From NCBI GenBank assembly GCA_900318145.1, contig ONJM01000001.1:62001-126000 (forward strand): DNA of 64,000 nt, written 5' to 3'. The notes beneath the pieces were generated by a model. That model did not search any database, had not been told where the DNA came from, and saw only the letters and a program-made list of their open reading frames with translations. This DNA is from an uncultured Eubacteriales bacterium (GTDB taxonomy: Bacteria; Bacillota; Clostridia; Christensenellales; Aristaeellaceae). This document shows positions 1-64,000 of this stretch, one piece after another (position 1 is the first letter of the stretch; the number at the start of each line of letters is the position of its first letter). The position numbers were made by a program, and so were the translations under genes.

Positions 1-373
1 CACCAGCCAGAGCGGTACGATCTGGTACAGCAGCTGCCTGCCGCAGATTCCTGAAGCAAATATCGGCATGCCGGCGGAATCCGCTCCCGCGATGCTGATG
101 GCGGTGGCGTCCGGAATGGTGGACTTTGTCTGCACCGATATGCCGACAGCGCAGGGAGCGCTGATTGCCTATCCGGACCTGGTGATTCTCGACTTCGCGG
201 GCAGCGGAGACGACTTTGAGGTTTCCGAGGAGGAGGTCAATATCGGTATTTCCGTGCAGAAGGGAAACACGGCGCTCGTGGATGCCATCAACAGCTATCT
301 GAAGGACAAGACGGCGGACGATTTCAATGCCATGATGCAGGAAGCCATCAAAATCCAGCCCATCGGCGAATGA
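1..373 (+). CDS. Amino-acid ABC transporter substrate-binding protein, C-terminal part
   Basis: The open frame runs in from the left edge (reading from base 2) and stops at TGA 371-373, so only about 123 C-terminal residues are present. They read as the second lobe of a family 3 (SBP_bac_3) periplasmic-type binding protein: a DMPTAQG stretch, a strand pair, and the terminal segment with ISVQKGN and a final helix, as in GlnH/ArtJ-type proteins. The protein would capture an amino acid outside the membrane and pass it to the permease and ATPase encoded next, 35 bp and further downstream on the same strand. The internal ATG at 68 is not a start. The ligand cannot be told from this fragment. The family call rests on context plus the C-terminal pattern. 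Confidence 0.8.
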   Translation, partial: TSQSGTIWYSSCLPQIPEANIGMPAESAPAMLMAVASGMVDFVCTDMPTAQGALIAYPDLVILDFAGSGDDFEVSEEEVNIGISVQKGNTALVDAINSYLKDKTADDFNAMMQEAIKIQPIGE

Positions 374-408
374 TTCAGGGCACTACATCTGAAGGATGAG
401 GAAATTCC

Positions 409-1239
409 ATGTTTGCACAGCTTCTTTCCGACATCAGCAGCCTTTGGGCAAGATACGGCTCCGTCTATCTGCAGGGCATCGCCAACACGCTGATCCTTGC
501 GGTGACCGCGACGCTTATCGGATGTATCATCGGGTTTTTCTGCGGCATCCTGCAGACGATTCCCTACGGCCTCAATGACAACATCTTCAAAAAGATTCTG
601 CTGAAGCTGATCCGGATTATTATCCGGGTCTATGTGGAAGTGTTCCGCGGAACGCCCATGATCCTGCAGGCGGTGTTCATCTATTACGGCATGCCGTATT
701 TCTTCGGCATTGCCTTCAGGGATATCTGGACCGTCAGCATTGTCGTTGTTTCGGTCAATACCGGCGCGTATATGGCGGAATCCGTCCGCGGCGGCATCAT
801 GAGCATTGATGTGGGGCAGTTTGAAGGCGCCAAGGCCATCGGCATGAACCACTGGCAGACCATGCTGCACATCATCCTGCCGCAGACGCTGCGGAATATC
901 ATGCCGCAGATCGGCAACAACTACATTATCAACGTCAAGGATACTTCGGTAATGTTTATTATCGGGTTTTCCGACTTCTTCGCCGTGCATAAAATGGTGT
1001 CCGGAGCTGTGTTCAAGTATTTTCCCTCAGCGTTCATGGAAATGGGCGGATACCTGATCCTGACGCTGGTGGCTTCCTTCCTGCTGCGGAAGATGGAAAA
1101 GAAGCTGGCCGGGAAATCGAATTACGAGCTGGTGAACACGGACCAGCTGGTGATGACCGCGGGAACCTACAATTATCCGAAAGAAGCAGGGTCGCCTTTT
1201 GAAGAGGTAAACAAGGATTACAAAGGAGAGAAAAAATGA
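409..1239 (+). CDS. Amino-acid ABC transporter permease (HisM/GlnP family)
   Basis: A 276-residue integral membrane protein with about five hydrophobic segments. It carries the polar amino-acid permease features FRGTPMILQ (residues about 80-88) and the ATPase-contacting EAA-type loop around residues 130-150, where [13 protein letters not shown] is followed by ILPQTLRN. It forms the membrane channel for the binding protein upstream and is driven by the ATPase downstream, with which it overlaps by 4 bp (ATGA), so translation is probably coupled. The C-terminal cytoplasmic tail of about 45 residues is somewhat longer than usual. A GATGAGG ribosome site precedes the ATG at 409. Confidence 0.92.
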
Positions 1240-1970
1240 GCGAACGGATACTGGAAATACGCCATCTCTCCAAAGCCTTCGGGTCCCATGCCGTTCTGAA
1301 GGATATTGACTTTACGGTCGACCGGGGAGACGTCACGTCCATCATCGGGGCCAGCGGCAGCGGCAAATCCACGCTGCTCCGCTGCATCAACCTGCTGGAA
1401 ACGCCGACGACGGGAGAGATCTTTTTCCACGGAAAGGACGTGACAAAGGAAAAAGCCTCCGCCTACCGGGCCAAGGTGGGTATGGTGTTTCAGAATTTCA
1501 ACCTTTTCAGCAATCTGTCCGTGCTGGACAACTGCATGATCGGCCAGCAGAAGGTCAGCCGCATTCCGAAGGAAGAGGCGAAAAAGCGCGCGCTGTACTA
1601 CCTGAACAAGGTAGGGATGGCGCCGTACATCAACGCCCGGCCGAACCAGATTTCCGGCGGCCAGAAGCAGCGGGTGGCCATCGCGCGGGCGCTGGCCATG
1701 GAACCCGAGGTGCTGCTTTTTGACGAACCGACGTCCGCGCTGGACCCGGAAATGGTCGGGGAAGTGCTGGATGTCATGAAGTCGCTGGCCGCGGACCGGA
1801 TGACCATGCTGGTGGTGACGCACGAAATGGCTTTTGCCCGGGACGTGAGCACCCATGTGGTGTACATGGCGGACGGAATTATCGAGGAGCAGGGGAAACC
1901 GGAAAAGATCTTTACGGATCCGGAAAGCCCCAGCACCCGGAGCTTCCTGAAACGGATCCTGAACGAATAA
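1236..1970 (+). CDS. Amino-acid ABC transporter ATP-binding protein (GlnQ family)
   Basis: A 244-residue ABC ATPase with Walker [10 protein letters not shown] (about residue 38), Q-loop VFQNFNLF, signature SGGQKQR, Walker [13 protein letters not shown] and switch histidine VVTHE. These are the hallmarks of the polar amino-acid subfamily (GlnQ/HisP). It energises the permease upstream. The start overlaps the permease stop by 4 bp, and the gene is followed about 55 bp later by a strong terminator, so it is the last gene of this operon. The imported amino acid is not determined by the sequence. Confidence 0.95.
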
Positions 1971-2026
1971 GGACCGGAGGACGGACGAACTTCCGGCGCA
2001 GCCGGTAAAAAACCCGGAAACTGCAT

Positions 2027-2056
2027 AAGGAATCGCTGACGCGGTTCCTTTTTGTA
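2027..2056 (+). terminator. Rho-independent terminator after the amino-acid ABC operon
   Basis: A 10-bp stem (2027-2036 with 2041-2050, one G-U pair) with a 4-base loop TGAC is followed by a T-rich run. It ends the ABC operon and lies directly before the promoter of the next gene. Confidence 0.85.
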
Positions 2057-2057
2057 T

Positions 2058-2085
2058 TTGCAAATGAAGACAATTCTGATATAAT
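2058..2085 (+). promoter_or_regulatory. Sigma-A promoter for the SH3b/LRR protein
   Basis: TTGCAA (2058-2063), 16-bp spacer, TATAAT (2080-2085); the start codon is 40 bp downstream. The -35 is of the TTGCAW type seen at several other promoters in this window. Confidence 0.7.
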
Positions 2086-2124
2086 CGGCATGAAAAAAAC
2101 GGAAAACTTCAGGAGGCTGCCGAA

Positions 2125-4698
2125 ATGAAACGGATGCTGTGCATTGTGCTTGCAGTAGCTTTGCTTTGTTCCCTGGTACCGATCGCGTCAGCGGAATGGA
2201 GCGGGGACGGTGCTAAATTAGATGACGGCAATACATGGTATGTAACCAGAAAAGCACGGTTAACAAACGGTGATACCTGGCTTGGCGAAAATGAATGCGC
2301 TGTTCTGAGTCATGTTGCGGCTTCAAACGGGTCATCCATCAATGGGAACAAGCTTGAAATTCCTTCTACTGTTAAAGTGGACGGAAAGACCCTGAATGTT
2401 GTGGCGGTGGCGTGGAACAATTATCAAGGCGGTGACATCCGGCGGATCTCCGGCTTAACAGAGATCATCATTAATGCTCCGGTGCGTGTCATCGGCATAC
2501 ATGTGTTTCAATACAGCTCAGGCAATCAATACAACGGCAATCTGGACAACATTGTCAAAGTAACCCTGCCGGCTACGCTGACGACCATCAATGACCGGGC
2601 TTTCATGGATTTCGGCAATATAGATTTTTATTTCCAGGGAACACGGGCCCAGTGGAACGCTGTGGACAAGACGACAAACAATCATTTCGGGACTGTCCAT
2701 TGCTCCGATGATACCGTAATTACCCCACCCGCAACGCGCACCCTGTATACCGAATATGCGGGGTATTATAAGGTTAAAGGAACCGACGGCCGACTGGGAC
2801 TGAACTCCAACTATGCTGTCCCCAGCAATACAAACGGTGTTACCCAGCTGACAACGATTCCTGAAGGAACAAGAATTTATATCGACAAAGCAACCGGATA
2901 TAACGGTCAGGGAAGAAGCTCAGGACACTGGGGACAAACCACCTATAACGGTAAAACCGGTTTCTGCGCCATGAACTACCTTGAACTGGAATCCTCCGGT
3001 TCCGGCGGCGACGGAGGGGATTCCTGCAGTACGGCTTACGCGGGGTACTATGTAGTGAGAGGCACTTCCGGACGGCTGGCCATCAACAACGGCCACGGAT
3101 ATGGTACAGGCTATACGCAGCTGGGAACCATTCCGGAAGGCACAACGGTATATATCGAAAAGGCCACAGGTTACAACGGCTGGGGAAAGAGTGCAGGCAA
3201 CTGGGGGCATGTCACCTATAATGGTGTCACCGGGCTGTGCGCTATGAATTATCTTGACAGAACCGACGGCGATACCTGCTCTGCAAGTTACGCCGGCGTC
3301 TATAAGGTCACAGGGACGGCGGGCAACCTGGCAATCAACGACGGGCATGGCTACGGTGACGGCTTTACCCGGCTGGGCGTAATTCCGGAAGGGGAAACCG
3401 TCTATATTTCCAAAGCGCAGGGACCGGCCGGTACATCCGGAAAGTGGGGCCATGTCACCTACAACGGTGTCAGCGGCTACTGCTCCATGGCATATCTGCG
3501 GGCTGCGTCCGATGCCACAGCACCTGTGATCCGCTATAATCCAAGCATGAGTGAAGCTACCAGAGACGGGTTCATGCTGAAGTTCTGGGTCAAGGACAAT
3601 ATCCGCGTTACCGAAGCGAAGGTTGTGGCGGAGGCGGCAAAGAACGGCTATGCGGCCTATACAGGATGGGCGTCCCTGGACGTGGATTATGACAGCGACG
3701 GTGAACAGCGCTACGCTTACTATATCCGGACCGCCGACCATAATTTCGTATTGGGGGACTATATCGTAACCCTGTCGGTCTATGACCAGGCCGGAAACTG
3801 TGAGATAAAATCCTACACCTTCCATCTGGATGATACGCCGCCGGAGATTCTGAATCTCAAGGCATCCAATATTACAGCGGATGGCTTTGAGGTTTCTTTC
3901 AGTACGTCGGACGCTAGCACCGTTGAAAGCATCGAACTTGAATCCTGGATTGACGAGGAACTGACCGTTCAAGTGCTGGACAGCTCTTCGGGCGCCTTCT
4001 TTGTTCCGGCATATGTGAAAGACGTGACCTATCATTACAGAGCCAGGGCTTACGACGTGTTTGGAAATACAAATGTGTCGGACACCTATACGGTATATGT
4101 CGACGGAACGGCTCCGAAGATGATGAAAATTACCGCAGGCACAGCCACCACCCAGGGCGTGGACTTCACGATCACCGCGACGGACGACCAGGGAATCCGG
4201 TACTATCTCGCACAGGTCTGGACGCCGGATAACGGCGGCGGGAACGGGCGCGATCAGGTGGTTGAGTACAGCCAGGAAGAGAAGAAGATCCATATCAATT
4301 TTGCGGATTTCGGCGGAGAAACGTATACGCGCTATACGGTGAAAGCCTGCGCGGTGGATGCCTGCGGGAACCGGAGCAGCTGGAAAACGGTTTCTTCCTT
4401 CATCTCTCCGGTGAAGAAGGTTTCCACCCTGCCTTCCGGCCTGAAGTCCATTGGTTCGGAAGCTTTCATGAATACGGATATGGTGTTTGTGGTAATTCCG
4501 GACGGCATCACGAATATCCGTTCCAAAGCATTCGCAAACAGCGATCTTCAGTATATTGTGATTCCGGATACTGTAACCACCATTGCTGCGGACGCCTTTG
4601 CAGGAACGACAAATGTCACGATTCTGTCCTCTGCGGCTTCGAAGGCGCATGAATACGCGACGGCAAACGATATGACCTGGGTGCTGCTCGGCGAATAA
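2125..4698 (+). CDS. Secreted multidomain protein: LRR, three SH3b repeats, three Ig-like domains, C-terminal LRR
   Basis: An 857-residue exported protein. A signal peptide (residues 1-23, cleavage near ASA-EW) is followed by a partial BspA-type leucine-rich repeat region (about 75-195). Then come three tandem bacterial SH3-like repeats (about 208-288, 302-377, 386-458), each ending in a WGHVTYNG.. / ..CAMNYL type block. Three Ig-like/cadherin-like modules follow, each starting with a D-T/A-A/P-P motif (about 465, 572 and 663). A second short BspA-type LRR segment (about 770-857) ends the protein. No LPXTG anchor is present. SH3b domains in Gram-positive exoproteins usually bind cell wall and LRR_5 segments usually bind other proteins, so it is probably a wall-associated adhesin or scaffold. 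Exact function is unknown. An AGGAGG site lies 8 bases before the ATG. Confidence 0.85.
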   Translation: MKRMLCIVLAVALLCSLVPIASAEWSGDGAKLDDGNTWYVTRKARLTNGDTWLGENECAVLSHVAASNGSSINGNKLEIPSTVKVDGKTLNVVAVAWNNYQGGDIRRISGLTEIIINAPVRVIGIHVFQYSSGNQYNGNLDNIVKVTLPATLTTINDRAFMDFGNIDFYFQGTRAQWNAVDKTTNNHFGTVHCSDDTVITPPATRTLYTEYAGYYKVKGTDGRLGLNSNYAVPSNTNGVTQLTTIPEGTRIYIDKATGYNGQGRSSGHWGQTTYNGKTGFCAMNYLELESSGSGGDGGDSCSTAYAGYYVVRGTSGRLAINNGHGYGTGYTQLGTIPEGTTVYIEKATGYNGWGKSAGNWGHVTYNGVTGLCAMNYLDRTDGDTCSASYAGVYKVTGTAGNLAINDGHGYGDGFTRLGVIPEGETVYISKAQGPAGTSGKWGHVTYNGVSGYCSMAYLRAASDATAPVIRYNPSMSEATRDGFMLKFWVKDNIRVTEAKVVAEAAKNGYAAYTGWASLDVDYDSDGEQRYAYYIRTADHNFVLGDYIVTLSVYDQAGNCEIKSYTFHLDDTPPEILNLKASNITADGFEVSFSTSDASTVESIELESWIDEELTVQVLDSSSGAFFVPAYVKDVTYHYRARAYDVFGNTNVSDTYTVYVDGTAPKMMKITAGTATTQGVDFTITATDDQGIRYYLAQVWTPDNGGGNGRDQVVEYSQEEKKIHINFADFGGETYTRYTVKACAVDACGNRSSWKTVSSFISPVKKVSTLPSGLKSIGSEAFMNTDMVFVVIPDGITNIRSKAFANSDLQYIVIPDTVTTIAADAFAGTTNVTILSSAASKAHEYATANDMTWVLLGE

Positions 4699-4744
4699 CC
4701 TGTTTCGGATAAAAATTCAATAAAATCCCATGGAGGTGTACCGG

Positions 4745-5926
4745 ATGAGCTGGAGCAAGTGTGTCAGAAAATGGATTGCCCTGGGGATGATTTGCGTGAT
4801 ACTGTGCTGCGCGGCGGTCAGCTGCGCGGAGGGTGTTTTTGAAGCGCAGGCCACTGTTACCTTCGGCCAGAGCGACGCCCGGGCAATGCTGACGCTGATC
4901 AATGATTTTCGCACCGGGAGCGATGCCTGGTACTGGAACGAGGACAATACAGAAAAAATCTATCAGACAGACCTGCAGCCGCTTGTCTATGATTACGCGC
5001 TGGAACAGTCAGCCATGCAGCGCGCGGCGGAGATTGCCCTGTATTATTCGCATACGCGGCCGGACGGAACCAGTTGCTTTACGGTGGACGATCTGTCATA
5101 CGGTGAAAACATCGCGGTGGGATACAGGACCTATGCGGCGGTTTTTGAGGGCTGGCAGGAAACAGAGGATGATTACAGCGGACAGGGGCACCGCAGGAAT
5201 ATGCTGAAGAGCGGCTTTACAACCATCGGGATCGGGCACTCCTGCGCAGACGGCGTCAACTTCTGGGTGCAGGAATTCGGCTTCAGTAATTCCGGCGCAG
5301 GCGCGACGGCAGCGGTGGATACCGAAAAAGAAATGACGCTTATGATTGACGACGGTATTCTCAGCGGAAAAACAATCAGCGGCAGCCTTCCGGGCACCCT
5401 GAATCTGGAATATGGCAGGAATACAGACCTGCCGGTGCTGGAAGCGGAAATCTCCAGGGACGACTATTGGAGCCGTATTTACAATATCAGGGTAAAACCG
5501 GCATGGACAAGCAGCGATGAGGACGCTGTTCCGGTGAATGGCACAACCGCTGCCGGCCTTGCTGTCGGGAAAACGGCGCTGAACGCCAGCCTGTGGGATT
5601 ACAGCGGTTCTGTTACGGTCAATGTTACCTACAGCGCGCGGACAACGGATTTTGTGCTTCCGCGGGAACTGACCCGGATCGACGCAAACGCTTTTGACGG
5701 AATCACGGCTTCCGCGGTGGATGTGCCCGCGAGGGTTACGCAGATTGCTTCCGGCGCATTCAACGGGTGCGCGGCGCTGAAGCAGATCCGTATCCGGGGA
5801 ACGGATACGGTGATCGCAAGCGGCGCGATTCCCTCAGGGCAGGGGATTGTCATTATCTGTCCGCGGGGGAGCAAGGCGGAAACCTACGCTCAGAACAATA
5901 ACAATAAGGTCGTCCGGACGAAATAA
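4745..5926 (+). CDS. Secreted CAP (SCP/PR1) domain protein with C-terminal LRR module
   Basis: A 393-residue exported protein. The start is placed at 4745, not 4730, because GGAGGT (4732-4737) sits 7 bases before this ATG. A hydrophobic signal segment (residues about 9-27, ending VSCA) could be a signal peptide. The CAP domain occupies about residues 40-180, with the family markers HTRPDG, GENI, GHRRNML and WVQEFG, including the two histidines and acidic residues that line the CAP cavity. A middle beta-rich region is followed by a BspA-type LRR_5 segment (about 295-393) very like the end of the preceding gene product. CAP proteins of bacteria are widespread and their activity is mostly unknown. 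It follows the SH3b protein by 46 bp and is probably co-transcribed. Confidence 0.88.
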   Translation: MSWSKCVRKWIALGMICVILCCAAVSCAEGVFEAQATVTFGQSDARAMLTLINDFRTGSDAWYWNEDNTEKIYQTDLQPLVYDYALEQSAMQRAAEIALYYSHTRPDGTSCFTVDDLSYGENIAVGYRTYAAVFEGWQETEDDYSGQGHRRNMLKSGFTTIGIGHSCADGVNFWVQEFGFSNSGAGATAAVDTEKEMTLMIDDGILSGKTISGSLPGTLNLEYGRNTDLPVLEAEISRDDYWSRIYNIRVKPAWTSSDEDAVPVNGTTAAGLAVGKTALNASLWDYSGSVTVNVTYSARTTDFVLPRELTRIDANAFDGITASAVDVPARVTQIASGAFNGCAALKQIRIRGTDTVIASGAIPSGQGIVIICPRGSKAETYAQNNNNKVVRTK

Positions 5927-5961
5927 CGGAGGATCAGGTGTTCGCCGAAAAACAAAAAAGA

Positions 5962-5983
5962 CCGGGCCGCCGAAGCGGCCCGG
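5962..5983 (-). terminator. Minus-strand terminator of the 6015-6557 gene
   Basis: A perfect 9-bp GC-rich stem (5962-5970 with 5975-5983). On the minus strand the loop is TTCG and the stem is followed by TCTTTTTTGTTTTT, a strong minus-strand terminator facing the convergent one just to the right. Confidence 0.85.
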
Positions 5984-5986
5984 AGG

Positions 5987-6016
5987 AAACCGGGAAAGAG
6001 GTTCCCGGTTTTTTTT
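5987..6016 (+). terminator. Plus-strand terminator after the CAP protein
   Basis: A 10-bp stem (5987-5996 with 6002-6011) with a 5-base loop and an 8-T run. It ends the plus-strand secreted-protein pair and overlaps the stop codon of the convergent minus-strand gene. Confidence 0.88.
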
Positions 6017-6557
6017 ATTTGATGTAATCCGCGGTCAGGTCAACGAAGGTGACATCCATATCGTCTCCGTCGCTGTCCAGTTCCATGACGATCATCACAT
6101 CGCCGGAGACAACGGCTTCCGCTATGGCTTCCGGACGTCCGTCGTCATCCACCGCGTAGATTCCGTTGCCCAGCAGGGCGGTATCCAGCGGCTGGAATTC
6201 ACCGAAGTCCGCGGCCAGCGCCGCTTTCAGGGCGTCGTAGGAAATATCCCGGGTTTCGTAATCCAGGCGGATCGCCGCCAGCTTGCCGCCGGCGAACAGG
6301 TAGGTCATGTCCGCGCGTACATTTCCTTCGGGAATGAGGATATTCTCATATTCCAGCTCGCTGAAGGTGACAGGGCCATGGGTGTGTTCCGTGTCCTGCT
6401 CATGAAGCTTTTCAGTTTCAGCGGCGAGGACATCCTGTTCGTTCATTCCGAAGGCAATACCGTTGCGGAAAGTGAACGCGGGGGCTTCTTCCGCAAAGGC
6501 GGCAAAGGCGGTGCACAGCAGGCACAGGGCGGACAGTACGGCAATCAGTTTCTTCAT
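6015..6557 (-). CDS. Small exported protein of unknown function
   Basis: A 180-residue protein with a clear signal peptide (about residues 1-22, ending AAFA). The mature part is acidic and beta/alpha mixed, with no recognised catalytic motif. It has the flavour of small exported proteins that follow a growth or nutrient signal in Clostridia, but no family is recognised and no function is proposed. A GGAGGAAAATAAACC leader gives a good ribosome site, and a TATAAT on the minus strand at 6629-6624 may be its -10, although no good -35 is seen. The gene is flanked by convergent terminators and is transcribed alone. Confidence 0.7.
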   Translation of the reverse strand: MKKLIAVLSALCLLCTAFAAFAEEAPAFTFRNGIAFGMNEQDVLAAETEKLHEQDTEHTHGPVTFSELEYENILIPEGNVRADMTYLFAGGKLAAIRLDYETRDISYDALKAALAADFGEFQPLDTALLGNGIYAVDDDGRPEAIAEAVVSGDVMIVMELDSDGDDMDVTFVDLTADYIK

Positions 6558-6708
6558 GGTTTATTTTCCTCCTATTATTTCAGCTTCTTCATATTCACAG
6601 GAAGCACTGTGTTTGTTTACACCATTATATACGATCATCCCCGAAGGATGGCAGTCCAGGACTTCGCAATTATTGCTGCGAAATAATCAAAAGTTGCAGC
6701 TCGGGAAT

Positions 6709-7413
6709 TCATGCCTGTTCCCGGCTGGAAAGAAGCGCCTGCAGGCTGGAATCAATATGCAGGCGGACGGCGGAGCGGACCGCGCCCCGGTCCCCGCTTT
6801 TCAGGGCCCGGATAATTTCAGCGTGCTCGGTGAGCGTGCTGCGGTGCCGTCCGAACACCTGCGCGTCCTTTTCCCGGAATCCGGAGAGGCGGATCAGATG
6901 GTGAGGCATGAAGATGTACATGATGCTTTCATACTGCTGAATCAGGGAGAGAATGCTGAGATGCTCCAGCAGCGATTTGTGGAAAAGGAGGTCGTCCTGC
7001 CAGAACTGGCCGATGCTGTACTCCCCGTCGTTCTCCAGGAGGCGGTGCTGCTGCTGCAGCGCTTCCTCCATCCGGCGGACCGTATCGGCCGAGCGGGATC
7101 CGGGATATTCGGCGGCAACATTTTCCGCGCAGTAGGTTTCAATCATCAGGCGGATATGATACGCTTCGTCAATGTCGGCCTGCGTCGGCGAATGGAGCGC
7201 GAAGCCCCGGTTGGGAAGGATATCGATATAGCGCTCCTGTGCCAGCCGGTTCAGCGCGTCGCGCATCGGCGTGCGTGAAACGGATAGTTCCGTGGCGAGC
7301 TTTGTCTCACTGTAGATTTTACCGAATTCGAATTCGCAGTTATAGATCATCTGCCTCAGATGATCGTACGCGATGGTGTTCAGCGCTTTGTATTCCAACT
7401 TCGTGTACCTCAT
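6709..7413 (-). CDS. GntR-family transcriptional regulator, FadR/FCD subfamily
   Basis: A 234-residue regulator. The N-terminal winged helix-turn-helix (about residues 8-75) has the GntR pattern with ETKLATELSVSRTPMRDAL. The C-terminal all-helical FCD ligand domain (about 80-225) keeps acidic and histidine residues that bind metal in this subfamily (FHKSLL, MPHHLI). FCD regulators usually repress sugar-acid or organic-acid catabolic genes and release DNA on binding a pathway intermediate. It lies 88 bp downstream of the dehydrogenase gene, past a likely terminator, and is the natural candidate for the palindrome at the operon promoter (11069-11082). Its own ribosome site is weak. Confidence 0.9.
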   Translation of the reverse strand: MRYTKLEYKALNTIAYDHLRQMIYNCEFEFGKIYSETKLATELSVSRTPMRDALNRLAQERYIDILPNRGFALHSPTQADIDEAYHIRLMIETYCAENVAAEYPGSRSADTVRRMEEALQQQHRLLENDGEYSIGQFWQDDLLFHKSLLEHLSILSLIQQYESIMYIFMPHHLIRLSGFREKDAQVFGRHRSTLTEHAEIIRALKSGDRGAVRSAVRLHIDSSLQALLSSREQA

Positions 7414-7435
7414 GGTCTTTTGCCGCGGATTTTAA

Positions 7436-7490
7436 AAGAAACGTCCGCAGCAGCGCCGCCGGGGACCGGACTGTGCGCCGCTGCGGACTG
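7436..7490 (-). terminator. Minus-strand terminator of the transketolase operon
   Basis: A 9-bp perfect stem (7443-7451 with 7480-7488, possibly longer) with a large loop. On the minus strand it is followed by GTTTCTTTTAAAA. It separates the catabolic genes from gntR, so gntR may be expressed at a lower, read-through level or from its own start. Confidence 0.55.
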
Positions 7491-7501
7491 TTTGCTGAAA
7501 A

Positions 7502-8389
7502 TCAGTGATGCAGGACTTCGCCGGTCAGCTTCTGATAATACTTCAGGAGCGCGCTGTGGTCGCAGGCTCCGTCGCCGTCACGGTGCAGGATCTTCATCAT
7601 TTCCAGCACCGACTGGGTCAGCGGGATCGGGGCGTCCACGGTTTTGGCCGCGTCCACGACATTGTTCAGGTCCTTGATGTGCAGGTTGATGCGGAACCCG
7701 GGTTTGAAGTTCTGGTCCATCATCATCGGCGCCTTGGCGTTCATGACCGTGGATCCGGCCAGGCCGCCCTTGATGGCGTCAAAGATCTTCTGAGGCTCCA
7801 CGCCGCACATCTGGCCCATCTGCATGGCTTCGGCCAGGCCGGCGATGTTGACCGCGACGATGATCTGGTTGCACAGCTTGGTTACGTTGCCGGCGCCGAT
7901 ATCACCGCAGCGGACAACGGAGGAGCCCATCGAGCCGAGGATATCTTTGCACCTGTCAAAGATCTCCTGCTTGCCGCCGACCATAAACGCGAGCGTGCCG
8001 TCGATGGCCTTCGGCTCACCGCCGGAGACAGGCGCGTCCAGCATTTCAACGCCCAGCTTTTCAAGCTCCGCGGCGATTTCGCGGGAGGCGATGGGGTTGA
8101 TGGAAGAACAATCCAGGACGACGGTTCCCTTTTTCATGGTCTTCGCCGCGCCGTCCTCACCGAACAGCGCTTCCTTCACCTCGGGGGAGTTCGGCACCAT
8201 GGTGATCACGATATCCGACTGCGCGCCGACGTCCATGTTGGAGGCGCCGGCCGTCGCGCCGCAGGCAGCAACCTCTTCCACAGCGGCTGGGGCGAATTTG
8301 TCGGCAACGATGAGGTCATAGCCGGCTTTGAGCAGATTCTTCGCCATGGGTTTGCCCATGATTCCAAGACCGATAAAACCGATTTTCAT
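7502..8389 (-). CDS. NAD(P)-dependent beta-hydroxyacid dehydrogenase (HIBADH/GarR family)
   Basis: A 295-residue enzyme. It has an N-terminal Rossmann fold with GFIGLGIMGKPMAKNL (residues about 4-19), substrate motif DAPVSGGE (about 118-125) and catalytic lysine in GNVTKLCNQ (about 170). The helical C-terminal domain is the usual one for 3-hydroxyisobutyrate and tartronate semialdehyde reductases. It would interconvert a beta-hydroxyacid and its semialdehyde in the cytosol. It is the last enzyme gene of the SDR-transketolase operon. An AAAGGAG site 9 bases before ATG supports the start. Substrate is not assignable; 2-hydroxy-3-oxopropionate or 3-hydroxyisobutyrate are the nearest family activities. 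Confidence 0.88.
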   Translation of the reverse strand: MKIGFIGLGIMGKPMAKNLLKAGYDLIVADKFAPAAVEEVAACGATAGASNMDVGAQSDIVITMVPNSPEVKEALFGEDGAAKTMKKGTVVLDCSSINPIASREIAAELEKLGVEMLDAPVSGGEPKAIDGTLAFMVGGKQEIFDRCKDILGSMGSSVVRCGDIGAGNVTKLCNQIIVAVNIAGLAEAMQMGQMCGVEPQKIFDAIKGGLAGSTVMNAKAPMMMDQNFKPGFRINLHIKDLNNVVDAAKTVDAPIPLTQSVLEMMKILHRDGDGACDHSALLKYYQKLTGEVLHH

Positions 8390-8417
8390 AATATATATCT
8401 CCTTTCAATGATCAGCG

Positions 8418-9359
8418 TCAGGCGATGGCTTCCTTCACGCGGGTGACAATATCCGCAGGTGTCAGGTGATATGCTTCCAGCAGCTCGTCATAGGCCTGGG
8501 CGGAGGTTCCGAAGCAGTCGCTGATCCCCATCCGCAGCACCCGGATCCTGCTTTCCGCCGGGCCTTCCGCCAGCGTTTCGCATACCGCGGCGCCCATGCC
8601 GCCGATGACGCTGGCTTCCTCCACCGTGACCGCGCCCTTCATGCCCTTCGCGGCGGCCTGCACCCCGGCGGCGTCCAGCGGCTTGATGGTGCGGATGTTG
8701 ACGACGCGGACGGAAATGCCTTCCGCTTCCAGCGCCTTCGCGGCTTCCAGCGCCTGGAATACCATGTAGCCGGTGGCGAACACGACCGCGTCGCTGCCTT
8801 CGCGCATTACGCGGACCTTTTCCCAGTCAAACGGTTCGTCCTCTTCCGTCACATTGGGAACGTCGTTGCGGTTTACCCGGATATAGCAGGGGCCGTCCAA
8901 TTCCGCCATCGCTTTCACGATCTTCTTCGTTTCATAATAATCCGCGGGGGAGAACACTTTCATATTGGGCAGAACGCGCATCAGGGCGATATCATCCACG
9001 GACTGGTGGGTTTTCCCGTCGCCGAAGTCCGAAAGGCCGGCAGAGGAACCGCAGATCTTCACGTTCAGCCGGGGAATGGCGACGGAGGAACGGATCTGGT
9101 CATAGGGACGGCCGCTGGCAAAGACGGCGAAGGTGCTCGCGAAGGCGGTACGGCCCGTCAGCGCCAGCCCGGCGGCGGCTGAAATCATATTGGCTTCCGC
9201 GATTCCCATCTGGAAATACCGTTCCGGAAATTCGCCGCCGAACATATTGGACATGGTGGATTTGCCAAGGTCAGCTTCCAGGGCGACTATGTTTTTGCTG
9301 CCGCGCCCCAGCTCCAGCAAAGCTTCGCCGTATGCTTTGCGCATATTCATCTTACCCAT
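8418..9359 (-). CDS. Transketolase-like protein, C-terminal subunit
   Basis: A 313-residue protein with the pyrimidine-binding and C-terminal domains of a split transketolase. It has a conserved MGIAEANMISAAAG segment with the glutamate that activates thiamine diphosphate, SDFGDGKTHQS as substrate loop, and a C-terminal Rossmann-like domain with GGMGAAV. It must pair with the N-terminal subunit encoded 2 bp upstream (stop 9362, start 9359) to give a full heterotetrameric enzyme that transfers two-carbon ketol units. GGAGG lies 6 bases before the ATG. Split transketolases occur in Clostridia both as housekeeping enzymes and in specialised pathways such as apulose phosphate or sulfo-sugar breakdown. 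Confidence 0.92.
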   Translation of the reverse strand: MGKMNMRKAYGEALLELGRGSKNIVALEADLGKSTMSNMFGGEFPERYFQMGIAEANMISAAAGLALTGRTAFASTFAVFASGRPYDQIRSSVAIPRLNVKICGSSAGLSDFGDGKTHQSVDDIALMRVLPNMKVFSPADYYETKKIVKAMAELDGPCYIRVNRNDVPNVTEEDEPFDWEKVRVMREGSDAVVFATGYMVFQALEAAKALEAEGISVRVVNIRTIKPLDAAGVQAAAKGMKGAVTVEEASVIGGMGAAVCETLAEGPAESRIRVLRMGISDCFGTSAQAYDELLEAYHLTPADIVTRVKEAIA

Positions 9360-9361
9360 GG

Positions 9362-10201
9362 TTATGCCTCCTCCCGCATCTTTTCAACGATCGCAACAGC
9401 CTGCCTGTATTCGTCTTCCGTCATCGCCGCGTTATGGTATGCTGCCTTTCCTTCGGCAAAGGGGAATCCTTTTCCCTTGACGGTATGGGCGATAATGGCT
9501 GTGGGTTTTCCCCTGCACGCCTTCGCGGCGTCCAGCGCCTCCAGGATCTGCGCCATGTCGTGCCCGTCGATTTCAATGGCGTTCCAGCCGAAGGCCTCCC
9601 ATTTTTCCCGGATTTTATCATTGGGCAGCACATTGGCCACCGCGTCGGTCGCCTGCACGCCGTTGAGGTCCACGATTGCCACGAGATTGTCAGCCTTATA
9701 GGCTGCGGATGCCATGGCCGCTTCCCAGATCTGCCCTTCATCCATCTCTCCGTCCCCGATGACGCAGAAGACGCGGCTTTCGCTTCCGTCCAGGCGGAGC
9801 CCCAGGGCCATGCCCAGAGAAACGGACAGCCCCTGGCCCAGGGAGCCGGTCACCGCTTCAATGCCCGGCGTATGATCCATGTCGGGATGGCCCTGCAGGG
9901 TACCGTCCAGGGTCTTTACCTTCTTCAGGTCCTCCCGGGAGACGTAGCCCAGCTCAGCAAAAGCGGCGTACTGGGCCAGCACCGCGTGGCCCTTGGAGAA
10001 AACACAGCGGTCCCGCCGCGGATCCTTCGGATCGGAAGAGACGCGCATGTGTTTGAAATACAGCGCGGCGGTAATGTCCATGATGGAGCTGCTTCCGCCA
10101 AGATGGCCCACTTTTCCGGCAGGGATCATTTCAATCAGGTTTCCGCGCAGAACCGCGGCTGTTTTCTTCAGTTCAAGAATCTCTTTCTCTGTGTATGACA
10201 T
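9362..10201 (-). CDS. Transketolase-like protein, N-terminal subunit
   Basis: A 279-residue thiamine diphosphate-binding subunit. GHLGGSSSIMDI near residue 32 and the ThDP motif GDGEMDEGQ followed by the second half ending DLNGVQ (about residues 145-175) bind cofactor and magnesium. HTVKGKG near 240 is also family-typical. It forms the active site together with the C-terminal subunit. The gene is second in the minus-strand operon, 16 bp after the SDR gene, with AAAGGAGG 7 bases before ATG. The pairing with dehydrogenases rather than with pentose-phosphate genes suggests a dedicated catabolic role. Confidence 0.92.
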   Translation of the reverse strand: MSYTEKEILELKKTAAVLRGNLIEMIPAGKVGHLGGSSSIMDITAALYFKHMRVSSDPKDPRRDRCVFSKGHAVLAQYAAFAELGYVSREDLKKVKTLDGTLQGHPDMDHTPGIEAVTGSLGQGLSVSLGMALGLRLDGSESRVFCVIGDGEMDEGQIWEAAMASAAYKADNLVAIVDLNGVQATDAVANVLPNDKIREKWEAFGWNAIEIDGHDMAQILEALDAAKACRGKPTAIIAHTVKGKGFPFAEGKAAYHNAAMTEDEYRQAVAIVEKMREEA

Positions 10202-10217
10202 GCGTCTGCCTCCTTTA

Positions 10218-10970
10218 TCAGTAACAGGTTACGCCGCCGTCGACGGGAAGGGCGACGCCGTTGATGAAGCTCGCTTCCTCGCTTGCCAGATAAAGCACCG
10301 CGTTTGCCACGTCCTGAGCGGACGCGAGCCTGCCGAGCGGCACTTCGCCGAGCCGTTCCGCTTTCCGCTGCGGATCCTTGAACAGAACCTGCACAAAAGG
10401 CGTGTCGACCGTGGAGGGATGGATGGAATTGCAGCGGATCCCGTCCTTCCCGTAACGGGAAGCGATGGCCTTCGTCAGCATCGTGACAGCGCCCTTGGAG
10501 GCGGTGTACGCTTCCGGCGTATATTTATGGCCGATGAGACCGCATACGGAGGAAGTGTTGATAATCGCGCCGCCGCCCTGCTTCCGCATAACGGGAATCG
10601 CGTACTTGCACCCGAGGAAAGCCGATCCGGTGTTGACCTTCATCATGGTGCACCACTCGTCGATGTTCATCTCTTCCACAGGCTTGCGGATGTTGATGCC
10701 GGCGTTGTTTACCAGGACATCCAGCCGACCGCACGTTTCCACAGCCCTGCCGACGGCGTTCTGCCAGTCTTCTTCACTGGTGACGTCCGTCTTCACAAAC
10801 CAGGCTTCGCCTCCTGCCGCCAGGATCTCATCCGCCGCTGCCTGCCCCTTTTCCGCGTCCAGGTCCAGCAGCCAGATTTTCGCGCCCTGACGGCTGAGCA
10901 CCCTCGCCATCTCGCTGCCCAGGCCGCCGCCAGCGCCGGTGATTATGATCACTTTGCCTTTTACGTTCAC
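10218..10970 (-). CDS. Short-chain dehydrogenase/reductase
   Basis: A 250-residue classical SDR: cofactor motif TGAGGGLGSEMA (residues about 11-22), NNAGI (about 87-91), catalytic Ser followed by YTASK (Tyr-x-x-x-Lys, about 154-158), and the C-terminal PVDGG. It probably oxidises a secondary alcohol of a sugar, polyol or sugar acid with NAD(P). Aspartate residues after the second strand (LLDLDAEK) favour NAD. It starts with GTG at 10970, with GGAGGA 8 bases upstream. It is the first gene after the promoter at 11093-11121 and so probably catalyses the entry oxidation feeding the transketolase. Substrate unknown. Confidence 0.9.
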   Translation of the reverse strand: MNVKGKVIIITGAGGGLGSEMARVLSRQGAKIWLLDLDAEKGQAAADEILAAGGEAWFVKTDVTSEEDWQNAVGRAVETCGRLDVLVNNAGINIRKPVEEMNIDEWCTMMKVNTGSAFLGCKYAIPVMRKQGGGAIINTSSVCGLIGHKYTPEAYTASKGAVTMLTKAIASRYGKDGIRCNSIHPSTVDTPFVQVLFKDPQRKAERLGEVPLGRLASAQDVANAVLYLASEEASFINGVALPVDGGVTCY

Positions 10971-11058
10971 TCCCTCAGTCCTCCTTCACGTTAACGTATG
11001 TATGATTTGCCGCAATGTAAGTCCCGCTGTACGCGCGCCCGCGGACCGGTCACGCAGC

Positions 11059-11082
11059 ATACCGGGATACCGGTATACCGGT
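11059..11082. promoter_or_regulatory. Candidate GntR-type operator of the SDR-transketolase operon
   Basis: A perfect 14-bp palindrome ACCGGTATACCGGT at 11069-11082, embedded in three consecutive 8-bp units ATACCGG(G/T) from 11059. The GGTATACC core resembles operators of FadR/UxuR-type GntR proteins. It begins about 4 bases after the expected transcription start of the minus-strand operon, a typical repressor position. Confidence 0.6.
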
Positions 11083-11092
11083 TTATGGTTTA

Positions 11093-11121
11093 TTTATACT
11101 CCCGGGCGGTCCAAAAGTCAA
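11093..11121 (-). promoter_or_regulatory. Sigma-A promoter of the SDR-transketolase operon
   Basis: On the minus strand TTGACT (11121-11116), 17-bp spacer, TATAAA (11098-11093). The start of transcription is expected near 11086, just before the palindromic operator. Confidence 0.75.
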
Positions 11122-11177
11122 TACTTTCCTATATATTATATAAATACCTTATAAATACACCGGATCCCTTATAATAT

Positions 11178-11206
11178 TGGACAAATACGGAAGATTCTGC
11201 TACAAT
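11178..11206 (+). promoter_or_regulatory. Promoter of the DUF6465-like gene and apt
   Basis: TGGACA (11178-11183), 17-bp spacer, TACAAT (11201-11206), 31 bp before the start codon. It is divergent from the transketolase operon promoter. Confidence 0.55.
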
Positions 11207-11237
11207 ACCGCTGAACGAAAGAAGGAGGAATGAAACC

Positions 11238-11504
11238 ATGGCTGTTGCAAAGAAGACTGAAGAAAAGAAGACCGTGAAGAAGGCTCCCGCCGCGAAGGCT
11301 GAAAAGCCCGCTGCAGCGAAGAAAGCCCCCGCCGCGAAGAAGGGAACAGAAGTGATCATCCAGAGCCCCATGGGCGGAAATATCACCCCCGAAGAAATCC
11401 TGGCGAAGGTCGGGAAGGCGGACAAGATCTATGTCCGCGTGGATGAGAACAAGGCATACTGGGTCCGCGGCAAGGAAACCGGCAGCGTCGACCTGTGGGA
11501 CTGA
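11238..11504 (+). CDS. Small DUF6465-like protein with lysine/alanine-rich N-terminus
   Basis: An 88-residue protein. Residues 1-36 are a repetitive Lys/Ala/Pro tract (KKAPAAK units) like the tails of histone H1 or bacterial histone-like proteins. Residues 37-88 form a compact, conserved-looking domain (VIIQSPMGGNITPEEIL, then a segment with YWVRG) that matches my recollection of the DUF6465 family of Clostridia. The basic tail suggests nucleic-acid or other polyanion binding, but this is inference. AAGGAGG precedes the ATG. The gene lies 36 bp upstream of apt and is probably co-transcribed with it. The family name should be checked by profile search. Confidence 0.7.
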   Translation: MAVAKKTEEKKTVKKAPAAKAEKPAAAKKAPAAKKGTEVIIQSPMGGNITPEEILAKVGKADKIYVRVDENKAYWVRGKETGSVDLWD

Positions 11505-11540
11505 CCGGATAAAACCCGGAGAAACGGGGAGGATACACAC

Positions 11541-12068
11541 ATGGGAAAAAAGCTTGAGGATTATGTCGTGACGATTCCGGATTTTCCGGAACCCGGTATT
11601 ATGTTTCGTGATATCACTTCCGTGATTCAGAATCCGGAAGGGCTGAAGCTGGCTGTGGACGGACTGACGGACATGGTCAGGGACCTGGATTTCGACCTGG
11701 TGATCGGCCCGGAATCCAGAGGTTTTATTTTCGGCGTACCGGTGGCGTACAATCTCGGAAAGGGCTTTATTCCCGTGCGCAAAAAGGGAAAGCTGCCCCG
11801 GGAAACCATCAGCCAGAAATACGACCTGGAATACGGGCAGGCGGAAGTGGAAATGCATAAGGATGCCATACAGCCCGGCCAGAAGGTGGTCATCATTGAC
11901 GACCTGATCGCTACAGGCGGAAGCGCCGGCGCTGCCGCCGCACTGGTGGAACAGCTGGGCGGGGAAGTCGTCCGGATCGTATGCGTGATGGAGCTTGCCG
12001 GCCTGGAAGGCAGGAAGAACCTGGAAAGCTATGACATCAAATCCCTGATTGTTTACCCGGGGAAATAA
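11541..12068 (+). CDS. apt: Adenine phosphoribosyltransferase
   Basis: A 175-residue type I phosphoribosyltransferase of usual length. The PRPP-binding motif VVIIDDLIATGGS is at about residues 115-127. The adenine-specific N-terminal PDFPEPGIMFRDI and the flexible loop near KKGKLP are also present. It salvages adenine to AMP using PRPP in the cytosol. GGGGAGG lies 8 bases before ATG. It is followed by a strong terminator. It sits behind the DUF6465-like gene in what looks like a two-gene unit. Confidence 0.97.
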   Translation: MGKKLEDYVVTIPDFPEPGIMFRDITSVIQNPEGLKLAVDGLTDMVRDLDFDLVIGPESRGFIFGVPVAYNLGKGFIPVRKKGKLPRETISQKYDLEYGQAEVEMHKDAIQPGQKVVIIDDLIATGGSAGAAAALVEQLGGEVVRIVCVMELAGLEGRKNLESYDIKSLIVYPGK

Positions 12069-12080
12069 AACAGTACGGAA

Positions 12081-12114
12081 ACAGGCCGCGGCGTTTGAAC
12101 CGCGGCCTGTTTTT
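12081..12114 (+). terminator. Terminator after apt
   Basis: An 11-bp perfect stem (12081-12091 with 12100-12110), 8-base loop, then T run. The reverse orientation also has a T-rich tail and may serve the convergent gene. Confidence 0.88.
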
Positions 12115-12127
12115 CTGCGCGTCCGGA

Positions 12128-12574
12128 TCAGTCAAAGAGCAGGGAGGACATGATTTCATCGATCACATCACGCGCGGCGGCTTCGGGGCCTGTGACGAGA
12201 AAATAGAACTGGACCTGCGTCCGCTTGTCCAGCCAGGTATAGATCCGGTAATATCCTTCTGCGTTCCGGCCGGCAACGCAGTCCGCTTTCACGCCGGAAA
12301 GCACCAGGGAATAGGACTCCGTTTCGTCCCCGGTGAAAACCTGGAAGGTATCGCTGCCGGAATCCGCCGTATAGACGGAAAGCGTCAGGTCCCCGCCGTC
12401 CAGCAGCAGACGGAGATCCGGATCGTCCAGCCCGGTGAGGGGGACGACGGTCCAGCTGTCCGGCACCGTGAGGGAAAGACGCGCCTCGGGGCAGGAAACG
12501 GTCTGCGCGGACGCGCAGGTAAAAATACAGCTGAAAAGAATTGCACACAGTACGGCGGCACACGATCTGCGCAC
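12128..12574 (-). CDS. Small exported protein of unknown function
   Basis: A 148-residue exported protein. I choose the GTG at 12574 because AAGGAGGT lies 6 bases upstream on the minus strand. The longer frame from 12628 would run through that ribosome site. From the GTG the protein begins with a compact signal peptide (VRRSCAAVLCAILF..., cleavage near ASA-Q). The mature part has VPDSWTV near its start and alternating strands, a shape seen in PsbP/DUF1795-like or lipoprotein-type proteins that assess membrane load, but no family is firmly recognised. Divergent from the XRE/S24 regulator gene; the shared upstream region contains an inverted repeat at 12657-12673. Confidence 0.7.
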   Translation of the reverse strand: MRRSCAAVLCAILFSCIFTCASAQTVSCPEARLSLTVPDSWTVVPLTGLDDPDLRLLLDGGDLTLSVYTADSGSDTFQVFTGDETESYSLVLSGVKADCVAGRNAEGYYRIYTWLDKRTQVQFYFLVTGPEAAARDVIDEIMSSLLFD

Positions 12575-12656
12575 AGGAAGACCTCCTTCTTTATGTCTCT
12601 GCATATACAACGAAGCACGGCAGTACAAGTATCCCGGAACCTGAAAGAAAAGAAAA

Positions 12657-12673
12657 TGTTTCAGTATGAAACA
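12657..12673. promoter_or_regulatory. Candidate operator for the XRE/S24 regulator
   Basis: Inverted repeat TGTTTCA-N3-TGAAACA. A further half site TGAAACA (12698-12704) lies in the spacer of the adjacent promoter. Layout fits autoregulation by the HTH protein encoded 70 bp downstream; binding is inferred only. Confidence 0.5.
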
Positions 12674-12689
12674 AATTATTAAAAATAAG

Positions 12690-12718
12690 TTGACAATTGA
12701 AACATTCCGTGATAGTAT
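12690..12718 (+). promoter_or_regulatory. Sigma-A promoter of the XRE/S24 regulator
   Basis: TTGACA (12690-12695), 17-bp spacer, TAGTAT (12713-12718). The expected start of transcription is only about 17 bases before the GTG start codon, leaving room for little more than the AAGGAGG site. Confidence 0.75.
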
Positions 12719-12741
12719 TACCCATGTAAGGAGGCGGGCAG

Positions 12742-13518
12742 GTGCAGTACAGTGAGATTATCCGCCGCAGAAGGGCGGCGCTTGGGATGAACCAGGCGGA
12801 GCTTGCGGCCCGGGTGGGCGTCAGCCGGAACACGGTCGCCGGCTGGGAAACGAACCATTCCCGGCCGGATCTGGATACGCTGCCCGCGCTGTGCGACGCG
12901 CTGGGGATGACGGTGGCCGCCTTCTTCGGGAAGGAACGGAAAAAGAGCGCGGAAGAGGCCCGGGTGCTGAAGGTCTTTTTCTCCCTGGAGGAAGGGGACC
13001 GGGAAAGCATCCTCTGGCAGATGGAAGCGCTGCGGGACCGCCGGGCGGAACAGCGCCTGCGGGAGGCGCCGCCGCTGCCCAGGACGGTTACCCTTTTTGT
13101 GAACGAGCTGGGAGCCGCCGCCGGTTTCGGCGCCGCCCTCGGGGAGGCGCAGGGAGAGCGAGTGGTGCTGCTGGCCGACCGGGAGACGGAACGGGCGGAC
13201 GAAGTGATCACCGTCTGCGGCAACAGTATGGAGCCGACATATCTGGACGGGGAGCAGGTGCTTGTTCAGCACACGAAGGAAATCCGGGAAGGGGAAATCG
13301 GCATCTTCCTGGTGGATAATGAAGGATATATCAAGGAGTTCAGGAAGGACGGGCTGCATTCCCACAATCCGGAATACAGGACCATGACCTTCCATGAAGG
13401 GCAGACTGTCCGCTGCATCGGGCGGGTGATCGGGAAGCTGAAAGCGGAGCAGATTCCCAGCCGTGAGCAGCTGAACAGGATCGCGGAGGCCGGAAAGGCC
13501 GGAAAGGAACAGCAATGA
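12742..13518 (+). CDS. XRE-family HTH regulator with C-terminal S24 (LexA-like) domain
   Basis: A 258-residue protein. The N-terminal XRE helix-turn-helix (residues 1-62, with AARVGVSRNTVAGWE) is followed by a linker. The C-terminal S24 domain (about 150-245) has GNSMEP carrying the catalytic serine and YIKEF carrying the general-base lysine, the layout of LexA and of lambda-type repressors that cleave themselves. The usual self-cleavage Ala-Gly/Cys-Gly site is not obvious; LGAAAGFGAA around residues 132-141 is a candidate. It starts with GTG 7 bases after AAGGAGG. A 78-residue partner gene overlaps its end. No phage genes are nearby, so it probably controls a stress response or its own small operon. 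Canonical LexA is a different family (winged HTH). Confidence 0.88.
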   Translation: MQYSEIIRRRRAALGMNQAELAARVGVSRNTVAGWETNHSRPDLDTLPALCDALGMTVAAFFGKERKKSAEEARVLKVFFSLEEGDRESILWQMEALRDRRAEQRLREAPPLPRTVTLFVNELGAAAGFGAALGEAQGERVVLLADRETERADEVITVCGNSMEPTYLDGEQVLVQHTKEIREGEIGIFLVDNEGYIKEFRKDGLHSHNPEYRTMTFHEGQTVRCIGRVIGKLKAEQIPSREQLNRIAEAGKAGKEQQ

Positions 13519-13751
13519 GCAGCAGAATGAATCTCAGTACGGTACACGCCATCAACACCGCCCTGCTTTTCACCTCGGGCGGGGAATATGAAAAGCCCGC
13601 GATCCGTCCCTGGCAGTATGTACAGATGGAATATGAGCGGGTCGGCCTTATGCCGCCGGCCGCGACACCCCGGTTTGATACCGTGGAGGACGCGGAAATC
13701 TGGATGTGCCTGGACAGCCGGTACAACAACCGGCTGCGGGAAGCGGTGTAA
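13515..13751 (+). CDS. Small protein coupled to the XRE/S24 regulator, unknown function
   Basis: A 78-residue soluble protein whose ATG overlaps the regulator stop codon by 4 bases (ATGA). No signal peptide, membrane segment, cysteine motif or known family is recognised. Aromatic and charged residues dominate (RPWQYVQMEYERVG). The tight coupling suggests that it acts with the regulator, for example as an antirepressor or an SOS-type effector, but that is inference. Downstream, the nearest minus-strand gene is convergent. Confidence 0.6.
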   Translation: MSSRMNLSTVHAINTALLFTSGGEYEKPAIRPWQYVQMEYERVGLMPPAATPRFDTVEDAEIWMCLDSRYNNRLREAV

Positions 13752-13759
13752 GCAGGCGA

Positions 13760-13798
13760 TGAAAAAAACAGGGTGCGGTTCGGATGAGCCGCGCCCTG
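13760..13798 (-). terminator. Minus-strand terminator of the small membrane protein operon
   Basis: A 10-bp stem with one G-T pair (13769-13778 with 13789-13798). On the minus strand it is followed directly by TTTTTTTCATC. It ends the SH3b-membrane protein transcript. Confidence 0.75.
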
Positions 13799-13814
13799 CT
13801 GCTGTTTATGCAGT

Positions 13815-14066
13815 TTATTGCTCCTTATTTCTGGATTCCCGGACCATGCTGACAATCATCGAAACCAGCAGCATGGGGAGTCCGATGATACCGGCAGGAA
13901 GCCAGACTTCCATGCAGAAACCGCAGACCTGTTCCACGGAATAGCTGTGGATGTTTTCCGCCCGGAACGCGCCCGGGTTCCGGATGCATACGAACCCGAC
14001 CACAGAGATCACTGTGAGCAGCAATCCGACAAGGATTCCCACAGTAACCGGTTTGCTGTCTTTCAT
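13815..14066 (-). CDS. Small two-TM membrane protein, unknown function
   Basis: An 83-residue protein with two hydrophobic segments (about residues 6-27 and 52-74) separated by a polar loop containing two cysteines, and a charged C-terminus. The ATG at 14066 is preferred because GGAGG is 5 bases upstream; the GTG at 14072 overlaps that site. It lies 22 bp downstream of the SH3b protein gene and probably shares its transcript. No family recognised. Confidence 0.65.
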   Translation of the reverse strand: MKDSKPVTVGILVGLLLTVISVVGFVCIRNPGAFRAENIHSYSVEQVCGFCMEVWLPAGIIGLPMLLVSMIVSMVRESRNKEQ

Positions 14067-14088
14067 GCACACCTCCGGCTGCCGAAGA

Positions 14089-15018
14089 TTACTTCAGGTA
14101 TTTGGATTCCATGTAGCCTGTGCGGCCGTTTACCTGCACCTTGACCCAGTAGGGATCCTTGCCGGGAGCGAGGATGGTTACCGGTGTACCGGCGTCGATG
14201 TAAAACGCCACATACCAGCCGGCACCTTCATAGTTGCGGAAGGGCGCCTTTTTGACCGCGGTTGCGGAACGGGGATAGACCGGTGCCGCGGGAGCGGGTG
14301 TGGTGGAACCGGAGCTGCCGGCCGGAGGATATTTGGACAGGTACTTGCTGCGCATGTAGCCCTTGCTGCCGGCAACGGATACATAGTGGAACTCCCGGCC
14401 TTCCTGCAGAACGGTGACCTTGGTTCCGGGAGCGTATTTGGCAAAGACGGCGCTGTTTGCACCGGAAGCGGTCCTGCGCAGGCCGACCTTCCCGCCGTTG
14501 CTGATGACCCAGGCGGTGTAATTGACATCCTTCGGGGGCGTGACAGAGGAGGAAGAGGACGGGCTGACCTTCGTCTTGCTCAGGGCGCCGTTCTCAATAT
14601 AGCCGTATCCGGCGGATGCCTTGATATAGCTGTAGTTGGCTCCGTTGGTCAGCACGGTGACCTTGTCTCCCTTGTTCACGGTGAACAGCGTGTTGAACAC
14701 ATAGTCGGGGCCCCTGCGCACCTTGATCTTATCCTTCTTGACCCAGGCGGAAGAAGCGCTGACACGGACCAGGTAGGAACGTTCGACATAACCGTTCTTC
14801 CCGTTGGTGAACGTGATATTCGCCCAGGTTTTGTTGATGAACTTGTTGACGGTGAGCGCCCAGTCCGTCCGGTATGTGTCCATAATTTTGGACTCATAGC
14901 TCGGGAACTGCCAGAAGTTTACCTTTTTACGGATCCGGTAATATGTTTCCGCGGTGGCTGCGGCGGCGGACAGAACCAGCACCAGCACCAGCAGCAATGC
15001 GACAAAACGTTTTTTCAT
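14089..15018 (-). CDS. Secreted protein with four SH3-like repeats
   Basis: A 309-residue exported protein. The start is set at 15018 because GGAGGT lies 7 bases upstream and the product then begins with a clean signal peptide (MKKRF then a leucine/valine run, cleavage near ATA-E). The open frame extends 77 codons further upstream without a signal. The mature protein has four SH3b-like units (about residues 24-84, 89-148, 160-228 and 245-309), each with a GYxxxxYL or GYMxSKYL end. Units 2 and 3, and 3 and 4, are separated by Ser/Pro or Pro/Ala-rich linkers. Such arrays bind peptidoglycan peptides in other Gram-positive proteins. No catalytic domain is present, so it is probably a wall-binding or structural protein. 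Confidence 0.85.
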   Translation of the reverse strand: MKKRFVALLLVLVLVLSAAAATAETYYRIRKKVNFWQFPSYESKIMDTYRTDWALTVNKFINKTWANITFTNGKNGYVERSYLVRVSASSAWVKKDKIKVRRGPDYVFNTLFTVNKGDKVTVLTNGANYSYIKASAGYGYIENGALSKTKVSPSSSSSVTPPKDVNYTAWVISNGGKVGLRRTASGANSAVFAKYAPGTKVTVLQEGREFHYVSVAGSKGYMRSKYLSKYPPAGSSGSTTPAPAAPVYPRSATAVKKAPFRNYEGAGWYVAFYIDAGTPVTILAPGKDPYWVKVQVNGRTGYMESKYLK

Positions 15019-15194
15019 TCGAAGTACCTCCTTTATCATTCCGGCAGGAGCCGGAATTTTTGTCGGGTCAACTTTTATTATAATCGAGAAAACCTGTTTT
15101 GCAAAAGAAGAAAGGTTTACATTTCTGAAACAGAAAGCGCACCAATCATACACAAAACAGTTAAAAAATATGGAGGAAAAGATAAAAAAACCAC

Positions 15195-15223
15195 TTGACT
15201 TTAGCGCGATAAAGTGATAGCAT
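15195..15223 (+). promoter_or_regulatory. Sigma-A promoter of the histidine operon
   Basis: TTGACT (15195-15200), 17-bp spacer, TAGCAT (15218-15223). The leader to hisZ is only about 80 bases, too short for a T-box, and no leader peptide rich in histidine codons is seen. Confidence 0.65.
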
Positions 15224-15309
15224 GGCAAAGTGTTCGGAAAGAAAAACATTTTTTTCCGGCGCGGAATCGTGTATGATATACGGTAAGCTTCAGGAAAGGC
15301 GGACTGGTT

Positions 15310-16257
15310 ATGCAGATTGAAGACCGGGTGATGGATCCCCAGGAAAAGATCGGGTTTATGCTACGCTCGCTGTACGCGGGATACGGCTACAGCCGGTACA
15401 GGATGAGCAAATTCGAGGAGTACGATCTGTACAGCAGGAACAAGGATTTCCTGTTTTCCGAAGGCGTCATCACCTTTACGGATACCAACGGGCGGCTGAT
15501 GGCCCTGAAGCCGGACGTGACGCTTTCCATTGTGAAGAACACGCGGGACCTGCCCGGGAAGCTGCAGAAACTTTATTACCACGAGAACGTGTACCGGGTT
15601 GCTTCCGCGGAGGACGGTTTCCGGGAAATGACGCAGGTGGGCATTGAGTGCATGGGCGATGTGGACAGCGCCGGCGTGGCGGAAGTGCTGAAGCTGGCGG
15701 CGGAAAGCCTGCGGCTCTGCTCGGAGGAATATGTGCTGGAGATCAGCCATATGGGAATCCTGGGCGCGTTTGTGGACGCTGTCGCTTCCGACGGAAGGAT
15801 GCGGGACCAGCTGCTGCAGTGCGTGACGGAGAAAAACCTGCACGGGATCAGCCGGATCTGCGCGGAGTGCGGACTGCCCGAAAACGCAGGGGAGCCGCTC
15901 CGGCAGCTGGTGAGCCTGTACGGCGCTCCGAAAAGCGTGATGCCCCGGATCCGGGAACTGGCGGAGGAGAACGGGGCGGGCGAATTCGCGGATGAACTGG
16001 CCCGGGCTGCCGCGTCATTCGCGGGAAGCGGCGCGGAGAACAGGATCCGGATTGATTTCTCCGCTTCAGGGGACGTGAAGTATTACAACGGGATCGCTTT
16101 CAAGGGATTCATCAGCGGCATCCCCGGCAGCGTGCTTTCCGGCGGGCAGTACGACCGGCTGATGCACCGGATGGGGAGAAGGGACCGGGCGGCGGGATTC
16201 GCCGTGTTCCTGAATATGCTGGACAGGCTGTCGGAAGGAGGACGGACGGATGATTAA
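15310..16257 (+). CDS. hisZ: ATP phosphoribosyltransferase regulatory subunit
   Basis: A 315-residue histidyl-tRNA synthetase-like protein without the anticodon-binding domain. It includes motif 2-like region YHENVYRVA with FREMTQVGIECMG (about residues 95-115), and the later YYNGIAFKGF and SGGQYDRL segments of HisRS/HisZ. HisZ cannot charge tRNA. It binds HisG and senses histidine, controlling the first step of the pathway. First gene of the his operon; its end overlaps hisG by 8 bp. The HisRS paralogue proper is not in the window. Confidence 0.93.
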   Translation: MQIEDRVMDPQEKIGFMLRSLYAGYGYSRYRMSKFEEYDLYSRNKDFLFSEGVITFTDTNGRLMALKPDVTLSIVKNTRDLPGKLQKLYYHENVYRVASAEDGFREMTQVGIECMGDVDSAGVAEVLKLAAESLRLCSEEYVLEISHMGILGAFVDAVASDGRMRDQLLQCVTEKNLHGISRICAECGLPENAGEPLRQLVSLYGAPKSVMPRIRELAEENGAGEFADELARAAASFAGSGAENRIRIDFSASGDVKYYNGIAFKGFISGIPGSVLSGGQYDRLMHRMGRRDRAAGFAVFLNMLDRLSEGGRTDD

Positions 16258-16873
16258 CATCGCGCTGCCGAAAGGGCGGCTGGGGGAAAAGGTTTACGCC
16301 ATGTTTGAAAAGGCCGGTTTTCCCTGCCCGGCCCTGCTGGAAAACAGCCGGAAACTGATTTTTGACAACGCGGAAGCCGGGGTCCGGTATTTCTGGGTCA
16401 AGCCTTCCGACGTTGCGATCTATGTAGAACGCGGCGCGGCGGACGTGGGGGTAGCCGGAAAGGATATCCTGCTGGAGTACCGGCCGGAGGTATACGAGCT
16501 GCTGGATCTGAACGTGGGAAAGTGCAGGATGGCGGTCGCGGCGCCGGAGCAGTTCCGGGACAATCCGAACCGTACCCTGCGGGTGGCGACGAAATTCAGC
16601 CGGATCGCCCGGGACTATTACGCGTCCTGCGGCCGGGACATCGATATCATTCATCTGAACGGGTCCATTGAAATCGCTCCGATCCTGGGCCTGTCGGACG
16701 TGATTGTGGATATTGTGGAGACGGGAACCACGCTGCGGGAAAACCACCTGGAAGTGATTGAGACCATCGTTCCCATCTCGGCGCGGCTGATCGCCAACAA
16801 ATCGGGATTCAAGTTCAAGACGGCGCAGATTGAGCGCCTGGTGGAGGAAATGCGAAAGGAAGTGGAACCATGA
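16250..16873 (+). CDS. hisG: ATP phosphoribosyltransferase, short form
   Basis: A 207-residue catalytic subunit. The length and the lack of the C-terminal regulatory ACT-like domain mark it as the short form that needs HisZ. Motifs include LPKGRLGE at the start and a PRPP-binding region DVIVDIVETGTTLREN (about residues 148-163). It condenses ATP and PRPP to phosphoribosyl-ATP, the committed step. The start overlaps hisZ by 8 bp and the stop overlaps hisD by 4 bp. Confidence 0.97.
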   Translation: MINIALPKGRLGEKVYAMFEKAGFPCPALLENSRKLIFDNAEAGVRYFWVKPSDVAIYVERGAADVGVAGKDILLEYRPEVYELLDLNVGKCRMAVAAPEQFRDNPNRTLRVATKFSRIARDYYASCGRDIDIIHLNGSIEIAPILGLSDVIVDIVETGTTLRENHLEVIETIVPISARLIANKSGFKFKTAQIERLVEEMRKEVEP

Positions 16874-18153
16874 TCCGGATTCTGAAATACGGAGAGGTAC
16901 CCAACAGCGAAATCTTTGCCCGGTTCATGCCCACACTGGATGTGGCGGACAAGGTGGCGGAGATTATCCGGAACGTACGTGAGCGCGGCGACGAGGCGCT
17001 GCGGGAATATACGGAGAAATACGACCACGCGAGGCCGGAAAGCATTGTTGTGACGCCGGAGGAAATGCGGGAAGCGCTGGACTGCGTGGAACCGGATTTC
17101 CTGCGGATCCTGGAGAAGGCGGCCGCCAACATCCGGAAGTTCCACAGCAGGCAGGTGCGCAATTCTTTCATTATCAATGATGAGGACGGCATCCTGATGG
17201 GCCAGAAGGTCATTCCCGTGGACCGGGCCGGCCTTTATGTGCCCGGCGGGACGGCAGTCTATCCTTCCACGGTGCTGATGGACGTGATCCCCGCGAAGAT
17301 CGCCGGGGTGAAGGAAGTCATCATCACGACGCCTCCCGGACGGGACGGGAAGATCAATCCCGCCATCCTGGCGGCGGCTTCCGTGGCCGGGGCGGACCGG
17401 ATCGTGAAAGCCGGCGGCGCGCAGGCGATCGCGGCGCTGGCGTACGGGACGGAATCGGTGCCGAAGGCGGACCGGATTGTCGGGCCGGGCAACGCGTACG
17501 TGGCGGAAGCCAAACGGCAGGTGTACGGCATTGTGTCCATCGATATGATCGCCGGTCCCAGCGAAATCCTGGTGGTGGCGGACGGCGCGTCCGATCCGGC
17601 GTACGTGGCGGCGGACATGCTCAGCCAGGCGGAGCATGACAAAATGTCCAGCGCGGTGCTGGTGACGGATTCCGCGGAACTGGCGGAAAAGGTTTCGGCG
17701 GAGATTGAGAAGCAGATTCCGCAGCTGATCCGCGCGGCGATCGCGAGGGAATCCATCGACCGGAACGGAAAGATCATCGTGGCGGAGGATCTGCGCGCGG
17801 CGATCGATATTTCCAACGAGATCGCGCCGGAGCACCTGGAGCTGTGCGTGGACAATCCCTTCGACTACCTGGACAGCATCCGGCACGCGGGCTCCGTGTT
17901 CCTCGGCAGGAACTGCCCGGAAGCGCTCGGCGATTACCTGGCCGGACCGAACCACACGCTACCGACGCAGGGAACCGCCCGGTTCTGCAGCCCGCTGAGC
18001 GTGGATGACTTTGTGAAGAAAACGCAGTATACTTACTACACTGCGGAAGCGCTGCGGCGCGTGGCAAAGGACGTGGCCGCCTTTGCGGAGAAGGAAGGGC
18101 TGACGGGGCACGCGCGGAGCGCGCTGATCCGGACGGAACAGCGGCAGGGATAA
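16870..18153 (+). CDS. hisD: Histidinol dehydrogenase
   Basis: A 427-residue zinc enzyme of normal length that oxidises histidinol twice to histidine with NAD. Visible are VPGGTAVYPSTVLM, GGAQAIAALAYGTESVP, VGPGNAYVAEAK and GPSEILVVAD, plus the QAEHD zinc ligand region and the C-terminal HTLPT. ATGA overlap with hisG. A 45-bp gap follows, containing a copy of a dispersed 26-base intergenic element, before hisC. Confidence 0.97.
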   Translation: MIRILKYGEVPNSEIFARFMPTLDVADKVAEIIRNVRERGDEALREYTEKYDHARPESIVVTPEEMREALDCVEPDFLRILEKAAANIRKFHSRQVRNSFIINDEDGILMGQKVIPVDRAGLYVPGGTAVYPSTVLMDVIPAKIAGVKEVIITTPPGRDGKINPAILAAASVAGADRIVKAGGAQAIAALAYGTESVPKADRIVGPGNAYVAEAKRQVYGIVSIDMIAGPSEILVVADGASDPAYVAADMLSQAEHDKMSSAVLVTDSAELAEKVSAEIEKQIPQLIRAAIARESIDRNGKIIVAEDLRAAIDISNEIAPEHLELCVDNPFDYLDSIRHAGSVFLGRNCPEALGDYLAGPNHTLPTQGTARFCSPLSVDDFVKKTQYTYYTAEALRRVAKDVAAFAEKEGLTGHARSALIRTEQRQG

Positions 18154-18179
18154 GATCCTTTACTTCGTCCGGGATGACA
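18154..18179. repeat. Intergenic 26-base element, copy A
   Basis: A 26-base stretch that begins GATCC and ends GGATGACA, in the hisD-hisC gap. Copy B at 51453-51478 has the same length and ends with 18 of 26 positions identical. The ends ATCC/GGAT are complementary, so a small hairpin is possible. Confidence 0.5.
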
Positions 18180-18198
18180 CATGCGGGGAGGAAAGCAG

Positions 18199-19263
18199 AT
18201 GAGCCGGTTTTTTTCTGAAAAGTACGCAAAACTGGAACCGTACGTTCCGGGAGAACAGCCGAAGGATCAGCGGTATATCAAGCTGAATACCAACGAGAAC
18301 GCTTTCCCGCCCCATCCGGCCGTAGCGGAGGCGGCGGCGAAGGCCGCGAAGACGCTGCACCTGTATTCGGATCCGGAGTGCCTGGAACTCCGGAAGAAGC
18401 TGGCGGAAAGATACGGGCTGACGCCGGAGGAACTGGTGATCGTCAACGGGTCGGACGAGGTGCTGAACTTCGCTTTCATGGCTTTCTGCGACCGGAACAC
18501 TCCGGCGGTTTTTCCGGATATCACCTACGGGTTTTATCCGGTGTTCGCGAAGCTGAACGGGGTCCCTTACCGGGAAATCCCGCTGCGGGAGGACCTGACG
18601 GTCCGCGCGGAAGACTACCTGCAGGCGGAGGGTACGGTTTTTATCGCGAACCCGAACGCTCCGACCGGTATCGCCCTGGAGCGGGACCGGATCGAGGAGA
18701 TCCTGCGGGCGAATCCGGATCATGTGGTTGTCGTGGATGAGGCGTATGTGGACTTCGGCGCGGAAAGCTGCATCCCCCTGATCCGGAAATACGGCAACCT
18801 GCTGGTGACACAGACTTTTTCGAAATCAAGATCCCTGGCCGGCGGGCGGCTGGGCTTCGGAGCGGCCTGCCCGGAGCTGATCCGGGACCTGGAGACCATC
18901 CGGTATTCCACGAACCCGTACAATCTGGACAGCATGACGCTGGCAGCCGGCGCCGCCTGCCTGGAACATGACGAATACAATACGCGGAACTGCCGCACCA
19001 TCGCGGAGACGCGGGACAGGACGCGGGAAGCGCTGGCTGCCCTGGGATTTGAAGTAACGGATTCGAAGGCGAACTTCCTGTTTGCCAGGCATCCGGAAGT
19101 ATCCGGGGAGGAAATATACCGGCAGCTGAAGGAACGGGGCATCCTGATCCGTCATTTCCGCACGGAGCGGATCCGGGACTGGAACCGGATTTCCGTCGGA
19201 ACGGAGGAGCAGATGGCAGCAATGCTCCGGGAAACGGAGAAAATACTGGCCGGCTGCCGGTGA
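18199..19263 (+). CDS. hisC: Histidinol-phosphate aminotransferase
   Basis: A 354-residue fold type I PLP enzyme. The start is set at 18199, 7 bases after GGAGG, rather than at 18181. Motifs: TNENAFPPHP near the N-terminus, NPNAPTGI, VDEAYVDFG, and the Schiff-base lysine in TFSKSRSLAG (about residue 208), with the later GRLGFG. It transfers an amino group from glutamate to imidazole acetol phosphate. The C-terminal arginine segment GILIRHF is typical of HisC. Confidence 0.96.
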   Translation: MSRFFSEKYAKLEPYVPGEQPKDQRYIKLNTNENAFPPHPAVAEAAAKAAKTLHLYSDPECLELRKKLAERYGLTPEELVIVNGSDEVLNFAFMAFCDRNTPAVFPDITYGFYPVFAKLNGVPYREIPLREDLTVRAEDYLQAEGTVFIANPNAPTGIALERDRIEEILRANPDHVVVVDEAYVDFGAESCIPLIRKYGNLLVTQTFSKSRSLAGGRLGFGAACPELIRDLETIRYSTNPYNLDSMTLAAGAACLEHDEYNTRNCRTIAETRDRTREALAALGFEVTDSKANFLFARHPEVSGEEIYRQLKERGILIRHFRTERIRDWNRISVGTEEQMAAMLRETEKILAGCR

Positions 19264-19291
19264 CCGGCGGGCCGGAACGGAGGATTGAAGC

Positions 19292-19879
19292 ATGAGACAG
19301 GCGGAAATTTTACGGAAGACGGGGGAGACGGATATCCGCGTTTTCCTGGAGCTGGACGGCACCGGAACGTGCAGGATTGATACCGGCGTCGGTTTTCTGG
19401 ATCATATGCTGGAGCTGTTTGCCCGGCACGGCCGGTTTGACCTGGAGGTGAGCTGCAAAGGGGACATCCGGGTGGATGACCACCACTCCACGGAGGATAT
19501 CGGCATCGCGCTGGGACAGGCCTTTGATAAGGCGCTGGGAGACCGGAAGGGGATTGTCCGCTACGGGCAGATGATCCTGCCGATGGACGAAAGCCTGATC
19601 CTCAGCGCTGCGGATCTGTCCGGCCGGGGGCTGCTGGCGTACGATCTGCAGATTCCGGCGGAGAAGGTGGGTACTTTCGATACGGAGCTGGGGGAGGAGT
19701 TTTTCCGCGCGCTGGCGCATAACGCCCGCTGCACGCTGCACCTGAAGCAGCTGGCCGGCCGCAACAGCCATCATATCCTGGAAGGCGCCTTCAAGAGCAC
19801 GGCCCGCAGCCTTCGCGCCGCGGTGAAGATCGATCCGGACTGCGCGGGCGAGATTCCGTCCACGAAAGGAGTTCTCTGA
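19292..19879 (+). CDS. hisB: Imidazoleglycerol-phosphate dehydratase
   Basis: A 195-residue monofunctional IGPD, without the N-terminal phosphatase of enterobacterial HisB. Manganese-binding motifs GFLDHMLE, DDHHSTEDI, and the second-repeat HNARCTLHL and NSHHILEGAFK are all present. It dehydrates imidazole glycerol phosphate to imidazole acetol phosphate. Overlaps hisH by 1 base (TGATG). Because hisB lacks a phosphatase, the PHP gene at the operon end is expected to do that step. Confidence 0.97.
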   Translation: MRQAEILRKTGETDIRVFLELDGTGTCRIDTGVGFLDHMLELFARHGRFDLEVSCKGDIRVDDHHSTEDIGIALGQAFDKALGDRKGIVRYGQMILPMDESLILSAADLSGRGLLAYDLQIPAEKVGTFDTELGEEFFRALAHNARCTLHLKQLAGRNSHHILEGAFKSTARSLRAAVKIDPDCAGEIPSTKGVL

Positions 19880-20499
19880 TGGTTGCGATTATCGATTACG
19901 GCGTCGGGAATCTCTTTTCCCTGCGCTCCTCCTTCGCCGCGATCGGCGAGGAGGCGGTTGTGGCGTCGGATCCGGAAACGATCCGCGGCGCGGACCGGGT
20001 GATCCTGCCGGGCGTCGGCGCGTTCGGGGACGCGGCGGAAAAGCTGCGGCAGACCGGCCTGGACCGGACGGTCCGGGAGGAAGCGGAAAAGGGAAAGCCG
20101 CTGCTGGGCATCTGCCTGGGCATGCAGCTGCTGTTTGAGAAAAGCTATGAATACGGCGTCCATGAGGGCCTCGGACTGCTGCAGGGAGAAATCCGGCCCA
20201 TCGCGGAGCGAATTCCGGCAGGACTGAAGATTCCGCAGATGGGATGGAACGCGCTGAAGATCGTGCGGGAATCCCCCTTGCTGAAGTATACGAAGGAAGG
20301 GGATTACGTCTACTTTGTCCATTCCTACAGCGCGGTGAACTGCGGGGACGCCCTGCTGGCCGCGGTGGAATACGGCGCGGAGATTACCGCCTGCGCCGGA
20401 AAGAAGAATGTTTTCGGCTGCCAGTTCCATCCGGAAAAGAGCGGGGAAACCGGGCTGAAGATCCTGAAGGCGTTCTGTGAAACGGAGGCGGGTCAATGA
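19879..20499 (+). CDS. hisH: Imidazole glycerol phosphate synthase, glutaminase subunit
   Basis: A 206-residue class I glutamine amidotransferase. Nucleophile cysteine in LLGICLGMQLL (about residue 79), catalytic histidine and glutamate in GCQFHPEKSG (about 184), and the YFVHSY loop are present. It releases ammonia from glutamine and passes it to HisF. Starts on the last base of hisB and overlaps hisA by 4 bases. Confidence 0.96.
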   Translation: MVAIIDYGVGNLFSLRSSFAAIGEEAVVASDPETIRGADRVILPGVGAFGDAAEKLRQTGLDRTVREEAEKGKPLLGICLGMQLLFEKSYEYGVHEGLGLLQGEIRPIAERIPAGLKIPQMGWNALKIVRESPLLKYTKEGDYVYFVHSYSAVNCGDALLAAVEYGAEITACAGKKNVFGCQFHPEKSGETGLKILKAFCETEAGQ

Positions 20500-21212
20500 T
20501 TCTGTTTCCTGCCATTGACCTGTATGAAGGAAAAGCTGTCCGGCTGTACAAAGGCGATTACGCGCGGATGACCGTTTACAGCGATCATCCGGAGGAGATC
20601 GCGGCGGACTTCGCCGCCTGCGGCGCCACGCACGCGCACCTGGTGGACCTGGAAGGCGCGAGGAGCGGGGAAACGCCCAACCTGGACACGGTGCTGAAAA
20701 TCCGGGAAAGCACCGGGCTGTTCTGCGAGATTGGCGGAGGCATCCGCAGCATGGAAACGGTGGACCGGTACCTGTCCGCCGGGCTGGACCGGGTGATCCT
20801 GGGAACGGCGGCGGTGCAGGACGAGGATTTCCTGCTCCGGGCCGTGGAAAAATACGGCGATAAAATCGCCGCCGGCGCGGATATCCGGGACGGATACGTT
20901 TCCGTAAAGGGCTGGACGGAACAGTCCGGCGTGACGCTGGAGCAGTTCTGCGCCAGGATGGAAAAAATCGGGGTTTCCACGGTGATCTGCACGGATATTT
21001 CCCGGGACGGGGCCATGCGCGGGACAAACCGGGAAATGTACCGGATGCTTTCGGAAAAGTTCCGGCTGCAGATCACGGCTTCCGGCGGGGTCTCCACGCT
21101 GGAGGATGTGCGGAGCCTGCGGGACATGAACCTGTACGGAGCGATTATCGGCAAGGCGTACTACACGGGGGATATCGACCTGAAGAAAGCGATTGAAGAG
21201 GTGGCCCGGTGA
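20496..21212 (+). CDS. hisA: ProFAR isomerase
   Basis: A 238-residue TIM barrel. The N-terminal PAIDLYEGKAVRL carries the catalytic aspartate (about residue 8), and ASGGVST forms the C-terminal phosphate site. It converts the aminoaldose ProFAR to the ketose PRFAR. The first half DLYEGKAVRLYKGD distinguishes it from HisF. GTG start of hisF overlaps its stop by 4 bases. Confidence 0.96.
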   Translation: MILFPAIDLYEGKAVRLYKGDYARMTVYSDHPEEIAADFAACGATHAHLVDLEGARSGETPNLDTVLKIRESTGLFCEIGGGIRSMETVDRYLSAGLDRVILGTAAVQDEDFLLRAVEKYGDKIAAGADIRDGYVSVKGWTEQSGVTLEQFCARMEKIGVSTVICTDISRDGAMRGTNREMYRMLSEKFRLQITASGGVSTLEDVRSLRDMNLYGAIIGKAYYTGDIDLKKAIEEVAR

Positions 21213-21967
21213 TTACGAAGAGAATTATTCCCTGCCTGGACGTGAAGGACGGCCGGGTGGTGAAGGGCGTGAATTTCCAGCGCCTGGGGGACGTCGCCTC
21301 CCCGGTGGACCTGGCCCGGTACTACAGCGCGAACGGCGCGGACGAGCTGGTGTTCTACGATATTACCGCTTCGGCGGAGGGAAGGTCCCTGTTCACGGAG
21401 ATCCTGACGGAAACGGCGCGGACGGTTTTCATTCCGCTGACCGTCGGCGGTGGCATCAACACCACGGACGATTTTGACCGGGTGCTGAAGTGCGGGGCGG
21501 ACAAGGTTTCCGTCAATTCCGGCGCGATCCGGGATCCTTCGCTGGTGGGAAAAGCCGCCCGGCTGTACGGCGACCAGTGCGTGGTGCTGAGCGCGGACGT
21601 GAAGCGGGTGGACGGCGTGTTCCGGATCTTCGCCAAGGGCGGCCGGGAGAACACCGGCATGGAAGCGGTTGAGTGGATCCGCCGCTGCGTCGGGGAAGGC
21701 GCGGGGGAGGTCGTGGTCAACTCCATGGATACGGACGGCGTGAAGCAGGGATTTGACCTGGAACTGCTGGAGAAGGTCTGCGCCGCGGTGAAGGTGCCGG
21801 TGATCGCCTCCGGCGGCGCCGGGAAGATTGAGGATTTCATCACGCTGTTCCGGACGCTGCCCGGCGTGGACGCAGGGCTTGCGGCGTCGATCTTCCACTT
21901 CGGGGAAGTGGAGATCAATGAACTGAAGCGGGAAATGAAGCGGAACGGGATACCGGCGAGAATCTGA
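21209..21967 (+). CDS. hisF: Imidazole glycerol phosphate synthase, cyclase subunit
   Basis: A 252-residue TIM barrel beginning with GTG, read from within the hisA stop (GTGA). Catalytic aspartates lie in IPCLDVKDGRVVKG (about residue 11) and NSMDTDGVKQG (about 129). It uses ammonia from HisH to close the imidazole ring and release AICAR, which feeds purine synthesis. Length and motifs are normal. Confidence 0.97.
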   Translation: MITKRIIPCLDVKDGRVVKGVNFQRLGDVASPVDLARYYSANGADELVFYDITASAEGRSLFTEILTETARTVFIPLTVGGGINTTDDFDRVLKCGADKVSVNSGAIRDPSLVGKAARLYGDQCVVLSADVKRVDGVFRIFAKGGRENTGMEAVEWIRRCVGEGAGEVVVNSMDTDGVKQGFDLELLEKVCAAVKVPVIASGGAGKIEDFITLFRTLPGVDAGLAASIFHFGEVEINELKREMKRNGIPARI

Positions 21968-21985
21968 CGGAAAGGAACAGGAAAG

Positions 21986-22633
21986 ATGCTGAACATTGAT
22001 GAACTGAAGTTTGACGAGAAGGGACTGATTCCCGCGGTCGTGGTGGACGCGGAAAACGGGAAGGTGCTGACGCTGGCGTATATGAATAAGGAAAGCCTGC
22101 GGATTTCCATGGAGAAGGGGCTGACCTGCTTCTGGAGCCGGAGCCGGCAGGAGCTGTGGCTGAAGGGGGAGACCAGCGGCAATTACCAGCATATCGTTTC
22201 CATCACGGCGGACTGCGACCGGGACGCCCTGGTCGTCAAGGTGGAAAAGGACGGGCCGGCATGCCATCTGGGAACGGAAAGCTGCTTCGGCGAAACGGTC
22301 TGGGAGAGCGAAGAGCGGCACGAGTTTACGCTGGAAGGGCTGCTGGAGCTGATCCGGGGCCGGAAGACAGAGAAAAAGGAAGGCTCCTACACCACCTACC
22401 TGTTTGAAAAAGGGCTGGACAAAATCCTGAAGAAGGTGGGCGAGGAGTCCACGGAGGTGATCATCGCCGCCAAGGACCGGGACAGGAAGGAAACGGTCTA
22501 TGAGATCGCGGACCTGACGTACCACGTGATGGTGCTGATGGTTGAGGCGGGGATTTCCCTGCAGGATATCCATCGGGAGCTGGCGTCCCGCCATGTGATT
22601 GACCATAAAGTGAAACAGGAGAAAATGACCTGA
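21986..22633 (+). CDS. hisI: Bifunctional phosphoribosyl-AMP cyclohydrolase / phosphoribosyl-ATP pyrophosphatase
   Basis: A 215-residue fusion. The N-terminal HisI domain (about residues 1-105) has [15 protein letters not shown] and the zinc/magnesium ligands in ADCDRDA and GPACH. The C-terminal HisE domain (about 120-215) has [21 protein letters not shown] and the metal-binding EExxEV and later [10 protein letters not shown]. It performs steps two and three of histidine synthesis. HisIE fusions are common in bacteria. TGATG overlap with the following phosphatase gene. Confidence 0.96.
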
Positions 22634-23391
22634 TGTTTGACCTGCACATGCATACGGTCTGGTCCGACGGAAAGAACACGGCGGAGGAAATGGTTCAGGA
22701 AGCGATCCGCCGGGGGCTGGATACGGTGGGGATTTCCGACCACAGCTCCGGGGATCCCTGCGGGATGGCGCTGGCGCAGAGCGGTGACTACCGGGCGGAA
22801 ATCGCGGAACTGAAGCGGAAGTACGCTGGGCGGATCCGGGTTCTGTGCGGCCTGGAACGGGATTATCTGACGGACGATTTCGGCCCGTACGATTACACGA
22901 TCGGTTCCGTACACTGGCTGCGCATGCCGGACGGGCACCGCGTTTCCATCGACTGGACCGCGGAGAAACAGCGCGAAGGGGCGGAAAAGTATTTCGGCGG
23001 CGATTTCTACGCGCTGGCGGAAGCCTATTACGATACGGTGTCCCGGGTGGCGGAGGTTACGAAGTGCGATATCATCGGCCACTTTGACCTGATCACGAAA
23101 TTCAATGAACAGATGCCGGTGTACGACACGCGGCACCCGCGGTACGTCCGGGCCTGGCGGAAGGCGGCGGATGCTCTGCTGAAAACAGGGCTGCCGTTTG
23201 AGATCAACACGGGGGCTGTTTCCCGTGGGTATCGGACGTCCCCCTATCCGGACGGGGAAATCTGCCGGTACCTGCTGGACCGCGGCGCGCGGCTGATCTT
23301 TTCCAGCGACGCCCACGCGAAGGAGAACATTGCCTTCGGATTTGAAACCCTGGCCGCGGCGTGGCCGGATCCGGGCACCTGCCCGTTCTGA
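22633..23391 (+). CDS. hisK: Histidinol-phosphatase, PHP family
   Basis: A 252-residue PHP-domain hydrolase with metal ligands DLHMHTVWSDG (residues 3-13), SDHSSG (about 35-40), IGSVHWL (about 92-98), a HFD region near 150 and SSDAH near the C-terminus. These match the three-metal site of Bacillus-type HisJ/HisK histidinol phosphatases. Its one-base overlap with hisIE and the lack of a phosphatase in hisB make this the expected histidinol-phosphate phosphatase. The last gene of the operon, followed by a hairpin. Confidence 0.92.
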   Translation: MFDLHMHTVWSDGKNTAEEMVQEAIRRGLDTVGISDHSSGDPCGMALAQSGDYRAEIAELKRKYAGRIRVLCGLERDYLTDDFGPYDYTIGSVHWLRMPDGHRVSIDWTAEKQREGAEKYFGGDFYALAEAYYDTVSRVAEVTKCDIIGHFDLITKFNEQMPVYDTRHPRYVRAWRKAADALLKTGLPFEINTGAVSRGYRTSPYPDGEICRYLLDRGARLIFSSDAHAKENIAFGFETLAAAWPDPGTCPF

Positions 23392-23411
23392 AACAGCAGA
23401 AAAAATTTTTC

Positions 23412-23442
23412 AGCCTTCCGGGAACTTTTCCGGAAGGCTTTC
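23412..23442 (+). terminator. Terminator-like hairpin after the histidine operon
   Basis: A 10-bp perfect stem (23412-23421 with 23430-23439), 8-base loop, but only a short T run (TTTCGTCTG), so termination may be partial. Confidence 0.6.
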
Positions 23443-23494
23443 GTCTGACAGTATGAAGCCGGATGAGACGGCAACTGAAAGGAGACTGAAAACC

Positions 23495-25375
23495 ATGATG
23501 AAAAAGATCATCGCGATACTGGCGGCCGCTGTCATGCTGCTGACAGCCGCTTCCGCGGCGCTGGCCGACGACGGGATTCTCCGTCCCGGAGACCGGGGGG
23601 AGGACGTGGCGGCCCTTCAGCGGAAACTGATTGAACTGGAGTACCTGGAAGGGGAAGCCACCGGCGAATATGACGAGGCGACGGAAAAAGCGGTCCTCCG
23701 GTTCCAGCAGGATCATTACCTCCTGGAAACCGGCATGGCGGACAGCATAACCCGGCGGCTGATCGAGGCGGAAACGAAGCACGCCGACCGCAGCCCCTGG
23801 GGAGAGCCCGGCGAGTACACGGAGGAAGAGTACTACGATTCCGGGGCTGTGTTCGAAGCGAATATGATGCCGGCGCCCATGCCCATGATGACCGCCATGC
23901 CCGGAGGCGTATACAGCGGCGCGGCGAAATACAGCAACGCCGGATTCGGGAACGCATGGCCTGCTGAATTCAGCACGGACGAATACAGCCATATTGAGAG
24001 CAACCGTTTCCTCAGCACGCTGGCGTCCCCGCTGTCCACTTTCGCGGCAGACGTGGACACTTCCTCCTACGCCCAGCTGCGCCACAGAATCCTGAACGGG
24101 GAGAAGGTTCCCGCCGACAGCGTGCGGATCGAGGAAATGCTGAATTACTTCCATTATAACTACGCGCAGCCTGCCGGGGACGAACCCTTCGGCGTAACCA
24201 TCGAATACGCGGACTGCCCCTGGAACGAAAAAACGAAGCTGCTGCAGATCGGCCTGCAGGCGAAGACAGCGGAGCGCGACGGCATGCCCGGGCATAACCT
24301 GGTATTCCTGATCGATACTTCCGGAAGCATGTACGGCGCGGACCGGCTGGATCTGGTGAAGCGGGCGTTCCTGCTCCTGCTGGACGACCTGGACGCGAAG
24401 GATACGGTTTCCATCGTGGCTTATGCCAGCCAGGACCGGGTGGTGCTGGAGGGTGTTTCCGCCAGCGAGAAGACCAGGATCATGGACGCCATCAGCGACC
24501 TGGAGGCGGGCGGCTCCACCAACGGCAGCGCAGGTATTCTCCGGGCCTATGAAATTGCGGAAAAGTACTACGTGGAAGGCGGCGTGAACCGGATCCTGCT
24601 GGCCACGGACGGAGACCTGAATGTCGGTGTCACCAGCGAAGGCGAACTGGTCCGCATGGTGGAGGAAAAGCGGCAGGGCGGCATCAGCCTGACCTGCCTG
24701 GGATTCGGCATGGGCAACTACAAGGACAACAAGATGGAAGCCCTGGCGGATTACGGCAACGGCAACTGCTGGTATATCGACACCATCCATGAAGCCCGCA
24801 GGGCGCTGGTGACCGAAGGCGGCGGAACCTTCATCACGGTGGCGAAGGATGTCAAGATCCAGGTGGACTTCAACCCGGCCCTGGTGAAGGGTTACCGGCT
24901 GATCGGCTACGAAGACCGGGTGATGGCGGCGGAAGATTTTGCCAATGATGCAAAGGACGGCGGCGAAATCGGCAGCGGCCACCGGATGACGGCCCTGTAC
25001 GAGATCGTTCCAGCGGATTCCGACTTCGACTTCGGCGCGGCAGAAAGCCGCTATCAGCAGGCGGACGCCGGAAGCGAAAGCAGCGAGCTGCTGACCGTGA
25101 GCATCCGGGCCAAGGAGCCGGAAGGCACGGAAAGCAGGCTGTATGAATACCCGGTGGAGAACAGGCCGGCGGAAGCCCTCAGCGACAATATGAAATTCGC
25201 GGCGGCGGTAGCCGAGACGGGCATGATCCTGCGCGGCAGCGAATGGAAGGGCACTGCCACCTTTGAAAGCGCGCTGGCCCTGCTGCGGGACTGCGAAAGC
25301 GTGAAGGGCGACACGTACAAGGAAGAGTTCCTGTACCTGCTGAACCTGCTGAACCGGGAAACGGAAATCCGGTGA
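23495..25375 (+). CDS. Exported VWA-domain protein with N-terminal peptidoglycan-binding domain
   Basis: A 626-residue protein. The start at 23495 follows AAGGAGA and gives a signal peptide (about residues 1-25, ending ASAALA). Residues about 28-92 are a peptidoglycan-binding domain of the PG_binding_1 type (LRPGDRGEDVAALQRKL, then YDEATEKAVLRFQ). After a Gly/Met-rich linker comes a vWF_A N-terminal-like region (about 155-255), a von Willebrand type A domain with a complete MIDAS motif DTSGSMYG (about 274) and TDGDLN, and a DUF3520-type C-terminus (about 440-620). Central and C-terminal parts resemble YfbK-family proteins. The peptidoglycan-binding module points to a wall-associated adhesin or scaffold. 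Function unknown. Confidence 0.88.
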   Translation: MMKKIIAILAAAVMLLTAASAALADDGILRPGDRGEDVAALQRKLIELEYLEGEATGEYDEATEKAVLRFQQDHYLLETGMADSITRRLIEAETKHADRSPWGEPGEYTEEEYYDSGAVFEANMMPAPMPMMTAMPGGVYSGAAKYSNAGFGNAWPAEFSTDEYSHIESNRFLSTLASPLSTFAADVDTSSYAQLRHRILNGEKVPADSVRIEEMLNYFHYNYAQPAGDEPFGVTIEYADCPWNEKTKLLQIGLQAKTAERDGMPGHNLVFLIDTSGSMYGADRLDLVKRAFLLLLDDLDAKDTVSIVAYASQDRVVLEGVSASEKTRIMDAISDLEAGGSTNGSAGILRAYEIAEKYYVEGGVNRILLATDGDLNVGVTSEGELVRMVEEKRQGGISLTCLGFGMGNYKDNKMEALADYGNGNCWYIDTIHEARRALVTEGGGTFITVAKDVKIQVDFNPALVKGYRLIGYEDRVMAAEDFANDAKDGGEIGSGHRMTALYEIVPADSDFDFGAAESRYQQADAGSESSELLTVSIRAKEPEGTESRLYEYPVENRPAEALSDNMKFAAAVAETGMILRGSEWKGTATFESALALLRDCESVKGDTYKEEFLYLLNLLNRETEIR

Positions 25376-25397
25376 CCGCAGCCAGCGGGAAAACGGG

Positions 25398-25431
25398 AAA
25401 ACCGGGAGGACACATTCGTCCTCCCGGTTTT
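25398..25431 (+). terminator. Terminator after the VWA gene
   Basis: A 14-bp perfect stem (25398-25411 with 25418-25431) with a 6-base loop; the 3' arm ends in TTTT. No long T tract follows. Confidence 0.75.
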
Positions 25432-25506
25432 CAGCGCAAAACTGGCATTGCCCAAACGGGGAAAAAAGAGTAAGATAATCTGACAGAATTTTGAAGGAGA
25501 AACGCA

Positions 25507-26289
25507 ATGCCGTTTTTGTACGAGACCCATATGCACACCTGCCTGGCAAGCGCCTGCGGCAGAAGCACCGGGAAAGAACACGCGCGGTTTTACAAAAGCG
25601 CCGGATATACGGGCATCATCATGACGGACCATTTCTTCGGCGGGAATACGGCGGTGGACCGTTCGCTGCCCTGGGAGGAACGGGTGGACCTGTTCTGGCG
25701 CGGGTATGAGGACGCGAAGGAGGAAGGGGACCGGATCGGCCTGGATGTGTTCTTCGGCCTGGAGCAGAACTTCAGCGGGGACGAATACCTGATCTACGGC
25801 CTGACGAAGGAATATATGAAGGCGCATCCGGAGATGGAGCACTGGACCCGGCGGCAGCAGCTGGACGAGGTGCACCGGCAGGGCGGATGCGTAATCCAGG
25901 CGCATCCTTTCCGGATGCGCGGGTACATGGACAAAATCCGGGTGGGCACGCTGTTCTGCGACGGTATCGAGGCGGCCAACCTCGGCAATGAACCGCTGGA
26001 CGACGCGCGGGCGTACCGGATGGGAACGGAAATGAACCTGGTGATGACTGCCGGGACGGACAACCACCATTCGCCGGTGGAAACGCCGTTCGGGGTCGCG
26101 CTGGAAAAGAAGCTGACCTGTATCCGGGATTACGTCCGGATCATTCTGGAACGGGGCCGGATCGGCCTGCACGTGCCAGAGGACAGGTTCCGCGTTTCCC
26201 CGGGCGGGGTGCCGGACGAGCGCCATTACGCGTATTTCCTGGATGAAAATGAACAGATTACAGACGCCCCGAAGCAGTGGATGGCGTGA
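25507..26289 (+). CDS. PHP-domain phosphoesterase
   Basis: A 260-residue PHP-family metal hydrolase: YETHMHTCLASACG (residues 4-17), MTDHFFGG (about 39-46), FGLEQNF (about 82), the QAHPFR segment (about 131-136) and GTDNHH (about 181-186) supply the metal ligands. It is distinct from the histidinol phosphatase upstream and resembles PHP proteins that act on phosphorylated nucleotides or sugars. Substrate unknown. GAAGGAG precedes the ATG; the gene ends at a strong bidirectional terminator and stands alone. Confidence 0.85.
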   Translation: MPFLYETHMHTCLASACGRSTGKEHARFYKSAGYTGIIMTDHFFGGNTAVDRSLPWEERVDLFWRGYEDAKEEGDRIGLDVFFGLEQNFSGDEYLIYGLTKEYMKAHPEMEHWTRRQQLDEVHRQGGCVIQAHPFRMRGYMDKIRVGTLFCDGIEAANLGNEPLDDARAYRMGTEMNLVMTAGTDNHHSPVETPFGVALEKKLTCIRDYVRIILERGRIGLHVPEDRFRVSPGGVPDERHYAYFLDENEQITDAPKQWMA

Positions 26290-26327
26290 AAAAAGCGGCC
26301 CGGTTCAGTCGAACCGGGCCGCTTTTT
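26290..26327. terminator. Bidirectional terminator between convergent phosphoesterase genes
   Basis: A 17-bp perfect stem (26290-26306 with 26311-26327), loop AGTC, with A runs on one side and T runs on the other. It serves both strands. The stop codon of the minus-strand gene (26305-26307) lies in the hairpin at the stem-loop junction. Confidence 0.92.
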
Positions 26328-26970
26328 CCATGATGCGCAGCCCGCGGCGGGTCGGCGCTTTTTTTTCCGACGTTTCCGGAAGATCGAATTCAAAAGCGGT
26401 GGAAGCGTTGATCACAGGGATTCCGTGGTAATCCCGCTGCCGCTGGAAAAACGCGGAATAGGACTGGTGCACGTGGCCGTGGATCATGACGGCGGGATGC
26501 CAGGTGTCCAGCAGCGGGCCGAAGCACTCGAAACCCCGGTGGGAGAGATGCTCCTCGTCCCCGCAGCCACGGATCGGGGCATGGGTCAGGAGAATGTCGA
26601 ACCCGCCGGCGGCGCGCAGCTTTCTCCGCAGGGAAGCGATCCGGGCAGCCATCTCCTGCTCCGTATACATATTGACGCAGTCCGGCCGGTAGCGGCAGCT
26701 GCCGCCGAGCCCGAGAATCCGCACGCCTTTCACCATCAGGATTTTTCCGTCCGCGTCCAGGCAGCCTTCCGGCGGCTTTTCCGCGTAATGGTCGTCATGG
26801 TTGCCGTGAACGTAGACCACCGGCGCGCTGGTGAAGCAGGTCAGGAAAGACAGGTAGGAGGAGGGAAGATCCCCCGCGGAGAGGATCAGATCCACCCCTT
26901 TCAGCGCTTCCCGGCACATATCTCCCCAGAGCTTGCCGGAGGGCTCATCCGCAATGGCCAGAATCCGCAT
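26305..26970 (-). CDS. Metallophosphoesterase (calcineurin-like)
   Basis: A 221-residue hydrolase: N-terminal AIADEPSG in place of the usual D-x-H, then SAGDLPSSY (D of motif GD, about 31-34), GNHDDHY (about 56-62), LTHAPIRG and the C-terminal GHVHQSY. The GD, GNHD and GHxH motifs are the metal site of this family. The first motif is atypical (ADEP instead of DxH), so metal binding may differ. It follows the ParB-like/BMP fusion by 9 bp on the same strand and is probably co-transcribed. Substrate unknown. Confidence 0.85.
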   Translation of the reverse strand: MRILAIADEPSGKLWGDMCREALKGVDLILSAGDLPSSYLSFLTCFTSAPVVYVHGNHDDHYAEKPPEGCLDADGKILMVKGVRILGLGGSCRYRPDCVNMYTEQEMAARIASLRRKLRAAGGFDILLTHAPIRGCGDEEHLSHRGFECFGPLLDTWHPAVMIHGHVHQSYSAFFQRQRDYHGIPVINASTAFEFDLPETSEKKAPTRRGLRIMEKAARFD

Positions 26971-26979
26971 CGCCTGTCC

Positions 26980-28905
26980 TCACTTTCTGTTCCAGCTGAA
27001 GGAGGAAAGCTCGGGCATCAGTTCCCCGTGGATGCCCTGCAGGCGGACCAGGGGGCGCGCTGACTCGATGAGCTCTGTTTCCTTCGGGAAGCTGCCGACA
27101 ATGTTGTCCACCAGGTAATCCATGCAGAGGATCTCAGCGGGGGTCAGGCGCCGGTCCGCCTCGCAGCGGAGGGTGCCGGCCTGGTCCCGGATCTCCCCTT
27201 CGAAGGGCGTGAAGGTGCCTTCGCTCAGCTCCTGGCGGAAATGGCTGACAATCCTGGCGGCATAGGGGTCAAACCGGGCGGAGAAGGCGACATCCAGGAT
27301 GTCGGAGCCGATGCCCCACCAGTAGTTGGTGGCGTTCTGCCGGTTTTCCGCCGGGTTGAAGGTGCCGTTCAGGATCATTTCGGAAATCAGGCGGTAGAAA
27401 AGGCCCCAGCGGGGGATCAGGGTCGCCATGTTGTCGATATCACTCCCGTTGCGGATGTACAGGCCGTAGTCCCGGGAACCGTATTTCGGCGCGGTGATAT
27501 CGCGGTTGCAGACGACCCGGATTTCCGGATCCTCGAAGGGCAGCCTGTCATTGTACCAGGAGGCGGAGAACCAGTTCAGGTAAACCTTTGCCTTCGGGTT
27601 GACCATCCGGGCGCCCAGGGCGAAGGCGTTGGCCGCGGCCGGGGATCCGTAGATCGGGTAGTCGGCAATGTATCCGATTTTTCCGCTTTCGGACAGGATG
27701 CCGGCCGCCAGCCCCAGCAGGAACTTGGCCTCATAGAACCGGATATAGTACGTCCGGATATTGGTGTAGCTGGACAGGAGGGAGCAGCAGAGGAAGCGCG
27801 CCTCCGGATGCGTCAGGGCCGGCTCGATGGTGCTGTTGAGCATGACGGGGGAGGTGGCGAAGAAGGCCGTATATCCGTCCCTGATCAGCTCTTCCACCGT
27901 CCGCTCGAAATCCGTACGGGACGGTACGACGCGGACAGCGGTTTCCAGCTTTCCCTTCAGCTTCTGCTCCGCTTCCAGGCGGCCGAGGTTGTGCCAGTAG
28001 TTCCACGCGGAATCCTCAACGGGACGGTTGAACAGGAAAGCGGCCTTCAGCTTTGAGGGGCGGAAAAGGGACGCGATGATCGGAACGGGCGGCGCGGGGT
28101 TTGCCCGGTCCATAACCAGGTTGACGCGCCCTTCGCGGGTTTCAAACTCCCGGGACATGAGCCGGACGCGCTCCTTCGTCTTTTCCTGGTCATCGTCGCG
28201 GACATCCTTGTAGCCGAAGGCGGTCAGGTAGGCCAGGAAGGCGTCGCCCGCCGGCAGCATGCCGTCCTCCCGGAAGATCGCCTCATAGGCCACGGAAAAA
28301 TAATGGTAACACTTCCGCAGGGTGAGGATCTCATCCTCCGTCCATTTGTCTCCTTCCTTCATTCCCGGCAGGGAGGCCAGCTTCTGGTACGAGCCGGGGC
28401 GGGTGAAGAGGATGCTGTACAGCCCGGTTTCCTTCGTAAAATCGCAGTATTCATAATAGGAAACGACGTCCGGATCCTCCGTGCGGGGCGGATAGACGCG
28501 GGTGACATCCGCCTCGATATCCCGGGATCCCATGGCCTTCATGACGGAGACGCGCTTGTTTCCTTCTATTATATAATAGTAGCCCATGTACTCCAGCGCG
28601 GTGACCGGCATATTGACGCCTTCGGATTCCACGCTTTCGTACAGCCGTTCCCATTTGGAGGCGAACTCGCTGCCGCTGTCCAGAATCGGCAGGAAGTTTT
28701 TTGTGAACGCTCTGGAACGGCCCTGGGAAACGGAACCCGTCACCCGGGAGAGGGGAACGTCAATGATGCCCAGCGGAAGCCGGGTCAGGCTGGACAGGTC
28801 GTGCACCTTTTCCTCCAGCACGGGAAGATAGGGATCCGTGTTGGACTGAATGGCCGCTGTGTAGATACGAAGCCCGTCGCGGCGGGCTTTACTGTAATGA
28901 TCCAT
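26980..28905 (-). CDS. Soluble fusion of a ParB-like domain and a BMP/Med-type ligand-binding domain
   Basis: A 641-residue cytosolic protein: no signal peptide, no lipobox, no membrane segment. Residues about 40-140 look like a ParB/sulfiredoxin-type nucleotidase fold (IDVPLSRV..., then YYIIEGNKRVSVMKAMG at about 110-126, which is in the position of the ParB ERR motif). A helical linker follows (about 150-265). Residues about 285-600 read as the BMP (basic membrane protein / PnrA / Med) ligand-binding fold, including YEAKFLLGLAAGILSESGKIGY (KIGY core at about 409-412). BMP proteins normally bind purine nucleosides outside the cell. Here the domain stays inside. The next gene encodes a metallophosphoesterase and the divergent gene is purC, which suggests a purine link, but that is inference. 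GGAGGT is 6 bases before ATG. Confidence 0.75.
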   Translation of the reverse strand: MDHYSKARRDGLRIYTAAIQSNTDPYLPVLEEKVHDLSSLTRLPLGIIDVPLSRVTGSVSQGRSRAFTKNFLPILDSGSEFASKWERLYESVESEGVNMPVTALEYMGYYYIIEGNKRVSVMKAMGSRDIEADVTRVYPPRTEDPDVVSYYEYCDFTKETGLYSILFTRPGSYQKLASLPGMKEGDKWTEDEILTLRKCYHYFSVAYEAIFREDGMLPAGDAFLAYLTAFGYKDVRDDDQEKTKERVRLMSREFETREGRVNLVMDRANPAPPVPIIASLFRPSKLKAAFLFNRPVEDSAWNYWHNLGRLEAEQKLKGKLETAVRVVPSRTDFERTVEELIRDGYTAFFATSPVMLNSTIEPALTHPEARFLCCSLLSSYTNIRTYYIRFYEAKFLLGLAAGILSESGKIGYIADYPIYGSPAAANAFALGARMVNPKAKVYLNWFSASWYNDRLPFEDPEIRVVCNRDITAPKYGSRDYGLYIRNGSDIDNMATLIPRWGLFYRLISEMILNGTFNPAENRQNATNYWWGIGSDILDVAFSARFDPYAARIVSHFRQELSEGTFTPFEGEIRDQAGTLRCEADRRLTPAEILCMDYLVDNIVGSFPKETELIESARPLVRLQGIHGELMPELSSFSWNRK

Positions 28906-28956
28906 CGTATAACCTCCGATTTCGTGATCTGCCCGCCCGGAGAACGGGACATCCTT

Positions 28957-28985
28957 ATTTTACCTGTTTCCGGGAGGCGATGCAA
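28957..28985 (-). promoter_or_regulatory. Promoter of the ParB-like/BMP fusion gene
   Basis: On the minus strand TTGCAT (28985-28980), 17-bp spacer, TAAAAT (28962-28957), about 50 bp before the start codon. Divergent from the purC promoter 90 bp away. Confidence 0.6.
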
Positions 28986-29073
28986 GGCGTGAAAACCGAA
29001 CAATCCACACGAATCGGCGGAAAACGTCCGGAATTTGTCTTTTCTGGGTGAAAGACGGGACAATTCGGACGTC

Positions 29074-29102
29074 TTGAGAAAGCGCCCGCGGAATGGTAGA
29101 AT
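29074..29102 (+). promoter_or_regulatory. Promoter of purC
   Basis: TTGAGA (29074-29079), 17-bp spacer, TAGAAT (29097-29102), 35 bp before the start codon. No purine riboswitch or PurR box recognised in the short leader. Confidence 0.65.
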
Positions 29103-29136
29103 ATAAGCGTTCAAGCAAGAAACGGAGGAAAACCGG

Positions 29137-29853
29137 ATGCCTGAAATCGGGATGATTCTGCGCGAGGGAAAAGGGAAAAAGGTATACGCGACCGATGATC
29201 CGGACAGGGCAATCGTCTATTTCAAGGACGAGGCGATGGCGTTTCACGGCCTGAAACGGGGAAGAATCCTCGGAAAGGGCGAAGTGAACAACGCGGTCTG
29301 TGAGCATCTGTTTTCCCTGCTGGAGCAGAACGGCATCGAAAGCCATTTTATCGAAAAGATTGACGCCAGGCACAGCCTGGTGAAGCGGTGCGAGATGCTG
29401 CCTTTCAACGTGAAGATCCGGAACCGCGTGGCCGGCAGGCTTTCGCAGCGCACGGGCCTTCCCGTCGGGCAGAAGCTGGATCCCGTCGTGGTGGAATACG
29501 AAATGCGGGAATCGGACCTGGACGTGGATCCGATGATCAACCACACGCATATCTATGCCATGAAAGCCGCCACGCCGGAAGAAATGGCGCAGATCGACAG
29601 CACCTGCCTGAAGGTGAACACCGTGCTGACGAACTATCTGAAGGAGATCAACATCGAGCTGATTGACTTCAAGCTGGAGTTCGGCCGGTACCACGGGCGG
29701 ATCATCGTTGCGGATGAGATAACACCGGATACGGCGCGCTTCTGGGACAGCAGCACCCATGAGCCCCTGGACAAGGACCGGTTCCGCCGGGATATGGACA
29801 ACGTTGCCGAAGCCTATCAGGAAGTGCTGCACCGCATGATGGGCGTGGGCTGA
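29137..29853 (+). CDS. purC: Phosphoribosylaminoimidazole-succinocarboxamide synthase
   Basis: A 238-residue SAICAR synthetase of typical length. Motifs: REGKGKKVYAT (ATP-binding region near residues 9-19), FNVKIRNRVAGRLSQRTG (about 93-110), and LIDFKLEFG (about 178-186) with the following VADEITPD. It joins CAIR and aspartate with ATP hydrolysis. It is isolated from other pur genes, with its own promoter and a strong terminator. Confidence 0.95.
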   Translation: MPEIGMILREGKGKKVYATDDPDRAIVYFKDEAMAFHGLKRGRILGKGEVNNAVCEHLFSLLEQNGIESHFIEKIDARHSLVKRCEMLPFNVKIRNRVAGRLSQRTGLPVGQKLDPVVVEYEMRESDLDVDPMINHTHIYAMKAATPEEMAQIDSTCLKVNTVLTNYLKEINIELIDFKLEFGRYHGRIIVADEITPDTARFWDSSTHEPLDKDRFRRDMDNVAEAYQEVLHRMMGVG

Positions 29854-29867
29854 AAACAGGATACCGG

Positions 29868-29906
29868 ACGGCGCGTGATTCCGCGTGAATCGCGCGCCGT
29901 TTTTTA
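29868..29906 (+). terminator. Terminator after purC
   Basis: A 14-bp stem (29868-29881 with 29887-29900; one G-T pair), 5-base loop, then a six-T run. Confidence 0.88.
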
Positions 29907-29932
29907 TTTCATCTTTCCCTGCGGAGAAAGAG

Positions 29933-29961
29933 TTGCAAAGGGACCGTACTTGTGTTACAAT
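29933..29961 (+). promoter_or_regulatory. Promoter of tig
   Basis: TTGCAA (29933-29938), 17-bp spacer, TACAAT (29956-29961), about 59 bp before the start codon. Confidence 0.7.
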
Positions 29962-30019
29962 CCCATCCGGCGTGTTATGCGCCGCGGCAGTCTGACAAGA
30001 TTATGGAGGAAAGAAATTC

Positions 30020-31462
30020 ATGAGCCATACCTATGAGAAGGTTTCCGGAAACAAAGCGAAGCTGACGTTCACCATCCCCGCGGAGCAGTTCGGCGAGGCG
30101 ATGCAGAAGGCGTTCCTGAAGCTGCGCGGCCGGATCAACGTTCCCGGATTCCGCAAGGGCAAGGCCCCCAGAAGGATGATTGAAACGCTGTACGGCGAAG
30201 GTGTTTTCTACGATGACGCGTTTGAAATGCTTTTCCCGGACGTTTACGAAGCGGCCGTCAAGGAGTACGACCTGCATCCCGTTGACCGCCCCGACATCAG
30301 TGTGGACGAGATCGGCGAAGGCAAGGATCTGAAGTTCCATCTGGAAGTATATGTCCGCCCCGACGTGAAGCTGGGCGAGTACAAGGGTCTGACGGTGGAA
30401 ACCGAACAGCAGAAGCTGACGGACGAGATGGTCGAAGCCAGGATCAGCGCGGACCAGGATAAGGCAAGCCGCACCGTGGATGTGGAAGACCGTCCGGTGC
30501 AGGAAGGCGACACCGTGAACCTGGACTATGCCGGCACGGTGGACGGCGTCGCGTTTGCCGGCGGCACCGCCGAAGGGCAGACCCTGAAGATCGGCAGCCA
30601 TCAGTTCATCCCCGGATTCGAGGAGCAGATGGTCGGCATGCAGATCGGCGAGGAAAAGGATCTGCAGGTGAAGTTCCCCGATGAGTACCACGCGGAGGAG
30701 CTGAAGGGGAAGGACGCCGTCTTCCATGTAAAGGTGAACGGAATCCAGGTGACGGAACGGCCGGAACCGGATGATGATTTCGCCGCGGATATCAGCGAGT
30801 ATGACACCTTCGCGGCATACCGGGAATCCATCGTGAAGGAACTCACCGACCAGGTGAACCGGAACAACGATATCGCCGCGGAAAACGCCCTGGTGGAGAA
30901 GGCCGTGGAGAACGCGGAAACGGACATTCCCCGGGCGATGATTGAGGACCAGGCGGAGTACATGGTGCGCGAAATGGGCATGCGCATGAGCTACCAGGGC
31001 CTGAAGATGGAAGATTACCTGAAGTACACCGGGCAGACTGCGGAAGGCCTGAAGGCCATGTATATGCCGGAGGCGGAGAAGCGGGTGAAGACCGAGCTGG
31101 TGATCGAGGCGATCCGCAAGGCGGAGAACATCGAGCCCGGTGAGGCCGAGATCGAAAAGGCGACCGCGGAACAGGCGGAACGCTCCGGCATGGATCCGGA
31201 AGCGTTCAAAAAGAGCCTGACGGAGGAGCAGCGCGACTACCTGAAGGACAACGCCGCCATCCGGATGGTGCTGGACCTGATGAAGGACGGCGCCACGATC
31301 CTGGAGAAGAAGGAAGAGGCTCCGGAAGCGGAGGAGAAGAAGCCCGCGAAGAAGAAAGCCGCGAAGAAGGCGGAAACCGACGGGGAAGCGGAAGAAAAGC
31401 CCGCGAAGAAACCCGCCGCGAAGAAGGCTGCTTCAAAGAAGAAGGCAGCCGCGGAGGAATAA
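30020..31462 (+). CDS. tig: Trigger factor with lysine/alanine-rich C-terminal tail
   Basis: A 480-residue ribosome-associated chaperone. The ribosome-binding domain (residues about 1-145) has the signature FRKGKAPRRMIE (about 46-57). An FKBP-type prolyl isomerase domain follows (about 155-245, QEGDTVNLDYAG...), then the helical chaperone arms (about 250-425). Residues about 429-480 form an unusual low-complexity tail of Lys/Ala/Glu with KKAAKK and KKPAAKK units, absent from typical trigger factors of about 430 residues. It cooperates with the clp genes that follow. Separate promoter; hairpin without T tract at 31491-31510 before clpP. Confidence 0.95.
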   Translation: MSHTYEKVSGNKAKLTFTIPAEQFGEAMQKAFLKLRGRINVPGFRKGKAPRRMIETLYGEGVFYDDAFEMLFPDVYEAAVKEYDLHPVDRPDISVDEIGEGKDLKFHLEVYVRPDVKLGEYKGLTVETEQQKLTDEMVEARISADQDKASRTVDVEDRPVQEGDTVNLDYAGTVDGVAFAGGTAEGQTLKIGSHQFIPGFEEQMVGMQIGEEKDLQVKFPDEYHAEELKGKDAVFHVKVNGIQVTERPEPDDDFAADISEYDTFAAYRESIVKELTDQVNRNNDIAAENALVEKAVENAETDIPRAMIEDQAEYMVREMGMRMSYQGLKMEDYLKYTGQTAEGLKAMYMPEAEKRVKTELVIEAIRKAENIEPGEAEIEKATAEQAERSGMDPEAFKKSLTEEQRDYLKDNAAIRMVLDLMKDGATILEKKEEAPEAEEKKPAKKKAAKKAETDGEAEEKPAKKPAAKKAASKKKAAAEE

Positions 31463-31490
31463 ATCCATACCGACCCATCGCACGTTAATC

Positions 31491-31510
31491 GGCGGCCCTG
31501 CCGGGCCGCC
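31491..31510 (+). other. Hairpin between tig and clpP
   Basis: An 8-bp perfect stem (31491-31498 with 31503-31510), 4-base loop, no T tract. More likely a transcript-processing or attenuation hairpin than a full terminator. Confidence 0.5.
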
Positions 31511-31536
31511 GTTCCTGTCAAAAAGGAGGAATCGGA

Positions 31537-32133
31537 ATGCCGCTGGTACCGATGGTAATTGAACAGACAAACCGTGGAGAACGTTCCTATGATATTTACT
31601 CCCGCCTGCTGAAGGACCGCATCATTTTTCTGGGCGGGGAAATCACCGATGATACCGCCAACCTGGTGGTGGCGCAGATGCTGTTCCTGGAGATGGAAGA
31701 TCCGGACAGCGACATCAGCCTTTACATCAACAGCCCCGGAGGCTCCGTGACGGCCGGCATGGCGATTTATGACACCATGCGCTACATCAAACCCCGGGTT
31801 CGCACGGTCTGCGTGGGTATGGCGGCAAGCATGGGTGCCTTCCTGCTCATGGCGGGCGAGAAGGGGAAACGCCTGGCGCTTCCGAACGCGGAGGTCATGA
31901 TCCACCAGCCGCTGGGCGGCGCCCAGGGCCAGGCGACGGACGTGGCGATCCGCGCGGAATGGCTGATGAAAACCAAGAAAAAGATGATCGCCATGATGGC
32001 GGAAATGACCGGCCAGCCCCTGAAGAAGGTTCAGGCGGACGTGGAACGGGACTATTTCATGAGCGCTGAGGAAGCGCTGGAATACCATATTATCGACGAA
32101 ATTTACCAGCCGCGCGAAAAACAGGCGAAGTGA
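31537..32133 (+). CDS. clpP: ATP-dependent Clp protease proteolytic subunit
   Basis: A 198-residue serine protease. Catalytic Ser in GMAASMGAF (about residue 99), His in [13 protein letters not shown] (about 124) and an Asp in the DFF/DYF region (about 173). It forms the degradation chamber that pairs with ClpX encoded 10 bp downstream. AAAGGAGG lies 8 bases before the ATG. The N-terminal [20 protein letters not shown] is typical. Confidence 0.98.
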
Positions 32134-32143
32134 GGATCACAGC

Positions 32144-33457
32144 ATGGCAGGAAACAACGGAATGAACCGGCAGGGACCGCGCTGCTCCTTCTGCGGCAAA
32201 ACCCAGAACATGGTGGAGCGGCTTGTGGCCGGCCCGAATGTGTACATCTGCAACGAGTGCATCGAACTGTGCAACGACATTCTCCGGGACGAGGAATTCA
32301 TGGAGACCGACAGCGGCGAAAAGAAGCAGGAAATGAAACACCTGCCGGTGCCGTCGGAAATGAAGAAGATCCTGGACGAGTACGTGATCGGCCAGGAGCG
32401 CGCGAAGCGCGCCCTGAGCGTCGCCGTGTACAACCACTACAAGCGGATCAACCGGAAACAGAAGAAAGAGGATGTGGAGCTGCAGAAGAGCAACATCCTG
32501 CTGCTGGGCCCCACGGGCAGCGGCAAAACCTATCTGGCGCAGACGCTGGCAAAGATCCTGGAGGTTCCCTTCGCGATCGCGGATGCCACCAGCGTGACGG
32601 AAGCCGGCTATGTGGGCGACGACGTGGAGACCATCCTGCTGCGGCTGATCCAGGCGGCGGACTGGGACATCGAAAAGGCGCAGCGGGGCATCGTCTATAT
32701 CGACGAAATCGACAAGATCGCCCGGAAAGGCGAGAACATGTCCATCACCCGGGACGTCAGCGGCGAAGGCGTACAGCAGGCGCTGCTGAAGATCCTGGAG
32801 GGAACGGAAGCCGCTGTTCCGCCGCAGGGCGGGCGGAAGCATCCCCATCAGGAAATGATCCGGATCGATACCACCAATATCCTGTTCATCTGCGGCGGGG
32901 CTTTCGACGGGCTGGTGCCCATCATTGAAAACCGCATCGGGAAAAAGGTGCTGGGATTCGGCGCGGAAGTGCAGAGCCAGCGGGATCCCGCCCGGACGGA
33001 CGCCCTGAAGGACGTGCGGCCGGAGGACCTGACGAAGTACGGGCTGATTCCGGAATTCGTCGGCCGTCTGCCGATTCTGGTGACCCTGGACGGCCTGGAC
33101 GAGGACGCGCTGGTGCGGATCCTGACGGAGCCGAAGAACGCCCTGTGCAAACAGTATGAGGCGCTGCTGGATATGGACGGCGTGCGCCTGACCTTTGAAG
33201 AGGAAGCCGTACGGGAGATCGCCCGCCAGGCGATTACCCGCAAATGCGGCGCCCGGGGACTGCGCGCCATCATCGAGGACGCGATGCTGGACACCATGTT
33301 CGAGCTCCCGGGACTTACGGATATCAACGAGTGCGTGATCACGCCGGAATCGGTGAACGGCGGAAAGCCGAAACTGATTTCCGGGGTGCGCAGAAGGAGC
33401 GCGAAGCGCACGGACGGCGCGCGCCGGACGGAAGATGACGCCAAGGAGATCAGCTGA
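32144..33457 (+). CDS. clpX: ATP-dependent Clp protease ATPase subunit
   Basis: A 437-residue AAA+ unfoldase. N-terminal zinc-binding domain with CSFCGK and CNECIELC (about residues 10-45), Walker A GPTGSGKT (about 121), Walker [11 protein letters not shown], and the substrate pore motif GYVGDD. The C-terminal tail is basic and longer than usual ([10 protein letters not shown]...). It unfolds tagged proteins and feeds them into ClpP. Directly follows clpP. IGF loop: IGKKVLGFG. Confidence 0.97.
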
Positions 33458-33474
33458 AGCTGAGAGAGGAAAGA

Positions 33475-35787
33475 ATGAGAAAACCGCAAACAATGCATCT
33501 GCCGGTTCTGCCCCTGCGCGGACTGATGGTTTTTCCGAATATGGTGCTCCACTTTGACGTGGGACGCCATAAGTCCGTTATGGCCCTGGAAAGGGGAATG
33601 ACAGACCGGCAAAAGGTGTTTCTGATCAGCCAGAAGGACGAAAACACAGAGGATCCGGGCTGGAAGGACCTGTGCCGCGTCGGCACCGTGGCGGAAATCC
33701 GCCAGGTGATGAACCTGCCCGGGGAAAACATCCGGGTGCTGGTGGAAGGAAAAACGCGGGGCATCATCGAGGAGACGCTGGAGGAGGAACCGTGCCTGAG
33801 CGCGGTGATCCGGGTCTGCGAGGACAGGGTGCCCAGGTCCGCGGAGGCGAAGGCGCTGCTGCGCACCTGCCAGGACCTGTTCGCCGACTACGCCCGCATT
33901 TCTCAGCGCGTCAGCCAGGATACGGTGGACGCGATGCGGAACGTGGAGAAGGCCGGGGAAGCCGCCGACCTGCTGGCCGCCAACGTGCTGACGAAGACCG
34001 AGAACCGGCAGGAGCTGCTGGACGAGCTCGATCCCCTGAAGCGGCTGGAGAAAATGTGCGCCATCCTGATGCGGGAAACCGACATGGCGGATACGGAAAA
34101 GCAGATTCAGGCCCGGATCCGCAAGCAGGTGGAGAAGAACCAGAAGGATTATTACCTGCGGGAGCAGATCAAAGCCATCCAGAACGAGCTCGGGGACCGG
34201 GACGATACCGAGACCGGGGAACTGCGGGAACGGATGGAAGCAACGCCCCTGAACGAGGAAGCCCGCGCGAAGTGCGCGAAGGAGCTGGACCGGATGAGCC
34301 GCATGGCGCCGGGGTCTCCGGAGGCTTCCGTGAGCCAGACCTATATTGAATGGATCCTGGACCTTCCCTGGGGGAAGGAGACGGAGGACAACCTGGACCT
34401 GAACCGGGCGAGGGAAATCCTGAACCGGGACCATTACGGCATGGAAGAGGTCAAGGAACGGATAATCGAATACCTGGCCGTGCTGCGGCTGAAGAAGGAT
34501 ATGAAGGGACCGATCCTCTGCTTTGTTGGCCCTCCCGGCGTGGGCAAGACCAGCATCGTAAGGGCCATCGCGGAGGCGGTGGGCCGGAAGTTCGTCCAGA
34601 TGAGCCTGGGCGGCGTGCGGGACGAGGCGGAAATCCGCGGCCACCGCAGGACCTATATCGGCTCCATTCCGGGACGGATCATCTCCGGCATCAAACAGGC
34701 GGGCACCGTCAACCCGGTGTTCCTGTTTGACGAAATTGACAAGATGAGCGGGGATTTCCGGGGAGACCCGGCTTCCGCCATGCTGGAGGTGCTGGACTCC
34801 GAGCAGAACAACGCCTTCCGGGACCATTACCTGGAGCTGCCCTTTGACCTGAGCAAGGTGATGTTCATCACCACCGCCAACAGTATGGAAACCATTCCGG
34901 CGCCGCTGCTGGACCGGATGGAGCTGATCGAGGTGCCCAGCTATACGGAAGAGGAAAAGCTGCAGATCCTCCGGCGGCACCTGATGCCCAAACAGATCCG
35001 GGAGCACGGCATGCGGGAAAACGCGCTGAAAATGCGCGAGGACGCCATGAAGGCTATGATTGAGGGCTACACCCGGGAAGCCGGCGTGCGCACCCTGGAG
35101 CGGACCGCGGCGGCCGTGTGCCGGAAGGCGGCGGTGATGATGCTGGACAGCGGCAAACACACCATGACGGTGAACGTGAAGACCCTGCGGGAGCTGCTGG
35201 GCGCCCCGAGATACCTGCGGGAGGATCCGGAAAAGGAACCCCGGGTGGGCGTCGTCAACGGACTGGCCTACACCACCGTGGGCGGGGAAATGCTGGAGGT
35301 CGAGTGCACCCTGATGCCCGGCAAAGGCGTCCTGAAGCTGACGGGGCAGCTGGGCGACGTGATGAAGGAATCCGCGGAAGCGGCGTTCAGCTGGGTCCGC
35401 GCCCACAGCGAACAGCTGAAGCTGGAGAAGGATTTCTACCAGCAGGTGGATATCCATATCCATGTGCCGGAAGGCGCGGTGCCGAAGGACGGCCCTTCCG
35501 CCGGCGTCACCATGGCCACGGCGCTGGTCAGCGCGCTGACCGGAACACCGGTGCGCCAGAACGTGGCCATGACAGGGGAAATCACCCTGCGGGGCCGGGT
35601 GCTGCCCATCGGCGGACTGAAGGAAAAGACGCTGGCGGCCTACCGGGCGGGGATCGATACCCTGGTCATTCCGGAGGAAAACCGGAAGGATCTGGAAAAG
35701 ATTCCGGATTATGTGCTTGAAAAGTTCCGGGTCGTACCGGTCCGGGAGATCGAAGAGGTGCTGGAAACCGCGCTGAAACGGGACTGA
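33475..35787 (+). CDS. lon: ATP-dependent protease Lon
   Basis: A 770-residue LonA protease. N-terminal substrate domain, AAA+ domain with Walker [10 protein letters not shown] (about residue 353) and Walker [10 protein letters not shown], and a C-terminal protease domain with catalytic Ser in KDGPSAGVT (about 671) and Lys in [10 protein letters not shown] (about 714). It degrades misfolded proteins. It is 17 bp downstream of clpX and probably in the same operon, a tight clpPX-lon quality-control unit. Confidence 0.97.
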
Positions 35788-35821
35788 CCCGCCGCGCGGA
35801 GTCCGGGCAGGAGTGAACAGG

Positions 35822-36406
35822 ATGGAAATCAGATCTGCTGAATTCGTGACGTCCATGGCGGAGTACGGTAAGTTTCCGGGAAAGGGACTTCCGCAGATTG
35901 CCGTGGCCGGCAAGAGCAACGTCGGGAAGAGCACCCTGATCAACTGCCTCTGCCGCAGGAACAAACTGGCCCGGACCAGCTCCACCCCCGGGAAAACCCG
36001 CCTGCTGAACGTGTTTCTGCTGAACGGGGATTTCCACCTGGTGGATCTGCCGGGATACGGCTTCGCCAGGGTGGACAAGCAGGAAAAGCAGCGCTGGGGA
36101 AAAATGATGCAGGATTATTTCGCCCGGGCGGATGAGCTGAAGCATGTCCTGTGCCTGGTGGATATCCGCCATGATCCTACGGAGGACGATATCCTCATGA
36201 ACCGTTTCCTCCGGGAAACCGGCATTCCCTTTTCCGTGATCGCCACCAAGGCGGACAAGATCAGCCGGGGCGCCCGGAGCAAATACCTGGCGCCGATCTG
36301 CCGGGCCCTGAGCGTTCAGCCCTGGGAGATCCTCTGCTTCAGCGGAGAGGACGGCACCGGGCGGGACGAGCTGCTGAAGCTGCTGGAGCAGGCGCTGAAG
36401 GGCTGA
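35822..36406 (+). CDS. engB: Ribosome biogenesis GTPase EngB/YsxC
   Basis: A 194-residue TRAFAC GTPase. G1 AGKSNVGKSTLIN (about residues 29-41), G3 DLPGYG (about 76), G4 ATKADK (about 142) and the SAK-like G5 near 170. It helps assemble the 50S subunit. AGGAG 8 bases before ATG at 35822 decides the start; a GTG at 35813 is rejected. Conserved neighbour of lon in Firmicutes, with no terminator between. Confidence 0.95.
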   Translation: MEIRSAEFVTSMAEYGKFPGKGLPQIAVAGKSNVGKSTLINCLCRRNKLARTSSTPGKTRLLNVFLLNGDFHLVDLPGYGFARVDKQEKQRWGKMMQDYFARADELKHVLCLVDIRHDPTEDDILMNRFLRETGIPFSVIATKADKISRGARSKYLAPICRALSVQPWEILCFSGEDGTGRDELLKLLEQALKG

Positions 36407-36450
36407 AACAGGAAATACCGGATTCATACAGATATACCAGTTTTTGCCTA

Positions 36451-36479
36451 TTGCATCCCGGAGTGGAAGAGTGTATAAT
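36451..36479 (+). promoter_or_regulatory. Strong promoter of the zinc-ribbon gene leader
   Basis: TTGCAT (36451-36456), 17-bp spacer, exact TATAAT (36474-36479). Transcription should start near 36486, giving an unusually long leader of about 183 bases. Confidence 0.75.
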
Positions 36480-36485
36480 CACGAG

Positions 36486-36668
36486 CCGTGGATCGGAGCG
36501 TTCATAACGGATGGCACGGTGGGCCGGGAACCCGGAAAAGTGGGGACGGCGCACTGCCGCGGTTCTGCCCGCGGAAGCGTTGTGGAGGCAAAAGCGAAAA
36601 TCCGCGCGTTTATTCAATATCAGGTGGGAAAATGTTCCTGAAAAAGACAAACCGGGGGAGGAAGGACA
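36486..36668 (+). ncRNA. Candidate structured 5' leader RNA
   Basis: Between a strong promoter and the ATG at 36669 lies a GC-rich 183-base leader with several possible stems: GGCA..GTG with CACTGCC enclosing CCGGGAACCCGG, and CCGCGG-N6-CCGCGG. It is not explained by any gene. It matches no riboswitch class I know with confidence and has no B12 box. Confidence 0.4.
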
Positions 36669-37091
36669 ATGAATCTGGTCAAGTGTCCCAGATGCGATCT
36701 CAACTATATCCGCGAGGATGAAAAGTACTGCAAGGTATGCCTGAGGGAACTGAAAGGGGAAAACAGCCAGGACGAAGTCGAACTGTGCAGCATCTGCAAT
36801 GAGGAGCCGGCTCTGCCCGGGCGGGATGTCTGCCTGTTCTGCCTGAAGGAAATGAACAAGAGCAACAGCACGCCGGATGACACCGAGGAAACGGAAGGAA
36901 CGGAAAGCGTGGATACGGCCAATATCGGCGATATGGACTCCGTCAGCGGTATGGATGAGATCATTCCGGAAGAGGATGAAGCCATTCCCAGCCAGGAGTA
37001 CGGGGAAATAGAGGAAGAACTGAGCCTGGAGGACGTCCGGGAGGACGAGGAAAGGGAAGCGGAAGAAGCGGAAGAAGAGGAAGAACAGTAA
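36669..37091 (+). CDS. Acidic zinc-ribbon protein, unknown function
   Basis: A 140-residue soluble protein. The first 65 residues hold four CxxC knuckles (CPRC at 6, CKVC near 20, CSIC near 42, CLFC near 57), enough to bind two zinc ions. The rest is strongly acidic (Glu/Asp/Ser/Thr), ending in a run of glutamate. Such acidic tails occur in proteins that contact basic partners. No family is recognised. GGGAGG lies close to the ATG. It follows the candidate leader RNA and precedes a metallophosphoesterase by 33 bp. Confidence 0.75.
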   Translation: MNLVKCPRCDLNYIREDEKYCKVCLRELKGENSQDEVELCSICNEEPALPGRDVCLFCLKEMNKSNSTPDDTEETEGTESVDTANIGDMDSVSGMDEIIPEEDEAIPSQEYGEIEEELSLEDVREDEEREAEEAEEEEEQ

Positions 37092-37124
37092 GCGCCGCGG
37101 AACGCCGGGAAAGGAAACCAGAAC

Positions 37125-37835
37125 ATGCGCCTGTTTGCCATCGGGGATCTGCACATGCCGGGGGGAGACGACAAACCCATGGATGTGTTCGGTCCCCAGT
37201 GGGACAGGCATTTTTTGCGTATCAGCGAAAACTGGCGGAGTACGGTCCGGGAGGAGGACACCGTACTGATCCCCGGGGATATCAGCTGGGCGATGCAGCT
37301 GGAGGACGCCCTGCCGGACCTGGCGGCGGTCGCCGCGCTGCCGGGGCGGAAAATCCTCTGCAAGGGAAACCACGAATACTGGTGGTCCTCCGTAAGCCGG
37401 GTCCGGGCGGCGCTGCCGGGGAATATGACGGCGCTGCAGTACGACGCCGCGGATGCCGGGCCGTGCGTGGTCTGCGGAACGCGGGGATGGAATTACCCGA
37501 CGGAACGGAACCCGCTCTCTCCGGAGGATGAGAAGATTTTCCGGCGGGAGGTTCAGCGGCTGGAGATGGCGCTGGACCGGGCGGAAGCCCTGTCCGCCGG
37601 GAGGCCGGTTCTGGTGATGATGCATTTTCCGCCCAGGATGGCGGAGGATCCGGAAACACCTTTCACCCGGATCCTGGAAGCGCGCCGGAGCGTACGTACG
37701 GTGGTGTACGGGCACCTGCACGGCGCCGCGTTCGCGGGCGGATTTTCCGGGGAAAGCCGGGGGATTTCCTACTATCCGGTATCCTGCGACGGCATCGGGT
37801 TCCGCCCTCTGGAGATTCCCTGGCCATCCCTCTGA
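37125..37835 (+). CDS. Metallophosphoesterase (calcineurin-like)
   Basis: A 236-residue dinuclear metal hydrolase with GDLHMPG (residues 6-12), PGDISWAMQ (about 48-56), GNHEYWW (about 82-88), MHFPP (about 165) and GHLHG (about 197-201). It is full length for the family and has all metal motifs, unlike the paralogue at 26305-26970. Substrate unknown. Ends the zinc-ribbon transcript at a strong terminator. Confidence 0.9.
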   Translation: MRLFAIGDLHMPGGDDKPMDVFGPQWDRHFLRISENWRSTVREEDTVLIPGDISWAMQLEDALPDLAAVAALPGRKILCKGNHEYWWSSVSRVRAALPGNMTALQYDAADAGPCVVCGTRGWNYPTERNPLSPEDEKIFRREVQRLEMALDRAEALSAGRPVLVMMHFPPRMAEDPETPFTRILEARRSVRTVVYGHLHGAAFAGGFSGESRGISYYPVSCDGIGFRPLEIPWPSL

Positions 37836-37882
37836 AAATGAAATTCTAAACTTTTTGTAACAAATCAGACAGGTCCTGTACG

Positions 37883-37919
37883 GGACCGTTCCCATGAACC
37901 GGGAACGGTCCTTTTTTTT
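37883..37919 (+). terminator. Terminator after the metallophosphoesterase
   Basis: An 11-bp perfect stem (37883-37893 with 37901-37911), 7-base loop, then an eight-T run. Confidence 0.92.
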
Positions 37920-38049
37920 ATACCAGATATGGGAATCGGGCACCGGAAGGCATACAAGGCACAATTAATTGTTTCAAATTTATTTCAAAAAGATTAACAA
38001 AAAGAAACAAAGATATGATCCAGGCGGCTGAAAAGGATCAAATTCATGC

Positions 38050-38078
38050 TTGCAAGGGGAACAAAACTATGCTAAATT
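38050..38078 (+). promoter_or_regulatory. Candidate promoter of the mra division cluster
   Basis: TTGCAA (38050-38055), 17-bp spacer, TAAATT (38073-38078). The 310-base gap before mraZ holds the upstream terminator, an AT-rich tract and this promoter. Confidence 0.5.
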
Positions 38079-38079
38079 T

Positions 38080-38137
38080 GTGGGGAAAAAGGGTAGAACA
38101 ACCCAAAAATGAACACAAAAGTGGTAGAAAGGGGGAG
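38080..38137 (+). promoter_or_regulatory. Candidate MraZ operator
   Basis: TGGGG (38081) and GGGTAGAA (38091), then TGGTAGAA (38122) and GGGGGAG (38131): two pairs of G-rich units about 10 bases apart between the promoter and the ribosome site, as in known MraZ direct-repeat boxes. Confidence 0.45.
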
Positions 38138-38145
38138 CGGTGTCT

Positions 38146-38613
38146 ATGGGTGAACGGACACTGCGGTTTATCGGCTCCTTCTGCCACAGCCTGGACGCCA
38201 AGGGACGGCTGGTGATTCCCCAGAGCTTCCGGGAGAAGCTGGGCGAAACATTCTGCGTCGCCCCTTCCTACGACTTCAAGTCCATTGCCGTATACCCCAC
38301 GGAGATGTGGGAAAAGCGGAATGAAGCATATGAAAAGCTCGGGAAGCTGAATCCCGCGCTGAACCGGTATCTGGAACAGTTTTACGCGCTCAGCTATGAC
38401 GAGCAGTCCTGCGACGGACAGGGGCGGGTGCTCCTTCCGGCCAACATCCGGCAGAAGATTCTCGGCGAAGAGCGGGACGTGGAGATTACCGGCGCCAACG
38501 ACCACATCCGCGTGGTGGCTGAAACCGTCAGCAAAGACAGCTGGGATCAGTTCAGCGGAGAGCTTCCCGCCCTGCTGGATATGATCGCCGGCCTTGAGAA
38601 AGCGGAAACCTGA
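38146..38613 (+). CDS. mraZ: MraZ, regulator of the division cluster
   Basis: A 155-residue protein with two SpoVT-AbrB-like beta-hairpin domains. Residues 1-75 include the DAKGRLVIPQSFR motif and the second half (about 80-140) the matching DGQGRVLLPANIR motif. The start at 38146 is preferred because the GGGGGAG site then lies 8 bases upstream; a GTG at 38140 would be too close. MraZ represses its own operon by binding upstream direct repeats. Unusually, rsmH does not follow it. Confidence 0.95.
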   Translation: MGERTLRFIGSFCHSLDAKGRLVIPQSFREKLGETFCVAPSYDFKSIAVYPTEMWEKRNEAYEKLGKLNPALNRYLEQFYALSYDEQSCDGQGRVLLPANIRQKILGEERDVEITGANDHIRVVAETVSKDSWDQFSGELPALLDMIAGLEKAET

Positions 38614-38650
38614 AACCCGCGCAGCACTGAACAGAACGGAGGAAACCTGA

Positions 38651-39250
38651 ATGCTTGATATGCCGATCCGTGCCGGAAGAAGACTGCAGGATGCCGCCGT
38701 GCGCCTGCGGGAGGGCGTTTCCAGGCATACGGACGAACGCCAGCAGGTGAACAGCCTGCACCGGCAGCGCATGACCTGCTCCGATTCCCTGCAGTCCTTT
38801 ACCAATACGCAGGACTGGACCGGCGGAATGGGCGTCAGCCCCAGCGGCCGGTTCCGGGTGATCGAGGAAGTGAAGCCGAGGCAGAAGTTTTTCTCCGGGG
38901 CGGGGATCCGCTGGGACGCGGCATGGATCATCATTGCCGCCGCGGCCGTCCTGTGCGTGATGGTGCTGCTGGCGGATGTTGCCGGAATGGGGCTGGGATC
39001 CCGGGCCATCCGGAAGCTGGACGGAAAAATAGAGGACCTGAGCAGGCGGAACGAAGCCATGCGCCAGGAGCTGGCGCTGAGCGCGGGGGACGTCAGCGTA
39101 TGTACGGAGGCTGTAAAGTACGACATGATTTCCGGATACGGAGCGCAGACAGTTTACCTGACGGCGCCGCAGGAGCTTGCCGCGGGAGCGGTGACGGCGG
39201 ACATCAGGGGAGCGGTTTCCGGATGGATGACCGGAAACGTGGGAGACTGA
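38651..39250 (+). CDS. FtsL-like membrane protein
   Basis: A 199-residue protein with one transmembrane segment (about residues 89-110) and an external helical segment (about 118-147, coiled-coil-like). This is the topology of FtsL, which bridges FtsQ/DivIB and the septal synthase. The N-terminal cytoplasmic part (about 85 residues) is unusually long for FtsL and no leucine zipper is striking. Position between mraZ and murE supports the role, but the sequence itself is not diagnostic, so the symbol is left blank. Confidence 0.6.
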   Translation: MLDMPIRAGRRLQDAAVRLREGVSRHTDERQQVNSLHRQRMTCSDSLQSFTNTQDWTGGMGVSPSGRFRVIEEVKPRQKFFSGAGIRWDAAWIIIAAAAVLCVMVLLADVAGMGLGSRAIRKLDGKIEDLSRRNEAMRQELALSAGDVSVCTEAVKYDMISGYGAQTVYLTAPQELAAGAVTADIRGAVSGWMTGNVGD

Positions 39251-39318
39251 CAGGGTCAGTCTCCCGCATGGCGTTTCCGGAGGAAAGCAAAACAGAACAG
39301 GGCAGGAGATGCTGAACC

Positions 39319-40806
39319 ATGAAGCTTTGGGAATTACTGGCGGAATTGCCGTATGTGGTGTCCACACGGGGAGATATGAATACGGAGATAAAGGAGATCA
39401 CTTCCTCCAGCCGGGACCGGACGGAGAAGGGCCTGTTCTTCTGCATTGTCGGGGCGCGCTTTGACGCCCATGACTACGCGACGGAGGCGGTGGAGAACGG
39501 CTGCGTCGCCCTGATTGTGGAGCGGTACGTGGACCTGGCTGTGCCGCAGGTGCTGGTGAACAACGGGCGCGCGGCCATGGCCCGGATCGCGGAAGCCTTC
39601 TACGGGCATCCCTCCCGGCAGATGCGGATGATCGGCATCACCGGTACAAAAGGGAAAACCACCACCACCTACCTGCTGAAGAGCATCTGCGAGAAGGCCG
39701 GGCTGAAGTGCGGCATCATCGGCTCCACCGGCACGGTGGTGGAGGACCAGCGGCTGGACAGCAAACTGACGACGCCGGATCCCATCGACCTGCAGAAAAT
39801 GCTGCGGATGATGGCGGACGAAGGCGTGAAAGTGTGCTGCATGGAAGTTTCCGCCCACGCGATCGACATGAACCGGCTGGACGGCATGTCCTTTGAAGTC
39901 GGCGGCTACACCAACCTGAGCCAGGACCATCTGGACTATTTCTACACGATGGAACGCTACTTCGAAACGAAGAAGCTGTTCTTCACCTCCGGCATGGCGC
40001 GGAACGCGGCCATCAACGCGGACGACGAATCCTCGGAGAAGCTGAAGGACGGCATGTCCATTCCCTATATCACCTACGGCATCTGCGTGAACGCGGACGT
40101 GTTCGCCCGGGATATCGAAATCACGGAGGAGGGCGTGCGCTTCACGGTGCGGATGAACGGCATGAACGAGATTGCCATCCATATGCACATGACCGGCATG
40201 TTCAATGTGTACAACGCCCTGGCGGCGGCAAGCTGCGCGCTGATCATGGGCATCGCGCCGGAGAAGATCCGGGAAGGCCTGGAAGCCGTGACGCGGGTCC
40301 CGGGCCGGATTGAGGTGCTGCAGACAGGAACGCCCTACAAGGTGATTCTGGACTACAGCCATTCGCCCGACGCGCTGGAGAACATCCTGAAAACCGTACG
40401 CCAGTTTACCCGGCACCGGCTGATCGCGGTGTTCGGCTGCGGCGGGGACCGGGACAAGGGCAAACGGCCCATGATGGGCGAGATCGGCGGAAGGCTGGCG
40501 GACCACTGCATCCTGACGTCCGACAACCCGCGCACGGAAAATCCCACGGTGATCCTCGCGGCGATCGAAAAGGGAATCAAGCCCACAGGAAAGAGCTACG
40601 AAGTGATCGAGAACCGCCGGGAAGCGATCGGAAAGGCGCTGCGCATGGCGGAGGACGGGGATATCATCGTCCTGGCCGGAAAAGGCCATGAAACCTATCA
40701 GGAGATCATGGGGATCAAGCGGCCGTTCGACGAAAAGGTCATCGTCAGCGAGCTGCTGACCGAAATCCGCGAAGAAAAGGAAAAAGCGCGTCCGGCGGAG
40801 AATTAA
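39319..40806 (+). CDS. murE: UDP-N-acetylmuramoyl-tripeptide synthetase, meso-DAP type
   Basis: A 495-residue Mur ligase with ATP-binding GTKGKTTT (about residue 112), carbamylated-lysine region, and the amino-acid signature SDNPRTENP (about 400). DNPR marks enzymes that add meso-diaminopimelate, so the cell wall is predicted to contain meso-DAP. Acts in the cytosol on UDP-MurNAc-L-Ala-D-Glu. AGGAG lies upstream. Followed by mraY; murF, expected here in many genomes, is missing. Confidence 0.95.
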   Translation: MKLWELLAELPYVVSTRGDMNTEIKEITSSSRDRTEKGLFFCIVGARFDAHDYATEAVENGCVALIVERYVDLAVPQVLVNNGRAAMARIAEAFYGHPSRQMRMIGITGTKGKTTTTYLLKSICEKAGLKCGIIGSTGTVVEDQRLDSKLTTPDPIDLQKMLRMMADEGVKVCCMEVSAHAIDMNRLDGMSFEVGGYTNLSQDHLDYFYTMERYFETKKLFFTSGMARNAAINADDESSEKLKDGMSIPYITYGICVNADVFARDIEITEEGVRFTVRMNGMNEIAIHMHMTGMFNVYNALAAASCALIMGIAPEKIREGLEAVTRVPGRIEVLQTGTPYKVILDYSHSPDALENILKTVRQFTRHRLIAVFGCGGDRDKGKRPMMGEIGGRLADHCILTSDNPRTENPTVILAAIEKGIKPTGKSYEVIENRREAIGKALRMAEDGDIIVLAGKGHETYQEIMGIKRPFDEKVIVSELLTEIREEKEKARPAEN

Positions 40807-40845
40807 TATAAGATTCAGATTCCGGAAAGGAAGTCGGATGGCGTT

Positions 40846-41856
40846 ATGTACAGGATGATCGGAGCTTTGCTGCTGTCGGCGGGCGTCGCGCTGCTGACGG
40901 GTCCGAAGCTGATCGCGTATCTGAAAAAACTGCATTTCGGACAGACAATCTACGAACTGGGCCCGGCGCACCAGCAGAAGCAGGGAACGCCCGTGATGGG
41001 CGGCCTGATGATGGCGGCCGGGATTCTGGTTTCTTCCCTGGCCTTTCACCCGGCGCGCTGGAGCGGCGGGTGGGATTTCATCATTCCGCTGCTGGCCGTA
41101 TCGTTTCTGAATATGTGCATCGGCTTCGCGGACGATTACATCAAGGCGGTGAAAAAGCGGCATGACGGTCTTTCCCCGTGGCAGAAGATCGCGGGCCAGG
41201 TCATCGTGGCCGCGGGCTTCAGCGTCTACTGCTATTTCTGCCCCGCGGTGGGCAGCAGCATCCGGATTCCGTTCGCCGGAACGGACTGGGATCTCGGGAT
41301 CTTCTATATTCCGGTGATGACGCTGCTGGGAATCTTCATCGTGAACAGCAGCAATTTGCAGGACGGTCTGGACGGCCTGCTGGGCACGGTGTCTGCGGTG
41401 GGCTCTTCCGCATGGGCGGTGATCTGCCTGCTGCTGATGCTGGTGCCTTCCCTGGCCGGGATCGCTGACCCGGACGGGGTGGCGGTCTGCGGTACGTTCG
41501 CCCTGGCCACGGCCGGCGCCTGCGTCGGTTTCCTGCGGTACAACCGGTATCCGGCGAAGACCTTCATGGGGGATACGGGCAGCATGCTGCTGGGCGGCGG
41601 CGCCGTCGCGACGGCGATGCTGCTGCGGCTTCCGGTCCTGCTGGCGCTGATATTCTTCACGCCGGTGATGAGCAGCGTCAGCGTGATCCTCCAGCGGTAC
41701 TATTTCAAGCTGACTCACGGGAAGCGGATCTTCCTCATGAGCCCGATCCACCACCACTTTGAGAAGAAGGGCTATTCGGAGACGCAGATCGTCAGCATGT
41801 ACGCGGGCGTGACGCTGATCCTGAGCCTGATCGCGGTCCTGAGCATTCTGAAATAA
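40846..41856 (+). CDS. mraY: Phospho-N-acetylmuramoyl-pentapeptide-transferase
   Basis: A 336-residue polytopic membrane enzyme (about ten segments). Motifs: GTPVMGG, GFADDYIK (catalytic Asp pair, about residue 95), NLQDGLDGL (about 172), MGDTGSM (about 240) and SPIHHHFEKKG (about 303). It moves phospho-MurNAc-pentapeptide to undecaprenyl phosphate, giving lipid I. Length slightly above usual. The ATG at 40846 is used; the upstream ATG at 40838 is out of frame. Confidence 0.97.
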   Translation: MYRMIGALLLSAGVALLTGPKLIAYLKKLHFGQTIYELGPAHQQKQGTPVMGGLMMAAGILVSSLAFHPARWSGGWDFIIPLLAVSFLNMCIGFADDYIKAVKKRHDGLSPWQKIAGQVIVAAGFSVYCYFCPAVGSSIRIPFAGTDWDLGIFYIPVMTLLGIFIVNSSNLQDGLDGLLGTVSAVGSSAWAVICLLLMLVPSLAGIADPDGVAVCGTFALATAGACVGFLRYNRYPAKTFMGDTGSMLLGGGAVATAMLLRLPVLLALIFFTPVMSSVSVILQRYYFKLTHGKRIFLMSPIHHHFEKKGYSETQIVSMYAGVTLILSLIAVLSILK

Positions 41857-41868
41857 CAGGGGAAGAAA

Positions 41869-43239
41869 ATGAATTACGAGCAGAAAAAGGTACTTGTCGT
41901 CGGAATGGCCCGGAGCGGAGTCGCGGCGGCCCAGCTGCTGCGCGCCTGCGGGGCGGACGTTACGGTGAACGACAGCAAGAGCGAAGCGGAGCTTGGTTCC
42001 CAGCTGAGCCCGCTGGAAGGCCTGCAGCTGACCCGGCGGTTCGGCTGCGGCGCCATGGAGCTGCTGGAGGGGATGGACGTCCTGGTGATTTCCCCCGGCA
42101 TTCCGGATACGGCGCCCTTCGTCGTGAAGGCGAAGGAAAAGGGCATCTATGTGATCGGCGAGCTGGAGCTGGCCGCGCAGCTGTCCAGGGGCACGCTCAC
42201 AGCCGTGAGCGGTACGAACGGCAAGACCACCACCGTTTCCCTGCTGGGTGAGATCTTCAGAAACAACGGCCGGGTGACCCATGTCGTGGGCAATATCGGC
42301 TATCCGTTCTCCCTGGCGGCCCTGGTCAGCCGCCCGGAGGACGTGATCGTGTGCGAGGTCTCCTCCTTCCAGATGGAGACGGCGGATTCCTTCCACCCGC
42401 ATGTGGCGCTGCTGACGAACATCACGGAGGACCACCTGAACCGCCACGGCACCATGGAGGTCTATACCGCACTGAAGATGCGGATGTTCCGGAACCAGAC
42501 GGCGGAGGACTACGCGGTGTTCAACGCGGACGATCCGGGGCTGGAGGGGCTTTCGAAGCAGGTGAAGAGCCGGGTGCTGAAATTCAGCCGGAAGAAGGAA
42601 GTGCCGGAAGGCGCCTTTGTACGGGACGATACCGTATATCTGCGGCTGGACGGCAGCGAGAAGAAGGTCTGCCGGACGGATGAGATCTATATTCCCGGGC
42701 CCCATAACCTGGAGAATGCCCTGGGCGCGGTCTGCGTGGCAGGCGCCATGAAGGTGCCGGTTCCCGTGATCCGGCATACGCTGAAGACCTTCCGGGGCGT
42801 GGAGCACCGGATCGAGCGGGTGCGGGAGCTGGACGGCGTGACTTATATCAACGACAGCAAGGGAACCAACGTGGACTCCACCATCAAGGCGGTGCAGACC
42901 ATGACGGAGCCTACGGTGATTATCCTGGGCGGATACGACAAGCACACGTCCTTCGATCCCCTGGCTAAGGAAATCGCCGGAAGCCCCTTCATCCGGAAGG
43001 CGGAGCTGATCGGGGAAACGGCGCCGCTGATCCGGAACGCGCTGGAGCGGGCCGGATTCCGGCAGACGGAATTTGCCGACAGCCTGGGAAGCGCGGTCCA
43101 GCAGGCGAGAGACACGGCGGAGGAAGGCTGGAACGTACTGCTCAGCCCCGCCTGCGCAAGCTTTGACATGTTTAAGGATTACGAGGAACGCGGTCGGGTT
43201 TTCAAGGAAATCGTCCGCGAACTTGAACCGAAGAAATGA
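41869..43239 (+). CDS. murD: UDP-N-acetylmuramoylalanine--D-glutamate ligase
   Basis: A 456-residue Mur ligase. An N-terminal Rossmann-like domain (VVGMARSGVAAAQLL) binds UDP-MurNAc-L-Ala. The central ATPase has SGTNGKTTT (about residue 115), and the C-terminal domain has NDSKGTNVDST (about 328) and LLSPACASFDMF (about 424). It adds D-glutamate. 12 bp after mraY. Confidence 0.97.
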   Translation: MNYEQKKVLVVGMARSGVAAAQLLRACGADVTVNDSKSEAELGSQLSPLEGLQLTRRFGCGAMELLEGMDVLVISPGIPDTAPFVVKAKEKGIYVIGELELAAQLSRGTLTAVSGTNGKTTTVSLLGEIFRNNGRVTHVVGNIGYPFSLAALVSRPEDVIVCEVSSFQMETADSFHPHVALLTNITEDHLNRHGTMEVYTALKMRMFRNQTAEDYAVFNADDPGLEGLSKQVKSRVLKFSRKKEVPEGAFVRDDTVYLRLDGSEKKVCRTDEIYIPGPHNLENALGAVCVAGAMKVPVPVIRHTLKTFRGVEHRIERVRELDGVTYINDSKGTNVDSTIKAVQTMTEPTVIILGGYDKHTSFDPLAKEIAGSPFIRKAELIGETAPLIRNALERAGFRQTEFADSLGSAVQQARDTAEEGWNVLLSPACASFDMFKDYEERGRVFKEIVRELEPKK

Positions 43240-43272
43240 AAACAGACCAAAGTCTGAATCGGAGGTGGGCGA

Positions 43273-44349
43273 ATGCAGGGCCCGTTGCAGCAGGGGCCGG
43301 GCAGGCGGGCCGGTGATTCCGGCAATCCTTCCGGCGGCCCGGACGGCGGTCTGAAGGACTGGCAGCGGAATACCTGGTTCGGCCCGGCTCCGTCCAACAG
43401 CAATCCCTTTGAGGAACCGGAAGACGCTCCGGAACTGCTTGAAGCCCGGTCCAGCAACGTCCGGGACCGGTCCGGGAGCTTCTGGAACGACCAGCAGCAG
43501 ACCGGCTATCAGTACAACGCGGGTGAAATCAGAAACACCCGCGGCGCGGAGGAAAGAAAAAAAGAAAAGCGCGGCATTCCGCTGCGCTCCGTATGGATTC
43601 TGCTCCTGGTGGCGGCCGCCGCCCTCCTGGTGCTTTATTTCGGCGTGTTCCGCATCCGGGAGATCCGCGTGACCGGAAACAGCCGGATTTCCGCCGCGGA
43701 CGTGATCCGCCTCAGCGGGATCCGCCGCGGGCAGAGCATTATCGGGCTGAACGAGGACGCGGCGGAGAAGCAGCTGGCGGCGGCCGCCGCCTCCGAAGCC
43801 GCGAGGACCGGAAACTATAATTACTACACGCTGCAGTTCCGCTATCTGGAAAAAGAGCTTCCCGGCACGGTGACCATCGCGGTGCGGGAACGGGAAGCCT
43901 GCTGCTGGCTGACCTGGTGCGGTATTCTGTACGTGATGGACAAAAACGGCCTGGTGCTTTATGAATCTGAGGATTCCGGCATGCGCGACCGGATTGAGCT
44001 GGTGGAGGTCAAGGGACTGGACATCCGCTCCGGCGCGCAGACCGGGCAGACCATGGTTTTCTCTTCCGCGGAACAGGAAACCATTTTCAGGGACCTGTTC
44101 ATGGAGATGAAAGTGCTGGGCTGCACAAGCATGATCAGCGAAGCCGACCTGAGCAACCCGCAGTCCATCCTGCTGACCACCCGGAACCCCGCTTTCACGG
44201 TTTCCATAGGGGACAGCAGCGTGCTGCACGCGAAGCTGCGGAGCATGCTGCTGGTGCGGGAAAAGCTGCTTGAGATGGGAAAAACAGGCGGTTCCATCAC
44301 GGTTGCCAATCCTGAAACCCCTTCCTATTCCCCGTCCTCCCCGCAATGA
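43273..44349 (+). CDS. FtsQ/DivIB-like division protein
   Basis: A 358-residue protein. The N-terminal 100 residues are disordered (Pro/Gly/Gln/Asn rich). A single transmembrane helix (about 105-125) is followed by an extracellular POTRA domain beginning FRIREIRVTGNSRISAADVI (about 126-200) and a FtsQ-like beta domain. It would organise the FtsL/FtsI/FtsW synthase at the septum. The N-terminal tail is longer than in most homologues. Position before ftsA supports the identity. Confidence 0.82.
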   Translation: MQGPLQQGPGRRAGDSGNPSGGPDGGLKDWQRNTWFGPAPSNSNPFEEPEDAPELLEARSSNVRDRSGSFWNDQQQTGYQYNAGEIRNTRGAEERKKEKRGIPLRSVWILLLVAAAALLVLYFGVFRIREIRVTGNSRISAADVIRLSGIRRGQSIIGLNEDAAEKQLAAAAASEAARTGNYNYYTLQFRYLEKELPGTVTIAVREREACCWLTWCGILYVMDKNGLVLYESEDSGMRDRIELVEVKGLDIRSGAQTGQTMVFSSAEQETIFRDLFMEMKVLGCTSMISEADLSNPQSILLTTRNPAFTVSIGDSSVLHAKLRSMLLVREKLLEMGKTGGSITVANPETPSYSPSSPQ

Positions 44350-44402
44350 TGGGAAAAATGTAACAAAAAACAATAAAATCGTAATAACTTACCCCCAAAT
44401 AC

Positions 44403-44431
44403 TTGCAAATTCTATAGAATAAGTCTATAAT
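44403..44431 (+). promoter_or_regulatory. Promoter of ftsA-ftsZ
   Basis: TTGCAA (44403-44408), 17-bp spacer, TATAAT (44426-44431), 70 bp before ftsA. Gives ftsAZ its own transcript in addition to read-through. Confidence 0.75.
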
Positions 44432-44500
44432 ACTTTGTTGTGTGCATTTATTAGTAGGGATTTTCCTGTACATTCCTGAGCGCGGGAGGTTGGAAAGCGT

Positions 44501-45694
44501 ATGAAAACGACGGTTGCGGCCATCGACTTCGGTACGAGCAAGATCGTTACGCTTGTAGCCGAGAACAGCGGAAGCCAGCGCTGCGACATTGTCGCGGCCG
44601 GCGTCGCCAAATATGACGGATACCTGGAGGAAGGCTGGAACAACCCCGGCCAGCTGGACGAGGCGATCCGCCGCTCGATCAGCGACGCCGAAGAACAGGC
44701 CAATACCAAGATCCGTGAGATCAACGTCGGCGTACCCGGCGCCTTCACCAGCGTCTACGCCACGAAGGTCACCATTTCCCTGAAGGGGACGGATCCGCGG
44801 GTTACCTCGGCGGATGTCAAGGCCGCCTTCTCCAAAGCCGCGGAAAACCTTTCCAGCATCCCGGGCGTGGTGATCCATTCCAGCCCTGCCTGGTTCATGG
44901 TGGACAGCGGGAAGAAGACCCTGGAGCCCGTGGGCATGAAGGGCCGGGAAATGACCGCATTCATCAGCTTCGTTGTCGGCAACCGCTTCTTTGTGGACGA
45001 CATCACCAACCGGATGGCGGATCTGGGGATCGTGGTTTCCGGATTCTTCTCCACGTCCGCCGGCGAAGCCATGCTGTACCTCAACGAGCAGGAGCGGGAC
45101 CGGACGTCCGCGCTGATCGATATGGGCTACCTCAACACCGAGATCATCGGCGTGGAGGGCGACGCGATCATCTACCACAAGGTGCTGAACCTGGGCGGCG
45201 GGGATATCGCCGTCGCGCTGGCTGAAGAGCTGGACATTTCCCTGAGCGCCGCGGAGGATATCAAGCGCAAGTTCGTATACGGCATCGAGACCACCGGCGA
45301 GACCTACGAGGTTCCCGGGGCGGACGGGCAGAAGGGCGTCACCTTCACCCGCGAGCAGATCAAGCCCATCATCACCCGGATCCTGGACGAGATCTGCGAC
45401 AAAATCAAGGAATGCATCGATGACGATTTCGGTTCCCTGGGCAGCTGGAGCAGCGTGTTCCTGACCGGCGGCGGGCTGAGCTTCAACCGCGGCGGCAAGG
45501 AGTACCTGGCCGGAAAGCTGGGACGCCCCGTACAGGAGACGCCCCGCCGGACCACGAAGCTGAACAGCCACAGCTTCTCAAGCGCGCTGGGCCTGATGGA
45601 CCTGATTATCGATACGATTGAACAGCAGCACCAGCCGGCCGCGGGAGCGGGCGGAAAGATCAAAGACTTTTTCCGTAGTCTGTTGGGAGGTTAA
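44501..45694 (+). CDS. ftsA: FtsA-like actin-family division protein
   Basis: A 397-residue member of the FtsA/MreB/Hsp70 ATPase superfamily. N-terminal phosphate loop AIDFGTSKI (residues 7-15), the FtsA-specific 1C region, the second phosphate region [13 protein letters not shown] (about 205-217), [10 protein letters not shown] (about 323), and a C-terminal amphipathic helix [10 protein letters not shown] for membrane attachment. It tethers FtsZ to the membrane. GGGAGGT upstream. Ends 4 bp before the ftsZ start, so coupling is likely. Confidence 0.9.
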
Positions 45695-45698
45695 GCAA

Positions 45699-47153
45699 AT
45701 GATCGAATTCCAGAATGAAGAACAGAACTCCTTTGCTTCCATTAAGGTCGTCGGATGCGGCGGCGCCGGAAACAACGCGGTCAACCGGATGGTCGACGCG
45801 GGTCTGCGCGGAGTGGAATTCATCTCCGTCAATACGGACAAACAGGCGCTCGGACAGTCCAATGCGCAGGTGAAAATCCAGATCGGCGAAAAGCTGACCA
45901 AGGGCCTTGGCGCCGGCGCGATCCCTGAGGTGGGCCGCCGGGCTGCGGAGGAAAGCAGGGAGGAGATCGCTTCCTCCCTGAAGGGAGCGGACCTGGTGTT
46001 CATTACCGCCGGCATGGGCGGCGGCACCGGCACCGGCGCGGCGCCGATCGTCGCGGAGATCGCCCGGGATCTGGGCTCCCTGGTGATTGCCGTCGTGACC
46101 AAACCGTTCAATTTTGAAGGCAAGCAGCGGATGAAGAACGCCGAAACCGGCATTGCCGATCTGAAGCAGCATGTGGACACCCTGGTGGTGATCCCCAACG
46201 ACCGGCTGCTGCAGGTGGTCAACAAGGGCACCACGATGCTGGAAGCGTTCCGCATCGCGGACGACGTGCTGCGCCAGGGCATCCAGGGCATCAGCGACCT
46301 GATCGCCGTGCCCGCGATGATCAACCTGGACTTCGCGGACGTGAAGACCATCATGGAATCCGGCGGCATGGCCCATATGGGCATCGGCATCGGTTCCGGC
46401 GAGAACCGCCTGGTGGAGGCGGCCAAGAACGCCATAGCCTCCCCGCTGCTGGAGACCAATATCGACGGCGCGCGCGCCGTGCTGATCAACGTGACCGGCG
46501 GCGCGGACATCTCCATTGTGGATATCAACGAAGCAGCCAACCTGATCATGGAAGCGGCCGATCCGGACGCCAATATCATCTTCGGTGCCGGCATTGACGA
46601 GACCATGGGCGAGGACGTGCGGATCACCGTGATCGCCACCGGTTTTGAAAAGACGCCGTTCCCGAACAAGGAACCCGCGAAGAAGCCGCGGGAGATCGAG
46701 CATGAGCGGCTGTTCGGCTCCTTCGGGACGAACTTCTCCCGGCCGGAAACACCGGCGACCCGCGACCTGTTTGAGAGCAGCGCGCCGACGTCCGCCTTCT
46801 CCTCCGGAAACACCGGCGACGTGCCGACCTACATGGCATCCGCGCGGCCCAGCATGGGCGTGCCCGGCATGGTGAACACCGGATCCTTCCAGACCGGGTT
46901 TACGTATCAGCCTGCCCCGCAGGCGGCGCAGGCGACCCGTCCCTTCCAGCCCATGGGCATGGCCCAGACCGGCGGGAACGAGCCCATGAACCAGATGCCC
47001 TTCAGCGCGGGACAGCCGCAGAACTACCAGCCCCTGTTCAACAGCAACGGGCAGGTGACGGGGCAGACCGGCAGCTTCCAGGCCATTCCGCAGAACCAGG
47101 CCATGGTGACGGATGACCACGGCGTGCCCGGATTCCTGAAGCGGAAAAAGTGA
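45699..47153 (+). CDS. ftsZ: Cell division tubulin homologue FtsZ
   Basis: A 484-residue GTPase. Start at 45699, placed by GGGAGGTT 8 to 9 bases upstream; an earlier frame start at 45618 is rejected. Tubulin signature [10 protein letters not shown] (about 107), [11 protein letters not shown] at the start, and the T7 loop region [11 protein letters not shown] (about 208) are intact. Residues about 318-465 form a long Gln/Met/Asn/Pro-rich linker, and the extreme C-terminus [10 protein letters not shown] is the partner-binding tail. The linker is longer than in many species. Confidence 0.98.
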
Positions 47154-47163
47154 GAAACGCTTT

Positions 47164-47197
47164 AAAAAGCAGCGGGCGGAAGCCCGCTGCTTTTTTT
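47164..47197 (+). terminator. Terminator after ftsZ
   Basis: A 14-bp perfect stem (47164-47177 with 47182-47195), loop GGAA, with a seven-T run that begins inside the 3' arm. Confidence 0.92.
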
Positions 47198-47218
47198 CGG
47201 AAATTTTTTAAAAAAGTC

Positions 47219-47244
47219 TGTAACGAAATCCTTTTTTGCGCGTC
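47219..47244 (+). promoter_or_regulatory. Candidate ECF sigma promoter (autoregulation)
   Basis: TGTAAC (47219-47224), 16-bp spacer, CGTC (47241-47244). This is the -35/-10 type used by SigX/SigW-like ECF factors, placed 35 bp before the sigma gene start, as expected for autoregulation. Confidence 0.6.
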
Positions 47245-47278
47245 TAAACAATGAGTCCGGCAGAAAGGAGGTGAGGAT

Positions 47279-47764
47279 GTGGACCGGGAACAGACCGAGA
47301 AACTGTATGAAACCCACTATATGCGGGTGTTCTCCTACGCCATGACGCTAGCGGGCGACCGTACGCTGGCGGAGGAAATCACCCAGGAAACCTTCTTCCG
47401 GGCTTTTGCGAAAGCCGGGGAATTCCGGAATGAATCGGACGAAGTTACCTGGCTGTGCGCGATCGCGAAAAATTTCTTCTTTGACGAGAAGCGCCGGCAG
47501 GGAAAAACAGGGCCGATTCCGGAGGACGTACCGGATACGGGAAAGGGCGTCGAGCAGGCGGCAGCGGACCGTGATTCCTCCTTTCGGATTCATGTCGCGC
47601 TGCACGCCCTGGAGGAACCGTACCGGGAAATCTTCGAGCTTCGGGTTTTCGGCGAACTGAGCTTCAGTGAAATCGGAACGATTTTCGGAAAGACCGAAAA
47701 CTGGGCCCGGGTCACATATCACCGGGCCAGGCTCAGACTACAGGAAAGGATGGAAGTAAAATGA
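47279..47764 (+). CDS. ECF-type RNA polymerase sigma factor
   Basis: A 161-residue sigma70-family protein. Region 2 (about residues 8-75, with EEITQETFFRAF) and region 4 (about 105-155, with ELSFSEIGTIFGKTENWARV as the helix-turn-helix). Begins with GTG, 5 bases after AGGAGGTG; the nearby ATG at 47277 is out of frame. Overlaps the anti-sigma gene by 4 bases. The module with DUF4097 and PspC proteins suggests envelope stress. Confidence 0.93.
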   Translation: MDREQTEKLYETHYMRVFSYAMTLAGDRTLAEEITQETFFRAFAKAGEFRNESDEVTWLCAIAKNFFFDEKRRQGKTGPIPEDVPDTGKGVEQAAADRDSSFRIHVALHALEEPYREIFELRVFGELSFSEIGTIFGKTENWARVTYHRARLRLQERMEVK

Positions 47765-48498
47765 AGAACTCCTGCGATGTTATCCGCGACCTGCTTCCGC
47801 TGTACGCGGATGACGCCTGCAGCCAGGACAGCCGGGATATGGTGGACGAACACCTGGCCGAATGCCCGGAGTGCAGCGGCATGCTGCGCAGGCTGCGGAG
47901 CAATGAGATAGAAACCGGCCTCCGGCAGGAAAAACAGGACGTGCTGGAATACGGCGCCAGAAAATTCAAACGGCGGTCCGCCACGGTGGGCTCCACGGTT
48001 TCCGGCATGTTCATGATCCCGATTCTCGTCTGCCTGATCATCAACCTGACCGCGGGATCCGCGATGGGATGGTTCCTGATCGTCCTGGCGGCGATGGCCG
48101 TGGCTGCCAGCGTGATCATCGTGCCGATCATGGTGCCGAAGGACAAGCTGTTCTGGACCTTCTGCGCGTTTACCGCGAGTTTGATGATCCTGCTGGGCGT
48201 GACCTGCCTGGTCTCCCGGGGAGACTGGTTCTGGGTGGCCGCCAGCGCGGTCCTGTTCGGGCTGTCGGTGTGCTTCCTGCCGTTTGTGATCCGGGCGAAG
48301 CCGCTGCGGAAATGGATCGGGAAGACCAATAAAGCGCTGCTGGTGATCGCGGCGGACATGGTGCTGTTTCTGAATATGATGAACGTGATCCGGATCCACA
48401 GCCAGGGAGGCCCCGGCCTCGTGAACGTTCTTGGCGTCGCGGCCGGGGTTGTGCTGGTGGGGCTCGGAATCGCAAGGAACAGGGGGAATCTGAATTGA
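47761..48498 (+). CDS. Membrane anti-sigma factor (zinc-binding ZAS type)
   Basis: A 245-residue protein. The N-terminal cytoplasmic part has a zf-HC2/ZAS motif (H-x3-C-x2-C: EHLAECPEC, about residues 31-39, with the earlier CDVIRDLLPLY helix). About six or seven transmembrane segments follow (about 80-240). It would hold the sigma factor at the membrane until a signal is sensed. Direct ATGA overlap with the sigma gene. Larger membrane part than typical one-TM anti-sigmas. Confidence 0.85.
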   Translation: MKNSCDVIRDLLPLYADDACSQDSRDMVDEHLAECPECSGMLRRLRSNEIETGLRQEKQDVLEYGARKFKRRSATVGSTVSGMFMIPILVCLIINLTAGSAMGWFLIVLAAMAVAASVIIVPIMVPKDKLFWTFCAFTASLMILLGVTCLVSRGDWFWVAASAVLFGLSVCFLPFVIRAKPLRKWIGKTNKALLVIAADMVLFLNMMNVIRIHSQGGPGLVNVLGVAAGVVLVGLGIARNRGNLN

Positions 48499-49457
48499 CC
48501 AGGAATCAGATCATTAAAATCGCGATGGTTGTCTGCGCGGTGGTGCTCCTCTGCGCGGTGATCCTGAACTTTACGGGGGTGTTCGGATCCTCCGGCATCG
48601 GCGGATACGCGGACGCGGAGAAATATACCGCCGGCGGAACGGAGATCACCGGGGAGGTGAAGAACCTTTATGTCAACTGGACCAGCGGAAAGGTGGCCGT
48701 CGCGTATCACGCGGGGAACACGGTGACGCTGGAGGAAAAGGCGGACCGCGCGCTGTCGGAGGACGAACAGCTGCGGTGGTGGCTGGACGGGGATACGCTG
48801 CGGGTGCAGTTCAGCAAGCCCGGCATCCGCCTGAACATGCCCGGGAAAACGCTGACGGTTACGCTGCCGGAGGGGATTGCCCTGGACAGCGCGGAACTCT
48901 TTGTGACCTCCGGCGACCTGGAGATCCCGACGGTGAAGGCGAAAACGCTGAAGCTCGTCTCCACCAGCGGGGATATCAGCGCCACGGCGGAAGCGGAGAC
49001 GGCGGACGCCGGTTCCACATCCGGGGACATAAAGCTCCGGATGGCCGGCAGGACGGAAAGCGTTTCAGCCGGCTCCACCAGCGGCAGCATCAGCGTGGAA
49101 GCTGAAAAGGCCGGGAACATCAGGGCGGGTTCCACCTCCGGCGGAATCAGCATCGCGGCGGAGGAAGCCGGTACGGTTACAGCCGGCTCCACCAGCGGAG
49201 GCATTTATGTGTCGCTGCGGAAAACGGAGAAGGCGGAGATTTCCAGCACCTCCGGCAGCGTCACCGCGGCCCTGCCCGAAGAGCCCGGGTTTACCGCGAA
49301 GGTGCACACCGTCAGCGGCAGCGTCTCCTGTGACCTGGAGGCGCGCAGGGACGGGGACAGATACATCCGCGGGGACGGCAGCGTGAGCGTATCGATCGGA
49401 ACCACTTCCGGAAACGTCCGGATCCAGGCGGCCGGAAAGCCTGAGGAAGAGAAATAA
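48495..49457 (+). CDS. Membrane-anchored DUF4097 protein
   Basis: A 320-residue protein. TTG start (48495) overlapping the anti-sigma stop (TTGA), with GGGGG 8 bases upstream. One N-terminal membrane segment (about residues 7-28) is followed by a repetitive beta-rich region of about 20-residue units around STSGDI, STSGSI and STSGGI, the hallmark of DUF4097 (putative adhesin) proteins, which form a beta-helix. Often next to ECF sigma or PspC genes in Firmicutes. Its role in stress sensing is not established. Confidence 0.85.
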   Translation: MTRNQIIKIAMVVCAVVLLCAVILNFTGVFGSSGIGGYADAEKYTAGGTEITGEVKNLYVNWTSGKVAVAYHAGNTVTLEEKADRALSEDEQLRWWLDGDTLRVQFSKPGIRLNMPGKTLTVTLPEGIALDSAELFVTSGDLEIPTVKAKTLKLVSTSGDISATAEAETADAGSTSGDIKLRMAGRTESVSAGSTSGSISVEAEKAGNIRAGSTSGGISIAAEEAGTVTAGSTSGGIYVSLRKTEKAEISSTSGSVTAALPEEPGFTAKVHTVSGSVSCDLEARRDGDRYIRGDGSVSVSIGTTSGNVRIQAAGKPEEEK

Positions 49458-49553
49458 ACCGGGTTAATTTGCCGGATGCGCACTGTATTCCGGCGGCAGA
49501 GCGGAGTATGATTCAGTCATCCCGAAGGGGATAAACGGAAGGAGAGAATGAGT

Positions 49554-49832
49554 ATGAACTGGATAATGACAGTTGCTTTGGGTGCCGCGGTGGGTTATTT
49601 CCTGATTCAGTTTATTATGAAGAACAGGAACGGGGAAGGGGCGGAAACGCCCAGGGGCCGCCTGCACAGAAGCGCAACGGACAAAAAGATTGCCGGCGTG
49701 TGCGGCGGTATCGGGGAATACCTGAACGTGGATCCCACGGTGATCCGCCTGGTGACGGTGCTGCTGGTGCTTGGCTGGGGCAGCGGGCTGCTGGCCTACC
49801 TCATCTGCGCACTGGTGCTTCCGGAGGAATAA
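49554..49832 (+). CDS. PspC-domain membrane protein
   Basis: A 92-residue protein with an N-terminal membrane helix (about 5-22) and a C-terminal PspC domain (about 38-92: DKKIAGVCGGIGEYLNVDPTVIRL, then a hydrophobic helix). The start at 49554 is preferred over 49548 because AAGGAG lies 9 bases before it. PspC proteins answer membrane stress. It is close to the ECF module and probably belongs to it, though no operon overlap is present. Confidence 0.85.
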   Translation: MNWIMTVALGAAVGYFLIQFIMKNRNGEGAETPRGRLHRSATDKKIAGVCGGIGEYLNVDPTVIRLVTVLLVLGWGSGLLAYLICALVLPEE

Positions 49833-49858
49833 CCGCCGGGCACGGGAAAAGCAGTAAA

Positions 49859-49886
49859 AAAGCTCCGGGGCGTGCCCCGGAGCTTT
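49859..49886 (-). terminator. Minus-strand terminator after the MscS gene
   Basis: A 13-bp perfect stem (49859-49871 with 49874-49886). On the minus strand it runs into TTTTTTA. On the plus strand the T tail is weak. Confidence 0.85.
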
Positions 49887-49902
49887 GCCGTACCGGCGGG
49901 AA

Positions 49903-50691
49903 TCAGGCTTTTTCGCTGAGGATCCGCATAGCGGGCGCCTGCACGCCCTTGGCGGCGAAGGCTTCCACGATGCTCTGGTTCAGCTCGAAATACAGGTCCC
50001 AGTACTTGTCCGTTTCACACCAGACGCGGACGGTGAATTCCATGGACTCGTTGGTTCCGCCGCTGATATGGGCGAAGGGCGCGGGATCCGTCAGGGCGAA
50101 CTTGCTGGTGGCCACGGCGTCCAGAATGCACTGCTGGATTTCCGCCGGCTTTTCGCTCTTGGCGCAGGCGAAGACCAGATCCACCCGGCGCTTCGGCTCC
50201 GCGGTGAAGTCCGTCACGTTGGAGTTCATGAGGTTGCCGTTGGGGATGGTAACCCGCTTGTTGTCCAGCGTCATGACAACGGTGTAGAACAGGTTGATGG
50301 AATGCACCACACCGGCCGCGTCGGCGGCTTCGATGTAGTCGCCCACGTTGAAGGGACGGAGGATCATCAGCAGGATACCGCCGGCCAGGTTGCTCAGCGC
50401 GCCCTGCAGCGCCAGGCCGACCGCCACGCCGGCGGAAGCCAGCAGCGCGATGATCTGCGCCATGGGAACGCCCAGGATGCCGACCACGGCGATGATCAGC
50501 ATGACGTACATCGCCCATTTGATGAAGTTCAGGATGAAGCGCGTCATGGTCTGGTCCAGCTTTTCAAAGCCTTTCAGCTTGCGGAGGAGCTTCATCACGT
50601 ATTTGATGATGATCATTCCGACGACGCAGACAACGATTGCCAGCAGGATATTGCCGCCCGCGTTGGCGAGCATTTCCTTGATTTTTTCCAT
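49903..50691 (-). CDS. mscS: Small-conductance mechanosensitive channel (MscS family)
   Basis: A 262-residue channel with three membrane segments, the pore helix GLALQGALSNLAGG (about 107-120), the following MILRPFNVGDYIEA and the TIPNGNLM segment of the beta domain. It opens on membrane tension to release solutes. Length is normal. Monocistronic, minus strand, with a terminator downstream. Confidence 0.94.
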   Translation of the reverse strand: MEKIKEMLANAGGNILLAIVVCVVGMIIIKYVMKLLRKLKGFEKLDQTMTRFILNFIKWAMYVMLIIAVVGILGVPMAQIIALLASAGVAVGLALQGALSNLAGGILLMILRPFNVGDYIEAADAAGVVHSINLFYTVVMTLDNKRVTIPNGNLMNSNVTDFTAEPKRRVDLVFACAKSEKPAEIQQCILDAVATSKFALTDPAPFAHISGGTNESMEFTVRVWCETDKYWDLYFELNQSIVEAFAAKGVQAPAMRILSEKA

Positions 50692-50782
50692 TTTTCCGAC
50701 CTCCCGAACAGATTTGCAGTTTTCTGCAGCACAAGTATAGTTGCATCAGGCCGGAATTGCAATACGGGAAAAGCGCGGATCA

Positions 50783-50811
50783 TTGACAAAGCACGAAATG
50801 AACAGTAGAAT
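50783..50811 (+). promoter_or_regulatory. Orphan sigma-A promoter
   Basis: Exact TTGACA (50783-50788), 17-bp spacer, TAGAAT (50806-50811), not followed by any plus-strand gene; a terminator-like hairpin lies 27 bases after the -10. Confidence 0.65.
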
Positions 50812-50817
50812 AATCAC

Positions 50818-50862
50818 ACATCCGAAGAGAACAGATCAACCCGCCGGCAACGGCGGGTTTTT
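50818..50862 (+). ncRNA. Candidate very short RNA
   Basis: The space from the predicted start (about 50818) to the end of the hairpin would give a transcript of about 45 bases with no open frame. It could be a small RNA, an attenuated leader of a lost gene or a chance pair of signals. Confidence 0.35.
50838..50862 (+). terminator. Terminator-like hairpin after the orphan promoter
   Basis: A 9-bp perfect stem (50838-50846 with 50851-50859), loop GCAA, five T residues. On the minus strand there is no T tract, so it is not an obvious end for the GNAT gene. Confidence 0.65.
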
Positions 50863-50913
50863 CCGGAAACGGAACGTTTACGGCAGGCGGGAGAGGAAAA
50901 AGGGACCGGAAGG

Positions 50914-51381
50914 TCAGAGCAGCTGCTCCATTCCGATTTTCAGCGGCTTCATGCCCAGCGACTCATAGAATTTCAGCGCGCCGGGATTGCAGCACCAGAC
51001 GTTCAGCGTCACATGGTGGAAACCGTTTTCCCGGGCGTAGGCCAGCACGTGTTCATAGAGCGCCCTGCCGACCCCCCGGCCGCGGCAGGCTTCATCCACG
51101 CAGATATCGTCGATGTACAGCGTTTTCACATCGGTCAGCACGGAATCCCCGACGACCTGCTGACGGATACAGAAGGCGTGGCCCTCCACGAAACCGTCCT
51201 CCCGCACGCTGACGAAGACGGGGGTGTCCTCCCGCGGCAGGAGCGCCTCCAGCTGGGCGGCGCTGTATTTGGTGGCCGGGCCCTTGAACAGGTCGGGACG
51301 GCCCAGGTGGTGCACCATGTCCACCTGCACCAGCAGGTTCAGGATCCCGGGGATGTCCTCCCGGACGGCTCTGCGGATCAT
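50914..51381 (-). CDS. GNAT-family N-acetyltransferase
   Basis: A 155-residue acyltransferase with acetyl-CoA loop CRGRGVGRALYEHV (about residues 99-112), preceding strand LYIDDICVD, and the later FYESLGMKP. It transfers an acetyl group from acetyl-CoA to an unknown amine. Begins with ATG at 51381 and is transcribed towards the MscS gene. No substrate can be inferred. Confidence 0.9.
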   Translation of the reverse strand: MIRRAVREDIPGILNLLVQVDMVHHLGRPDLFKGPATKYSAAQLEALLPREDTPVFVSVREDGFVEGHAFCIRQQVVGDSVLTDVKTLYIDDICVDEACRGRGVGRALYEHVLAYARENGFHHVTLNVWCCNPGALKFYESLGMKPLKIGMEQLL

Positions 51382-51452
51382 CGGGACTCACTCCTTTACA
51401 AGACGGAACTGAAGGTTATATTACCTGTTCCGGGAGGAAAAAGCAACGGAAA

Positions 51453-51478
51453 GATCCCTCGCGCCGCTCAGGATGACA
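51453..51478. repeat. Intergenic 26-base element, copy B
   Basis: A GATCC...GGATGACA element of the same length as copy A at 18154, in the gap before the ABC exporter gene. Its ends are identical to copy A and its middle is different. It may belong to a dispersed repeat family. Confidence 0.5.
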
Positions 51479-51506
51479 CGGGGGACAGCAAAGGAGGAAC
51501 AGACAG

Positions 51507-53351
51507 ATGGCGGGACCCGGAGGAAGGGGCAGGGCGATGTTCCTGACCGAGGAGGAAAAGAAGAACAGCCCGAAGGTGACGAAGGAGCTGCTGCTGCGGG
51601 TGTTTTCCTACCTGAAACCTTACTGGAAGCAGCTGGCGCTGGTGTTCGCGTGCATCATCGTGGCCTCGGTCTGCAGCCTGTTTCCGTCCATCCTCACCGG
51701 CAATATCATCGACGTGCTGACCGGGAAAAACGTCGGCGGCTGGTTCGGGGAGGGGATTTCCGCGCTGATCCGGCTGATCCTGCTGTCCCTGGCGCTGAAC
51801 TTCGCCTCCAACCTGATCGGCGTGGGGCAGACATACCTGAACAACTGGATCGCGCAGCATATTTCCTTCGATATGCGGAACCAGATGTACCGGCACCTGC
51901 AGAAGATGTCCCAGCGGTTTTTCACTTCCGCCAGCCAGGGGGATATCATCACCCGGATGACCAGCGACATCTCCGGGGTCGAGTCCGTGGTGAGCAATAC
52001 GTTCTCCAGCATTCTCTCCAATTCCATCACGCTGGTGGTGGCCCTGATCGCGATGTTTCAGAAGAACTGGATCCTGGCGCTGGTGGGCATGGTCGTTGTG
52101 CCGCTGTTCACGCTGCCGACCCGGATGGCCGGCAGGACGCGGTGGAAGCTGGCCGGGAAGGCACAGGAATGCAACGACGAAATCAACGGCATCCTGAACG
52201 AGACCCTGTCCGTGAGCGGACAGCTGCTAGTGAAGCTGTTCGGGCGGGAAAAGGCGGAATACGAGCGGTACGAGGAAGCCAACGGCCGGATGATCAGGCT
52301 GAACATCCGGGAGCGGATGGCGGGCCGCTGGTTCTTCATGCTGCTCAGCACGCTGACCACCATCGGGCCGATGCTGCTGTACCTGGTGGGCGGTATTCTG
52401 ATCATGAAATATGACAGCAGCCTGACGGTGGGCGACATCACGGTGCTGGTGGCGCTGCTGGGGAGAATGTACGGCCCGGTGAACAGCCTGCTGAACATCC
52501 AGGTGGACTGGATCCGCTCCATGGCGATGTTCACCCGGATCTTTGAATACTACGACATGGAACCGGAGATCGACGACCGGCCCGGCGCGAAGGAGCTGAC
52601 GGACGCGAAGGGCGAGATCCGCTTCGATCATGTGCATTTCAGCTACGACGGGGAACGGCAGATCCTGAAGGACATCAGCTTCACCCTGCGCAGCGGGGAC
52701 TGCGTCGCAATTGTCGGCCCCAGCGGCAGCGGCAAGAGCACCATTGTGAACCTGATTCCCCGGCTGTGGGACGTGACAGAGGGCAGCGTTTCCTTTGACG
52801 GAACGGACGTTCGGGACCTGACGCTGCACTCCCTGCGGGAGGAAGTGGGCGTGGTGACCCAGGAAACCTACCTCTTCAACGGGAGCATCCGGGACAACCT
52901 GCTGTACGCGAAGCCGGACGCGACGGAGGAGGAGATGATCCGGGCGTGCGGGCAGGCCAATATCTGGGACTTCATCGAAAAGCAGCCGGACGGGCTGGAT
53001 ACCATGGTCGGCAACCGGGGACTGAAGCTGTCCGGCGGGGAGAAGCAGCGGATTTCCATTGCCCGGGCGCTGCTGAAGGATCCCGCGCTGCTGATCTTTG
53101 ACGAGGCGACCTCGGCCCTGGATTCCATCTCCGAAGCGGCGATCCAGGCGGCGATCAATCCGCTGATCGAGCAGCGGACCTCCATCCTGATCGCCCACAG
53201 GCTTTCCACGATCCTGGCCGCGGATGAGATTCTGGTGGTCCGGGACGGGGAGATCGTGGAGCGCGGAAAGCACAGGGACCTGGTACACGCCGGCGGCACG
53301 TATCAGGAGCTGTACGAAACGCAGTTCAGCAGGGCCATGGAGAACACGTAA
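51507..53351 (+). CDS. ABC transporter permease/ATP-binding protein (exporter type)
   Basis: A 614-residue half transporter. Six transmembrane segments (about residues 35-330) precede an ATPase domain with Walker A GPSGSGKST (about 408), Q-loop VTQETYLF, signature LSGGEKQR (about 510), Walker B LLIFDEATSALD (about 530) and the switch His in IAHR. It resembles MsbA/LmrA-type exporters and would work as a homodimer exporting a lipid, drug or peptide. Substrate unknown. It is followed by a thioesterase gene 28 bp downstream. Confidence 0.92.
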   Translation: MAGPGGRGRAMFLTEEEKKNSPKVTKELLLRVFSYLKPYWKQLALVFACIIVASVCSLFPSILTGNIIDVLTGKNVGGWFGEGISALIRLILLSLALNFASNLIGVGQTYLNNWIAQHISFDMRNQMYRHLQKMSQRFFTSASQGDIITRMTSDISGVESVVSNTFSSILSNSITLVVALIAMFQKNWILALVGMVVVPLFTLPTRMAGRTRWKLAGKAQECNDEINGILNETLSVSGQLLVKLFGREKAEYERYEEANGRMIRLNIRERMAGRWFFMLLSTLTTIGPMLLYLVGGILIMKYDSSLTVGDITVLVALLGRMYGPVNSLLNIQVDWIRSMAMFTRIFEYYDMEPEIDDRPGAKELTDAKGEIRFDHVHFSYDGERQILKDISFTLRSGDCVAIVGPSGSGKSTIVNLIPRLWDVTEGSVSFDGTDVRDLTLHSLREEVGVVTQETYLFNGSIRDNLLYAKPDATEEEMIRACGQANIWDFIEKQPDGLDTMVGNRGLKLSGGEKQRISIARALLKDPALLIFDEATSALDSISEAAIQAAINPLIEQRTSILIAHRLSTILAADEILVVRDGEIVERGKHRDLVHAGGTYQELYETQFSRAMENT

Positions 53352-53379
53352 TAAAGAACAGGGAAGGCGGAATACGGCA

Positions 53380-53850
53380 ATGGAAAAAACGACAGCGGTT
53401 CAGATTGTGATGCCCCAGCACTGCAACGGATACAAAAAGCCCCGTCTCTTCGGCGGCCAGATCATGGCGTGGATCGACGTGGTGGGGGCCGTAGCGGCGC
53501 GGCGCTATACCCAGCGGGCGGTGACCACCGTGTGCATCGACAACCTGACGTTCCTGAAGCCCGCGTACCTGAACGATACGGTGGTGCAGGAAGCCGTGGT
53601 CACCTGGACAGGGAACACCTCCCTGGAGGTCCGGGTGGACAGCATGGTGGAGCGCCTGGACGGCAGCCGGGAGCTGATCAACCGGGCATACGCGGTTTTC
53701 GTGGCCCTGGACGACCAGGATAAACCGGCGAAGGTGCCGCCCTTTGAACCGCAAACGGAGGAGGAAAAACAGATCTTCCGGGACGCGGAGACCCGCAGGC
53801 GGATCCGGATGAGCCTGGGGAACGAAGCGAAGACGGGAAAACAGCCCTGA
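53380..53850 (+). CDS. Acyl-CoA thioesterase (hotdog fold)
   Basis: A 156-residue hotdog-fold protein of the YciA/acyl-CoA hydrolase type: LFGGQIMAWIDVVGAVAA (about residues 23-40), VCIDNLTFLKP (about 51), and a later TGNTSLEVRV. Such enzymes hydrolyse acyl-CoA to free acid and CoA. Start at 53380 gives a normal N-terminus (MEKTTAVQIV). The open frame extends further upstream into the ABC gene and is rejected. Substrate chain length is not known. Confidence 0.88.
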   Translation: MEKTTAVQIVMPQHCNGYKKPRLFGGQIMAWIDVVGAVAARRYTQRAVTTVCIDNLTFLKPAYLNDTVVQEAVVTWTGNTSLEVRVDSMVERLDGSRELINRAYAVFVALDDQDKPAKVPPFEPQTEEEKQIFRDAETRRRIRMSLGNEAKTGKQP

Positions 53851-53853
53851 TAA

Positions 53854-53887
53854 TTGTCACCTTATCACCGCAAATACAGGTTGACGA
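53854..53887. promoter_or_regulatory. Candidate BirA operator overlapping the birA promoter
   Basis: TTGTCACCT (53854-53862), 16-base gap, GGTTGACGA (53879-53887), a weak match to the Firmicute BirA box (TTGTTAACC-N14-16-GGTTAACAA). The right half overlaps the -35 TTGACG (53881-53886) of the promoter TTGACG-N17-TATCAT (53904-53909). Confidence 0.45.
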
Positions 53888-53909
53888 TCCGCCGTGCCGG
53901 TGATATCAT
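53881..53909 (+). promoter_or_regulatory. Promoter of the birA-bioY operon
   Basis: TTGACG (53881-53886), 17-bp spacer, TATCAT (53904-53909), 34 bp before birA. Confidence 0.7.
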
Positions 53910-53942
53910 GGCCGGGAAAACGACGGAAAAGAGGCGGATCGG

Positions 53943-54935
53943 ATGGCAGTCAGGGATCAGGTGCTGCGGATGCTGGAGGCGGAAGGAAGCGTATCCGGGG
54001 AACAGCTGGGCAGGGAGCTCCGCGTGAGCCGGAACGCGGTATGGAAGGCGGTTTCCGCGCTCCGGCAGGAAGGATATGAGATCGAGGCGGGGACGAACCG
54101 GGGATACCGGCTTGTTTCCGTGCCGGACCGGCTGTCGGAGGAAAGCATCCGCGCCGGGCTGCGGACGGAATGCTTCGGCCGCGGGATGGAAATTCACGCG
54201 TCGCTGGACTCCACGAACCTGCGGGCGAAAACGCTGGCGGCCGCCGGCGCGCCGCACGGTTTTCTGGTGGCGGCGGATTCCCAGAGCGCCGGCCGCGGGC
54301 GGCTGGGCCGCTCCTTTTATTCCCCGGAACGCATCGGGCTTTACCTTTCCGTGATCCTGCGGCCGGACTGCGCGCCGGAGCAGGCGTCCATGATCACGTC
54401 GCTGGCGGCGGTGGCCGCGGCCCGGGCGGTGGAGAAGCTCAGCGGCGCGGACGTGAAGATCAAGTGGGTCAACGACCTGTACATCGGCGGCAGAAAGATC
54501 TGCGGCATCCTGAGCGAAGCCGGGTTCGGCATGGAATCCGGCCGGCTGGATTACGTGGTGCTGGGGATCGGCGTGAACGTACGGAAGATGGAGTTTCCGC
54601 CGGAGCTGCGGGAGATCGCCGGATCCATCGGGAACGAGACCGGCACCGAGCCGGACCGGAACCTGCTGGCCGCGGAAATCCTCAATGAGCTGGAGGCGGT
54701 TTACGGGCAGCTGGAAACAGGCGAGTTTCTGGAGGAGAGCCGCAAGCGGTCCAATGTCATCGGCAGGGAAGTGACGGTGATCGCGGGCGGGCGGGAATAC
54801 CCGGCCCTCGTCACGGGGATCGACGGCATGGGCCGGCTGATGATCCGCACGGCGGAAGGGGACCGCTGCCTCGGCTTCGGGGAGGTCAGCCTGCGGCTGG
54901 ACGGAAAAGCGGAAAGCGGGGCGGTCCGCGTATGA
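53943..54935 (+). CDS. birA: Biotin-protein ligase and biotin repressor
   Basis: A 330-residue bifunctional protein. Winged HTH (about residues 1-62, with SGEQLGRELRVSRNAVWK), catalytic domain with the biotinyl-AMP loop GRGRLGRSF (about 118-126) and KWVNDLYI (about 175), and a C-terminal SH3-like domain. It attaches biotin to carboxylases and represses biotin genes. Overlaps bioY by 4 bases. Confidence 0.96.
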   Translation: MAVRDQVLRMLEAEGSVSGEQLGRELRVSRNAVWKAVSALRQEGYEIEAGTNRGYRLVSVPDRLSEESIRAGLRTECFGRGMEIHASLDSTNLRAKTLAAAGAPHGFLVAADSQSAGRGRLGRSFYSPERIGLYLSVILRPDCAPEQASMITSLAAVAAARAVEKLSGADVKIKWVNDLYIGGRKICGILSEAGFGMESGRLDYVVLGIGVNVRKMEFPPELREIAGSIGNETGTEPDRNLLAAEILNELEAVYGQLETGEFLEESRKRSNVIGREVTVIAGGREYPALVTGIDGMGRLMIRTAEGDRCLGFGEVSLRLDGKAESGAVRV

Positions 54936-55483
54936 GCATGAAGATTCAGACGAAAGACCTGACCCTGACCGCGGTATCCGCCGCGATGATCTGCGTGGCG
55001 GGCCCCCTGTCCGTTCCGGTGGGGCCGGTGCCGATTTCCCTCGCGACCTTCGCGGTTTATCTGGCCGGCGCGGTGCTCGGGCCGAAGCGGGGGACCGCAG
55101 CGGCCGCGCTTTACCTGCTGATCGGCATTGCCGGGGTGCCGGTATTCTCCGGCTTCAGCGGCGGCTTCCAGAAGCTGGCCGGCGTGACCGGCGGCTACCT
55201 GGCCGGATACCTGCCCTGCGCGCTGCTTTCCGGGCTCGGGGCGGAAATGAAAACGGAAAGCCGGGCCGGGCGCTGGCTGCTCCCGGCGATGATGGCGGCA
55301 GGCACCCTGGTGCTGTACGCGGTGGGCACCGCCTGGTTCATGCTCCAGACAGGGAACGCTTTCGGCGCGGCGCTTTCCCTGTGCGTGCTGCCGTTCCTGC
55401 CCGGGGACGCGGCCAAGATCGCGGCGGCGTCGCTGCTGGCGGGCCCGATTCGCAAAGCGCTGCGGATGCAGCGTGTTCAGTGA
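54932..55483 (+). CDS. bioY: Biotin transporter BioY
   Basis: A 183-residue ECF-type S component with six hydrophobic segments and the BioY motifs GPLSVPVGPVPISLA (about 25-39) and GVPVFSGFSGG (about 68-78). It imports biotin, probably with an ECF energy module encoded elsewhere. In the same transcript as birA and probably biotin-controlled. No biotin biosynthesis genes are in the window, so biotin is probably salvaged; that part is inference. Confidence 0.95.
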   Translation: MSMKIQTKDLTLTAVSAAMICVAGPLSVPVGPVPISLATFAVYLAGAVLGPKRGTAAAALYLLIGIAGVPVFSGFSGGFQKLAGVTGGYLAGYLPCALLSGLGAEMKTESRAGRWLLPAMMAAGTLVLYAVGTAWFMLQTGNAFGAALSLCVLPFLPGDAAKIAAASLLAGPIRKALRMQRVQ

Positions 55484-55518
55484 AGCACGGAATCAGACAG
55501 AATAAGGAGGAAGACAGC

Positions 55519-56559
55519 ATGGGCACGGACCGCAGGCTGCATTTCACTTCAGACTATATGGAAGGCGCGCACCCGCTGATTCTGCGGCGGCTGGCGGAAA
55601 CAAACCTGGAACAGTCCGCGGGCTACGGGGAGGATACGTACACCGCGGCGGCGCGGGAAAAGATCCGCGCGGCCTGCGGCACGCCGGAAGCGGACGTGTT
55701 CTTTCTCGCCGGCGGCACCCAGACCAACGCGGTGCTGACCGGCGCGCTGCTGCGCCCGTGGCAGGGCGTGATTTCCGCCCGGAGCGGGCATATCAGCGTC
55801 CATGAGGCCGGCGCAATCGAGGCCGGCGGGCACAAGGTGCTGGCGCTGGAACACCGGGACGGGAAACTGTCCGCGGAGACCGTCCGGGCGTGCGCGGAGG
55901 AATACCGGCAGGATGAAAACCGGGACCATATGGTGGAGCCCGGCATGGTCTACATTTCGCATCCCACGGAATACGGAACGCTGTATTCCCTGGCGGAGCT
56001 GGAGGCGCTCAGCGCCGTGTGCCGGGAGTACGGGATGCCGCTGTACCTGGACGGGGCGAGGTTGGCCTACGCCCTGGCGTGCCCGGAGAACGATGTGGCG
56101 CTGCCGGATATCGGAAGGCTGTGCGACGCGTTCTATATCGGCGGCACGAAATGCGGCACCCTGTTCGGGGAGGCGGCGGTGATTCCGAAGCATGGCGCGG
56201 TTCCGCACCTGTTCACGATGATCAAGCAGCGCGGCGCGCTGCTGGCCAAGGGGCGGATCCCCGCCATCCAGTTCGACGTGCTGTTCACGGACGGCCTGTA
56301 CTTAGAAATCGGGAAGCCGGCCATCGAGACCGCCGCGCGGATCCGGGAAGCCCTGGACCGGAAGGGTTACGAGCAGGCGTTCCCGAACCCCACCAACCAG
56401 ATCCTGATTGTGCTGGACGAAGAACAGGCGGAAGCGCTTTCCCCAAAGGTGGAGATGAGCTTTATGGAACGGATGCCGGACGGCCGGATCCTGATGCGGA
56501 TCGCCACCAGCTGGGCGACGACCGCCGCGGATACGGACCGGCTGATTGAATGCCTGTAA
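55519..56559 (+). CDS. ltaE: Low-specificity L-threonine aldolase
   Basis: A 346-residue fold type I PLP enzyme. Start at 55519 follows AAGGAGG; the upstream part of the frame is rejected. Motifs: YGEDTYT near residue 35, FLAGGTQTNA (about 62), HISVHEAGAIE, PLYLDGARLAY (about 175) and Schiff-base lysine in YIGGTKCG (about 207). It cleaves threonine or allo-threonine to glycine and acetaldehyde, or acts on other beta-hydroxy amino acids. It sits in the biotin-operon transcript unit without an evident metabolic link. Confidence 0.93.
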   Translation: MGTDRRLHFTSDYMEGAHPLILRRLAETNLEQSAGYGEDTYTAAAREKIRAACGTPEADVFFLAGGTQTNAVLTGALLRPWQGVISARSGHISVHEAGAIEAGGHKVLALEHRDGKLSAETVRACAEEYRQDENRDHMVEPGMVYISHPTEYGTLYSLAELEALSAVCREYGMPLYLDGARLAYALACPENDVALPDIGRLCDAFYIGGTKCGTLFGEAAVIPKHGAVPHLFTMIKQRGALLAKGRIPAIQFDVLFTDGLYLEIGKPAIETAARIREALDRKGYEQAFPNPTNQILIVLDEEQAEALSPKVEMSFMERMPDGRILMRIATSWATTAADTDRLIECL

Positions 56560-56573
56560 GGAGGAAAAGAAAG

Positions 56574-57062
56574 ATGCGTACGATTTACCTGGCCGGCGGA
56601 TGCTTCTGGGGCATGCAGAAGTTTTTCGACCAGTTTGACGGCGTGGAGAAAACGGAAGTTGGATATGCCAACGGCCCGGAAAAGGCGCCTTCCTATCAGG
56701 AGGTGTGCAATGACAGCGGCCACGCGGAAACGGTGCGGATCGATTACGACGAGGGCCGGATCACCCTGAAGGAGCTGCTGGGATATTATTTCACGGTGAT
56801 CGATCCGCTGTCGGTGAACCGGCAGGGGCATGACGAGGGGATCCAGTACAGGACCGGGATCTACTATACCGACCCCGGGCAGCTGCCGGAAATTGAGGAA
56901 GTATACAAAGCGGAGGAGAAAAAAGCCGGCGCGAAGCTGGCGGTGGAGCTGGAGCCCCTCCGGAACTTCTATTCCGCCGAGGAGTATCATCAGAAGTACC
57001 TGGACAAAAACCCGGGCGGGTACTGCCATATTCCGCAGCGGTATTTCAGCATGGGGAAATGA
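56574..57062 (+). CDS. msrA: Peptide-methionine (S)-S-oxide reductase
   Basis: A 162-residue MsrA with the catalytic Cys in GGCFWGMQKFF (about residue 10) and the substrate-site residues TEVGYANG (about 26-33), HAETVRIDYD (about 49-58) and PLSVNRQGHDEG. It repairs oxidised methionine with thioredoxin. The start at 56574 follows AAGGAGG. Unlike many Firmicute forms it is not fused to MsrB. Overlaps the next gene by 4 bases. Confidence 0.96.
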   Translation: MRTIYLAGGCFWGMQKFFDQFDGVEKTEVGYANGPEKAPSYQEVCNDSGHAETVRIDYDEGRITLKELLGYYFTVIDPLSVNRQGHDEGIQYRTGIYYTDPGQLPEIEEVYKAEEKKAGAKLAVELEPLRNFYSAEEYHQKYLDKNPGGYCHIPQRYFSMGK

Positions 57063-57622
57063 GCCTGCCGATGGAATATGAAGTGATCCGGAGCCGGCGG
57101 AAAACCCTGTGCGCGGAGGTACGGGAGGACCGGGTGATCATCCGGGCGCCCCTGCGGGCTTCCGCCGCGGAAATCCGCGCGTTCGTGCAGAAGAACCGGG
57201 AATGGATTGAAACGCACCTGGAGAAGGCCCGGCAGAAAGCGCTGGAAAGAAGCGCCGTACCCCGGCTGACGGACGGGGAGATCCGGGCGCTGGCGGAGCA
57301 GGCGCTGCGGGTGATTCCGGAACGCGCCGCGTACTACGCGCCGCTGGTCGGCGTGCGCTACGGGCGGATCACCATCCGGAACCAGCGGACCCGGTGGGGG
57401 AGCTGCAGCAGCAAGGGCAACCTGAACTTCAACTGCCTGCTGATGCTGACGCCGCCGGAGGCGCTGGACAGCGTGGTGGTGCACGAGCTGTGCCACCTGA
57501 AGGAAATGAACCATTCGAAGCGGTTCTACGCGGAGGTGCTCCGGGTTTTCCCGGAATACCGGAAGTGGCAGAAATGGCTGCGGGACAACGGCAGTCAGAT
57601 TCTGGCCCGGCTGGGCCCGTAA
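57059..57622 (+). CDS. YgjP-type metallopeptidase-like protein
   Basis: A 187-residue protein of the DUF45/YgjP M48-like family. The zinc site HELCHLKEMNHS (about residues 141-152; HExxH with a third ligand H) and the upstream RTRWGSCSS block (about 110-118) are typical. A soluble metalloprotease of unknown target. Overlaps msrA by 4 bases (ATGA). Confidence 0.88.
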   Translation: MSLPMEYEVIRSRRKTLCAEVREDRVIIRAPLRASAAEIRAFVQKNREWIETHLEKARQKALERSAVPRLTDGEIRALAEQALRVIPERAAYYAPLVGVRYGRITIRNQRTRWGSCSSKGNLNFNCLLMLTPPEALDSVVVHELCHLKEMNHSKRFYAEVLRVFPEYRKWQKWLRDNGSQILARLGP

Positions 57623-57660
57623 AGGCATGCCGGATCAATCCCCAAAGGAGACCTGAAAGG

Positions 57661-58512
57661 ATGAAAACGATCGGATGGCGCTACGCGCTGTGCGTTTTTA
57701 TCGCGTCCGTCTGCTTCAGCACCGGCGGGCTGTTCATCAAGCTGATTCCCTGGAACGCCCTGGCGATCAACGGCGCGCGGAACCTGATCGGGTCGGCGGT
57801 CATCGGGATTTTCCTCCTGGTGACCCGGCGGAGGGTCGTCTTCAACCGGCGGGTGCTGACCGGCGCGCTGTCCATGATCGGGGTCACGACGCTTTTCGCG
57901 CTGGCGAACAAGCTGACGACGGCCGCGAACGCCATCGTCCTGCAGTTCACGGCGCCGGTTTTCGTGATCCTTTTTATGGCGGCGCTGTATAAACAGAAGC
58001 CCGGGAAAACGGATATCGTCACCTGTTTCGCGGTGCTGCTGGGCGTGGTGCTGTTTTTCGTGGACGGGATCCGGGCGGGAAACCTGCCGGGCAATATCGC
58101 TGCGGTCCTGTCCGGCGTCTGCTATGCCGGCGTTTTCATGATGAACACCGGGAAGGACGCGGACGCCATTTCCTCCTGCTTTATCGGGCAGCTGGCGGCT
58201 GGCATCCTCTTTATACCGCTGTGCCTACGGGAAACGGATTTTTCCGCGCCCGTTCTGGCGGCGCTGGCCGCGCTGGGCGTGGTCCAGGTGGGCGGCGCGT
58301 ACATCCTGTTTTCCATCGGCATCCGTCGGACGCCGCCGGTCACGGCCAGCCTGATCTCCGGCATGGAGCCGATTCTGAACCCGCTGCTGGTCGCCGCGTT
58401 CTACGGCGAGGCGGTTTCCGCCCTGTCCGTTGCCGGGGCCGTGATCGTTGTCGTTTCCATTCTGGCATACAACGTGAAGCTGGCCCGGGCAAAGCCGCGG
58501 CCGGCGGCGTAA
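57661..58512 (+). CDS. EamA/DMT-superfamily membrane transporter
   Basis: A 283-residue ten-TM permease with two EamA repeats. The first repeat contains CFSTGGLFIKLIPW (about 19-32) and the second, around 150-280, contains PPVTASLISGMEPILNPLL. DMT proteins export or import metabolites and drugs. Substrate unknown. Last gene of the birA run. AAAGGAGA lies upstream of ATG 57661. Confidence 0.85.
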   Translation: MKTIGWRYALCVFIASVCFSTGGLFIKLIPWNALAINGARNLIGSAVIGIFLLVTRRRVVFNRRVLTGALSMIGVTTLFALANKLTTAANAIVLQFTAPVFVILFMAALYKQKPGKTDIVTCFAVLLGVVLFFVDGIRAGNLPGNIAAVLSGVCYAGVFMMNTGKDADAISSCFIGQLAAGILFIPLCLRETDFSAPVLAALAALGVVQVGGAYILFSIGIRRTPPVTASLISGMEPILNPLLVAAFYGEAVSALSVAGAVIVVVSILAYNVKLARAKPRPAA

Positions 58513-58623
58513 AAATACGTACAAATTTAATACAATGCCTGTCTCCGGCCCAATACCGTAAAATTTTCAACTGATTTGGGAAGAAAACAAAACAAAAATG
58601 CCATATTTGCAAACGCGGCTCTC

Positions 58624-58653
58624 TTGACATGGAAGAAGCAATTCAAGTAAAAT
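58624..58653 (+). promoter_or_regulatory. Promoter of the mgl operon
   Basis: TTGACA (58624-58629), 18-bp spacer, TAAAAT (58648-58653). A nearby AACGTT-centred sequence (58660-58672) hints at a LacI/GalR-type operator but the repeat is imperfect. Confidence 0.6.
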
Positions 58654-58735
58654 ATCAGTAACGTTTTCTGAACTTTTCATATCGGATTCGACAGGAGGAT
58701 TCCTGTTTGAATAAATAAAAAGGAGGAACCACACT

Positions 58736-59773
58736 ATGAAGAAACTGGTAGCCCTGGTACTGGCACTGGTAATGGTGCTGAGCGTTTCCGCGGTGTTCGC
58801 GGAAGCCAAGACCGAGTACAATGTGGACGTACTCGTGTGGAAATTTGACGACACCTACGGCTCTTCCGTCCGTCAGGGAATGCTCAAGTGGGCAGAATCC
58901 ATCGGCGAGGAACTGGGCGTGAAGATCAACCTGAAGATGTACGATGCCGGAGACGACATGTCCAAGCAGGTTGAGCAGTGCGACCAGGCGATCGGCGACA
59001 AGCCCGATTTCGTGATCATCAACCTGGCAGAGCCGGCAGGCGGCCAGACCCTCGTTGACAAGCTCGGCGCAGCCGGCATTCCTTTCCTGTTCTACAACAT
59101 TCCGCCGTCTGACGAGACCTACGAATCTGTTGTGAAGAACACCGGCGCTTTCTTCGTCGGCACACTGCCGCGTGAAGCGGGCGACATGCAGGGCGAAATC
59201 CTGGCCAAGCTGTGGGAGAAGGATGCTTCCAAGATCGACCTGAACGGCGACGGAAAAGTGCAGTTCGTTGAGTTCAAGGGCGTTGCCAACAACCCCGAAG
59301 CCATCGCGCGCACCCAGTATTCCGAAGAGACCGCTGTCGCGCTGGGCGTTCCGCTGGAAATGGTCACCGACGTGATCGTTGCTGACTGGGACACCACCAA
59401 GGCCAATGACGCCATGCTCGCCACCTGGAAATCCCATCCGGAAATCGAGCTGGTCTTCGCCAACAACGACGACATGGCGATCGGCGTTATCGCCGCTCTG
59501 AACCAGTCCGGTTACAACACCGGCAACGAAGGCGATCCCGCCATCACCGTTATCGGTGTTGACGCGACCGACGCCGCGTTCGAAGCCATCAATGCCGGCC
59601 GTATGACCGCTACCGTCAAGCAGGACGGCGACGCGATGGGCAAGGCGAACATCCGCATCATGATGAACTATCTGCAGACCGGCGCGTGGGGCGCGGAAGA
59701 ACTCGGATACAAGCTGAACGAAGACGGCTGCTCCACCTTCATCCCCTATTCCCCCATCATGCTGGAGGAGTAA
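58736..59773 (+). CDS. mglB: Galactose/methylgalactoside-type ABC substrate-binding protein
   Basis: A 345-residue exported protein. Signal peptide (about residues 1-22, cleavage near VFAEAK; no lipobox cysteine). Two-lobed type I binding fold with a calcium-binding loop DLNGDGKVQF (about 168-177, DxNxDGxxxF), as in E. coli MglB, plus VFANNDDMAIGVIAA. Ligand is probably galactose, glucose or a methylgalactoside. First gene of a four-gene operon. AAGGAGG lies close to the ATG. Confidence 0.9.
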   Translation: MKKLVALVLALVMVLSVSAVFAEAKTEYNVDVLVWKFDDTYGSSVRQGMLKWAESIGEELGVKINLKMYDAGDDMSKQVEQCDQAIGDKPDFVIINLAEPAGGQTLVDKLGAAGIPFLFYNIPPSDETYESVVKNTGAFFVGTLPREAGDMQGEILAKLWEKDASKIDLNGDGKVQFVEFKGVANNPEAIARTQYSEETAVALGVPLEMVTDVIVADWDTTKANDAMLATWKSHPEIELVFANNDDMAIGVIAALNQSGYNTGNEGDPAITVIGVDATDAAFEAINAGRMTATVKQDGDAMGKANIRIMMNYLQTGAWGAEELGYKLNEDGCSTFIPYSPIMLEE

Positions 59774-59796
59774 TCCGGTTAAACTTATCTGAATAC

Positions 59797-59838
59797 CAAA
59801 ACGGTTCCGGCGGCTTTCAGTCGCCGGAACCTGTTTTG
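59797..59838 (+). terminator. Intercistronic hairpin after mglB
   Basis: A 16-bp stem with one bulge (59797-59812 with 59822-59838), followed by a short A run, not a T run. Probably stabilises or attenuates between mglB and mglA so that the binding protein is made in excess. Confidence 0.55.
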
Positions 59839-59853
59839 AAAAAAACGGGCAGA

Positions 59854-59915
59854 GTTTCCGGAAACGGTGTTTCCCGCCTGGTTCGGGGAAACACTGTTTG
59901 CGGAAACCGTGTTTC
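59854..59915 (+). repeat. Cluster of GGAAAC/GTTTCC units
   Basis: A 12-bp palindrome GTTTCCGGAAAC at 59854-59865 and three imperfect direct copies GGAAACNNTGTTT(C/G) at 59860, 59887 and 59902. The units can pair with each other (59867-59875 with 59886-59894). It lies between mglB and mglA, just upstream of the mglA ribosome site. Confidence 0.55.
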
Positions 59916-59945
59916 AAATTTATAAGAAAAGTGGTGATACTGCGT

Positions 59946-61484
59946 ATGTCCGAGAACCGGGAAGCCGGAAAGGGTACTCCGTTCCTGCTTGAAATGCTGG
60001 ATATCGACAAATCTTTTCCCGGCGTAAAAGCACTGGACCACGCAAGGCTTCAGCTCAGGGCGGGTACAGTGCATGCGCTGATGGGGGAGAACGGTGCCGG
60101 AAAATCCACGCTGATGAAATGCCTGTTCGGTATTTACACACGGGATACGGGAACTGTCCTGATGAACGGGCAGCCGGTCAAGTTTTCCAATCCGAGGGAA
60201 GCGCTGGACAACGGCGTGGCGATGGTGCACCAGGAGCTGAACCAGGTGCTGCGACGCAGCGTGATGGAGAACGTCTGGCTCGGGCGTTTTCCTGTGACAA
60301 AGCTCGGACTGGTGGACTCGAGGAAAATGTACTCGGAAACCAAGGCCGTTTTTGAACGGCTTGGGATTGACGTGGATCCGAAGCAGATCATCGGCACCCT
60401 GTCCGTCTCCAAGCGGCAGATGGTGGAGATCGCCAAGGCTGTTTCCTACAACGCGAAAATTGTCGTGCTGGATGAGCCGACCAGTTCCCTGACAGAGGAC
60501 GAGGTGGACCATCTTTTCTCCATCATGAACCGGCTGACAGCGGAAGGTGTCGGGATCATTTATATCAGCCACAAGATGGATGAAATTCTGCGCATTTCCG
60601 ATGACGTCACCATCATGCGGGACGGCAAGTGGATCGCCACAAAGCCGGCCGAGGGCCTGACCAAGGAGGAAATCATCCGGCTGATGGTGGGCCGGGAAAT
60701 GACGAACCAGTTCCCGCCGAAGCACAACGAGATCGGCGAGGTCCTGCTGGACGTGAAGAATTTCTCCGGCATGTATGAGCCGACCTGCCATGACGTCAGC
60801 TTCCAGCTGCACAAGGGCGAAGTGCTCGGTGTGGCCGGGCTGGTCGGTTCCCGCCGGACGGAGCTGCTGAATACGCTGTTCGGATATTTCACCAAGGCGG
60901 GCGGCGAAGTGTCCATGAACGGAAAGCCCATCCGGAACACAACCACAGACGAGGCACGGCGGAACGGATTTGCCCTGATTACGGAGGAACGCCGGGCGAC
61001 CGGTATCTTCGGTGAAAGCTCGATCCTGTTCAATTCCGTCATTGCCAACCTGGACGCGTACGGCAGTCCGCTGCTGAGCAGCAGGAAGATGGACAAGGAC
61101 ACGGACTGGGTCATTGATTCCATCAAGGTAAAAACGCCCAGCAAGAAGACGCTGATCAAGAGTTTGTCCGGCGGCAACCAGCAGAAGGTCATTATCGGCC
61201 GCTGGCTGCTGACAAATCCGGATGTGCTGCTGCTGGACGAACCGACGCGCGGTATTGACGTCGGCGCCAAATACGAGATTTACCAGCTGATCCTGAAGCT
61301 GGCGGAGCAGGGCAAGGGCGTTATGATGGTTTCTTCTGAAATGCCTGAGCTTCTGGGGATCTGCGACCGGATCCTGGTCATGAGCAACGGCCAGCTGGCC
61401 GGTATTGTGGAACGCGGCAAAGACTTCGGCAATATTCCCGGCGAACAGGAAACCATCATGGCTCTGGCAGCCAAGTATGTGTGA
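59946..61484 (+). CDS. mglA: Sugar ABC transporter ATPase (two ABC domains)
   Basis: A 512-residue double ATPase. The first domain has Walker [10 protein letters not shown] (about residue 47) and a divergent signature TLSVSKRQ (about 155). The second has a degenerate Walker [10 protein letters not shown] (about 297) but an intact signature LSGGNQQK (about 404) and Walker [12 protein letters not shown]. This pattern is normal for MglA/RbsA. It powers the permease downstream. Start at 59946 follows GTGGTGAT; the upstream part of the frame overlaps the repeat cluster and is rejected. Confidence 0.93.
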
Positions 61485-61498
61485 TGAGGTGAGGAAAG

Positions 61499-63172
61499 AT
61501 GAGTAAAAAGAAGATAATCAGCATCATCATGCTGGTCGTGCTGGCCGCGGGCATTGCCCTGGCTGTTTACGGCGCGACAGGCGTTGGCATCTACGACAAC
61601 GCCGCGAAAATGCTGGGCGGGGACAAAAAGGCCGCGATCGGCTATATCAAGGATCCCTCCACGCTGAAGGAGCTCAGCTCCATGAACAAGCTCGGCGCGG
61701 ACAACGTCAAGAGCTTCCTGAAGGGACTTGGCCTGGACGCTTCGAAAGTGGACGCCGCGGTGGCGGAGCGCGCCGGATATGAAGCTGCCGTAGCGGACAG
61801 CAAGGACCGGGAAAAATTCCTGGCCTACGCCCAGTCCGTGGATGAAACCGTGACGGCGGACAACCTGAACGACCTGATCAAGGACCATGAGAAGAGCGAT
61901 CCGATGCGGACGGCCATGGCCATGCAGGCGCTGGGCATTACGGACGAAGCGGAATTTGAGAAGCTGGCTTCCAACGAGGACCTGCTGGGCCTCTACCGGG
62001 AAGGCATCCCGAAGCTGTTGGAAAACAGCCGGATGACCAGCGGCGTCATCATCCAGTTTATCGGCATCGTGCTGATGGTAACCGCTTTGGCGTACTTTAT
62101 CATCCAGGCCATGGATATCAAGCCGAGGGCGAAGACCCGGGCGGCCAATCCCAAGGCAAAAAGGTTTACAACCTTCTTCCTGAATTACGCGCTGTTCATT
62201 ATCCTGGGCCTGATCCTGGTGGTCGTTTCCATTGTCCGGATTGACTTCCTGAGTATCGACAACATCCTGAACATTCTGCAGAACGCCTCCACCAAGGGTA
62301 TCCTGGCCCTGGGCTGCGCCGGCCTGATCGTTCTGGCCGGTACGGACCTGTCCATCGGGCGCGTGCTGGGCATCAGCGCCGCCGTGACGGCTTCCCTCGT
62401 GCAGTCCACCACCTATGCCAGCCGCATGTACCCGACCATGGTACAGCCCCTCGGTACGCTGGGCCTGCTGGTTCCGCTGTTCGCCTCCATCGCGGTGGCT
62501 GTGGCGTTCAGCCTGATCAACGGATTCGGCGTCGCGAAGCTGCATCTGCACGCGTTCATCGTCACGCTGGGCACGCAGCTGATCGCGTACGGCGCCAACT
62601 GCCTGTACATCGAATCCCAGCCTTCCGGAACAGCGCAGGCGCTGTCCACCTTTGACTCGAACTTCCTGAATATCGCGGCCGGCGCGATTTACATCGGGGA
62701 CGTCCGGATCCCGCTGGTGGTCATCTACTTCCTGGTGCTGGCAGCCATCGTCTGGGTGATCTGGAACAAGACCAAGCTGGGCAAGAACATGTTCGCGGTC
62801 GGCGGAAACACGGAAGCCGCGGCGGTTTCCGGCGTCAACGTGGCGAAGACCATTATGCTGGTTTACCTGCTGGCCGGTGTGCTGTACGGCATTGCCTCCT
62901 TCCTGGAAGCGGCACGTATTACAGCGGTAGGCGCGAATACAGGCCTGAACTACGAGCTGGATGCCATCAGCGCGGTTGTGGTCGGCGGCGTCAGTTTCTC
63001 CGGCGGCGTCGGTACGATCCAGGGCGTGGTCATCGGCGCGGTTATCATGCAGGCCATCGTGTACGCGCTGCAGTTCCTCGGCATCAACCCGTACATCCAG
63101 TATATCATCCGCGGCCTGATCATCATCCTGGCTGTGTCCATTGACGTACGGAAGTACATCGCGAAGAAGTAA
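61499..63172 (+). CDS. mglC: Sugar ABC permease with large extracytoplasmic N-terminal insert
   Basis: A 557-residue permease. Residues about 225-557 are a standard MglC/RbsC-type sugar permease (FLSIDNILNILQNAS, GTDLSIGRVLG, GGNTEAAAVSGVNV, VGGVSFSGGVGTIQG). In front of it are a first membrane helix (about 5-27), a helical, mostly soluble domain of about 150 residues (about 28-180), and another helix (about 183-206). Standard MglC is about 330 residues and lacks this domain. The insert should lie outside the membrane and could touch the binding protein. The core call is firm; the role of the insert is inference. Confidence 0.88.
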   Translation: MSKKKIISIIMLVVLAAGIALAVYGATGVGIYDNAAKMLGGDKKAAIGYIKDPSTLKELSSMNKLGADNVKSFLKGLGLDASKVDAAVAERAGYEAAVADSKDREKFLAYAQSVDETVTADNLNDLIKDHEKSDPMRTAMAMQALGITDEAEFEKLASNEDLLGLYREGIPKLLENSRMTSGVIIQFIGIVLMVTALAYFIIQAMDIKPRAKTRAANPKAKRFTTFFLNYALFIILGLILVVVSIVRIDFLSIDNILNILQNASTKGILALGCAGLIVLAGTDLSIGRVLGISAAVTASLVQSTTYASRMYPTMVQPLGTLGLLVPLFASIAVAVAFSLINGFGVAKLHLHAFIVTLGTQLIAYGANCLYIESQPSGTAQALSTFDSNFLNIAAGAIYIGDVRIPLVVIYFLVLAAIVWVIWNKTKLGKNMFAVGGNTEAAAVSGVNVAKTIMLVYLLAGVLYGIASFLEAARITAVGANTGLNYELDAISAVVVGGVSFSGGVGTIQGVVIGAVIMQAIVYALQFLGINPYIQYIIRGLIIILAVSIDVRKYIAKK

Positions 63173-63175
63173 GCC

Positions 63176-63403
63176 ATGAAAGATGACAGAAGCGTAAAAA
63201 ACACCCGGGCTGAAATGGAGATCGCGAAAAGGCAGTCTGAAAAGACCTTCTCAAGGGAACCGAAACAGCCGGGGCGGTATAAGGTTTATGACAAAATCAA
63301 GGATCATGTTTCTCTGAGAACGGTGGACACAGTTATTATCATTACGGCCGCGCTGATCGTGATTCTGCTGGTGGTCGGAATCGCGACGGGAAATCCGCGG
63401 TAA
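63176..63403 (+). CDS. Small single-TM protein of the mgl operon
   Basis: A 75-residue protein with a charged N-terminal half (KNTRAEMEIAKRQSEK...) and one transmembrane helix (about residues 51-70). Starts 3 bp after the mglC stop and precedes a strong terminator, so it is part of the operon. Unlike usual mgl operons. Function unknown; it may be a small accessory of the permease. Confidence 0.7.
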   Translation: MKDDRSVKNTRAEMEIAKRQSEKTFSREPKQPGRYKVYDKIKDHVSLRTVDTVIIITAALIVILLVVGIATGNPR

Positions 63404-63420
63404 TCATTCGGAAACAGCCG

Positions 63421-63475
63421 CAGGCTCTTCCTCTTCCGGGACGATTCCCCGGAAGAGGAAGAGCCTGTTTGATTT
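63421..63475 (+). terminator. Terminator of the mgl operon
   Basis: A very long 20-bp perfect stem (63421-63440 with 63448-63467), 7-base loop, then a TTTGATTTG tail. Confidence 0.9.
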
Positions 63476-63544
63476 GAACGGACCTGCGGTCCGGCGGAGG
63501 AACGCCGAAAAGAGAAACAGAACAGCATCGGAAAGGGGAAGGGC

Positions 63545-64000
63545 ATGGACAGAATCTGCGGAAGATGCGGAAAAACAGTTGAAAACAGGGATGCCGTCTT
63601 CTGTCCCTACTGCGGGGACAAGCTGCCCGCGGACAGAAGAAACAGTGAAACCACAGGCAGCAGGGAAGCGGAGGAATGGGTCCGGAAAGCGCTGGCGGCC
63701 TCCGGCATTCCTGCGCGGAAGAAGATCCTGCAGGAAGGTCTGGCGGCGTGCCCGGACAGCCCTGAAATCGAGTGGGAGCTGCTGTTCATCGGCGAGGAAG
63801 GCCCGAAGAGCCGGAAATACATCGATTTTTCGATGATCCAGAGCTGGGCGCTGGAGATTTACCGGGAGCCGGAGGCATTTGCGGAGGAACGGAAGGACGT
63901 GCTGCGGGCCAGGTTCTTTGAGGATCCGCGGCTGGTCCGGTACCTGGAACGGGCGGAGGATCCGGCGGGGAAGCAGCAGGAGTACCTGCGGCGGCTGTGC
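63545..64000 (+). CDS. Zinc-ribbon protein, partial at the right edge
   Basis: An open frame from ATG 63545 without a stop to base 64000, 152 codons so far. Residues 5-27 hold a zinc ribbon CGRC...CPYC like the zinc_ribbon_2 domain. The rest (from about residue 42) is helical and charged, rich in Glu, Arg and Trp (WVRKAL, EWELLFIGEEG), possibly tetratricopeptide-like. AAAGGGGAAGGG precedes the ATG. No function recognised. The continuation lies outside the window. Confidence 0.65.
   Translation, partial: MDRICGRCGKTVENRDAVFCPYCGDKLPADRRNSETTGSREAEEWVRKALAASGIPARKKILQEGLAACPDSPEIEWELLFIGEEGPKSRKYIDFSMIQSWALEIYREPEAFAEERKDVLRARFFEDPRLVRYLERAEDPAGKQQEYLRRLC

Follow-up and report, generated by a model that had tools for sequence, protein, structure and literature searches.

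The closest described relatives of the receptor part of the protein reported here are AtzT and the Brucella BMP protein of PDB entry 3s99, which carry guanine and adenine (PMC6834077). As given in the published account of AtzT, the guanine site is made up of Tyr45, Ser97, the backbone of Phe98, Glu165, Trp194, Asn218, and Asn220, with Asn169 and Thr139 behind (PMC6834077).

Recognition of ParB-fold proteins as CTP, ATP, or GTP switches is recent, and forms fused to sensor domains have been little tested. A survey of ParB-CTPase-fold proteins (PNAS 2025), which searched PF02195 with cut_ga, reports in its main text that ParB-fold fusions include binders of CTP, ATP, or GTP and that mutation of the Box II Arg abolished NTP binding; 17 of the 28 purified proteins showed no binding. 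The same text describes SerK, SbnI, and Srx, in which the fold serves as an ATP-binding enzyme module, and archaeal ParB-CBS proteins, for which a coupling of NTP state to metabolism was proposed (PMC12704722).

In the window (the whole stretch of DNA analysed here, 64 kb) we identified a gene that, judged by sequence comparison, joins an NTP-switch-type fold to a BMP domain, a small-molecule receptor fold that usually works outside the cell, here lacking a predicted export signal. It is accompanied by a metallophosphoesterase gene, and the existence of a conserved two-gene module made up of this pair is well supported by comparison across genomes. The fusion shares with AtzT and 3s99 the BMP fold over residues 284-608, the stacking aromatic, and the Ser of the guanine site. 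In contrast to them, it has no export signal and no regular ABC genes, carries about 280 additional N-terminal residues, and, in the window's branch, lacks equivalents of Glu165 and Arg139. With the surveyed ParB-CTPase-fold fusions it shares the ParB/Srx fold, a GxxR Box II, and a fused partner domain. The archaeal ParB-CBS proteins likewise join a ParB fold to a ligand-sensing domain, but they have CBS in place of BMP, occur mainly in archaea, and have no phosphoesterase partner in the survey's section on CBS (PMC12704722). Relative to its calcineurin-like kin YfcE, MPPED2, and Dbr1, the partner phosphoesterase retains the metal-motif residues and PF00149 but has the His of the DxH motif replaced and is tied to the fusion gene.

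We found no description of a ParB-BMP fusion or of a BMP-metallophosphoesterase pair in the open-licence PubMed Central literature, and no cytosolic PnrA/Med protein appeared by title among the matches listed. The main text of the ParB-fold survey does not contain the terms BMP, periplasmic, substrate-binding, phosphoesterase, or Clostridi (PMC12704722). Because just 3 of 50 members of the fusion family match PF02195 even at E ≤ 1, the survey, going by the search its text describes, probably missed the family.

The fusion gene and its distribution

The fusion gene (26980..28905, minus strand) runs from an ATG at 28905 to a stop at 26980 and encodes 641 aa, comprising an N-terminal ParB/sulfiredoxin fold, a middle region, and a C-terminal BMP domain. 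An earlier note on this DNA, made from the letters alone, had the coordinates and frame of this single ORF right. A GGAGG located 7 bases 5' of the ATG makes a good ribosome-binding site. We identified 75 more distinct full-length homologues (28-83% identical), giving 76 distinct loci, 27 close and 49 divergent. Conservation across these 76 excludes a chance ORF. Unless stated otherwise, alignments of 50 rows consist of the 49 divergent homologues and the window's protein.

A scan of contigs recovered 27 loci, 26 of which match across nearly the whole protein, in records titled as rumen or gut Clostridia metagenome bins. Whole-genome searches with the fusion protein gave matches in 120 of 150 genomes of the family and 111 of 391 genomes of the class, counts that lump full-length fusions with plain BMP proteins and that may include misses, as few candidates were scored per genome. 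The fusion proper, chosen by eye from the class match table, occurs in 39 genomes with 13 family codes. The same two-domain architecture, which the earlier note had suggested looking for in other Clostridia, is thus found there. In a sample of 398 genomes of the phylum (E ≤ 1e-30), full-length matches came from the class only. Outside Bacillota, a record labelled Collinsella aerofaciens has the same fusion and phosphoesterase pair; this record, a 'plasmid' of 900 kb, includes tuf, rplA, and asnS. Its fusion is annotated as 'BMP family ABC transporter substrate-binding protein' and is the sole annotated relative found, so annotation can mislabel the fusion as part of a transporter. Searches of the fusion against NCBIfam gave sub-threshold matches only, and those against PHROGs and PADLOC gave none.

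Domain organization and predicted location

The BMP (type I periplasmic binding protein) domain spans residues 284-608 (27082..28056, minus strand). PF02608 matches residues 286-446 (E = 4e-20, 72.5 bits versus a cut-off of 24.1), and matches in the PDB are AtzT (6pi5; residues 284-608, E = 2.3e-34) and 3s99 (E = 1.2e-29). The BMP/PnrA fold that had been proposed behind a ParB-like region is therefore present. The label 'Med-type' had to be given up, since Med (2hqb) matches far more weakly (E = 0.019); 'AtzT/3s99-type' fits instead. Residues of this part that are invariant in the 49 divergent homologues and the query are W301, G308, Y386, R389, E392, G398, G431, W500, Y504, G531, and F568.

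No export signal was predicted. Specifically, a lipobox-like motif occurs in the first 60 residues of none of the 76 homologues (trimmed to the start of the window's protein). The peak 19-residue hydropathy in this region is at most 1.46 in the 76 fusions, whereas 22 of 25 BMP ORFs at loci without the fusion, a set with some fetched twice, reach 1.98-2.84. In-frame upstream extensions are available for 60 of the 76 ORFs, and none of them contains a lipobox or reaches a hydropathy of 1.8. Given that signals are absent in 76 of 76 homologues, upstream in-frame extensions included, we predict a cytosolic location. No authentic signal sequence overlooked by the earlier note came to light.

The N-terminal domain (residues 41-138; 28492..28785, minus strand) aligns with the N-domain of 30 clostridial ParBs at a profile-profile E of 2e-4 (hhalign probability 47%), a value from a single pairwise comparison with a 76-row alignment as the query. 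With residues 1-285 as the query, E was 5e-4. Controls with the same query as the first comparison gave E values of at least 0.094 (0.27 for reversed ParB, 0.62 for the phosphoesterase, and 0.094-0.76 for ten column shuffles), in keeping with the ParB/sulfiredoxin-like region named in the earlier note. For the ParB-like part of the window's protein alone there was no Pfam match, and the single-profile match to NCBIfam Noc was weak (E = 0.043). PF02195 (ParB_N) matches 3 of the 50 members at E ≤ 1 (best E = 0.0024), values that imply failure of the family at the gathering cut-off of 26.3 bits. Against the PDB, one profile of the domain (A1) gave ParB at E = 0.021 and sulfiredoxin at E = 0.028, and the 50-row profile (A2) gave sulfiredoxin (6ky4) as the best solved match at E = 0.0022, with ParB at 0.17. 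The sulfiredoxin similarity covers residues 73-135 only, versus 41-138 for ParB. The profile match is modest, and we assign the domain to the ParB/Srx fold, leaving the subfamily unchosen.

The motif EGNKRVS (residues 114-120; 28546..28566, minus strand) falls where ParB has Box II, the phosphate-binding GxxR motif. In the hhalign pairing, R63 is opposite the Arg of ParB QPR and G115-N-K-R118 is opposite GERR, about 14 additional residues separating the two, which agrees with a previous assignment of this motif to the ParB ERR position. All 50 rows have E114, G115, K117, R118 (the Box II Arg), and S120. Other invariant residues of the N-domain in these rows are G57, R63, F67, P73, E80, K84, W85, G96, E105, Y111, R136, and P139. 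We rejected a canonical ParB of chromosome segregation, as there is no HTH match and no regular ParA neighbour (ParA-type families in 2 of 137 neighbouring proteins).

The partner metallophosphoesterase

Nine bases past the stop of the fusion gene is the start of a gene for a metallophosphoesterase of 221 aa (26305..26970, minus strand; PF00149, E = 8e-10; PF12850, E = 1.2e-8). This codirectional neighbour had been pointed out before, and the link proved much stronger than claimed. Each of the 76 full-length fusion loci was searched with the window's phosphoesterase, which adjoins the fusion in 72 of them (27/27 close and 45/49 divergent), in three arrangements. The phosphoesterase is downstream on the same strand at 58 loci (one with a 467-base gap), downstream and convergent at 11, and upstream on the same strand at 3. 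On the BMP tree, the three loci with an upstream phosphoesterase group together as one clade. Convergent genes are found in the first branch to diverge (L093) and in 10 of the 11 members of the next group, the remaining member (L094) being the one with the 467-base gap. This placement indicates at least two changes of gene order, with the pair staying adjacent. In the convergent clade, the two genes cannot share a single transcript. At the four exceptions (L023, L025, L062, and L071) the phosphoesterase is elsewhere in the genome, in three of them beside another fusion copy; in G044 it is elsewhere. The phosphoesterase is also next to the fusion in three additional records, with the labels Collinsella, Subdoligranulum, and unverified phage scaffold.

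The two genes also co-occur across genomes. The fusion was found in 39 of 391 genomes and the phosphoesterase subfamily (E ≤ 1e-30) in 40 of 382, in class samples that were drawn separately, and 37 genomes have both. Two fusion genomes were perhaps absent from the second sample: G531, which has the adjacent pair (L086), and G250, in which the fusion is cut at a contig end. The nominal Fisher value of 2e-45 ignores relatedness and the slightly differing samples. In 36 of the 37 genomes with both genes they are neighbours on one contig. In G321 they are on different contigs, and neither fetched stretch has the other gene. A phosphoesterase without a full-length fusion was found in 3 of the 40 genomes (G229, G363, and G387), within the stretches fetched. 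The distance matrices of 46 pairs are correlated (r = 0.67 versus a maximum of 0.18 in 2000 permutations), although this mirror-tree value, like that for co-occurrence, is inflated by shared species descent. Overall, a single metallophosphoesterase subfamily accompanies the fusion in the genomes compared, with adjacency kept through rearrangements.

No third widely shared partner was identified. The commonest Pfam families among the neighbours occur in 4 of 137 scanned proteins. These proteins were picked mechanically as the longest ORFs, leaving aside fusion and phosphoesterase; of 147 chosen at 40 loci, ten were omitted from scanning, including all four of L071.

Calcineurin-like metallophosphoesterases carry the motifs DxH, GD, GNHD, H, and GHxH. 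The metal-motif residues D8, D34, N57, H58, H130, H166, and H168 are present in 46 of 46 partner sequences and H164 in 43. The His of DxH is absent from all 46, replaced by Glu (37), Pro (5, the window's residue being Pro), or Ala (4), which makes catalysis uncertain. The phosphoesterase profile matches MPPED2 and Dbr1 weakly (best 3.9e-5), and a search with the window's sequence by itself gave no solved structure at E ≤ 0.01. As a control in the profile comparisons, the phosphoesterase gave one chance match to residues 165-285 of the fusion (E = 0.0038 over 29 columns; 0.02 with residues 1-285).

Predicted function of the module

That the fusion is a sensor or regulator, as suggested earlier, is plausible given a ParB-like and a BMP domain without an export signal and an adjacent phosphoesterase. 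As our leading but tentative proposal, the protein would be a cytosolic, ligand-gated NTP switch that controls or feeds the phosphoesterase, most likely for nucleobase or nucleotide balance; we infer every biochemical step. The BMP domain would clamp on an intracellular small molecule, possibly a purine base or nucleoside in early-branching members and perhaps an altered ligand in the window's branch. Its open/closed movement would set NTP binding or hydrolysis by the ParB-fold domain via the GNKR motif. The state of the switch could reach the phosphoesterase by contact or via a shared metabolite, and the phosphoesterase would take phosphate off a nucleotide-like compound.

The clear genetic partner and a receptor domain of known ligand class make both the nucleotide and the ligand directly testable. 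A wider reading, of which we are more doubtful, is that a formerly extracellular purine receptor, a ParB-type NTP switch, and a dedicated phosphoesterase constitute an intracellular signalling module in which the ligand gates nucleotide turnover. Such a module would be at home in Clostridia, and perhaps in Coriobacteriia too, and, if true, it would be the first cytosolic BMP-gated ParB-fold switch.

We favour the ligand-gated NTP switch and place second a kinase/phosphatase pair, in which the ParB/Srx domain would phosphorylate a small molecule captured by the BMP domain and the phosphoesterase would reverse the step. An adjacent phosphatase suits a kinase, the fold works with ATP in SerK, SbnI, and Srx (PMC12704722), and the 50-row profile of the N-domain is nearest to sulfiredoxin, with ParB behind. 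The similarity to ParB is the more extensive of the two, as given above, and this counts against a kinase, whereas the lack of a ParB-type HTH is in its favour. We know of no precedent for a BMP domain as a substrate carrier, and overall consider a kinase unlikely.

The ligand pocket and purC

Another unlikely alternative, on a par with the kinase, is a purine sensor tied to purC in the window's species group. The purC gene (29137..29853, plus strand; PF01259, E = 3.4e-71) is divergent from the fusion in the window, as the earlier note had it. By tBLASTn, purC is present at 26 of the 27 close loci, and the exception has only 297 bases upstream. Among close loci with at least 1 kb of upstream sequence the count is 26 of 26 (homologues 68-100% identical). 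At these 26 loci, 41-395 bases separate the fusion from purC upstream, which is divergently oriented at 21 of them and codirectional with the fusion at the other 5. The two orientations indicate that the link survived an inversion within the close group, which speaks mildly for the purine idea in this group. In contrast, purC is missing from the fetched stretches of all 49 divergent loci (at least 1 kb of upstream sequence was available for 46), and this rules it out as a general member of the module. Rfam searches at gathering score gave nothing in the whole 64-kb window, hence no known purine riboswitch there, and tRNA and RNase P only at ten divergent loci. The purine link therefore has no riboswitch support.

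Pocket residues bear on the same question. AtzT and 3s99, the relatives that carry guanine and adenine (PMC6834077), were compared with the fusions at nine pocket positions (45, 97, 98, 139, 165, 169, 194, 218, and 220 in AtzT numbering). The residues are Y S F T E N W N N in AtzT and W S F R E G W H D in 3s99, and secreted relatives mostly have W/Y S F R E G W H D. The same nine residues as in 3s99 appear in the non-fusion rows L131/L151 (one gene under two labels) and L155; of 25 non-fusion BMP ORFs, 23 retain Glu165, 24 Trp194, and 23 an Arg at position 139. The 50 fusions have Trp at 45 without exception, Ser97 in 35, and Trp194 in 10; position 165 is Gly in 35, Glu in 7, Asp in 5, and Arg in 3, and at position 139 Lys (34) is commoner than Arg (12). 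The fusions that branch early (L093, L085, L086, and L088) have W (S/C) P R E (G/S) W H N. The window and its branch have W S P K G A S N D, in which the Glu165 and Arg139 equivalents are gone; binding of a ligand by the window's BMP domain could thus be altered or lost. The window's protein keeps the stacking aromatic (W301) and the Ser (S352) of the guanine site. Its apparent loss of Trp194 is unsure because 194-220 is gapped in the alignment and a Trp lies one column after 194.

On the BMP tree the 50 fusions form one clade (support 100/100) opposite 24 non-fusion BMP rows, and AtzT and 3s99 are closest to this clade under midpoint rooting. Since early fusions keep most of the purine pocket and the window's branch does not, the fusion probably began with a purine-type pocket that was remodelled afterwards, and the ligand of the window's branch may be something other than a purine. 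The locus may thus be a case of an extracellular receptor that moved once into the cytosol and had its pocket changed later. The purine link drawn in the earlier note holds in part: through purC it is local to the close group, and a second, older link lies in the pocket of the early fusions. What speaks against it is the lack of purC at 49 of 49 divergent loci and the changed pocket of the window's branch.

ParB-fold proteins often bind DNA, and the BMP fold resembles the LacI effector domain. A LacI-like regulator, with the BMP domain as its effector part and with DNA bound by the N-domain or middle region so as to regulate the phosphoesterase or neighbouring genes, would suit the upstream region common to the fusion and purC at 21 close loci. 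We regard it as improbable. The middle region (residues 165-283; 28057..28413, minus strand), where a ParB HTH would fall, has no ParB match: residues 165-285 against ParB including its HTH gave only E = 0.25 by hhalign, no better than the reversed control (0.29), and Pfam found no HTH in the window's protein. Moreover, phosphoesterase aside, no neighbour is widely conserved.

A transport accessory, either an odd BMP transport protein or an inside regulator of a BMP ABC transporter, is suggested by the annotation of the Collinsella-record relative but is highly improbable given the lack of a signal peptide or lipobox in any of the 76 fusions, their separation from the 24 non-fusion BMP rows, and the occurrence of ABC_tran in just 4 of 137 fusion neighbours, compared with ABC ATPase and permease genes behind both of the non-fusion BMP genes for which downstream genes were scanned (L144 and L153, in a scan of 9 of 18 listed ORFs). 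Just upstream of the non-fusion relatives L144 and L148 is a gene with a phosphoribosyltransferase domain, which fits purine salvage.

Gene neighborhoods

Among the close homologues of the fusion, purC (window 29137-29853) lies upstream and on the same strand in 5/26 loci (L006, L009, L010, L024, and L034), separated from the fusion gene by 41-157 bases. This arrangement would make a purC-fusion-phosphoesterase operon. The three divergent loci in which the phosphoesterase gene is upstream of the fusion are L072, L073, and L074; at L074 a ParA-like gene is located upstream of the pair. ParB-type neighbors account for 2 of the 137 proteins scanned around fusion loci.

Two non-fusion BMP receptor genes, at L144 and L148, are directly preceded by genes with phosphoribosyltransferase domains (2283-2894 and 3939-4514, respectively), which suggests that these receptors serve purine base transport for salvage.

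The partner phosphoesterase (window 26305-26970) matched the PADLOC candidate-defence model PDC-S10 (E=2.4e-12) and PHROG 1649 (E=3.3e-9), both probably via general metallophosphoesterase similarity. Past this gene in the window are two PHP-family phosphoesterase-like genes, one at 22633-23391 (PF02811, E=5.8e-16) and a second, with a weak PF02811 match (E=0.019), at 25507-26289; the latter ends 15 bases from the module phosphoesterase and is on the opposite strand.

Records with doubtful labels

The labels of two compared records bear comment. The 900-kb record NZ_OY725717.1 (L165), labeled 'plasmid 6' of Collinsella aerofaciens, looks like chromosomal sequence because tuf, rplA, nusG, and asnS are present on it, and the label needs care. 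The fusion and phosphoesterase pair also occurs on MT836456.1 (L167), a human faecal scaffold labeled 'Bacteriophage sp.' and marked unverified, which is more likely to be bacterial than phage DNA.
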